A stretch of 37,424 nucleotides of DNA from Candidatus Polarisedimenticolaceae bacterium. GTDB lineage: Bacteria > Pseudomonadota > Gammaproteobacteria > Chromatiales > Chromatiaceae. The first letter of the stretch is position 1. Every line of letters starts with the position of its first letter. This document shows positions 1 to 37,424 of the stretch, piece by piece. The notes beneath the pieces were generated by a model. That model had not been told where the DNA came from, made no database searches, and was given only the letters and a program-made list of their open reading frames with translations. The position numbers and the translations under genes were made by a program. The stretch lies in contig JAKISI010000036.1 in NCBI GenBank assembly GCA_021648685.1, positions 1 to 37,424 of the forward strand. The letters are read 5' to 3'.

Positions 1-1
1 G

Positions 2-76
2 CATATCTCTACGGGATTGCTGATAAATTTTAATGCATCCAGGTTGGTCAATGGAATTAAACGTTACAAACGATAA
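2..76 (+). CDS. C-terminal end of a GxxExxY-family protein (partial, cut by window edge)
   Basis: Only the last 24 codons and a TAA stop are in the window. The peptide contains GLLINFNASRLVNGIKR, which matches the characteristic C-terminus of GxxExxY proteins (the PDDEXK_3 nuclease-fold group), where a GLLINFN segment is followed by a short helix ending GIKR. The function of these proteins is not established. They are common in accessory regions, often with a phrase like the CTCTGTGTTCTCAGTGG found here right after the stop (78-94). The family call rests on this short tail from memory and was not searched; the rest of the gene lies upstream of base 1. Confidence 0.6.
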   Translation, partial: HISTGLLINFNASRLVNGIKRYKR

Positions 77-440
77 CTCTGTGTTCTCAGTGGTCTCGGC
101 AAACTGCTCCTGCGTTGCTCTACCACCAGGCGTCTGTGTCTATGAAAAATAGCTGTATCCCCTACTCAATATGGCATAGCCCCAAGATTTTTCACTCATA
201 AGACCGGAGAAGATTCCCAATCCAATATGTACACAAAAGCTTCGACAAAAACACAGCTTAAACTGGCAATGGCCTTGTCTTCTGTTGCATCCATCCGGAA
301 TCTGCAGGAGAGGCATTGCCGCAAAAAAGATATTTTCTGTAGTAATGATTCCAGATAGAAAAACGGGTTCGTCCAACAATTCGGATGAGCGCAGTAGTTC
401 ACTGCGCTGTGCTTTGCTCACACGATCTATCCTTGTTCGT
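77..440. other. Non-coding or degenerate stretch, nothing recognisable
   Basis: About 360 bases between the GxxExxY tail and the insertion-sequence relic. There are open frames of up to 93 codons on the minus strand, but none has a ribosome-binding site, a recognisable motif or a plausible composition. The setting between mobile-element debris suggests decayed sequence. Confidence 0.4.
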
Positions 441-623
441 TAGCCCATCTTCCGATTTCACTGACAATAATGCTTTAAAAAACAGACAGTTAGTCTGTAT
501 GCTGCGCCTCTTATGGCACTACATTTTGAGGCGAAACTCTAACAGATTGTTATTTATAGCTATTATTTTTGGCGTGAGGTGAGTATCAATGACTTACTGT
601 GGTTTGGCTCGGAAGATGGGCTA
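441..623. mobile_element. Insertion-sequence relic or MITE with 14-bp terminal inverted repeats
   Basis: The segment is bounded by TAGCCCATCTTCCG (441-454) and its exact reverse complement CGGAAGATGGGCTA (610-623). The left 80 bases (444-523) are repeated with 7 mismatches at 37238-37317. There the repeat forms the end of a larger element with an open frame running off the window. Here the minus-strand codons GTA GTG CCA TAA are the same ending as that frame, but the coding body is missing. I read this as an internally deleted insertion sequence that keeps both ends. The family was not identified. Confidence 0.65.
444..523 (+). repeat. 80-bp long-range direct repeat, copy 1
   Basis: Matches 37238-37317 at 73 of 80 positions in the same orientation, with no gaps. 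Mismatches cluster around an AATATT/AATGCT site and in an arm of the ACAGAC..GTCTGT inverted repeat. It corresponds to the terminal part of the insertion sequence at the right edge of the window. Confidence 0.85.
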
Positions 624-730
624 AGAAGGAGGTCGCTGATAGTGTTCGTTTGGTTTTGTGTGCTCATGCATTAAGCATGCAGTATTTCGCTTGGTTGGTT
701 CAGCGCTATATTGTGGGTAATAGGCAGCGT
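624..730. other. Short spacer between mobile elements, nothing recognisable
   Basis: AT-rich sequence between the 183-bp relic and the first small inverted-repeat element. An AGAAGGAGGT at 624-633 looks like a Shine-Dalgarno site, but no open frame of useful length follows it. Confidence 0.3.
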
Positions 731-845
731 TAGGAGGCTGTCCGGAAATTTGGTTTTTTGCACATTGAGGTTTTTAACTTGTTGAATTATTAAGAGGTCT
801 ATATTTGATTGGCCGCAATATGGCCTGTTCTTGGGCAGCCGCCTA
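731..845. mobile_element. MITE-like element, degenerate copy A
   Basis: A 115-bp unit starting TAGGAGGCTGTCC and ending GGGCAGCCGCCTA. The ends are imperfect inverted repeats of each other (about 14 of 18 positions). Its left half is clearly similar to the adjacent copy B, sharing GGTTTTTTG, TTTTTAACT and GTTGAATTAT at the same offsets. The unit is too short to encode a transposase, so it would move only with help in trans. Copies A and B meet at the shared CCTAGG at 842-847. Confidence 0.6.
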
Positions 846-958
846 GGAGGCTGTCCGAGAACTCGGTTTTTTGTGAATCGAGATTTTTAACTGGTTGAAT
901 TATAAGGAGTTAATATTTGACAAATCGCACATTCACCTATTCTCGGACAGCCTCCTAG
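843..958. mobile_element. MITE-like element, intact copy B with perfect 18-bp terminal inverted repeats
   Basis: CTAGGAGGCTGTCCGAGA at 843-860 is the exact reverse complement of 941-958. The 116-bp unit has an AT-rich centre and no coding capacity. Part of the right-end sequence, reading inward on the minus strand, recurs at 3920-3942 after pfp. Perfect ends next to a degenerate sister suggest a younger insertion abutting an older one. The transposase family was not identified. Confidence 0.7.
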
Positions 959-1014
959 ATCAGAATACGCAGGGCTTATGTGATCTGAGTATCTATTCTC
1001 TATATGCTATATGT

Positions 1015-1044
1015 AAAAAAAGGGGCGTTTCCGCCCCCTTTTTT
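1015..1044 (-). terminator. Rho-independent terminator of adk
   Basis: On the minus strand, just after the adk stop, a GGGGGCG/CGCCCC stem with a short GAAA loop is followed by a run of T. On the plus strand it also has an A-run before and a T-run after, so it can act in both directions and could shield adk from the mobile-element region. Confidence 0.85.
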
Positions 1045-1045
1045 A

Positions 1046-2407
1046 TCAGCGCTTTTTGCGCGCTGTTTTCTTCTTGGCCGCTTTTTTCTTAACGACTCTC
1101 TTTTTTACAGCGGGTTTTTTCCCAACCGCTTTCCCCTTTGACGCTCCTCTCTTTGCGGCAGTCCTCTTTTTGGCCGCTGCTTTTTTATTGGTTGTTGACC
1201 TCTTCTTGGTGGCCTTCTTTTTAGTTGCTACCTTTTTCTTTGCTGCGGTTTTCTTCTTGGTGGCCTTCTTTTTAGTTGCTACCTTTTTCTTTGCTGCGGT
1301 TTTCTTCTTGGTGGCCTTCTTTTTAGTTGCTACCTTTTTCTTTGCCACGGTTTTCTTCTTGGCGGCCTTCTTTTTAGTCGCTGCCTTTTTCTTTGCCACG
1401 GTTTTCTTCTTGGCGGTCTTCTTTTTAGTCGCTGCCTTTTTCTTTGCCACGGTTTTCTTCTTGGCGGCCTTCTTTTTAGTTGCTGTCTTTTTCTTTGCCA
1501 CGGTTTTCTTCTTGGCGGTCTTCTTTTTAGTCGCTGCCTTTTTCTTTGTCACGGTTTTCTTCTTGGTGACCTTCTTTTTAGTCGCTACCTTTTTCTTTGT
1601 CACGGTTTTCTTCTTGGTGACCTTCTTTTTAGTTGCTACCTTTTTCTTTGCTACGGTTTTCTTCTTGGTGACCTTCTTTTTAGTCGCTGCTTTCTTTTCT
1701 GGTGTTGTTTGTGGTTCTGTTTTTGCAGGAGGCTCTATGGCTTCGGGCTGCTCTTTTTGTGTGATGCCATCCAGAATTTTGCAGGCAGCATCAAAGATGT
1801 CATCGATATCACCAGTGCCCTGGATCTGCCCCAGTTTGTTCACAGCCCGGTAATATTCAACCAGTGGAGCCGTCTGCTGCCGGTATACCTTTAGCCGGTT
1901 GTCGATGGTGGTTTCATTGTCATCACTGCGCTGGTGAAGTTTGCCGCCGCATTTGTCACAGATGCCGTCAACCTGTGGTGGATTGGTGTACATGTTGTAC
2001 ATCTGGCCGCAGGACTCACAGGTGCGCCGACCTTCCAGTCGCTGCATGATGATGTCGGGGTCTACGTCGATGAGCAGTGATATATCCAGCGGCTGCCCAA
2101 GTTTATCGAGCAGCTCATCCAGTGCTTCAGCCTGGGCTGTGTTGCGTGGAAAGCCATCCAGAATGTAGCCGTTTTTTACATCAGGCTGGCTGAGTCGATC
2201 CTGAATCATGCCCAGTACAATCTCGTCCGAGACCAGCAGGCCGGCATCCATAGTCTGCTTGGCCTGGATGCCGAGGGGGCTCTGTGCTGCTACCGCTGCC
2301 CTTAGCAGATCTCCGGTTGAGATTTGCGGGATACCATACCGCTGAACCAGTTTTTTTGCCTGAGTTCCTTTGCCAGAACCTGGCGCGCCCAATAGTACAA
2401 TTCTCAT
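1046..2407 (-). CDS. adk: Adenylate kinase with a long lysine-rich, histone-H1-like C-terminal tail
   Basis: Interconverts ATP, AMP and ADP in the cytoplasm. Residues 1-216 are a full-length adenylate kinase (the family is usually about 215 residues). They show the P-loop GAPGSGKGT (7-15), the AMP-site STGDLLR (30-36), DGFPRN (84-89) and a zinc-type LID with Cys130, Cys133, Cys150 and Cys153. After an acidic, proline-containing linker (about 217-237) comes a tail of some 215 residues made almost only of Lys, Ala, Thr and Val. It has about ten 17-residue repeats such as AATKKKTAKKKTVAKKK and ends in a less regular Arg/Lys segment. The tail resembles bacterial H1-like DNA-binding proteins. There is no stop or frameshift at the junction, so the fusion looks genuine. 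The gene is divergent from pfp and followed by a terminator. Binding of the tail to DNA or RNA is inference. Confidence 0.93.
   Translation of the reverse strand: MRIVLLGAPGSGKGTQAKKLVQRYGIPQISTGDLLRAAVAAQSPLGIQAKQTMDAGLLVSDEIVLGMIQDRLSQPDVKNGYILDGFPRNTAQAEALDELLDKLGQPLDISLLIDVDPDIIMQRLEGRRTCESCGQMYNMYTNPPQVDGICDKCGGKLHQRSDDNETTIDNRLKVYRQQTAPLVEYYRAVNKLGQIQGTGDIDDIFDAACKILDGITQKEQPEAIEPPAKTEPQTTPEKKAATKKKVTKKKTVAKKKVATKKKVTKKKTVTKKKVATKKKVTKKKTVTKKKAATKKKTAKKKTVAKKKTATKKKAAKKKTVAKKKAATKKKTAKKKTVAKKKAATKKKAAKKKTVAKKKVATKKKATKKKTAAKKKVATKKKATKKKTAAKKKVATKKKATKKRSTTNKKAAAKKRTAAKRGASKGKAVGKKPAVKKRVVKKKAAKKKTARKKR
1200..1706. repeat. 51-bp tandem repeat array inside adk (about ten units)
   Basis: Units beginning TTCTTCTTGG recur at 1251, 1302, 1353 and onward every 51 bases and encode 17-residue lysine-rich blocks on the minus strand. 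Because 51 is a multiple of three, gain or loss of units keeps the adk frame. Unit sequences differ at a few positions (GTGGCC, GCGGCC, GCGGTC, GTGACC), showing some divergence between copies. Confidence 0.9.
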
Positions 2408-2584
2408 GGCTTTTTTTGCCTCTATAAATGTTCTTGTGTTGTTTCCAGTTATCGCGGATCGCCAGCCTCGATATCGTGTCTATATTATCGGGTGTTTGAC
2501 AGCGGCCTGTTCATAGTGCGTAACCTACCCTCACCTATTGCATGAAGTCAATGTGGTTTTTACTCTTAATTGGGGATAATTATC

Positions 2585-2613
2585 TTGGTAAGAAATAACC
2601 ATTACGCTATTCT
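2585..2613 (+). promoter_or_regulatory. Possible sigma70 promoter of pfp
   Basis: TTGGTA (2585-2590), a 17-base spacer and TATTCT (2608-2613), each matching 4 of 6 consensus positions. Transcription would start near 2620, about 40 bases before the pfp start. This is pattern matching only. Confidence 0.4.
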
Positions 2614-2659
2614 CTATCCAGATTCATCATAACGATTAGAAACTACCGGAATAAGGATC

Positions 2660-3919
2660 ATGACAATGAAGAACGCCTTTTATGCACAGTCTGGAGGAGT
2701 GACCGCTGTTATCAATGCCTCGGCCTGTGGCGTGATAGAGACGGCTCGCAGATACCCCGATAGAATTGGCAATCTCTATGCCGGTCGCAACGGCATCATC
2801 GGTGCCTTGACTGAAGATCTGATCGATACGGCCCAAGAGCCGGATGAGGCCATTGCCGCGCTCTGCTCGACACCTTCCGGTGCCTTTGGCTCTTGTCGCT
2901 ATAAACTGAAAAGTCTGGAAGAGAACCGGCGCGAGTATGAGCGTCTGATTGAGGTCTTCAAGGCGCATGATATTGGCTACTTTTTTTATAACGGTGGTGG
3001 CGACTCTGCCGATACCTGTCACAAGATCTCGCAGCTCTCTGAGAAGATGGGTTTTCCAATCCAGGCGATCCATGTGCCAAAGACGGTAGATAACGACCTG
3101 CCCATTACCGACAACTGTCCTGGCTTTGGTTCGGTGGCAAAGTATATTGCCGTCTCAACACGAGAGGCGAGCTTTGATGTGGCATCCATGTGCAAGACCT
3201 CAACCAAGGCCTTTGTGCTGGAGGTGATGGGGCGTCATGCCGGATGGATTGCAGCGGCGGGCGGGTTGGCGGCAGATGCGGATCATGATCTGCCGATACT
3301 GATTCTGTTCCCCGAGGTTGTCTTTGATCAGACGGCCTTTATCGCTCAGGTAAAGGCGAAGATAGCGCAGTATGGTTACTGCTCGGTGGTGGTTTCGGAA
3401 GGTGTAAAGGGGCCGGATGGCAAGTTTCTGTCCGACCAGGGGCTGCGTGATGCCTTTGGCCATGCCCAGCTGGGTGGTGTGGCGCCAGTGGTGGCCAACA
3501 TCATTCGCGAGGAGCTGGGTGTGAAGTACCACTGGGCAGTGGCGGACTACCTGCAACGCGCCGCACGCCACATTGCATCCAAGACCGATGTTGAGCAGGC
3601 CTATGCTCTGGGCAAGGCGGCAGTGGAGCTGGCGCTGGAGGGCAGAAATGCCATTATGCCGGCCATCATACGTACCTCTGATGAGCCTTATACCTGGGAG
3701 ATCGCAGCCGCTGATCTGGCCGACGTGGCCAATGTAGAGAAGATGATGCCAGAGAATTTCATCACCGCAGATGGCTTTGGTATCACTGATGAGTGTCGCC
3801 GCTACCTCTCTCCACTGATTCAGGGTGAGGATTATCCAGAGTATGAAAATGGGCTGCCTAACTATGTGACGCTCAAGAACGCAGCCGTGCCGAAGAAACT
3901 GGGCGAGTTTAAACTGTAA
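2660..3919 (+). CDS. pfp: Pyrophosphate-dependent 6-phosphofructokinase
   Basis: Phosphorylates fructose 6-phosphate with pyrophosphate instead of ATP, reversibly, in glycolysis and gluconeogenesis. The 419-residue protein has the phosphofructokinase fold signatures GGGDSADT (112-119), PKTVDND (140-146) and MGRHAGW (190-196). Two residues separate PPi from ATP enzymes: Asp115 stands where ATP-dependent enzymes have Gly, and Lys141 in PKT is the PPi-type lysine. The start is placed at 2660 because ATAAGGA lies at 2651-2657; a second ATG two codons later is possible. The gene lies divergent from adk and upstream of the soluble pyrophosphatase gene, so three enzymes of the ATP/PPi economy sit together. 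In related organisms PPi-dependent enzymes also act in the Calvin or ribulose monophosphate cycles, but which applies here cannot be told from the window. Confidence 0.9.
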   Translation: MTMKNAFYAQSGGVTAVINASACGVIETARRYPDRIGNLYAGRNGIIGALTEDLIDTAQEPDEAIAALCSTPSGAFGSCRYKLKSLEENRREYERLIEVFKAHDIGYFFYNGGGDSADTCHKISQLSEKMGFPIQAIHVPKTVDNDLPITDNCPGFGSVAKYIAVSTREASFDVASMCKTSTKAFVLEVMGRHAGWIAAAGGLAADADHDLPILILFPEVVFDQTAFIAQVKAKIAQYGYCSVVVSEGVKGPDGKFLSDQGLRDAFGHAQLGGVAPVVANIIREELGVKYHWAVADYLQRAARHIASKTDVEQAYALGKAAVELALEGRNAIMPAIIRTSDEPYTWEIAAADLADVANVEKMMPENFITADGFGITDECRRYLSPLIQGEDYPEYENGLPNYVTLKNAAVPKKLGEFKL

Positions 3920-3942
3920 CCTGGAGGCTGCCCGAGAATAGG
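3920..3942. repeat. Solitary end of the MITE-like element
   Basis: CCTGGAGGCTGCCCGAGAATAGG directly follows the pfp stop and matches the inward-reading right end of the 843-958 element at 20 of 23 positions. No partner end was seen before ppa, so this is either a truncated copy or the end of a different, decayed element. Confidence 0.5.
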
Positions 3943-4156
3943 GGCTGTAGCGAGGAGCAGCCATTTTGAGTCAGATTTTTGATCCGTATGGTGATATGAA
4001 ACCTTGCTTGTCGTCAGGCACAGAACCACTTTAGAACCGGGGTATATGCCAAGAATCCCACTGCCCTGAATGTATGAGAGTTCATGGTAGAGACGACGCC
4101 CCTGTTTCGTGCACTGTTTCCCCAATACAAGCAAGTTTCAGCCCAAAACCACAGAA
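3943..4156. other. Intergenic region with decayed mobile-element sequence
   Basis: Follows the solitary repeat end. A minus-strand open frame runs through it (3862-4134) but overlaps the end of pfp and resembles no family I recognise. It may be element debris. No promoter for ppa was identified with confidence. Confidence 0.3.
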
Positions 4157-4237
4157 ACCCCCAGAAAATCTTGTCTTTTCGGGGGGTAATCCGTTATCTT
4201 ACCAGCCAGCATGAGGTCGGACTCTCCGGCCTTTTTT
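4157..4237 (+). promoter_or_regulatory. Two-hairpin structured leader with terminator-like element before ppa
   Basis: The first hairpin is a 12-bp stem with one mismatch: ACCCCCAGAAAA at 4157-4168 pairs with 4176-4187. The second, GGTCGGA (4215-4221), CTC, TCCGGCC (4225-4231), forms 7 pairs with one G-U and is followed at once by six T (4232-4237), the form of an intrinsic terminator. It ends only 24 bases before the ppa start codon. It may be a terminator for upstream transcription, or a regulated attenuator if the ppa promoter lies upstream of it. Confidence 0.55.
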
Positions 4238-4261
4238 ATTCCCTGAGGCGAAAAAAGACAG

Positions 4262-4816
4262 ATGAACCTGGATAGAGTCAGTTGCGGCAAAGATGCTCCA
4301 AATAAAATCAATGTAATTATCGAGATCCCATCCCATGCAGATCCGGTTAAATATGAGGTGGATAAAGAGTCAGGCGCCATGTTCGTCGACCGCTTCATGG
4401 GCACCGCAATGCACTATCCCTGTAACTATGGCTATGTTCCTCATACCTTGTCCGATGATGGTGATCCGGTGGATGTGCTGGTGGTAACCCCAATCCCTGT
4501 GTTGACCGGAATAGTGATTGAGTGCCGCCCCATTGGCATGTTGAATATGACCGATGAGTCGGGTGTCGACACCAAGATTCTGGCGGTTCCCCTGGCCAAG
4601 ATCAGCCCACTCTACAAAGGGGTAAGAGAGGTTGCTGATCTGCCGGAAGGCCAGGGTTTGCTGAATCAGATTGCTCACTTCTTTGACCATTACAAGGATC
4701 TGGAGGAGGGCAAATGGGTCAAGATCGAGGGGTGGGAAAATGCAGATGCAGCCAAAGCCGAAATTGTCAGCGGGATAGCGAACTATCGGAGCACACCTGA
4801 AAAGCCGAGCTTCTAG
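4262..4816 (+). CDS. ppa: Inorganic pyrophosphatase, family I
   Basis: Hydrolyses pyrophosphate to phosphate, pulling biosynthetic reactions forward in the cytoplasm. The 184-residue length is typical of bacterial family I enzymes. The signature [10 protein letters not shown] spans residues 65-74 with metal-binding Asp66, Asp68 and Asp71. A further conserved acidic site lies in [13 protein letters not shown] (98-110). The N-terminal region shows the substrate-site elements [15 protein letters not shown] and [12 protein letters not shown]. The start at 4262 follows CTGAGGCG. Upstream lies a hairpin and terminator-like leader. Having a soluble PPase next to a PPi-dependent phosphofructokinase is notable, because the two compete for the same substrate; controlled expression of ppa would make sense of the leader (inference). 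Confidence 0.95.
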
Positions 4817-4940
4817 TACACCGTCCAGGTTATATTGACGGATAGCAGCGCTTTAGTATTGAGCTATTCCATCACTCTTGGCCGTACTCTTTATCCGCCA
4901 ATATAATGTGGTTGATGTACTAGCCCAAAGCAGAAAAGTC

Positions 4941-5420
4941 ATGAGAGAGCTCACACATTTTAATCAGGCCGGAGAGGCGCACATGGTCGATGTGGGCGGC
5001 AAGGATGTTACCTCCCGCGTTGCTGTTGCGCAGGGGTGCATACGCATGCAGCCTGAAACCCTGGCTCGGATTGAACAGGGCGGCCACAAAAAAGGCGATG
5101 TCCTGGGCATTGCCCGGATTGCCGGGATTATGGCCAGCAAACGCACGGCAGATCTGGTGCCGCTCTGCCACCCCCTGGCGCTCACCCATGTTGAGATTGA
5201 GCTGACGCCAGAGGCGGCAGAGTGCGCGGTTTACTGCCGCACAGTGGTGGAGACCCGTGGTCAGACCGGGGTGGAGATGGAGGCGCTCTGCGCCACCCAG
5301 GTGGCGCTGCTCACCATCTACGATATGTGCAAGGCAGTTGATCGCGGCATGACCATCGAGCAGGTGCAGCTGCTGGAGAAGTCTGGCGGAAAATCGGGTC
5401 ATTGGGTGCGGGCTGAGTAG
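4941..5420 (+). CDS. moaC: Cyclic pyranopterin monophosphate synthase (molybdenum cofactor)
   Basis: Converts the MoaA product 3',8-cyclo-7,8-dihydro-GTP to cyclic pyranopterin monophosphate in molybdenum cofactor synthesis. The 159-residue protein starts [18 protein letters not shown], matching the classic MoaC N-terminus, so the ATG at 4941 is preferred over an in-frame TTG 21 codons upstream. Conserved segments are [26 protein letters not shown], the catalytic-site [11 protein letters not shown] and the C-terminal KSGGKSGHW. No other molybdenum cofactor gene is present. engB follows after 4 bases, so the two are probably co-transcribed, although the pairing has no obvious functional logic. 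Confidence 0.93.
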
Positions 5421-5424
5421 CGTC

Positions 5425-6027
5425 ATGAATCCCTACTATCACCGCGCTGCATTTCTGACCAGTGCTGCACAGATCTCGCAGGCTCCACCGGATGAGGGCT
5501 ATGAAGTGGCCTTTGCGGGTCGCTCCAATGCGGGCAAATCGAGTGCCATCAACACACTGTGCCAACAAAAATCGCTGGCGCGCACCAGCAAAACACCGGG
5601 GCGTACCCGACTGCTTAACTTCTTTGCGCTGGATGAGGATCGACGACTGGTCGATCTGCCGGGTTATGGCTATGCCAAGGTGGCAGTGTCGGTAAAAAAC
5701 CAGTGGCAGAAGTCATTGGCGCAATATATGGAAGAGCGGCAGTGTTTGAAGGGGCTGATTCTGCTGATGGACTGCCGCCGCCCCATGCCTGACTTCGACC
5801 GGCAGATGCTGGAGTGGAATGTGCAAAATGGCTTCCCCACGCATATTTTGCTGACCAAGTCCGACAAGCTGAAAAAGGGGCCTGCCAACAGCGCACTGCT
5901 CAGCATGCGGCAGGAGGCCGCCAGCTATGGTGATATAGTGACTGTTCAGCTCTTCTCTTCATTGAAGCGTCAGGGCATTGATGAGGCGCATCGGGTGCTG
6001 GATGGGTGGTTTGAGCTGGGCCATTGA
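5425..6027 (+). CDS. engB: Ribosome-biogenesis GTPase EngB/YsxC/YihA
   Basis: Essential GTPase family that acts in assembly of the large ribosomal subunit. The 200-residue protein shows the GTPase motifs in order: P-loop GRSNAGKSS (32-40), switch I TPGRTR (57-62), G3 DLPGYGYAK (77-85), G4 TKSDKL (144-149). The length is standard for the family. It lies 4 bases after moaC and converges with polA. No clear plus-strand terminator follows it; a strong inverted repeat at 6182-6212 is the nearest structure. Confidence 0.94.
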
Positions 6028-6112
6028 TTTTAATTGTTTCAGTGGGTTTACAAGGGGCCGCAGCTTACCGACAGTAGATGCCGTGGAGTGATCGCCATAC
6101 AGGCTCAGCTGC

Positions 6113-6148
6113 CAAAAAAAACCCCGACGAAATTAAGGTATCGTCGGG
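6113..6148 (-). terminator. Rho-independent terminator of polA
   Basis: On the minus strand an 8-bp stem CCCGACGA/TCGTCGGG (6141-6148 with 6123-6130) with a 10-base loop is followed by a run of T (the A-run before 6122 on the plus strand). It lies about 120 bases beyond the polA stop. Confidence 0.8.
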
Positions 6149-6181
6149 ATCAAAAATACCCTGTCTTGGGAAAGCAGGATA

Positions 6182-6212
6182 AGGGTCTATGTAAGGAGGG
6201 GAGATAGACCCT
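6182..6212 (+). ncRNA. Perfect hairpin presenting a Shine-Dalgarno-like loop, between engB and polA
   Basis: AGGGTCTAT (6182-6190) and ATAGACCCT (6204-6212) form a perfect 9-bp inverted repeat. The 13-base loop on the plus strand is GTAAGGAGGGGAG, which contains TAAGGAGG, a full match to the anti-Shine-Dalgarno end of 16S rRNA. Only a five-codon frame (ATG at 6220) follows. It could be part of the engB 3' UTR, a small RNA with GGA-loop protein-binding sites, or on the minus strand part of the polA 3' end. The assignment as RNA is tentative. Confidence 0.3.
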
Positions 6213-6266
6213 GCGTCGCATGACGTCTGCAAAGTAGGACTGGATGTTTTTGAATAAGTTCAGTTA

Positions 6267-8960
6267 TCAATGCGCTTCATCCCAGTTATCGCCAATACCC
6301 ACATCAACCACTAGAGGAACCGCAAGTTCGGCAGCAGACTCCATGGTGCTGCGGATCTTCTCCACAGAGCTATCCAGCTGATCCTCTCGCACCTCAAATA
6401 CCAGCTCATCGTGTACCTGCATAATCATGCGCAGCGCCGGTTTCTGGCTACAGATCCACGTATCTACCTCCAGCATGGCGCGTTTGATAATATCGGCGGC
6501 AGTGCCCTGCATCGGGGCGTTGATGGCGGTGCGCTCTGCGGCGGAGCGGCGCATGCCATTGCGGGAGTTAATCTCGGGCAGATAGAGGCGGCGCCCGAAC
6601 AGGGTCTCGACATATCCATGCTCTTTAGCCTCTTCACGGGTGCGGTCCATGAAGGCCTGCACGCCGGGGTAGCGTTCAAAATAGAGGTCGATATAGGATT
6701 GAGCCGCCTTGCGCTCGATCCCCAGCTGCTTGGCCAGCCCAAAGGCAGACATGCCGTAGATCAGCCCGAAATTGATCGCCTTGGCAGAGCGCCGTTGCTC
6801 GGTGCTGACCTGATCTGGTGCCAGCCCAAAGACCTCCGCAGCGGTGGTGCGGTGGATATCCTGCCCGCTGGTGAAGGCACGCAGCAGCCCCTCGTCCCCG
6901 GAGAGATGCGCCATGATGCGCAGCTCGATCTGGGAGTAGTCGGCGGCTACCATGCGGTAGCCCGCTTCCGGGATAAAGGCTTGGCGGATGCGCCGTCCCT
7001 CCTCATTGCGCACCGGGATGTTTTGCAGATTGGGGTCGGAGGATGAGAGCCGCCCGGTGGCCGTTACCGCCTGATGATAGGAGGTGTGTACCCGTCCGGT
7101 TTTGGCATCGACCTGTAGTGGCAGTTTATCGGTATAGGTGGATTTGAGCTTGCTCAGTCCGCGATGCTCCAGCAGCAGGCGGGGCAGCTCGTGCTCTTCG
7201 GCCAGCTTTTGCAGTACAGCCTCTGCGGTGGAGGGTACGCCCTTCTTTGTTTTGGTGACGACCGGCAGCTTAAGCTGATTGAAGAAGATCTCGCCGATCT
7301 GTTTGGGTGATGCCAGATTGAAGGGCTGCCCTGCCAGTTGGTAGGCGGCCTGTTCCAGCTCATGCATGCGCAGGGCCAGCTGCTGACTGTGTTGCCTGAG
7401 CATAGCGCAGTCGATCAGTACACCGGTGCGTTCGATGCGTGACAACACCGGCACCAGCGGCATCTCAATCTCTTCAAGCAGCCGAGCCAGTGATGGCTCT
7501 TCGGTGATGGTTGGCCATATCTTGTGGTGCAGCCGCAGGGTAATGTCGGCATCCTCGGCGGCGTAGGGGGCGGCCTGCTCCAGTGCTACCTGATTGAAGG
7601 TGATCTGTTTGGCCCCTTTGCCTGCAATCTCTTCAAACTTGATGGTGCTTAGCCCCAGGTATTTTTTGGCCAGTGAGTCCATATCGTGCCGGGTGGCAAT
7701 GCTGTCGGCCACATAGGATTCCAGCATGGTGTCGAAGGCGATGCCCTGTAGTTCAATGCCGTGGTTGGCCAGCACACTCATGTCGTACTTCAGATTCTGC
7801 CCAACCTTGAGTTGCGCCGGGTTTTCCAGCAGTGGGCGCATCTGCGCCAGCACTGCATCACGGTTCAGCTGCTCGGGTGCGCCGGGGTAGTCATGAGCCA
7901 GCGGCAGGTAGGCGGCTTCACCGGCAGTGACGGCGAAGGATAGCCCGACGATCTCGGCCTGTATGTAGTTGAGGCTGGTGGTCTCGGTGTCGAAGGCGAA
8001 CAGCTCAGCCTGCTCCAGCTTTGCCAGCCAGCGCTCGAGATCGGCCTGTTTTAAGATCACCTCATAGTGGGTCTCAATGGCTGGCTCTTCAATAACCGGC
8101 TCAGGGTGCTCTTCAAGGGTGGAGAGCAGGCGGTTGGATTCGATCTGGCTGTAGAGCTGGCGCAGCTTTGCGGTATCGGGGGCAGTAGGTTTCAGCTCGG
8201 TTGGCTGCTGATCCAATGCCACATCGCAGCGGATGGTGGTCAGTTCACGCGAGAGTGGCAGTTGCTCCAGGCTCTCGCGCAGATATTCGCCCACTTTGCC
8301 TCTGATCTCATCGGCGTGTGCCATGACCCCTTCCAGCGAGTCGTAACTGGTCAACCACTTAACCGCCGTCTTGGGGCCGCATTTGTTCACACCGGGGATG
8401 TTGTCCACGCTATCGCCCATCAGCGAGAGATAATCCACGATGCGCTCGGGTGGCACGCCAAATTTTGCAATCACCCCCTCTCGGTCCAACTTATGCTCAT
8501 TCATGGTGTTGATCAGTGTGACATGATCGTTGACCAGCTGTGCCAGATCCTTGTCGCCAGTCGAGATGATGGTTGGGATGCCCTGTGCCGTGGCCTGGGT
8601 GGCCAGGGTGCCGATCACGTCGTCTGCCTCCACGCCAGGGATGATCAGTATCGGCAGCCCCATGGCTCGAATGATCTCGTGCAGTGGCTCGATCTGTACG
8701 CGCAGATCATCCGGCATGGGCGGCCGGTTGGCCTTGTATTGGTCGTAGAGCTGGTTGCGAAAGCTGCCGCCCTTGGCGTCAAATACCACGGCAACCTGTG
8801 TCGGCTGATACTCATCAATCAGCTTGCGCAGCATGTTGGTTACACCTACCACAGCACCCGTGGGCTCCCCTTTGGAGTTGGTCAGCGGGGGCAGAGCATG
8901 GAAGGCGCGGAATAGATAGGATGAGCCATCGACCAGTAGCAGCAGTCTCTCTCTCTCCAT
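6267..8960 (-). CDS. polA: DNA polymerase I
   Basis: Repairs gaps and processes Okazaki fragments. The 897-residue protein has all three domains. The N-terminal 5'-3' exonuclease begins [20 protein letters not shown] and contains [10 protein letters not shown] and [12 protein letters not shown]. The 3'-5' proofreading domain has its catalytic acids in FDTETT, NLKYDMS and AEDADIT. The polymerase domain has [35 protein letters not shown] and [10 protein letters not shown]. Proofreading is therefore intact. The start chosen is the ATG at 8960, but there is no good ribosome-binding site. It lies just after the TGA of the lipoprotein gene, and an in-frame GTG overlaps the end of that gene, so translation is probably coupled. 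A terminator lies downstream at 6113-6148. Confidence 0.95.
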
Positions 8961-8967
8961 GAGGGGA

Positions 8968-9294
8968 TCAGTGTCCACCGTAGATGCACTGGTAGACGGT
9001 GTAACTCTGCTCGCCAGCGACCGGGGCACCATCGGGCGATGCAGTATCACCGCCCAGCTTGGCTGCGCTGTTGCGTGCCAGGATCTCCAGCTCTTCCAGG
9101 ATGGTCTTTTTGTCACGCTCAAAGAAGAGTATTTTGTCCAGCACCGAGACGGTTGTGGTGCCAATCACCTTGCAGTGGGAGGCGCTCTTTGCAGTCATCA
9201 GCCGCACATGATCCGCCTGGGGTGAGAGCTTTACCAGTGAGCAACCTGTGGTCAGCAGGGCGCTGGCGATGAGTAGAGGGAACTGTTTTTTCAT
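8968..9294 (-). CDS. DUF4156-type small lipoprotein
   Basis: 108 residues with an N-terminal signal [18 protein letters not shown], in which Cys18 would be lipidated; the lipobox is slightly irregular (Thr at -3). The body has the pattern of DUF4156 proteins: an early SPQADHVRL segment, a conserved [10 protein letters not shown], a central helix with [18 protein letters not shown] and a C-terminal YTVYQCIYG. The function of this family is unknown; an envelope location is inferred from the signal. The start at 9294 is chosen because AAGGA precedes it at suitable spacing. The TGA lies 7 bases upstream of the polA ATG, and the gene follows the methyltransferase on the same strand. Confidence 0.75.
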
Positions 9295-9317
9295 ACGGTT
9301 TTCCTTGGGTTTTTTGA

Positions 9318-10004
9318 TCATTTTAGTGCATAAAAACCGGCCTGCATGTGAGATAGCCAGAACAGTTCTGCGGTCTTGAAACCGGCCTCTTTCAGCAGTG
9401 CCAGATGGGCATCGACGGTGATCGGGAAACATGAGCTGCCAAGGTGCTCGATATAGGCACGCGCCTCCTCTTCGGTTCTGCCCTGTGAGCGCTGGTAGCT
9501 GATCCAGCGTTTCAGGCCGATTTGGTTGCCCTCTGATGTGTTTGCCCGGATGGTCTCCAGGGTGATGTAGACGCCGCCGTCGGCCAGTGCTACGTGGCAC
9601 TGCCGGGTGGCCTGCAGACGATCCTCCTCCCCGAGGTAGTGGTGTGCCAGTGCGGCCGTGATCACCTGAGGGCAGGGGAAGCCGGTCAGATCCAGCGCCT
9701 CGCTGCCTACGGCACCTACGATCATCAGCTGGTGCTGTGGGATGCGCGCCAGATTCATGCGCGCCTGCATCAACATCTCTTGTGAGGGGTCGGCCAGCAG
9801 ATAGCGTGTCGAGCGGAAGGTCTGGTGTGCCTCCTGAATCATGTTGCCGGTGCCGCAGCCGGTATCCAGCCAGTTTTTTACCTCTGCCTGGGTATGTTTG
9901 ACAATCTCCACCGCCTCATAATAGAAGTTTTGAAAATAGGGAGTGGTCTGGCGCAGGTTGTTGTTATATTCGGCGGCGCTGACGGGGGTGGTGTTGTCGA
10001 TCAT
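9318..10004 (-). CDS. Class I SAM-dependent methyltransferase, substrate unknown
   Basis: A 228-residue cytoplasmic protein with a Rossmann-type methyltransferase core. Motif I is WLDTGCGTGNM (about residues 45-55), followed by the acidic strand end YLLADPS (motif II) and an ITAALAHHYL segment. Later comes a GGVYITLETI strand. These fit small-molecule or methyltransf_25-type enzymes, but nothing indicates the substrate. GAGAG lies upstream of the ATG at 10004. It is the first gene of the minus-strand group with the lipoprotein gene and polA, and is separated from rnpB by a short intergenic region. Confidence 0.8.
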   Translation of the reverse strand: MIDNTTPVSAAEYNNNLRQTTPYFQNFYYEAVEIVKHTQAEVKNWLDTGCGTGNMIQEAHQTFRSTRYLLADPSQEMLMQARMNLARIPQHQLMIVGAVGSEALDLTGFPCPQVITAALAHHYLGEEDRLQATRQCHVALADGGVYITLETIRANTSEGNQIGLKRWISYQRSQGRTEEEARAYIEHLGSSCFPITVDAHLALLKEAGFKTAELFWLSHMQAGFYALK

Positions 10005-10133
10005 GGGTCTCTCTGTTACAGCCCGGGTCTGTTGGAGATGGATTGAGTGGTGGACATTCTAACCTTCAGCCACGCTCAATGGCAGCATGAATTCAGGTTA
10101 TGCATGTGTTCTGAATAACATGCCACAGCGCCC

Positions 10134-10162
10134 TTGCGCTGATGGGTAAGTGGCATTATTGT
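10134..10162 (+). promoter_or_regulatory. Sigma70 promoter of rnpB
   Basis: TTGCGC (10134-10139), 17-base spacer, TATTGT (10157-10162). The predicted start, 7-8 bases downstream, coincides with the first base of the RNase P RNA P1 helix at 10170, which supports the call independently. Confidence 0.65.
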
Positions 10163-10169
10163 ACTGTTC

Positions 10170-10523
10170 GAGAGTCGGCCGGATGGTCGCCGCTTTTGCG
10201 AGCGGAGGAAAGTCCGGGCTCCACAGGGCGAGGTGCCAGGTAACGCCTGGAAGGCGCAAGCCTATGGAAAGTGCCACAGAAAATATACCGCCAGCCTGGC
10301 TGGTAAGGGTGAAATGGTGCGGTAAGAGCGCACCGCGCCGGTGGCAACACCGGTGGCAGGGTAAACCCCACCTGGAGCAAGACCAAATAGGGGGGCAGGC
10401 AGCCTTGAGCTGCAACGTATGGCCCATACGGCTCCCGGGTAGGTTGCTTGAGATGCATGGCGACGTGCATCCTAGATGAATGACCATTCTCGACAGAACC
10501 CGGCTTACAGGCCGACTCTCACC
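10170..10523 (+). ncRNA. rnpB: RNase P RNA, bacterial type A
   Basis: Catalytic RNA that removes the 5' leader of tRNA precursors. The universally conserved P4 halves are present: GAGGAAAGTCCGGGCTCC (10205-10222) and ACAGAACCCGGCTTA (10493-10507). The ends form a perfect 11-bp P1 helix, GAGAGTCGGCC (10170-10180) with 10510-10520. Other conserved blocks are GCCAGGTAACGCCTGG, GGTAAGGGTGAAA, GGTGCGGTAAGAGCGCACCG, the GGTAA of L15 (10360-10364), which pairs with the tRNA CCA end, and GACCAAATAGGGG. It is close to the enterobacterial A-type RNA in order and spacing. The exact 3' end is estimated. Confidence 0.97.
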
Positions 10524-10697
10524 TCCTTGTTCCCTCTTTAGTCTGCCTGGATGGCGGGGGCAGCGTGCCGCATCTTAACAAATCACATTAAGTCCGCCTT
10601 CTACCCGGCTGTTTTTTAGCGCCTTATTTTTTGTCGTTCTCCTTACGTTTCCCCTCCTAAGTCCCTGTCTTTAAAGGAAGTTTTCCGCTGTTTTGTC
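10524..10697. other. rnpB to mraZ intergenic region
   Basis: About 170 bases. A CTGCC...GGCAG inverted repeat near 10538-10563 and a T-rich run at 10612-10617 might help end rnpB transcription, but no textbook terminator is visible. Confidence 0.35.
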
Positions 10698-10726
10698 TTG
10701 ACAGGGTGGGGCGGTGTGTCTAAAGT
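10698..10726 (+). promoter_or_regulatory. Main dcw promoter upstream of mraZ
   Basis: A perfect -35 TTGACA (10698-10703), 17-base spacer and TAAAGT (10721-10726, 4 of 6). Transcription would begin near 10733, inside the repeat array attributed to MraZ. It is the strongest promoter-like sequence in the window and is placed to drive the whole cluster. Confidence 0.75.
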
Positions 10727-10760
10727 TGGTGAAAAGTGGAAATAAGTGGTTAAAAAGGGA
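10724..10760 (+). promoter_or_regulatory. Putative MraZ operator: 10-bp phased TGG/GGG repeats
   Basis: TGG cores lie at 10727, 10737 and 10747 and GGG at 10757, exactly 10 bases apart, each preceded by A-rich sequence (for example AAAAGTGG and ATAAGTGG). An in-phase TGGGG also lies at 10707. Known MraZ sites are TGGG-type repeats with five-base spacers in E. coli and AAAGTGG-type direct repeats in Mycoplasma, both with about 10-base periodicity. The array covers the -10 element, the predicted start site and the early leader, as expected for autorepression. Confidence 0.7.
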
Positions 10761-10786
10761 TAATTGTCTGTTGAGGGGAGAATCTT

Positions 10787-11239
10787 TTGTTCCGCGGTGT
10801 TAACAACATCAGCCTTGATGCGAAAGGGCGCATGGCTATTCCGACACGTTTTCGGGAGAGCCTGCGGTCTAGTTGTGCGTCACAGCTGGTGATTACCGTG
10901 GATACAGATCGCTGCCTGCTCATCTATCCGCTGCCAGAGTGGCAGGAGATTGAACATAAGCTGGTGAAATTCCCCTCCCTTAATAAGGTTGCTCGTGATC
11001 TGCAGCGCATGCTGATGGGCAACGCTACAGATGTCGAGATGGATGGTCAGGGTCGTATCCTAATTCCAACCGCACTGCGTGACTATGCCAAGCTGGAAAA
11101 AAAAGCCGTCATGATTGGTCAGGGGCACAAGTTTGAGCTGTGGAATGAAGAGAGCTGGAACAGTCGGTTAAGTGAGTGGCAGGAGACAGATTTGGAGCAG
11201 CTGGAGTTACCGGCTGGTCTGGAAACCTTCTCGCTCTGA
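10787..11239 (+). CDS. mraZ: Transcriptional regulator MraZ
   Basis: DNA-binding regulator of the dcw cluster with two AbrB-like swapped-hairpin domains. The 150-residue protein begins FRGVNNISLDAKGRMAIPTRFRE and repeats the motif in the second half (VEMDGQGRILIPTALRDYA), as the family does. The start codon is TTG at 10787, giving the conserved MFRG start, with GAGGGGAG at 10773-10780 as a good ribosome-binding site. Weak start codons are common for autoregulators, but that purpose is inference. Its likely binding site is the phased repeat array just upstream. It is the first gene of the operon, and rsmH follows after 6 bases. Confidence 0.95.
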   Translation: MFRGVNNISLDAKGRMAIPTRFRESLRSSCASQLVITVDTDRCLLIYPLPEWQEIEHKLVKFPSLNKVARDLQRMLMGNATDVEMDGQGRILIPTALRDYAKLEKKAVMIGQGHKFELWNEESWNSRLSEWQETDLEQLELPAGLETFSL

Positions 11240-11245
11240 GCCGTG

Positions 11246-12172
11246 ATGGATACGCACCAAACAGTACTGCTGCATGAGGCGGTAGCAGCGCTGAATATAA
11301 AAGAGTCCGGCTGCTATGTGGATGGCACCTTTGGGCGGGGTGGCCATAGCAAGCTGATAATGCAGGCAATGGGGCCGGAAGGGCATCTGCTGGCGATTGA
11401 TAAAGACCTGGCTGCGATTGAGTCCGGGCACCGGCTTTTTGCAAATGATAACCGTTTTATTATTGAGCAGGGCTCCTTTGCGATGCTGAGCCAGCTGGCG
11501 GATCGGCACGGTCTGACCGGCAAAGTGGATGGCCTGCTGCTGGATCTGGGTGTCTCCTCCCCGCAACTGGATAGCGCAGAGCGGGGGTTCAGTTTTATGC
11601 ATGATGGTCCTTTGGATATGCGCATGGATACGACGAACGGTATGAGTGCAGCAGCCTGGCTGGCCCAGGCAAAAGAGCATGAAATTACCCGGGTGCTCAA
11701 AACCTATGGTGAAGAGCGCTTTGCCAAACGTATCGCGCGCGCTATCGTTGCGGCTCGCCAGGAGGCTGCAATTGAAACCACAGGTCAACTGGCGGCGATT
11801 ATTGCACAGGCCAACCCGGTAAAAGAGCCGGGCCGCAACCCCGCAACCCGAAGCTTTCAGGCGATCCGCATCTTTATCAACAGAGAGCTGGATGACCTCT
11901 CTGACTGTCTCGACCAGGTACTGCGGGTGCTGGCTCCCGGCGGGCGGCTGGTCGTGATCAGCTTCCACTCGCTGGAAGACCGGATGGTAAAACGCTTCAT
12001 GCGGGATCATGCGCGTGGTGATGACTTTCCTCCAGGCCTGCCGGTAACCAAGGATCAGCTCTGTCCTCGCTTGAAACTGATTGGCAAGGCGATTCGCCCC
12101 TCCGCCTCCGAAGTAAGCCAGAACCCCCGGGCCAGAAGTGCCGTATTGCGCATTGCAGAGCGGCCATCATGA
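11246..12172 (+). CDS. rsmH: 16S rRNA (cytosine1402-N4)-methyltransferase RsmH
   Basis: SAM-dependent methylation of C1402 in the ribosomal P site (formerly MraW). The 308-residue protein has the family N-terminus [17 protein letters not shown]-site motif [10 protein letters not shown] (about 26-35), [18 protein letters not shown] and the C-terminal [15 protein letters not shown]. The ATG at 11246 is used; an overlapping GTG at 11243 would add one residue. It lies 6 bases after the mraZ stop, and its TGA overlaps the ftsL ATG. Confidence 0.95.
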
Positions 12173-12441
12173 GATATGGGCAGCCACTGTTGATTCTCTT
12201 TCTGCTGTTGGCGGTACTGGCTTCCGGCATCAGTGTCGTGCATGCCAAATATGCCAGCCGCAAGCATTTTGTTGCGCTGCAACAGCTGCTGGCAGAGCGT
12301 GATGCTGCCGATGTGGAGTGGGGCAGATTGCAGCTGGAAGAGAGCACCTGGGGCACGCATGGCCGGGTGGAGCTGCTGGCTCGCACGAAACTGGACATGC
12401 ATATCCCTGCAGCGCATGAAATTGTGATCATTACCCCCTGA
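12169..12441 (+). CDS. ftsL: Cell division protein FtsL
   Basis: Small bitopic membrane protein that joins FtsB and FtsQ in the divisome and helps activate FtsWI. The 90-residue product has one N-terminal membrane segment (about residues 6-24, [18 protein letters not shown]), then a heptad-like periplasmic helix ([25 protein letters not shown]) and a short C-terminal region. Sequence conservation in this family is low, so identification rests on size, topology and position between rsmH and ftsI. The ATG overlaps the rsmH stop (ATGA). Confidence 0.9.
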
Positions 12442-12445
12442 AACC

Positions 12446-14212
12446 ATGGCAACCACGAAACGAAAAAAACGCGCAATCCAGGCGCAACAGCAGATCACGC
12501 TGGAGCTGCCAAGCTACACTGTCCGCCGCCGTGTGCTGTTGGGTCTGCTCTCTCTGGCGCTGATTGCACTGGTTGCCAAGGCCGCGGATCAGCATGTGCT
12601 GGAGAGAGATTTTCTCCAGCATGAGGGGGAGCGGCGTCACCTGAAGATTGTTGGCATACCCGCTCACAGGGGAATGATCACGGATCGCAATGGCGAGCCA
12701 TTGGCGATGAGTACACCGGTGGACTCTGTTGGTACCAACCCAAAATTGTTCAAACCGGATGACAAGACACTGGCTCAGCTAGAGAAGATACTGGGCAAAA
12801 ATCCGGATGATCTGCGCCACTTATTGGCTCGTTATAGTGGCCGGGACTTTATCTATTTGAAGCGCCGGGTAAACCCTGATGTGGCGGCACAGGTTATGGA
12901 GCTGGCCAAAACCAAAAAACTGGAAGGCATTGAGCTGCGGCGCGAGTATCGCCGCTACTATCCGGGTGGAGAGGTATTTGCCCATGTGATTGGCTTTACC
13001 AATATAGATGACCAGGGTCAGGAGGGGATGGAGCTGGCTTACGATGAGTGGCTGCTGGGTAAGCCGGGGGCGAAAAGAGTGATACGCGATGGGCGTTCTC
13101 GAATTGTAAAGGATGTAGAGAGCATTCGTGTGCCAAAGCCGGGAAAACCCCTGATGCTCAGCCTGGATCGGCGGCTGCAATATCTGGCCTACCGGGAGCT
13201 GAAAGCGGCGGTGGTACGGCACAAGGCGCGCTCAGGCTCAGTGGTGATGCTGGATACCCGCACCGGTGAGGTACTGGCCATGGTCAACCAGCCCTCCTAT
13301 AACCCGAATGGCTCGCGTGACAGCCGTGGCGGAGTGCTCAGAAACCGGGCGCTGATTGATGTCTTTGAACCTGGCTCCACCATGAAACCCTTTGCGGTAA
13401 CCGCGGCGATGGAGCTGGGCAGGATCACCCCTTCCACACTCATTGACACCCGGCCCGGCACCCTGCGCGTAGGGCGTGCCATGGTGAAGGATCACCATAA
13501 CTATGGGGTACTGGATGTGGCGGGTGTTATCCGTAAATCCAGCAATGTCGGTGTCAGCAAGATTGCGCTGGATCTGTCGCAGGAGGAGCTTTGGAAGGCC
13601 TACTCCCGGCTCGGTTTCGGGCAGGCCAGCTCGGTCAGCTTTCCGGGAGAATCCGCCGGCCAGCTTGCCTCTTATCGGCGCTGGGCAAAGATTGACCAGG
13701 CTACACTCTCTTTCGGATACGGTATCTCCGTCACACCTTTGCAACTGGCACAGGCCTATAGTGTGCTGGCAGCAGATGGGGTCCTGTACCCCGTATCACT
13801 GTTGCGCCAGGGGCAGCCGCCGGAAGGCCGGCGGGTGATGAGCAGAGCAACGGCTGTTGCCATGCGTGGGATGCTGGAGTCGGTTGTCTCGACAGAGGGG
13901 ACAGCCCCTGCTGCAGCAGTGGCGCGGTATCGGGTGGCGGGCAAAACCGGCACGGTGAAAAAATCCATTGCAGGGGGTTATGCAGAGGATCGCTATCTGG
14001 CCGTATTTGCGGGATTGGCACCTGTCAGCAATCCCCGTCTGGCGATGGTTGTGATGTTGAATGAACCCTCCGCAGGTGAGTTCTATGGTGGGCAGGTGGC
14101 GGCTCCGGTATTTTCAAAAATCATGGCGGGCGCGTTGCGACTGCTGAATATTGCCCCCGATGCCCTGGAGACACCTGGTGTGCGGCTTGCGGCCGGGATG
14201 GTGCAACCATGA
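12446..14212 (+). CDS. ftsI: Septal peptidoglycan transpeptidase FtsI (PBP3)
   Basis: Class B penicillin-binding protein that crosslinks septal peptidoglycan with FtsW. The 588-residue protein has a basic cytoplasmic start, one membrane segment (about 29-46), a pedestal domain and a transpeptidase domain. The active-site motifs are complete: S311-T-M-K314 in EPGSTMKPF, S365-S-N367 and K500-T-G-T503. The ATG at 12446 follows the ftsL stop closely. Its TGA overlaps the murE start. Length and motif spacing are normal. Confidence 0.96.
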   Translation: MATTKRKKRAIQAQQQITLELPSYTVRRRVLLGLLSLALIALVAKAADQHVLERDFLQHEGERRHLKIVGIPAHRGMITDRNGEPLAMSTPVDSVGTNPKLFKPDDKTLAQLEKILGKNPDDLRHLLARYSGRDFIYLKRRVNPDVAAQVMELAKTKKLEGIELRREYRRYYPGGEVFAHVIGFTNIDDQGQEGMELAYDEWLLGKPGAKRVIRDGRSRIVKDVESIRVPKPGKPLMLSLDRRLQYLAYRELKAAVVRHKARSGSVVMLDTRTGEVLAMVNQPSYNPNGSRDSRGGVLRNRALIDVFEPGSTMKPFAVTAAMELGRITPSTLIDTRPGTLRVGRAMVKDHHNYGVLDVAGVIRKSSNVGVSKIALDLSQEELWKAYSRLGFGQASSVSFPGESAGQLASYRRWAKIDQATLSFGYGISVTPLQLAQAYSVLAADGVLYPVSLLRQGQPPEGRRVMSRATAVAMRGMLESVVSTEGTAPAAAVARYRVAGKTGTVKKSIAGGYAEDRYLAVFAGLAPVSNPRLAMVVMLNEPSAGEFYGGQVAAPVFSKIMAGALRLLNIAPDALETPGVRLAAGMVQP

Positions 14213-15750
14213 TGACGGCTCAATCGCTCAACCGTCAGTGGTACCTCTCAACCCTGCTTTCGAACCGGGTTCGGGTACGGCCGTCGCAAGACCCTGCCAT
14301 CTCCAGCATCTCACTGGATAGCCGCAGTGTGGTGCCGGGCAGTCTTTTTCTGGCCTGTGCCGGTGAGCGGCAGCACGGGCTGGACTTTGTGTTTCAGGTA
14401 TTGGAGCAGGGGGCGGCAGCGATCCTGTGCGAGCCTGGTGGTGATTGGCCACAGGCTCAAATCGACGCGCTGGCTACCGAGATTGCCGTGCCGCTGCTCT
14501 CGATGGAGGGGCTGAGTCAACAGGTCAGCCAGCTTGCAGCACGTTTTTATGGCGAGCCAAGCCATCAGATGAGGGTGATTGGCATCACCGGCACCAATGG
14601 CAAGACCAGCTGCAGCCAGTTTCTGGCAGAGGCGCTACAGGCCAGCGTGCCCTGTGGCGTTGTCGGGACGTTGGGCAGTGGATTTCCCGGTGCGCTGCAG
14701 GCCGGTCGCCACACCACACCCGAGCCGGTAGCACTGCAATCCATCCTGGCCGACCTGAGAGACCGGGGGGCGCAGGCGGTGGCGATGGAGGTCTCATCAC
14801 ATGCGCTGGAGCAGGGGCGTGTGGCTGCGGTGCGGTTTGAATGTGCGGTGCTGACCAACCTGAGCCGGGATCATCTCGATTTTCATGGTGACATGGCAAG
14901 CTATGCGGCCGCCAAACAGCGCCTGTTTGAACAGCCTGGTCTGAGATCTGCGGTGCTGAATCTGGATGACCCCTTTGGCTGGAGCCTGCTGAAGCAGCTG
15001 CCCGAAAGCGTGCGAGTGGTGGCCTATGGCCTGTCACGCCCGGATCGTCCACTGCCCGGCCGGATTAAGGATTGGCTCTGGAGTCAAGAGATCAAACCCA
15101 CCCGGCAGGGCATGCATATCCAGCTGGAGAGCAGCTGGGGCAGTGGGGTTATCGACAGCCAACTGCTGGGGCGCTTCAACGTCAGCAACCTGCTGGCGGT
15201 GCTGGCAGTGCTGCTGGAGCAGGGGGTGCCGATGGCGCAAGCGCTACAGCGTCTCTCTGCACTGCAGACGGTGCCGGGTCGAATGGAACGCTTTGGTGGT
15301 GGTGACCAGCCACTGGTCGTTGTCGATTACGCCCATACGCCGGATGCGCTGAAGCAGGCCATCACCGCACTGCGGCCACACTGTGCGGGTCGTCTGATCT
15401 GCCTGCTGGGTTGTGGTGGAGATCGTGATCGCGGCAAACGCCCATTGATGGGGGCGCTGGCTCAGCGGCTCTGTGATCGGGTGATCGTGACCGATGACAA
15501 CCCCCGCAACGAGGAGGGTGACCGGATCATTGCCGATATTCTTGCTGGCATGAGCCGACCGGATGCGGCACAGGTGCAGCGCAACCGGGCTGAGGCGATC
15601 CGCAGTGCAGTAGCGCAGGCGCAGGCGGGTGATCTGGTGCTGGTCAGTGGCAAGGGGCATGAGACCACCCAGCTGTGTGGGGATCTGAGCCTCTATTTCA
15701 GTGATCGGGAGCAGGTGCAGAAAGCGCTTGCCGGAGATATGAGCCGATGA
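14209..15750 (+). CDS. murE: UDP-MurNAc-tripeptide synthetase MurE (meso-diaminopimelate adding)
   Basis: Adds the third amino acid to UDP-MurNAc-L-Ala-D-Glu in the cytoplasm. The 513-residue Mur ligase has the ATP-binding GTNGKTS (128-134), central-domain HTTPEP and SSHALEQGR, and C-terminal VVVDYAHTPDAL. DNPR at 430-433 is the motif that selects meso-diaminopimelate over lysine, so the wall is of the Gram-negative A1-gamma type. Two adjacent ATG codons (14209, 14212) are possible starts; the first overlaps the ftsI stop. Its own stop overlaps murF. Confidence 0.95.
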   Translation: MMTAQSLNRQWYLSTLLSNRVRVRPSQDPAISSISLDSRSVVPGSLFLACAGERQHGLDFVFQVLEQGAAAILCEPGGDWPQAQIDALATEIAVPLLSMEGLSQQVSQLAARFYGEPSHQMRVIGITGTNGKTSCSQFLAEALQASVPCGVVGTLGSGFPGALQAGRHTTPEPVALQSILADLRDRGAQAVAMEVSSHALEQGRVAAVRFECAVLTNLSRDHLDFHGDMASYAAAKQRLFEQPGLRSAVLNLDDPFGWSLLKQLPESVRVVAYGLSRPDRPLPGRIKDWLWSQEIKPTRQGMHIQLESSWGSGVIDSQLLGRFNVSNLLAVLAVLLEQGVPMAQALQRLSALQTVPGRMERFGGGDQPLVVVDYAHTPDALKQAITALRPHCAGRLICLLGCGGDRDRGKRPLMGALAQRLCDRVIVTDDNPRNEEGDRIIADILAGMSRPDAAQVQRNRAEAIRSAVAQAQAGDLVLVSGKGHETTQLCGDLSLYFSDREQVQKALAGDMSR

Positions 15751-17114
15751 TCGCCTTCTCGCTTGCGCAGACTGCAAAACAGCTGAATGGCCGGCTTGTG
15801 GGAGCCGATGTCCGCTTTCAATCGGTCAGCACCGACAGCCGTACCCTTTCGGAAGGAGACCTCTTTGTGGCACTGCAAGGCCCTAACTTTAATGGAGACG
15901 AACATCTGGGCCAGGCGCAGGCTCGAGGTGCGGTTGCGGCCATGGTGAGCCGCCAGATGCCCTCTGATCTGCCACAGTTGCAGGTGGCGGATACCCGGCT
16001 GGGGCTTGGACAGCTGGCGGCGAGCTGGCGTCAAGCCAGCCGTGCTGAGGTGGTGGCGGTAACCGGCAGCAATGGCAAGACCACAGTGAAAGAGATGATT
16101 GCCGCAATCCTCTCCCAACAGGGGCGGACATTGGCCACCCTTGGCAACCTGAATAATGAGATCGGGCTGCCACTGACCCTGCTGCGACTACAGGATGAGG
16201 CCTACGCAGTGGTGGAGCTGGGTGCCAACCATCCGGGTGAGATCAAATACCTGAGTGATATTGCCCGGCCTGATATTGCGCTGTTGAACAATGCTGGCAG
16301 CGCCCACCTGGAGGGCTTTGGCTCGCTCGAAGGGGTAGCCAGGGCCAAGGCTGAGATCATCTCCGGTCTGGCTGAAGATGGGGCCTTTCTGTTCAATGCC
16401 GATGACCGCTGGGCAGGGCTGTGGCGTGAGCTGGCTGCGGGCCGCAAAACCTGCACCTTTGGCATGCAGCATCTGGCCGATGTCAGCAGCCCGGAAGCCG
16501 CCATCGAGACACACTGGGATGAGTCCGGGTTTTTCGGCCGCTTCCCGGTCACCACTCCTGTTGGAGAGGTTGAGATTGATCTGCCGCTGGCAGGTCGCCA
16601 CAACCGGATGAATGCCCTGGCTGCCATTGCGGCCACGCAGTTGATGGGCATCAGCCTGCAACAGATCCGTGCGGGTCTGCTGGGGTTGCAGCCGGTGCCG
16701 GGGCGGTTGCAGCCGGTTGCCGGTGCGGGTGGGGTGCGCATCATTGATGACAGCTATAACGCCAATCCTGACTCGGTGGCGGCTGCCATTGCGGTGCTGG
16801 CTACCGCTCCGGCACGTCGTTTTCTGGTGTTGGGTGATCTGGCAGAGCTGGGGCTGGAGGCAGAGCCACGGCACGAAAGACTGGGGCAGCAGGCACAGGA
16901 GGCCGGAATTGAACGGCTCTACTGTCTGGGTGATCTCTCACGCGCTACCGCTCAGGGTTTTGGGGCGGCTGCCCAGTGGTTTCAGGATCATGCTTCACTC
17001 ATCGCTGCCCTGAAATCGCAGCTGACCCGAGGTGATACGGTATTGATAAAAGGTTCTCGCAGTGCCCGGATGGAACAGGTGGTGAAGGCGTTGACTACAG
17101 GAGGCGGGGAGTAA
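15747..17114 (+). CDS. murF: UDP-MurNAc-tripeptide-D-Ala-D-Ala ligase MurF
   Basis: Adds the D-Ala-D-Ala dipeptide (made by Ddl, encoded later in this cluster) to complete UDP-MurNAc-pentapeptide. The 455-residue protein has the ATP loop GSNGKTT (107-113), [25 protein letters not shown] and, in the C-terminal domain, [10 protein letters not shown], all typical of MurF. The ATG overlaps the murE stop; mraY follows after one base with GGAGGCGGGGAG as its ribosome-binding site. Confidence 0.95.
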
Positions 17115-17115
17115 C

Positions 17116-18201
17116 ATGCTGGTCTATCTTGCTGAGTATCTGACGCAGTACCACAGTGGCTTCAATGTCTTTCAGTACCTGACCCTGCGCGCCATTCTGG
17201 GTGTGCTGACGGCGCTGATCATCTCCTTCGTGGTGGGGCCGGTCATGATACGCCGCCTGAGTTTCCACCAGATCGGGCAGACCGTCCGGAATGATGGGCC
17301 AGAGAGCCATCTTGCCAAGGCGGGTACACCAACCATGGGAGGTGCCCTGCTGCTGGTAGCGGTGGTGGTGAGTACCCTGCTCTGGTCAGACCTGGGCAAT
17401 CGCTATGTCTGGGTATTGGTGATCGTGACGCTGCTGTTTGGTGCCATCGGCTTTGTGGATGACTACAAAAAGATCGCGCTGAAAGACTCCGTAGGGCTGC
17501 CGGCCCGGAAAAAGTATCTGTGGCAATCGGTGGTCGGCTTTGGTGCGGTCTGCTTTCTCTATGCGACCGCCTCGCTTCCCAGTGAGACCCAGCTCATTAT
17601 CCCCTTCTATAAAGACATTATCGTGGATCTAGGCTTCTTTGGGTTTGTGGTGCTGGGCTATTTTGTCATCGTGGGCACCAGCAATGCGGTCAATCTTACC
17701 GATGGGCTGGACGGGCTGGCCATTATGCCTACCGTGCTGGTGGCGGGTGCCCTGGGGATCTTTGTCTACATCTCGGGCAATGTCACCTTCTCCAACTATC
17801 TGATGGTGCCCTACCTGCCGGGTGTGGGTGAGGCCGTGGTCTTCTGCGGTGCCCTGGTGGGAGCGGGGTTGGGCTTTTTGTGGTTTAACGCCTATCCGGC
17901 CCAGGTCTTTATGGGGGATATTGGCGCACTTGCACTGGGGGCGGCGCTGGGGCTGCTGGCGGTCATTGTACGTCAGGAGCTGGTGCTGCTGATTATGGGA
18001 GGCATCTTTGTGATGGAGACCATATCCGTCATCCTGCAAGTGGCCTCCTTCAAATTGACCGGGCGGCGCATCTTTCGCATGGCGCCACTGCACCACCACT
18101 ATGAACTGAAGGGGTGGCCGGAACCGCGCATCATTGTGCGCTTCTGGATCATCACCGTCATCCTGGTTTTGATCGGGCTTGCCAGCCTGAAGATCCGTTG
18201 A
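17116..18201 (+). CDS. mraY: Phospho-MurNAc-pentapeptide transferase MraY
   Basis: Integral inner-membrane enzyme that transfers phospho-MurNAc-pentapeptide to undecaprenyl phosphate, forming lipid I. The 361-residue length is typical and about ten hydrophobic segments are visible. Family motifs include [15 protein letters not shown] (the conserved catalytic-site aspartates), [13 protein letters not shown] and [14 protein letters not shown]. It lies one base after murF; murD follows after 15 bases with its own GGGTGAG. Confidence 0.96.
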
Positions 18202-18216
18202 TTCCACAAGGGTGAG

Positions 18217-19605
18217 ATGAACAGAGCAGCGATAGAGATGACAGGGCAGCGATTGCAAACCGGAGCCACGCATCCCCGAACCCTGATTGTGGGGATGGGG
18301 CTGACCGGACTCTCCTGTGTGCGCTATCTGCAGGCGCACAATGTACCGGTTGTGATCATTGACAGCCGATCCCATCCGCCCGGCCTGGCCGCGCTGCGGG
18401 AGCAGATGTTTGGGGCATCCGTGGTGACCGGCGGTTTTGATCCAAGTGTCTTCGCCTCGGCCGAGCGAATAATCGTCAGCCCGGGTGTCTCCATTCAGGA
18501 GCCGCAGGTTCGTGCAGCGCAGGAACGAGGTGCTGAGGTCATTGGTGATATTGAGCTGTTTGCGCGAGAGGCGAAGGCACCCGTGGCGGCCATTACCGGC
18601 TCCAATGGCAAGAGCACCGTGACCACGCTGCTGGGTGAAATGGCGCGCTGTGCCGGAAGAGAAGTGGCTGTGGGGGGCAATATTGGGCTGCCAGCCCTGG
18701 ATCTGCTCTCAGACCGGGTTGAACTTTATCTGCTGGAGCTATCCAGCTTTCAACTGGAGACCACCCAATCGCTGAAGCCCAGGGTGGCGGCAGTGCTGAA
18801 TATCTCCGCAGACCATCTTGATCGCTATGATGGGGTCGAGGTCTATGTGCAGACCAAGAGTGTTATCTATAACGGGGCGCAGGCCCGGCTCTTCAATCTG
18901 GATGATCCTGCGGTGATGGCGATGCGCGGCCAGCCACAGGCAGATGATCTCTTCTTTACATTGCAGAGTGTGGACAGCCCCGACCGGTTTGGGGTGAACC
19001 TGCAAAGTGGTGAGCCGTGGCTGTGTCGTGGCCGACAGGCGCTGCTGCCGGTCTCTGAGCTACAGCTGCCGGGTCGGCATGGCCGAGCCAATGCGCTGGC
19101 GGCGCTGGCGCTGGGTGCTGCACTGGAGCTGCCGATGTCGGCCATGCTGGAGGCGCTGCGCAACTTTTGCGGACTGCCCCACCGAACCCAGTTTGTTGCA
19201 GAACATGCCGGTGTGCGCTGGTACAACGACTCCAAGGCCACCAATGTGGGTGCCTGCATTGCAGCGCTGGAGGGGATGGCAAGCGATGTCGGCTGCATCG
19301 TACTGATTGCTGGTGGTGAGGGCAAAGGGGCTGATTTCTCGGAGCTGGCCGCCGTGGTGGAGCGCACCGTGCGTGCGGTGGTGCTGATCGGCCGGGATGC
19401 GGCAGAGATTGAAGATGCACTGATGGGTGTCGTGCCGACGGCTCGGGCAGCGGATATGGATGCGGCTGTTGCACGGGCAGACGAGCTGGCCAGGCCGGGT
19501 GATCTGGTGCTGCTCTCTCCCGCTTGTGCCAGCTTCGATATGTTTCAAAATTTTGGGCAGCGGGGTGTGGCCTTCTCGGATGCGGTGCGGAGATTGCAGG
19601 CATGA
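18217..19605 (+). CDS. murD: UDP-MurNAc-L-alanine:D-glutamate ligase MurD
   Basis: Adds D-glutamate to UDP-MurNAc-L-Ala. The 462-residue protein has the N-terminal UDP-binding VGMGLTGLSCVRYL, the ATP loop GSNGKST (128-134), GNIGLPAL, ELSSFQLE and C-terminal NDSKATN and SPACASFDMF, all MurD signatures. The start at 18217 follows GGGTGAG; an internal ATG seven codons later is less likely. The stop overlaps the ftsW start. Confidence 0.95.
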   Translation: MNRAAIEMTGQRLQTGATHPRTLIVGMGLTGLSCVRYLQAHNVPVVIIDSRSHPPGLAALREQMFGASVVTGGFDPSVFASAERIIVSPGVSIQEPQVRAAQERGAEVIGDIELFAREAKAPVAAITGSNGKSTVTTLLGEMARCAGREVAVGGNIGLPALDLLSDRVELYLLELSSFQLETTQSLKPRVAAVLNISADHLDRYDGVEVYVQTKSVIYNGAQARLFNLDDPAVMAMRGQPQADDLFFTLQSVDSPDRFGVNLQSGEPWLCRGRQALLPVSELQLPGRHGRANALAALALGAALELPMSAMLEALRNFCGLPHRTQFVAEHAGVRWYNDSKATNVGACIAALEGMASDVGCIVLIAGGEGKGADFSELAAVVERTVRAVVLIGRDAAEIEDALMGVVPTARAADMDAAVARADELARPGDLVLLSPACASFDMFQNFGQRGVAFSDAVRRLQA

Positions 19606-20798
19606 GCGCAGCACTCGCCTCCCAGGCCACAGCGGGTGCCCCTTCGCCGCTGTTGCCGGAGCTGGACTACTGGCTGATCGGCGCAGCGGTTGTGCTGCTG
19701 AGCTTTGGGGTGATCATGGTCGCCTCCGCCTCGCTGCATGTGGGGGGGCAGATGAACCCCCCGAACCCGTTCTATCACCTCAGCCGCCACGGCATTGCCG
19801 TTGCCCTGGGGCTGGCCGCTGCGCTGATGATCTCGCAGATCCCTACCAGATTGTGGGAGCAGTCTGGTACGGCGCTCTACTTTATCGGCCTGCTGCTACT
19901 GGTGCTGGTGCTGATCCCCGGGGTTGGGCGCGAGGCCAATGGCGCGACCCGCTGGATTCCAATCGGCGCGTTCAACCTTCAGGGTTCAGAGTTCATGAAG
20001 CTCTTTCTGGTGGTCTATATTGCAGGCTATCTGGTGCGCCGTCAGCTTGAGGTCGCGCACAGCTTCTGGGGCTTTTTCAAACCGATGCTGCTGCTGATCG
20101 TAGCGGCGGCGCTGATCATGCTGCAACCGGATTTCGGTACTACAGCGGTGCTGCTGGCAACTGCGCTGGGGATGCTCTTTTTGGGAGGGGTCGCGCTCTG
20201 GCAGTTCATGCTGCTGCTGCTCTCGACCGGAGCCGTTCTGGTGGCTCTGGTGCTCTCATCCGAGTATCGGCTGGAGCGCATCACCGGCTTCCTCAACCCC
20301 TGGGCGGATGTCAATAACAGCGGCTACCAGCTGGCTCAGGCGCTGATCGCCTTTGGCCGTGGTGAGTGGTTTGGGGTCGGGCTGGGCAGTGGCATCCAGA
20401 AACAGTTCTACCTGCCGGAGGCGCATACCGACTTTCTGATGGCGGTGATCGGTGAAGAGTTTGGCCTGCTGGGAACCTTGATGGTGATCACCCTGTTCAG
20501 CCTGATTGTCTGGCGCGCCTTTCGGATCGGCGCGGCGGCCGAGGCGATAGAGCGCCGCTTTTCAGCCTTTGTGGCTTATGGGTTGGGTCTTTGGATCGGT
20601 ATGCAGGCCTTTATCAATATCGGCGTCAATGTGGGGCTGCTGCCCACCAAAGGTCTGACGCTGCCACTGATGAGCTACGGTGGCAACAGCATTATTGTGG
20701 CCTGCATCGTGATCGGGATGCTGGCGCGGATTGGTTATGAGACACAACGGGATGCCCCGGCATACAAACGGGAGCAGCTGAAATGGGCCAACGCGTGA
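19602..20798 (+). CDS. ftsW: Septal peptidoglycan glycosyltransferase FtsW
   Basis: SEDS-family polymerase that works with FtsI to build septal glycan strands from lipid II. The 398-residue protein has about ten membrane segments. Conserved parts are REANGATRWI, LQPDFGTT, the helix with AHTDFLMAVIGEEFG and NIGVNVGLLPTKGLTLPLMS before YGGNS. The frame is open further upstream inside murD, but the ATG at 19602, overlapping the murD TGA, fits the operon pattern and the family N-terminus. It overlaps murG by 16 bases. Confidence 0.95.
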   Translation: MSAALASQATAGAPSPLLPELDYWLIGAAVVLLSFGVIMVASASLHVGGQMNPPNPFYHLSRHGIAVALGLAAALMISQIPTRLWEQSGTALYFIGLLLLVLVLIPGVGREANGATRWIPIGAFNLQGSEFMKLFLVVYIAGYLVRRQLEVAHSFWGFFKPMLLLIVAAALIMLQPDFGTTAVLLATALGMLFLGGVALWQFMLLLLSTGAVLVALVLSSEYRLERITGFLNPWADVNNSGYQLAQALIAFGRGEWFGVGLGSGIQKQFYLPEAHTDFLMAVIGEEFGLLGTLMVITLFSLIVWRAFRIGAAAEAIERRFSAFVAYGLGLWIGMQAFINIGVNVGLLPTKGLTLPLMSYGGNSIIVACIVIGMLARIGYETQRDAPAYKREQLKWANA

Positions 20799-21862
20799 TG
20801 ATCATGGCCGGTGGAACCGGTGGACATGTCTTTCCTGCCCTGGCGGTTGCGGAGGAGCTACGCGCCCGTGGCATGGAGCTGTTCTGGCTGGGAACCCCGG
20901 ACAGCTTTGAGTCACGGCTGGTGCCGGAGGCCGGCATCTCGATGGAGTGGATTGATCTGCAGGGGTTGCGTGGTACAGGGCTGCGCCGCTGGCTGGCAGC
21001 CCCGTTTAAATTGACTGGTGCCATGGTGCAGGCGCTGAGGGTGCTGAGGCGCAGGCGACCCGATGTGGTGCTGGGCATGGGTGGTTTTGTCTCCGGCCCG
21101 GGTGGGGTGATGGCACGCCTGATGGGTATCCCGCTGGTGATCCATGAGCAGAATGCGATCCCTGGCATGACCAACCAGTGGCTGTCGCGTATCGCCAGCC
21201 GGGTGCTGGAGGCGTTTCCGGGCAGCTTCGGGGCAGAGCGGCAGGCGCGGTGGGTGGGCAATCCGGTGCGTGCCGGGATTGCGGCGCTGCCGGCCCCGGC
21301 CGAGCGCATGGCCGGTCGGGATGGGGCGTTGCGGCTGCTGGTGCTGGGTGGCTCCCTGGGTGCCCAGGTGTTGAATGAGAGGCTGCCAGCGGCATTGGCA
21401 AAGATGGCTGCGGATGCACGTCCGCAGGTGCGGCATCAGGCCGGTCGTGGCAAGGATGAGGCGACGCGGGCGGCCTATATCGCAGCCGGGGTGGAGGCTG
21501 ATATAGAACCCTTTGTGGCCGATATGGCCGAGGCCTATGGCTGGGCTGATCTGGTGATCTGCCGTGCTGGCGCGCTGACTGTCTCTGAACTGGCGGCGGC
21601 TGGTGTAGCTGCGCTGCTGGTTCCTTTTCCGCATGCCGTGGATGACCACCAGACCCACAATGCCGCCTTTTTGTGTGACCGGGGGGCAGCCAGATTATTG
21701 CCTCAGAGCGAGTTGAATATTGAAAGCCTGTCGGCCTGTCTGGGTGAGCTGCTGGGTGATCGCAGCCTGCTACAGCAGATGGCAGAGCAGGCTCGCACCC
21801 TGGCACAGCCAGAATCGACACGACGAGTGGCGGATGCCTGTGAGGAGATGAGCAACCGATGA
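20783..21862 (+). CDS. murG: UDP-GlcNAc:lipid I GlcNAc transferase MurG
   Basis: Peripheral inner-membrane GT28 enzyme that converts lipid I to lipid II. The 359-residue protein has the glycine-rich [14 protein letters not shown] (9-22), [19 protein letters not shown] and the donor-site [17 protein letters not shown] and [11 protein letters not shown]. The ATG lies inside the last codons of ftsW (16-base overlap). The stop overlaps murC. Confidence 0.95.
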
Positions 21863-23304
21863 ATATGCCAGGCAGCAATCTGAGCCGACGCCCGGCCGAG
21901 GTGATGAGCCGGGTCAAGCGCATACACTTTGTCGGCATTGGCGGCGTAGGCATGAGCGGCATCGCCGAGGTGTTGCTGAATCTGGATTTTCAGGTGACCG
22001 GCTCCGACCTGCGTGAGGGGCCAACTACCCAGAGGCTGGCGGAGTTGGGTGCCAGCATCATGATCGGCCACCGTTCCAGGAACGTGGTTGGCTGTGATGC
22101 AGTGGTGATCTCCAGCGCAGTGAAAGAGGACAACCCGGAGGTGGCCGCAGCGCGGGTGCAGCGCATTCCGGTGGTGCCGCGTGCCGAGATGCTGGCCGAG
22201 CTGATGCGCTTCCGTTTTGGTATCGCCGTGGCGGGGACACACGGCAAGACCACCACCACCAGCCTGGTCTCCAGCCTGCTGGCGGAAGGGGGGCTGGATC
22301 CCACCTTTGTGATTGGTGGTCGACTCAACAGCGCTGGCAGCAATGCCCGTCTGGGAGAGAGTGACTATCTGGTGGCGGAGGCGGATGAGAGTGATGCCTC
22401 CTTCCTCTATCTGCAACCGATGCTGGCGGTGGTGACCAATGTCGATGCCGATCACATGACCACCTACGGCGGTGACTTTGGCCGTCTGCGCAGCACCTTT
22501 ATTGAATTTCTGCACCATCTTCCCTTCTACGGGCTGGCGGTGCTCTGCATTGATGATGTGGAGGTGCGGGGGCTGCTGTCGGAGATTGCCCGCCCCATCT
22601 GCACCTACGGCACCGTGGCCGAGGCCGATGTGCGCGCCAGTGATATCCGGCAGCAGGGTCTGAAGACCTTTTTCAAGGTGCATCAGGCGGGCTATCCGCT
22701 GCTGGATGTCACTCTGAACATGCCGGGGCGGCACAATATGTTGAATGCGCTGGCGGCGATTACAGTGGCGCGGGAGCTGAAGGTGGATGATGCTGCTATC
22801 CAGCGGGGATTGCAGGAGTTTCAGGGTATCGGACGTCGCTTTCAGGTACTGGGAGAGTGCCGGGCGGCGGCGGGAGAGGTGCTGCTGGTCGATGACTATG
22901 CCCACCACCCCAGAGAGATCGAAGCCACTATCGATGCGGTACGGGCTGGCTGGCCAGGGCGGCGGCTGGTGATTGCGTTTCAGCCCCACAGATACACCCG
23001 TACCCAGGAGCAGTTTGAGGATTTTGTGCAGGTGCTTTCACGCGCCGATGTGCTGCTGCTGACCGAGGTCTATGCGGCGGGTGAAGAGCCCATTGCGGGC
23101 GCCGATACGCGGGCGCTGATCCGGGCGCTACGGGTGCGTGGCCAGGTGGAGCCGGTTTTTGTCGACCCGATCGGTGATCTGATCACGGTGCTGCCGGGGA
23201 TGCTGCGGGACGGGGATATCGTACTTACGCTGGGTGCCGGGGATATTGGTGGCGTGGCGGCCCGGCTGGTGGCGGAGATCGATCTGACAGGAGAGGGGCA
23301 GTGA
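21859..23304 (+). CDS. murC: UDP-MurNAc:L-alanine ligase MurC
   Basis: First amino-acid addition in the muropeptide pathway. The 481-residue protein has the N-terminal [15 protein letters not shown] (25-39), the ATP loop GTHGKTTTT (126-134), [22 protein letters not shown] and [13 protein letters not shown], and the C-terminal FQPHRYTRT. The start is the ATG overlapping the murG stop. The end of the gene carries AGGAGAGGGG (23289-23298), a strong ribosome-binding site for something starting at 23301. Unlike every neighbouring junction, the next recognised enzyme gene begins 154 bases later. Confidence 0.95.
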
Positions 23305-23458
23305 GCCCGCTTAGCCTGCGTCACCTGCACATGGGGTGTGGCGAGCCACTGGTGGCGACCTGGTTTGTATTCAATAGTGTAAACAGCAAAGCCAAACAGA
23401 AGAGAGTGCTGCCCAGTGAGGCCAAACTATCAAACCAGAGATCAAAGGACAAAGGGGC

Positions 23459-23465
<7 letters not shown>
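23301..23465 (+). CDS. Candidate 54-residue small ORF bridging murC and murB
   Basis: Starts at GTG 23301, overlapping the murC TGA (GTGA), with AGGAG at 23289-23293 seven bases upstream. It ends at TAG 23463-23465, whose last base begins a possible murB GTG. It thus fills the murC-murB gap exactly with overlaps at both ends. The product has an N-terminal part with Leu, His and one Trp-Phe-Val-Phe hydrophobic patch (residues 21-24) and a very basic, Lys/Arg/Ser-rich C-terminal half. No membrane segment or known family is recognised. Base composition is more AT-rich than its neighbours. It may be a real small protein, a coupling leader for murB, or chance; no homologue is known to me. Confidence 0.4.
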
Positions 23466-25257
<1,792 letters not shown>

Positions 25258-25260
25258 AAG

Positions 25261-26058
25261 ATGAAACCAAGATATTCAAAAGCTGCGACAAAAACCAGGG
25301 TGTCCGTATGGGGCTCCGTTATGCGCTGGTCTCTGGCGCTGCTGCTGTTTGGTGCCATGGGCAGTGGCGGCATCTGGATCTCTGAGCGGTTGCAGGATCC
25401 ACAGAGCTTCCCGTTGAAGGTGGTACAGATCAAAGGTGATTTCAGGTATCTGGATCGCAAAAAGCTGGAGCAGGCGATGGGGGAGCAGCTGCGGGGAGGC
25501 TTTTTTACCCTGAATGTGGAGCAGCTGCATGCCGAGATTCTGGAGATGCCCTGGGTGGCTGGGGTGGCACTGCGCCGGGTCTGGCCGGATACCCTGCTGA
25601 TCAGGGTGCAGGAGCAGCTGCCGCTGGCACGGTGGGGTAGACAGCAACTGGTAACAATGAGTGGTGAGCTGTTCCAGCCGGCAGCGGATGAGATTCCGGT
25701 CGGGTTGCCACAGCTTGAGGGGCCAGAGGGCAGCGAGCGCGAGATGGTCTCGCGCTACCGTGCCATGCAGTCACATTTTGATGTGATCGGGCTGCGGATC
25801 GCCAGGGTTCAGCAGGATCTGCGAGGCGCCTGGATTGTTGAGTTTACGGATCGCAGCGCCATCCGGTTGGGTAATCGGCAGGTTGACCAGCGGCTGGGGC
25901 GTTTCATCCGCCTCTATCCCCGTCTCAAGATGACCGGGCAGGGTCGGCCAAAGCAGGTTGATCTGCGTTACACCAACGGGTTTGTGGTGCATTGGGAGCA
26001 GGATAAGTTGAATGAGCAGTCGGCCATACGGCCAATTAAACGTAATGGACTGGGGTAG
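25261..26058 (+). CDS. ftsQ: Cell division protein FtsQ
   Basis: Bitopic divisome scaffold that recruits FtsB/FtsL. The 265-residue protein has a basic cytoplasmic N-terminus, one membrane segment (about 20-37), a POTRA domain starting FPLKVVQIKGDFRYLDRKKL and the beta domain with MPWVAGVALRRVWPDTLLI and LGNRQVDQRLGRF. The start at 25261 follows TTTAGAAG. Its TAG directly abuts the ftsA ATG. Divergence is normal for this family; gene order makes the call secure. Confidence 0.93.
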   Translation: MKPRYSKAATKTRVSVWGSVMRWSLALLLFGAMGSGGIWISERLQDPQSFPLKVVQIKGDFRYLDRKKLEQAMGEQLRGGFFTLNVEQLHAEILEMPWVAGVALRRVWPDTLLIRVQEQLPLARWGRQQLVTMSGELFQPAADEIPVGLPQLEGPEGSEREMVSRYRAMQSHFDVIGLRIARVQQDLRGAWIVEFTDRSAIRLGNRQVDQRLGRFIRLYPRLKMTGQGRPKQVDLRYTNGFVVHWEQDKLNEQSAIRPIKRNGLG

Positions 26059-27294
26059 ATGACTAAAAAAAGTGAAATGAATCTTATTGTCGGGCTGGAT
26101 ATTGGCACCTCCAAGGTGGTGGCCATCGTCGGCGAGATCAAGCCGGATAACGAGATTGAGATTATCGGTATCGGGTCACACCCATCCCGAGGTCTGAAAA
26201 AGGGGGTAGTGGTCAATATCGAATCCACGGTTCAGTCGATGCAGCGAGCCGTTGAAGAGGCCGAACTGATGGCCGGTTGCGAAATCCAGTCGGTCTATGC
26301 CGGGATTGCGGGTAGCCATATTCGCAGCCTGAACTCCCAGGGGGTGGTGGGTATCAAGGATCAGGAGGTGACTCATAGTGATCTGGACCGGGTGATCGAT
26401 GCGGCGCGGGCGGTGGCGATCCCGGCGGATCAGAAGATCCTGCACATCCTGCCCCAGGAGTTTGTGATCGACGACCAGGATGGCATCCGCGAGCCGATCG
26501 GCATGTCCGGGGTCAGGCTGGAGGCGCGGGTACACATGGTGACCGGGGCGGTGAGTGCGGCACAGAACATCGTCAAGTGTGTACGCCGCTGTGGGCTGGA
26601 GGTGGATGATCTGATCCTGGAGCAGCTCAGCTCGGCTAATGCGGTGTTGAGTGAGGATGAGAAGGAGCTGGGGGTCTGCCTGGTGGATATCGGTGGCGGC
26701 ACCACCGATATTGCGATCTTTACCGAGGGGGCGATTCGCCACACGGCGGTGATCCCGATAGCGGGTGATCAGGTGACCAATGATATTGCGGTGGCGCTGC
26801 GTACCCCGACGCAGCATGCGGAGGATATCAAGATCAAGTACGCCTGCGCGCTGACCCAGCTGGCCTCCGATAACGAGACCATCGAGGTACCCAGCATCGG
26901 CAACAGACCGGCGCGGCGGCTCTCGCGCCAGACGTTGGCAGAGGTGGTGGAGCCGCGTTACGAAGAGCTGCTGGTGCTGATCCAGGCGGAGCTGCGGCGC
27001 AGTGGCTTTGAGAACCTGATTGCCGGCGGTGTGGTGCTGACTGGTGGCAGCTCCAAGATGGAGGGGCTGATTGATCTGGCGGAAGAGGTGTTCCACATGC
27101 CGGTACGGCTGGGTGTGCCGCAGTATGTCACCGGGCTGGCGGATGTGGTGCGGAATCCGATCTATGCCACAGGTGTGGGGCTGCTGCTGTTTGGGCGCAA
27201 CCACCATGCCAAAGGGGGGATGGAGCTGTCACGCAGTGGCAGTGTGAAGTCGGTATGGGCGCGAATGAAGAGCTGGTTTCAGGGTAATTTTTAG
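26059..27294 (+). CDS. ftsA: Cell division protein FtsA
   Basis: Actin-like ATPase that tethers FtsZ filaments to the membrane. The 411-residue protein has the phosphate-binding VGLDIGTSKVVAIVGEI (11-27), VDIGGGTTDIAIF and VLTGGSSKMEG. A C-terminal amphipathic membrane-targeting helix is seen in the last residues (SVWARMKSWFQGNF). It begins immediately after the ftsQ stop and precedes ftsZ by 65 bases, a larger gap than others in the operon. Confidence 0.96.
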   Translation: MTKKSEMNLIVGLDIGTSKVVAIVGEIKPDNEIEIIGIGSHPSRGLKKGVVVNIESTVQSMQRAVEEAELMAGCEIQSVYAGIAGSHIRSLNSQGVVGIKDQEVTHSDLDRVIDAARAVAIPADQKILHILPQEFVIDDQDGIREPIGMSGVRLEARVHMVTGAVSAAQNIVKCVRRCGLEVDDLILEQLSSANAVLSEDEKELGVCLVDIGGGTTDIAIFTEGAIRHTAVIPIAGDQVTNDIAVALRTPTQHAEDIKIKYACALTQLASDNETIEVPSIGNRPARRLSRQTLAEVVEPRYEELLVLIQAELRRSGFENLIAGGVVLTGGSSKMEGLIDLAEEVFHMPVRLGVPQYVTGLADVVRNPIYATGVGLLLFGRNHHAKGGMELSRSGSVKSVWARMKSWFQGNF

Positions 27295-27359
27295 CACGTT
27301 TGACAACGAATCTGTTTTTTAACGAATTACAATATACCAAGTGTTGAGGAGATAGGGTT

Positions 27360-28544
27360 ATGTTTGAATTGATGGATGCATACAGCCAGAACGCAGTAAT
27401 CAAGGTGATCGGTGTGGGCGGCGGTGGCGGCAATGCTGTCAACCACATGCTGGGGGCCAATATAGAGGGCGTGGATTTTATCTGTGCCAACACCGACGCC
27501 CAGGCGCTGAAGAACAGTGAGGTGCGAACCATATTGCAGCTGGGTTCCAACATCACTAAAGGGCTGGGCGCAGGTGCCAACCCGACTATTGGTCACGAGG
27601 CAGCACTGGAGGATCGGGATCGCATTCAAGAGGCCCTTGAAGGGGCGGATATGGTCTTCATCACGGCAGGCATGGGTGGAGGCACCGGTACCGGTGCTGC
27701 GCCAATTGTGGCCGAGGTGGCCAAAGAGCTGGGGATTCTCACTGTAGCGGTGGTGACCAAGCCGTTCCGGTTCGAAGGCTCGAAACGCCAAAAGGTTGCG
27801 ATAGAGGGGATCGAGGCACTCTCTAAAAATGTGGACTCACTGATCACCATCCCCAATGAGAAGCTGCTGGCGGTGCTGGGCAAAGAGATGTCACTGCTCA
27901 ACGCCTTCAAGACGGCCAATGATGTGCTGCTGGGTGCGGTGCAGGGTATTGCAGAGCTGATTACCCGTCCCGGTCTGATCAATGTTGATTTTGCTGATGT
28001 GCGCACCGTGATGTCCGAGATGGGCGTGGCGATGATGGGATCTGGCTCATCCAGCGGTGAGACCCGTGCGCGTGATGCAGCGGAAGAGGCGATCAACAGC
28101 CCGCTGCTGGAAGATGTCAATCTGTCGGGTGCACGCGGCATCTTGGTGAACATCACCGCCGGTCTGGATCTGTCGATTGGTGAGTTTGAAGAGGTGGGCA
28201 ACACCATCAAAGAGTTCGCCTGTGATGAGGCCACTGTGGTGGTGGGCACCGTGATCGACCCGGATATGCAGGATGAGATGCGGGTGACAGTAGTGGCCAC
28301 CGGCTTGGGTGAGGTGGTGGTGCAGAGACAAAAGCCGGTTAAGTCGCCTGCGGCTGAGCGGGTTGCGGTTAAGCTGGTCAATCAGGAGGAGCCAGCTCCA
28401 GCCCCGGTGGATTATGCCGATATGGACAAGCCTACTGTGATACGGAGAGATCCCAAGCTGGCCAACTCCTATGTTGACTCTGCGCAGGATAACAATATGG
28501 ACTATCTTGATATTCCAGCCTTTTTACGCCGTCAGGCCGATTGA
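27360..28544 (+). CDS. ftsZ: Cell division GTPase FtsZ
   Basis: Tubulin-like GTPase that forms the cytokinetic ring. The 394-residue protein has [15 protein letters not shown] (16-30), the GTP signature [10 protein letters not shown] (106-115) and the T7 loop [12 protein letters not shown] flexible, proline-containing linker ends in the conserved tail [12 protein letters not shown] that binds FtsA and ZipA. A good ribosome-binding site (GAGGAGATAGG) precedes the ATG. The 65-base gap after ftsA holds a TTGACA (27300) and a TACAAT (27328), but the 22-base spacing is too long for a normal promoter, so separate transcription of ftsZ is uncertain. Confidence 0.97.
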
Positions 28545-28614
28545 TGGAGTCGACAGGCTTACGAGAGTTGAAACCGAACCGTGAAAGCCGTCACAGAAAC
28601 GACAGTATGCTGTT

Positions 28615-28643
28615 TTGTAAGCCGTGTGGCGCTATGGTAGGAT
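28615..28643 (+). promoter_or_regulatory. Possible lpxC promoter
   Basis: TTGTAA (28615-28620), a 17-base spacer and TAGGAT (28638-28643), each 4 of 6 matches. It would start transcription about 50 bases before lpxC. The 157-base ftsZ-lpxC gap would accommodate independent control of LPS synthesis. Confidence 0.4.
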
Positions 28644-28701
28644 GCTGCCCTAATTTCACGGCTCCCCCTCTGTTGTATATGGTAAAAGGTAAAAACCTAT
28701 A

Positions 28702-29613
28702 ATGATAAAACAACGCACGCTTAAAAATGTCATTCGTGCAACGGGTGTTGGGCTACACACAGGAAAAAAAATCTATCTGACGCTACGACCGGCTGCGGTT
28801 GATACCGGAATCGTCTTTAAGCGTGTGGATCTGGCAAAGCAGGTTGAGATACGTGCCTGCCCTGAAAATGTGGGGGATACCCAGCTCTCTACCTCGCTGG
28901 AGAAGGATGGGGTCAAAATCTCCACCATCGAGCATCTGCTGTCGGCCTTTGCCGGTCTGGGCATTGACAATGCCTATGTCGATGTGAGTGCGCCTGAGGT
29001 GCCGATCATGGATGGCAGTGCCGGGCCATTTGTCTTTCTGATCCAATCCGCTGGGGTTGAAGAGCAGAAGGCCGCGAAAAAGTTTGTCCGGATCAAGCGG
29101 CGTGTGGTGGTGGAAGAGGGTGACAAGCGAGCCAGCTTCGAGCCATTTGATGGCTTCAAGGTCTCCTTCACCATTGATTTTGATCACCCTGCCTTCACTG
29201 AGAGCACCCGCTGCGCATCAATAGATTTCTCCTCCACCTCCTTTGTTAAAGAGGTGAGTCGCGCAAGAACCTTTGGTTTTCTGCGTGACATCGAAGCACT
29301 GCGCGAGCGCCAGCTGGCGCTGGGTGGCACCCTGGACAATGCCATTGTGGTGGACGACTATCGCATCCTGAATGAAGATGGGCTGCGCTACGAGGATGAG
29401 TTCGTAAAGCATAAAATCCTCGATGCCATTGGCGACCTCTACCTGCTGGGGCACAGCCTCATCGGCTCATTCAGCGGCTGTAAATCCGGACATGCTTTGA
29501 ATAACAGGCTGCTGCAGACACTGCTGGCGGATAAGAACGCCTGGGAAGAGGTCACCTTCACGGAAGAGGGCAATGTGCCTATCTCCTACATGAAGCCGGT
29601 GCATGCCACGTAA
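28702..29613 (+). CDS. lpxC: UDP-3-O-acyl-N-acetylglucosamine deacetylase LpxC
   Basis: Zinc-dependent committed step of lipid A synthesis. The 303-residue protein carries [17 protein letters not shown] with Glu77 and zinc ligand His78. It also has [16 protein letters not shown] with His237, Lys238 and zinc ligand Asp241, and SGHALN with catalytic His264. Other family marks are [20 protein letters not shown] and SRARTFGFL. It confirms a Gram-negative outer membrane with lipid A. It is followed by the convergent dciA gene. Confidence 0.96.
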
Positions 29614-29689
29614 AACCTGACCTCTCTTTGTGATCGGTGTAACTGAGAACAGAGGCGCAGATTCGTCTTGCGGGGCAGTCTATATTTGT

Positions 29690-30124
29690 TTAAACCGTCC
29701 TATGTTGGCTAAGTCTTTTCAGGGCGGCGCGCAGATTGGCATCCTGGATCTCATCAGCAGTGGCCTCAATCAGTTCTGCATTATCCTGTGAGAGGCGGTG
29801 AATGTGGCGTGCTGGGCGCTTTGTGGATGGGTTGCTAATGAATACCCGTACCTCAATCTTTTGTACCACCACCCCCTTGCTCCGCAGCTTTGCACGGAGA
29901 TCGCGCGAGAAATAGCGCAGACGACTGGCCCATGCGGAGGAGCCGGTATGGATAATAAGATGGCTGCAACGTTGCTGTGCTGAGAGACAGTGCTGATCCA
30001 GCGGTGCAGGCAGCAGGCTGCGGGTTAGTGTAAGCAGCTTCTCCTGCGCGCTCAGACAGTGGCGCAGCTCCCGGAGCGCGGAGCCGGAGTGCAGCAGTTG
30101 ATGGACGGTACGTGGTTTGGCCAT
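29690..30124 (-). CDS. dciA: DUF721/DciA-type replicative helicase loader
   Basis: DciA is the ancestral loader that helps place DnaB on DNA in bacteria without DnaC. The 144-residue protein begins with a helix region, then the DUF721 core: a LDQHC start, beta strands SHLIIHTGSSAWASRLRYFS and VVVQKIEVRVFI. This matches the dodeca-satellite or KH-like strand pattern with the conserved Trp in a SSAWASRLR segment. Its position between lpxC and the M23/secA genes is the same as in Pseudomonas, where this gene was described. The C-terminal tail is helical and charged. There is no good ribosome-binding site before the ATG at 30124. It is divergent from the M23 gene, with only 42 bases between them. 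Confidence 0.78.
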   Translation of the reverse strand: MAKPRTVHQLLHSGSALRELRHCLSAQEKLLTLTRSLLPAPLDQHCLSAQQRCSHLIIHTGSSAWASRLRYFSRDLRAKLRSKGVVVQKIEVRVFISNPSTKRPARHIHRLSQDNAELIEATADEIQDANLRAALKRLSQHRTV

Positions 30125-30166
30125 AATATGGAGTTGGCAGAGCTAAAATATATGCAGGTACTATAA

Positions 30167-31132
30167 ATGAACTTCATACTATTTACCGGATTTCGTAACC
30201 GGACAGGCACTGTAAAACTGAGTCTGGGTCTGGTGATGAGTGGCTTGCTGCTGTTGCTTGGCGTGGTCTCTGCTGGCATTGGCTGGGCAGGATACAAAAT
30301 GGGCCAGCAGCATGCGGAAGCGGCAGCGGTGGTTGATCCTGCCGATCTTATGTTGCAGGCCGCATTGGCCGATCAGCGAAGTGCCATTGCCGAGGCGCGT
30401 GAGCAGACACAACAACATCTGGATGCACTGGCGTTGCGACTGGGACAGATGCAGTCCCACATCATGCGTCTGGATGCCCTTGGCGAGCGTTTGACCAAGG
30501 TTGGCATGCTGGATGAGGATGAGTTTAACTTTTCGGCTGCCCCTCCCATTGGCGGCCTGGATGCCTCAAGCACTTCTGAATCGCTGGCGCTGGACGAGTT
30601 GCTGACGGATCTGCAGCGGATGTCGCAGCTCATCGATGATCGTGAGCACAAGCTCAATTTCATGGAAGAGCTGATCATGAACCGCAGGCTGCAACAGGAG
30701 ATCTACCCTGCTGGCAGACCTATCAAGAAAGGCTGGATCTCCTCCCACTTTGGTTACCGCAAAGACCCCTTTACCGGAAAAAAGGCCTTCCATTACGGGG
30801 TTGATTTTGCCGGCAAGAAGGGGGCTGATGTCTTTTCGGTGGCCGCCGGTATGGTCTCAAAAGCCGGCAAGCAGAGTGGTTATGGCTATCTGGTCGAGAT
30901 CAACCACGGCAATGGTTATACCACCCGCTATGCTCATAATGGTGAGATATTGGTAAAGCCGGGCGATCGGGTTGCCAAAGCGCAGGTTATTGCAAAAATG
31001 GGTTCGACCGGCCGATCCACCGGGCCGCATGTCCACTTTGAAGTCTTGCAGGATGGCAAAAAGGTTAATCCCTGGAAGTATCTGCGCAAGTCGGCAGCTA
31101 AAACCGCAAACCTAAAAAAGCGTTCTGGCTAG
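30167..31132 (+). CDS. M23 family (LytM-type) peptidoglycan endopeptidase, membrane-anchored
   Basis: 321 residues. A membrane segment (about 18-42) is followed by a periplasmic helical, probably coiled-coil, region (about 60-175) and a C-terminal LytM domain. Zinc ligands are present: His209 and Asp213 in HYGVDFA, and His288/His290 in GPHVHFEV; His257 in RYAHN completes the site. The enzyme should therefore be active rather than an EnvC/NlpD-like degenerate activator. The substrate is presumed to be peptide crosslinks in the wall. Genes of this type commonly sit just upstream of secA in gammaproteobacteria, the place secM has in E. coli; no SecM-like arrest peptide is visible here. Confidence 0.88.
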   Translation: MNFILFTGFRNRTGTVKLSLGLVMSGLLLLLGVVSAGIGWAGYKMGQQHAEAAAVVDPADLMLQAALADQRSAIAEAREQTQQHLDALALRLGQMQSHIMRLDALGERLTKVGMLDEDEFNFSAAPPIGGLDASSTSESLALDELLTDLQRMSQLIDDREHKLNFMEELIMNRRLQQEIYPAGRPIKKGWISSHFGYRKDPFTGKKAFHYGVDFAGKKGADVFSVAAGMVSKAGKQSGYGYLVEINHGNGYTTRYAHNGEILVKPGDRVAKAQVIAKMGSTGRSTGPHVHFEVLQDGKKVNPWKYLRKSAAKTANLKKRSG

Positions 31133-31251
31133 CGCCGCTGTCCATCACTTCGTTGTTGTACCGTCGGTTGAGAGCAAGCTGGCCGGTTTTGCGGTATTAT
31201 CCCCACTCCCTTTTCCACCGTTTTTGAATAACGCCTACGGATTCAGCATAC

Positions 31252-34065
31252 ATGGTTAGCAAACTTCTCAGTAAAATCTTTGGTAGTCGGAATGATCGCC
31301 TGGTTAAGCGCATGTCAAAGTCGGTGGGCAAGATCAATGAACTGGAGCCAGCCCTCCAGGCCTTGTCGGATGAGGAGTTGCAGGCAAAGACAACCGAGTT
31401 TCGCGAGCGCCTGGAGCAGGGTGAAACATTGGATGATCTGCTCTTTGAGGCATTTGCCACGGTACGGGAAGCAGGTGTGCGCGCCTTGGGGATGCGCCAT
31501 TTTGATGTGCAGATGATCGGTGGCATGGTGCTGCATCAAGGCAAGATTGCCGAGATGCGTACCGGCGAGGGCAAGACCCTGGTGGCAACGCTTGCAGTCT
31601 ACCTGAACGCCTTGCCGAACAAAGGGGTGCATGTTATCACCGTCAATGACTATCTGGCGCGTCGTGATGCAGAGTGGATGGGGCGTCTCTACCATTTTCT
31701 GGGGTTGAGCGTCGGCATCATCAATGGCTCGGGTGGTGAAGGGCCAGATACCAGCTCCTACCTGTTTGACCCGGAGTGCGATGGCTCCACCTCTGGCTAC
31801 CGGCACCTGCGCAATGCAACCCGACGCGAGGCCTACAGCGCGGATATAACCTACGGCACAAATAACGAATATGGGTTTGACTACCTGCGCGACAACATGG
31901 CCTTCGAGGCCGGTCAGCGGGTGCAGCAGAACCGGCGCGCCTTTGCGGTGGTGGATGAGGTCGACTCTATCCTGATTGATGAGGCGCGCACCCCGCTGAT
32001 CATCTCCGGGCCAACCGAGGGTGGCTCTGAACTCTACAAGAGCATGAACTCCTTCATCCCCCAACTGACCCGGCAGGAGCCGCTTGTGGATGAGGAGGGT
32101 CGCCCCGACTTTGGGCCGGGTGACTACTCCGTCGATGAGAAGTCACGCCAGGCCTACCTGAGTGATGCCGGTCATGAGAAGGTTGAAAAGATGCTGGAGG
32201 AGATGGGTCTGCTGGCTGAAGGTGAGAGCCTCTACGACTCCAATAACATCAGCCTGATGCACCATGTAAATGCCGCTCTGCGTGCGCATGTACTGTTCCA
32301 TAAAAATGTGGACTATATCGTCACCAATGACGAGGTTGTCATTGTCGATGAGTTTACCGGTCGCACCATGCCTGGCCGTCGCTGGTCCGATGGATTGCAT
32401 CAGGCGATTGAGGCCAAAGAGGGGGTGAAGATCCAAAAGGAGAATCAGACACTGGCCTCCATCACCTTCCAGAACTACTTTCGGCTGTATGAAAAGCTCT
32501 CTGGCATGACCGGCACGGCCGATACCGAGGCCTTTGAGTTTCAGCAGACCTATGGATTGGAAGTGGTCGTGATCCCCACCAATCTTCCGATGAAGCGGGA
32601 TGATATGGGGGATCTGATCTACCTCACGGCGGATGAGAAGTATGCGGCCATCATCGAAGATGTTGAGGACTGCGTAAAACGTGGTCAACCCGTGCTGGTA
32701 GGCACCGCCTCTATCGAGACATCAGAGCTGGTCTCCAAGCTGCTGACGGATAAAAAGATTGATCACCAGGTACTCAATGCCAAACAGCATGAGCGCGAGG
32801 CTGGGATCGTGGCAGAAGCCGGGTTGCCGGGCAGGGTCACCATCGCGACCAATATGGCGGGGCGTGGCACTGACATTGTGCTGGGCGGCAATCCTGATGT
32901 GGAGATTGAGGCGCTGGGGGGTAAGGCAACCCCTGAAGCCGTAGAGGCGATCCGTAAAAAATGGGAAGAGACGCACCAACAGGTGCTGGATGCCGGCGGC
33001 CTGCGTGTTATCTGCACCGAGCGCAACGAGTCCAGACGTATCGACAACCAGCTGCGAGGGCGCTCTGGCCGCCAGGGTGACGCAGGCTCCTCGCGTTTTT
33101 ATCTTTCACTGGAAGATAATCTGATGCGCATCTTTGCCTCAGAGCGGGTCTCATCCATCATGCAGAAACTGGGCATGGATGAAGGTGAGGCAATCGAACA
33201 CCCCTGGGTCACCAAGGCGATTGCCAATGCGCAGAAGAAGGTAGAGGGGCGCAACTTCGATATCCGCAAGCAGCTGCTGGAATACGATGACGTGGCCAAC
33301 GATCAGCGCAAGGTGGTCTATCAACAGCGCGATGAGCTGATGGATGCGGATGACATCTCTGAAACCATCCAGGATCTTCGGCACGATGTGGTGAATGACC
33401 TGGTTGGTATCTATATCCCACCTGACAGCTTGGATGAACAGTGGGATGTACCGGGATTGACCGAGGCGCTGGAGAAACACTTTGCCGTCTCCTACCCTAT
33501 TCAGCAGTGGCTGGATGAGGATGACGATCTGGATGAGGCCGGTCTGCGTGCGCGGATCATCAGCGAGCTTGAGGCTCAGTATGCCGAGATGGAGTCGCTG
33601 GCAGGCAGCGAGGCGATACGACAGTATGAAAAAGCGATCATGCTGCAGACACTGGACAGCCATTGGAAAGAGCACCTTGCGGCAATGGACTACCTGCGCC
33701 AGGGCATACACCTGCGTGGCTATGCCCAGAAAAACCCCAAGCAGGAGTACAAGCGTGAGGCGTTTGAGATGTTCTCCGTCATGCTGGAGAGCATCAAGAA
33801 GGACGTGATCGAGGCGCTTTCAAAGGTCAGGGTTCGTGCGGAGGAGGATATGAATATCCCAGCCCATGAGCAGTATAGCAATGAGATGCAATATCGGCAT
33901 GATGAGTTATCGGGGTATGGCGGCGAAGAGGAGGGTGAAGCACAGCCGCCAGAAGGCGAAGCAGAGCAACCGTATGTGCGTGATGGGCGAAAAGTGGGGC
34001 GAAATGAACCCTGCCCCTGTGGTTCTGGCAAGAAATATAAACAGTGCCATGGGCGCATCTCATAA
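31252..34065 (+). CDS. secA: Preprotein translocase ATPase SecA
   Basis: Motor that drives unfolded preproteins through SecYEG. The 937-residue protein is full length. It has Walker [10 protein letters not shown] (102-110), [20 protein letters not shown], the [14 protein letters not shown] segment, [16 protein letters not shown], and [20 protein letters not shown]. The C-terminal zinc tail [14 protein letters not shown] has Cys921, Cys923, Cys932 and His933 for SecB and lipid contact. The upstream 119 bases hold TTGAGA (31168) and TATTAT (31195), but at 21-base spacing. The ribosome-binding site is weak. It is followed by argJ after 23 bases. Confidence 0.97.
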
Positions 34066-34088
34066 AAAACAGAGTGGCTGATAGTGTA

Positions 34089-35300
34089 ATGAGCATCAAA
34101 AACAGAGATTTCGCCCCGGTTACGGGTATCCGTCTGGGCAGTGCTGCCGCAGGCATCAAATATCCGGATCGTAACGATCTGGTTGTGATTGAACTGCCGC
34201 TGGGAACCACCTCTGCAGCGGTATTTACCCGTAATGCATTTTGCGCGGCACCCGTAGTGGTAGCACGCAGAAACCTGGGGCTCAGACCCCCTCACTACCT
34301 GTTGATAAACTCAGGCAATGCCAATGCCGGCAGAGGGGATCAAGGGATAGACGATGCCGAGGCATGTTGCGAAGGGCTGGCCGAGGTGGTTGACTGCCAG
34401 CCATCACAGGTACTGCCTTTTTCTACAGGGGTCATTGGCGAACCGTTGCCGGTCTCCCGCCTGGTTGAGGCGTTACCACAGGCTATTCATAGTCTGACAG
34501 AAGATGGCTGGGTCACCGCTGCCAATGCCATCATGACAACGGATACGGTACCGAAACTGGCATCGCGCGAATTTCTGATCGATGGGATGCCTACCACGGT
34601 TACCGGCATGGCCAAAGGTTCTGGCATGATCCGACCTGATATGGCCACGATGCTGGCCTTCATTGCAACGGATGCAATCATCCCCCCGAAGCTCTTGCGT
34701 GAGTGTCTGCAGCAAGCGGTTGAACCCTCTTTCAATGCCATTACCGTTGATGGTGACACATCGACCAATGATGCCTGCGTACTGGTCGCCAGCGGCATGA
34801 GCCCCACTGCGCCAATTTCGGATGTGAAGAGCGTTGCATATCAGAGATTTTGCACAGCGGTGGCGGAGGTCTGCATGGATCTGGCGCGAGCCATCGTACG
34901 CGATGGTGAAGGCGCAACAAAGCTGGTAGAGGTTCTGGTGGAGGGGGCGGAGAGCCAGGCAGAGGCAAAGGAGGTCGCTTATACCATTGCCCACTCTCCT
35001 TTGGTCAAGACAGCACTGTTTGCCTCTGATCCCAATTGGGGGCGCATCCTGGCAGCAGTGGGGCGCGCCGGGATAGAGGATCTGGATATTAAAAATGTGG
35101 CCATCTGGCTGGACGACACCTGTATTGTGCGTAGCGGTGCGCGTGCTGAGGAGTACACGGAGGAGGCTGGGCAGGCAGTAATGAGCCGGCCGGAGTTCTC
35201 CATCCGGGTTGCATTGGGTCGGGGAGAGGCAGATGCTAAAGTGCTGACCTGCGACCTCTCCTGTGATTATGTGCGGATTAATGCCGAGTATCGTACCTAA
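34089..35300 (+). CDS. argJ: Glutamate N-acetyltransferase / amino-acid N-acetyltransferase ArgJ
   Basis: Transfers the acetyl group from N-acetylornithine to glutamate, recycling acetyl in arginine synthesis; bifunctional forms also use acetyl-CoA. The 403-residue protein has AGIKYPDRNDL, NSGNANAG, FSTGVIGEPLP, MTTDTVPK and MAKGSGMIRPDMATMLAF. Autocleavage is expected between Ala186 and Thr187, Thr187 becoming the nucleophile of the beta chain. The ATG at 34089 fits family length; an upstream in-frame ATG (34044) would overlap secA. Its stop overlaps the convergent pilin-accessory gene stop. Confidence 0.95.
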   Translation: MSIKNRDFAPVTGIRLGSAAAGIKYPDRNDLVVIELPLGTTSAAVFTRNAFCAAPVVVARRNLGLRPPHYLLINSGNANAGRGDQGIDDAEACCEGLAEVVDCQPSQVLPFSTGVIGEPLPVSRLVEALPQAIHSLTEDGWVTAANAIMTTDTVPKLASREFLIDGMPTTVTGMAKGSGMIRPDMATMLAFIATDAIIPPKLLRECLQQAVEPSFNAITVDGDTSTNDACVLVASGMSPTAPISDVKSVAYQRFCTAVAEVCMDLARAIVRDGEGATKLVEVLVEGAESQAEAKEVAYTIAHSPLVKTALFASDPNWGRILAAVGRAGIEDLDIKNVAIWLDDTCIVRSGARAEEYTEEAGQAVMSRPEFSIRVALGRGEADAKVLTCDLSCDYVRINAEYRT

Positions 35301-36118
35301 GGTAAATCACTGAGCAGCTTGTCGTATGGAACCACCCGAGCCTCTATACCCATGCCGGGGATATAGGGGATCTCCAGGTAGTCAATGATTTCGCCTTTAG
35401 CTGTATCAATAACCAAAAAGTACTGCCCACGCCTTGCGCGAACAGGAGCGAACAGCGTGTTGTCCAATGAGCGTTTATATCTCTCTAGAAAGGCATCCAG
35501 CTTAGCGGACCACTCCTCATTTTTTGCAGTGTATTTTCTGATATCAATAGCGATGGCGGACAGCTTTTCAACGTCGGTAAGTTTTAACGGCTCATAGTAT
35601 TTATAGAGTAGCTGGATTGGCCGCTTTTCTCTAAAGGAGCTGGCAATTATGGTGTTAAAAGATTCTCGCTCTTTAGGGAGGTTAACATAGAGGTATGTTG
35701 GCTCCAGCCCAATGATTTTATTAGCAACAGGTTCTGGAATATCACTATTTATCATGGTGTTTTTGCTGACGATATATAGAGAATCATAGGCATGTATAAC
35801 GGCAACAGGGCGAGCCAATTGAACCATCCATATACCGTAAATCAACGCAGAGAGCTGGAAAATGGCAATGAGCGAGAGATCAAATTTTAGCCCCGGCTTG
35901 CCTGGTTTGAAGATAACCAGAGTGAGCAGCGGCCCAAGCACCAGGTCAACAAACAGGATAATCTGAATGGCTCTTGGGCCATCCTCAAGATCAAAGAAAG
36001 GTGTTTTGTACCAGTAGCCGAGAAGCAGTACCAACAGACAAAGAAAGATGGCGCTGCTGATCCCGATGTGAATGGCAAATGCCTTGAAGCGTGTTATTTT
36101 GTGTCGGTTTATGGACAT
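35297..36118 (-). CDS. Type IV pilin accessory protein, TfpX/TfpZ-like
   Basis: 273 residues. It starts with RFKAFAIHIGISSAIF, then three to four membrane segments (about 12-35, 48-70, 80-100) and a C-terminal soluble domain. RFKAFxIHxGIS, the WYKTPFF loop, FVDLVLGPLLTLVIFKPGK and PVAVIHAYDSLYIV are the hallmarks of the TfpX/TfpZ accessory proteins encoded next to type IV pilin genes in Pseudomonas and relatives, where they modulate pilin assembly. No pilin gene is present here, so it is an orphan. Composition is visibly more AT-rich than its neighbours, and it sits in reverse between argJ and the Nudix gene, which suggests insertion. The start at 36118 is chosen by homology; upstream in-frame ATGs give an unlike extension. 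Confidence 0.78.
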   Translation of the reverse strand: MSINRHKITRFKAFAIHIGISSAIFLCLLVLLLGYWYKTPFFDLEDGPRAIQIILFVDLVLGPLLTLVIFKPGKPGLKFDLSLIAIFQLSALIYGIWMVQLARPVAVIHAYDSLYIVSKNTMINSDIPEPVANKIIGLEPTYLYVNLPKERESFNTIIASSFREKRPIQLLYKYYEPLKLTDVEKLSAIAIDIRKYTAKNEEWSAKLDAFLERYKRSLDNTLFAPVRARRGQYFLVIDTAKGEIIDYLEIPYIPGMGIEARVVPYDKLLSDLP

Positions 36119-36135
36119 GGCTCTACAGGTTGTTA

Positions 36136-36164
36136 TTGCAAAATAAGCGTCATTTTTGTCTATA
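36136..36164 (+). promoter_or_regulatory. Weak candidate promoter of the Nudix-ThiE gene
   Basis: In the 63-base divergent spacer TTGCAA (36136-36141) is followed after 17 bases by TCTATA (36159-36164), or after 19 by TATAGA. The spacer is strongly AT-rich. The call is weak. Confidence 0.25.
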
Positions 36165-36181
36165 GAAATATAGCAGAAAAT

Positions 36182-37165
36182 ATGAGATTTTCTGCTACAG
36201 CAGAGAGCTTGGGAGAGACCATAAACAGACCTATTCATGTTGCCGTAGCCGTAATTCAAAATGCCGCCGGTCAGATACTGATCAGCAAGCGACCGGCACA
36301 CCTGCACCAAGGTGGGTTGTGGGAGTTTCCTGGCGGCAAACTGGAGTCGGGTGAGTCGGTTGGTCAGGCGCTAAAACGAGAGATTTATGAAGAGCTTGGG
36401 TTGCGGGTAAAGGCGCATGCACCACTGATCCGCATAACCCACCACTACCCTGACCGGGTGGTGTTGCTGGATGTTCATCGCGTAACGCGATTTACAGGTT
36501 GCCCCGAGGGGCGTGAGGGACAGCTGCTACGCTGGCTTGCTCCAGAGCAGCTTGGAAACTATCCTCTTTTGCCTGCGGATCGCCCCATTGTCACCGCTGT
36601 TAACCTTCCTGATTGCTACCTGATTACAGGGGCAGACCCGCTGGACAGGAGCGCGTTTCTGCTGCGCATGGAGCACTCTCTGGTAAAAGGGGTGAAGCTG
36701 GTTCAGCTGCGGGCTAAATCACTGACTCCATCGGAATATGGCTCGCTGGCTGAGGCCGCACTCAAGCTGTGTAGAGAGCATGGCGCGCGCCTGCTGCTTA
36801 ATGCGGCACCAGATTGGGTTGAGCCGTTGGGTGCTGATGGCGTTCACTTGACCAGCAAGCAGCTCGCTGATCTCGATGAGCGGCCACTGGATCGCAACTA
36901 TTGGATTGGGGTCTCCTGCCATAGTGCTGATGATCTAGCCAGAGCTGCCGCTCTGGAGCTGGATTTTGCAGTGCTCTCTCCGGTGCTGCCTACAGCCAGC
37001 CACCCGGATGCGCAGCCACTAGGCTGGCGACAATTTGGAGCCTGGGTTGAAATGGCAAGGCTGCCGGTCTATGCATTGGGTGGGATGCGGCGGGAGATGC
37101 TTGATGAAGCACAAGGCTATGGTGCCCAGGGGATTGCAGGCATTAGTGGCCTCTGGCCAGCGTAG
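36182..37165 (+). CDS. Nudix hydrolase (MutT type) fused to a thiamine-phosphate-synthase-like domain
   Basis: 327 residues in two domains. The N-terminal part (about 16-140) is an 8-oxo-dGTPase-like Nudix domain with VAVAVIQNAAGQILISKRP, WEFPGGKLESGES and a complete Nudix box GKLESGESVGQALKREIYEE followed by LGL. The C-terminal part (about 145-327) is a TIM-barrel ThiE/TenI-like domain with LVKGVKLVQLRAKSLT, GADGVHLTSKQL, IGVSCHSADDLARAAAL, DFAVLSPVLPTASHP and VYALGGM. This fusion is recurrent near argJ in gammaproteobacteria (including Pseudomonas). The ThiE half is thought to be non-canonical and its activity is not established. The ATG at 36182 gives the usual start; further upstream extension runs into the divergent gene. 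Confidence 0.88.
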   Translation: MRFSATAESLGETINRPIHVAVAVIQNAAGQILISKRPAHLHQGGLWEFPGGKLESGESVGQALKREIYEELGLRVKAHAPLIRITHHYPDRVVLLDVHRVTRFTGCPEGREGQLLRWLAPEQLGNYPLLPADRPIVTAVNLPDCYLITGADPLDRSAFLLRMEHSLVKGVKLVQLRAKSLTPSEYGSLAEAALKLCREHGARLLLNAAPDWVEPLGADGVHLTSKQLADLDERPLDRNYWIGVSCHSADDLARAAALELDFAVLSPVLPTASHPDAQPLGWRQFGAWVEMARLPVYALGGMRREMLDEAQGYGAQGIAGISGLWPA

Positions 37166-37177
37166 ATGGGGCGATCT

Positions 37178-37199
37178 CCTGGAAAAATCTTTTTCCAGG
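37178..37199. terminator. Perfect 10-bp hairpin after the Nudix-ThiE gene
   Basis: CCTGGAAAAA, TC, TTTTTCCAGG forms a symmetrical 10-bp stem with a 2-base centre, 12 bases beyond the stop codon. No T-run follows outside the stem on either strand, so it may be a terminator of unusual form or simply a palindrome. Confidence 0.4.
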
Positions 37200-37237
37200 C
37201 CCACATAGAAATCACGCATTTCCAGCTGTCTCCTTAA

Positions 37238-37317
37238 CCCATCTTCCGATTTCACTGACAATAATATTTTAAAAAACAGACGGTTAGCCTGCACGCGGCG
37301 CCTCTTATGGCACTACA
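37238..37317 (+). repeat. 80-bp long-range direct repeat, copy 2 (insertion-sequence end)
   Basis: 73 of 80 positions match 444-523 in the same orientation. The repeat starts CCCATCTTCCG, the same sequence that forms the terminal inverted repeat of the left-hand relic. It includes the last codons of the partial frame at 37305-37424, so this is the 3' end of an element whose body lies beyond the window. Confidence 0.85.
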
Positions 37318-37424
37318 AATTTAACTATTTTGTTTTTTGGAAGATCAGGCCGCTGTTTTTTTGAACGGAGCCAGGTTGCGAAGAGATACCCAAGGCGTTC
37401 ATAAATCACCTTCTGATGCGGCTC
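37305..37424 (-). CDS. C-terminal fragment of a probable transposase (cut by window edge)
   Basis: The last 39 codons plus TAA of a minus-strand frame running off the right edge. The visible peptide includes VIYERLGYLFATWLRSKK and ends with a basic stretch and VVP. The same VVP-stop ending occurs in the relic at 441-623, and the frame ends within 70 bases of the inverted-repeat end. Both facts point to an insertion-sequence transposase, but no family motif is inside the window. Confidence 0.5.
   Translation of the reverse strand, partial: EPHQKVIYERLGYLFATWLRSKKQRPDLPKNKIVKFVVP

Follow-up and report, generated by a model that had tools for sequence, protein, structure and literature searches.

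A histone-H1-like lysine-rich tail on a zinc-type adenylate kinase and its altered tail-bearing relatives in Gammaproteobacteria

Adenylate kinase (Adk) governs the balance of adenylates in the cell, and its dynamics are a textbook model for enzymes. Why should such an enzyme carry a polycationic tail longer than its own catalytic core? The question is raised by a gene in the stretch of 37,424 nucleotides analysed here, referred to as the window. A single uninterrupted frame of 453 amino acids, with an ATG start and no internal stops, joins a complete Adk in frame to a long tail. The initial annotation had described this arrangement from the open frame, and matches to curated models together with the same fusion in relatives bear it out. 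The parts of the gene are as follows.

1046–2407, minus strand: the full fusion gene, encoding adenylate kinase and its Lys-rich C-terminal extension, 453 aa (open frame; only PF00406 match in the genome)
1766–2407, minus strand: adenylate kinase core, residues 1–214 (PF00406, TIGR01351 and NF001380 above cut-off; AlphaFold pLDDT)
2363–2389, minus strand: P-loop, residues 7–15, GAPGSGKGT (scored positions unchanged, by definition, in the 82 intact tailed rows scored below)
1949–2020, minus strand: zinc LID, Cys130-Cys133-Cys150-Cys153 (PF05191; all four cysteines in 121 of 122 tailed rows)
1694–1765, minus strand: linker, residues 215–238, 24 residues (sequence; low pLDDT from residue 220 onward)
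1049–1693, minus strand: Lys/Ala/Thr/Val tail, residues 239–453, 215 aa, net charge +112 (composition; pLDDT)
about 1201–1690, minus strand: tandem array encoding most of the tail, 51-nt period (17 aa), about 9.6 copies (Tandem Repeats Finder)

The core scores 251 bits with TIGR01351 (cut-off 168), 186 bits with PF00406 (cut-off 26.8) and 303 bits with NF001380 (above cut-off), and PF05191 matches its zinc LID. Active-site residues were scored at 19 positions in the P-loop, the AMP site and the LID arginines, a list that we take to be that of the E. coli enzyme; all 19 are present in the window protein, as are the four LID cysteines C130, C133, C150 and C153. Sequence comparison with the PDB places 5g3y, 1zin and 1p3j, which we take to be zinc-type (long-LID) Adks, among its nearest relatives. 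They resemble it in core sequence, P-loop, AMP site and four-cysteine LID, whereas their chains of 217–226 aa leave no room for such a tail. AlphaFold, run with five sequences, gave the core a pLDDT of 80–93 per ten-residue block up to residue 210. By these sequence matches the core, which has a net charge of −6, is a complete zinc-type adenylate kinase. The gene is the sole PF00406 match in its own genome (2.95 Mb, 98 contigs, 98.8% complete) and, as the only Adk found there, is presumably the source of the cell's AMP/ADP/ATP equilibration.

The tail after residue 214 is 239 aa long and contains 109 Lys, 45 Ala, 38 Thr and 19 Val, with a net charge of +110. Residues 239–453 are built of lysine triplets spaced by Ala, Thr or Val. 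The array behind them, whose 51-nt copies match one another at 95% (Tandem Repeats Finder), agrees with the first description of about ten 17-residue repeats over some 215 residues. The Arg-rich end that had also been described did not hold up, since the end contains Arg only to a mild degree (6 Arg in the whole 239-aa tail); the tail also contains 6 Pro. Across the repeat stretch, the other two reading frames are interrupted by 9 and 12 stops, which argues that the open tail frame did not arise by chance. With a pLDDT below 50 across residues 220–396 and 421–432 in the five-sequence AlphaFold run, and ten-residue blocks of 33–49 over residues 221–400, the long Lys/Ala-rich C-terminal region is predicted to be disordered. 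A search of the window protein for HC2 (PF07382) and NF038053 gave no match at E 0.01. Elsewhere in the same genome we observed a free-standing H1-like protein of 158 aa (L153:1486-1959:-, contig C5) with 76 Lys and a net charge of +84. It aligns with the Adk tail over 157 residues at 63.7% identity with the low-complexity filter off; it has no Pfam match and reaches NF038053 only below cut-off.

The fusion is present in five other genomes of the genus, and it recurs widely beyond. We counted a protein as tailed when at least 40 residues follow position 214 with a K+R fraction of at least 0.15, or of 0.12 in the active-site scoring, where the lower value lets in L124 and L133. The initial annotation had proposed examining Adks for Lys-rich C-termini. 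Reading long frames, we found tailed Adks in at least 91 of 369 sampled gammaproteobacterial genomes, spread over 44 family codes; this is a lower bound, as the two class-wide genome listings hold best matches only, and 60 of the 66 genomes with two or more Adk matches were searched. The attachment of such a tail to a core enzyme is thus unusual, as first stated, against textbook Adks, but common within this part of Gammaproteobacteria. A one-genome oddity or assembly error was ruled out by the same fusion in independent genomes. The related explanation that an assembly or frameshift artefact has fused two genes has a negligible chance of being right: the fusion is also found in six genomes listed as a single contig (G052, G113, G115, G158, G165 and G343) and in five records (L031–L035), and apart from the draft state of many relatives' assemblies we found nothing in its favour.

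All tailed rows are of the zinc type. Two short forms lie apart from them, each as a single clade: the canonical Adk, which has no LID cysteines ("A", support 98), and another one ("B", support 100). On a zinc-type tree of 109 rows, the presence or absence of the tail requires three changes against a shuffled mean of 10.6, three being a floor because only 11 tail-less rows are on the tree. This tree omits rows with four or more active-site changes as well as L135, L123, L082 and L046. Within it, the tail is clearly not scattered. Outside the class, most matches listed in a scan of the phylum have frames below 300 aa and a few long frames occur. A plasmid search with the Adk core returned only matches below 60% identity. 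As a separate observation, a short-type Adk match in G343 (C1:980978-981541, minus strand) lies within a 966-aa open frame, which is possibly another Adk fusion or a long frame only.

A repetitive tail of this kind might be a repeat expansion that does next to nothing and persists since it leaves the enzyme unharmed. The likeness of the 51-nt copies would fit such an origin. So would the lability of the tail, seen in two members of the genus whose cores are 94% identical and whose tails of 239 and 170 residues differ by 69 aa, and the fall of Lys content with the GC3 of the core (rho −0.42). Against it stand the 44 family codes in which the tail occurs and the persistently high Lys content, with medians of 0.38, 0.34 and 0.31 by GC3 third over a core GC3 of 0.24–0.97 (rows with X omitted). 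Over the same range, AAG climbs from 0.54 to 0.81 of the Lys codons. High Lys throughout and the rising AAG share are signs of selection at the protein level, along with a degree of mutational pull. The last residue is K or R in 87 of the 102 tailed proteins whose stop is seen. The tail is also retained where the active site decays, although the altered copies were found via long frames and this retention is partly a matter of search selection. All the above make a functionless expansion very improbable. DNA-level slippage as the sole cause of the tail composition was considered separately and is not favoured: the fall of Lys with GC3 speaks for a degree of mutational pull, while the AAG share rises.

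The most informative relatives are those with an altered kinase. The 19 positions were scored in 122 tailed rows, representing 121 distinct genes because L035 and L085 are the same gene; L134, L090, L127, L131, L046, L219 and L135 were left out as cut, duplicate, slipped or too distant. The active site is unchanged in 82 rows and changed in 40, of which 24 have four or more changes. In these 24 heavily altered rows the losses fall mostly in the P-loop and the AMP site: G14 is kept in 4, T15 in 8, T31 in 2, R36 in 8 and D84 in 6. The zinc LID, in contrast, is largely preserved, with all four cysteines in 24 of 24 and the arginines R123, R127, R160 and R171 in 20, 18, 20 and 21. Of the columns that intact rows conserve, a fraction of 0.82 persists in the LID against 0.44 in the NMP (AMP-binding) domain. 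To judge from the residues lost, the 24 proteins are probably dead as kinases. Judged by their medians, the groups are similar in net tail charge: where the stop is seen, it is +66 for the intact rows (70), +60 for the mildly altered ones (14) and +64 for the heavily altered ones (18). The altered relative L123 lacks a Lys-rich tail.

Purifying selection is evident in altered pairs. Three altered pairs have dS below 1.3, namely L144/L052 (dN/dS 0.10, dS 0.65), L118/L121 (0.11, dS 1.24) and L145/L142 (0.28, dS 1.09), compared with dN/dS values of 0.03–0.16 in ten intact pairs; for five further altered pairs, dS was saturated or could not be computed. Loss of catalytic residues combined with purifying selection, one criterion for a pseudoenzyme, is found in the altered relatives and not in the window protein. 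Regional dN in L144/L052, the least diverged altered pair, is highest in the LID among five regions (0.17 against 0.02–0.06), and this counts against the LID always being the best-kept part. The heavily altered rows carry eight family codes and are interspersed with intact tailed rows in a quick tree, in which parsimony gives twelve changes and supported branches force at least three; the tree carries long-branch warnings.

The tailed protein L042, from the same genus as the window protein and the only Adk found in its genome (G003, contamination 5), has the P-loop GAPDSGEGT and two scored positions changed, which may be an assembly error or a real loss. An altered tailed Adk is likewise the only match in G411 and G420 (completeness 72 and 90).

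Does alteration go with a second Adk? A changed active site was found in 15 of 23 tailed genomes that have a canonical short Adk and in 6 of 55 that do not (Fisher p 2.8e-6), the test covering 78 of 80 genomes because G116 and G289 have no usable core. After correction for ancestry, two supported independent pairs remain and the sign test gives p 1. The raw counts are strong, but the independent lineages are too few to separate the link from shared ancestry, and the idea that the tailed copy is released from catalysis by a second Adk is suggestive only. Of the six altered rows in genomes without a canonical Adk, five are accompanied by another short Adk match. Counter to the trend, an intact tailed copy persists in 8 of the 23 genomes with a canonical Adk, and in the window's own family L137 of G405 has an intact zinc-type active site and no tail, with a second short Adk alongside.

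The genes next to the Adk gene suggested another line of explanation. The features at the two ends of the gene are listed below.

2408–2659, no strand: intergenic region of 252 bp from which the Adk gene and pfp diverge (sequence)
2660–3919, plus strand: PPi-dependent phosphofructokinase (pfp), divergent neighbour (NF010675, 652 bits)
4262–4816, plus strand: inorganic pyrophosphatase (ppa; NF002317, 281 bits)
1015–1037, minus strand: intrinsic-terminator-like hairpin with a T run just past the Adk stop codon (by eye; the scan reported only its plus-strand form, and its 2 sites are fewer than the shuffle mean of 4.0)

The two profile matches confirm PPi-PFK and pyrophosphatase as neighbours. 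From this proximity it had been argued that a phosphate-polymer role deserved attention, and the tail may be supposed to bind polyphosphate or to organise polyP granules, tying Adk to PPi and polyP metabolism. The neighbourhood is indeed constant, as the divergent upstream gene at the 85 tailed loci with upstream DNA is pfp in 74, ppa in 11 and neither in none, whereas neither gene occurs at any of the 35 loci of canonical short Adks for which upstream DNA is present. Two matches to PPK2 (PF03976) in the window's genome also fit, and so does AlgP of Pseudomonas aeruginosa, which PMC9239181 places on polyP granules, its C-terminus being needed for their spacing. No match to PPK1 (PF02503) was found in the window's genome, however, and ppa or pfp also adjoins tail-less zinc-type Adks. 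Seven of these, judged tail-less by frame lengths of 215–249 aa, have a divergent pfp (G399, G050, G058, G071, G292, G180 and G182), and a few further short Adks have pfp close by, in divergent orientation in G186 and on the same strand in G187, G355 and L070; pfp is on the same strand beside L046 and L134 as well. PPi-PFK was missing at E 1e-60 from 5 of 15 tailed genomes (G054, G201, G309, G081 and G336), the 15 having been picked largely for a ppa neighbour. On this evidence the tail does not owe its presence to the neighbour, and the phosphate-polymer argument drawn from the neighbours gains no support. A polyphosphate role for the tailed Adk is possible but weak, and as an account of the tail we consider it quite improbable. 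A strict link between the tail and PPi-dependent glycolysis was rejected on the same seven tail-less Adks and five genomes without pfp.

The neighbourhood is of use in another respect. Altered tailed Adks have pfp divergent upstream in 37 of 37 copies with upstream DNA, as in the window; L131 is entered here as altered, and 4 of 41 altered copies (L119, L124, L133 and L144) have no upstream DNA. They are thus this very gene, eroded at its original position, and not scattered duplicates.

What then is the tail for? Taken together, the results favour a two-job protein, a kinase with a polycationic tail that binds nucleic acid or another polyanion, in which the binding job is selected apart from catalysis; we give this reading a probability of somewhat above one half, about 0.57. 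The zinc-type domain would provide adenylate equilibration in the window's genome. The disordered tail, with its charge of about +110, would grip polyanions, most likely DNA and/or RNA, acting as the tails of AlgP, PhaF or actinobacterial TopA do, and it would tether the protein to the nucleoid or to transcripts. This second role could outlast catalysis. At the same locus in other gammaproteobacteria, many of them with a canonical Adk besides, the P-loop and the AMP site are eroded, but the tail persists together with the zinc LID and most of its arginines. That a core energy enzyme here carries a tail for binding polyanions is reasonable to infer, and the idea gains weight from the occurrence of the tail in 44 family codes and from its retention in copies that have lost much of the active site. 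Any polyanion can be bound by a polycation, which gives DNA no special standing; nucleic acid is the putative ligand, the nucleoid a putative location, and the altered copies have probably lost kinase activity.

Another possibility is that the tail merely anchors ordinary ATP/ADP equilibration beside nucleic-acid-bound consumers such as ribosomes and polymerases and has no job of its own. The 82 of 122 tailed rows that keep all 19 active-site positions are compatible with this, as is the status of the window Adk as the only one found in its genome. The 24 rows with four or more changes keep both tail and zinc site, and the dN/dS values of the three altered pairs speak for purifying selection on such copies; on balance we regard mere anchoring as rather unlikely. 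The initial proposal that the tail places ATP/ADP equilibration accordingly may hold for a part, but the 24 altered tailed copies show that it is not the whole story.

Under the two-job reading, the LID of the altered copies deserves attention. Retention of its zinc site and most of its arginines suggests that a LID contact with phosphate or a polyanion is still in use, while the cysteines may be kept for folding alone. We tentatively propose, at somewhat less than even odds, that the zinc-type Adk ancestral to much of Gammaproteobacteria gained an H1-like tail and became a two-job enzyme. The kinase half would then have been lost more than once, mostly in lineages with another Adk, leaving a tailed pseudo-Adk of a nucleoid- or RNA-bound class. 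Its zinc LID and most of its phosphate-binding arginines would remain and may sense ATP or another polyphosphate and so tune the grip of the tail on nucleic acid.

Both halves of the protein are of known kinds, and the altered tail-bearing lineages are the surprising part. AlgP, as described in PMC9239181, has a long Lys/Ala-rich C-terminal domain that is predicted to be disordered and H1-like in composition, and a fragment of it binds DNA. The window protein shares such a C-terminus, but AlgP carries KPAA repeats, which are absent from the window tail with its 17-aa unit of Lys triplets and A/T/V, and they follow a helical N-terminal domain that is not an Adk. In the phasin PhaF, PMC3574117 describes an unfolded Lys-rich C-terminal part that recognises and binds DNA. 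As in the window protein, a Lys-rich unfolded part is joined to a domain of another function, which in PhaF binds PHA granules instead. The lysine repeats of actinobacterial topoisomerase I (TopA), linked to processivity in PMC7398561, resemble the window tail in chemistry; the substrate of TopA is DNA itself, unlike that of adenylate kinase. Among HC2/Burkholderia-type H1-like proteins (PF07382, NF038053) the likeness reaches a relative and not the window protein, which matches neither model: of seven altered relatives scanned, L145 has a tail scoring 44.6 bits with PF07382 (cut-off 40), and L147 and L150 fall below cut-off.

Long Adks are already on record at the level of annotation, given the length of NF010381/PRK13808, an NCBIfam Adk model of 335 positions where the other Adk models listed have 183–224. 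The window protein scores 212 bits with it, below its cut-off of 426, and its best stretch covers residues 1–127 only. PMC12492129 has the thermal adaptation of Adk as its subject. In the open-access literature, a scope outside which most subscription papers lie, we found no account of a Lys-rich or histone-like Adk tail or of a tailed pseudo-Adk.

If the tail tethers Adk to nucleic acid, energy charge would be coupled physically and directly to the nucleoid in many gammaproteobacteria. As a natural experiment, the altered orthologues show which part of the protein stays wanted once catalysis is not. They also matter for annotation, because heavily altered proteins still pass Adk models despite lost key residues: all seven that were scanned pass the PF00406 cut-off, and one of the seven, L118, passes NF001380 and TIGR01351 with its key residues gone.

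Two further observations concern the window itself. Two adjoining short elements at 730–958 are bounded by inverted copies of a 19-bp repeat; the copies at 843–861 and 940–958 are perfectly complementary, those at 730–748 and 828–846 have 3 mismatches each, and a further copy with 3 mismatches lies at 3920–3938. From their sequence, these elements look like small non-autonomous transposon-like repeats flanking the Adk–pfp region. At 36068–37165, a Nudix-type and a thiamine-phosphate-synthase-like domain, recognised by eye, are apparently joined in one open reading frame.
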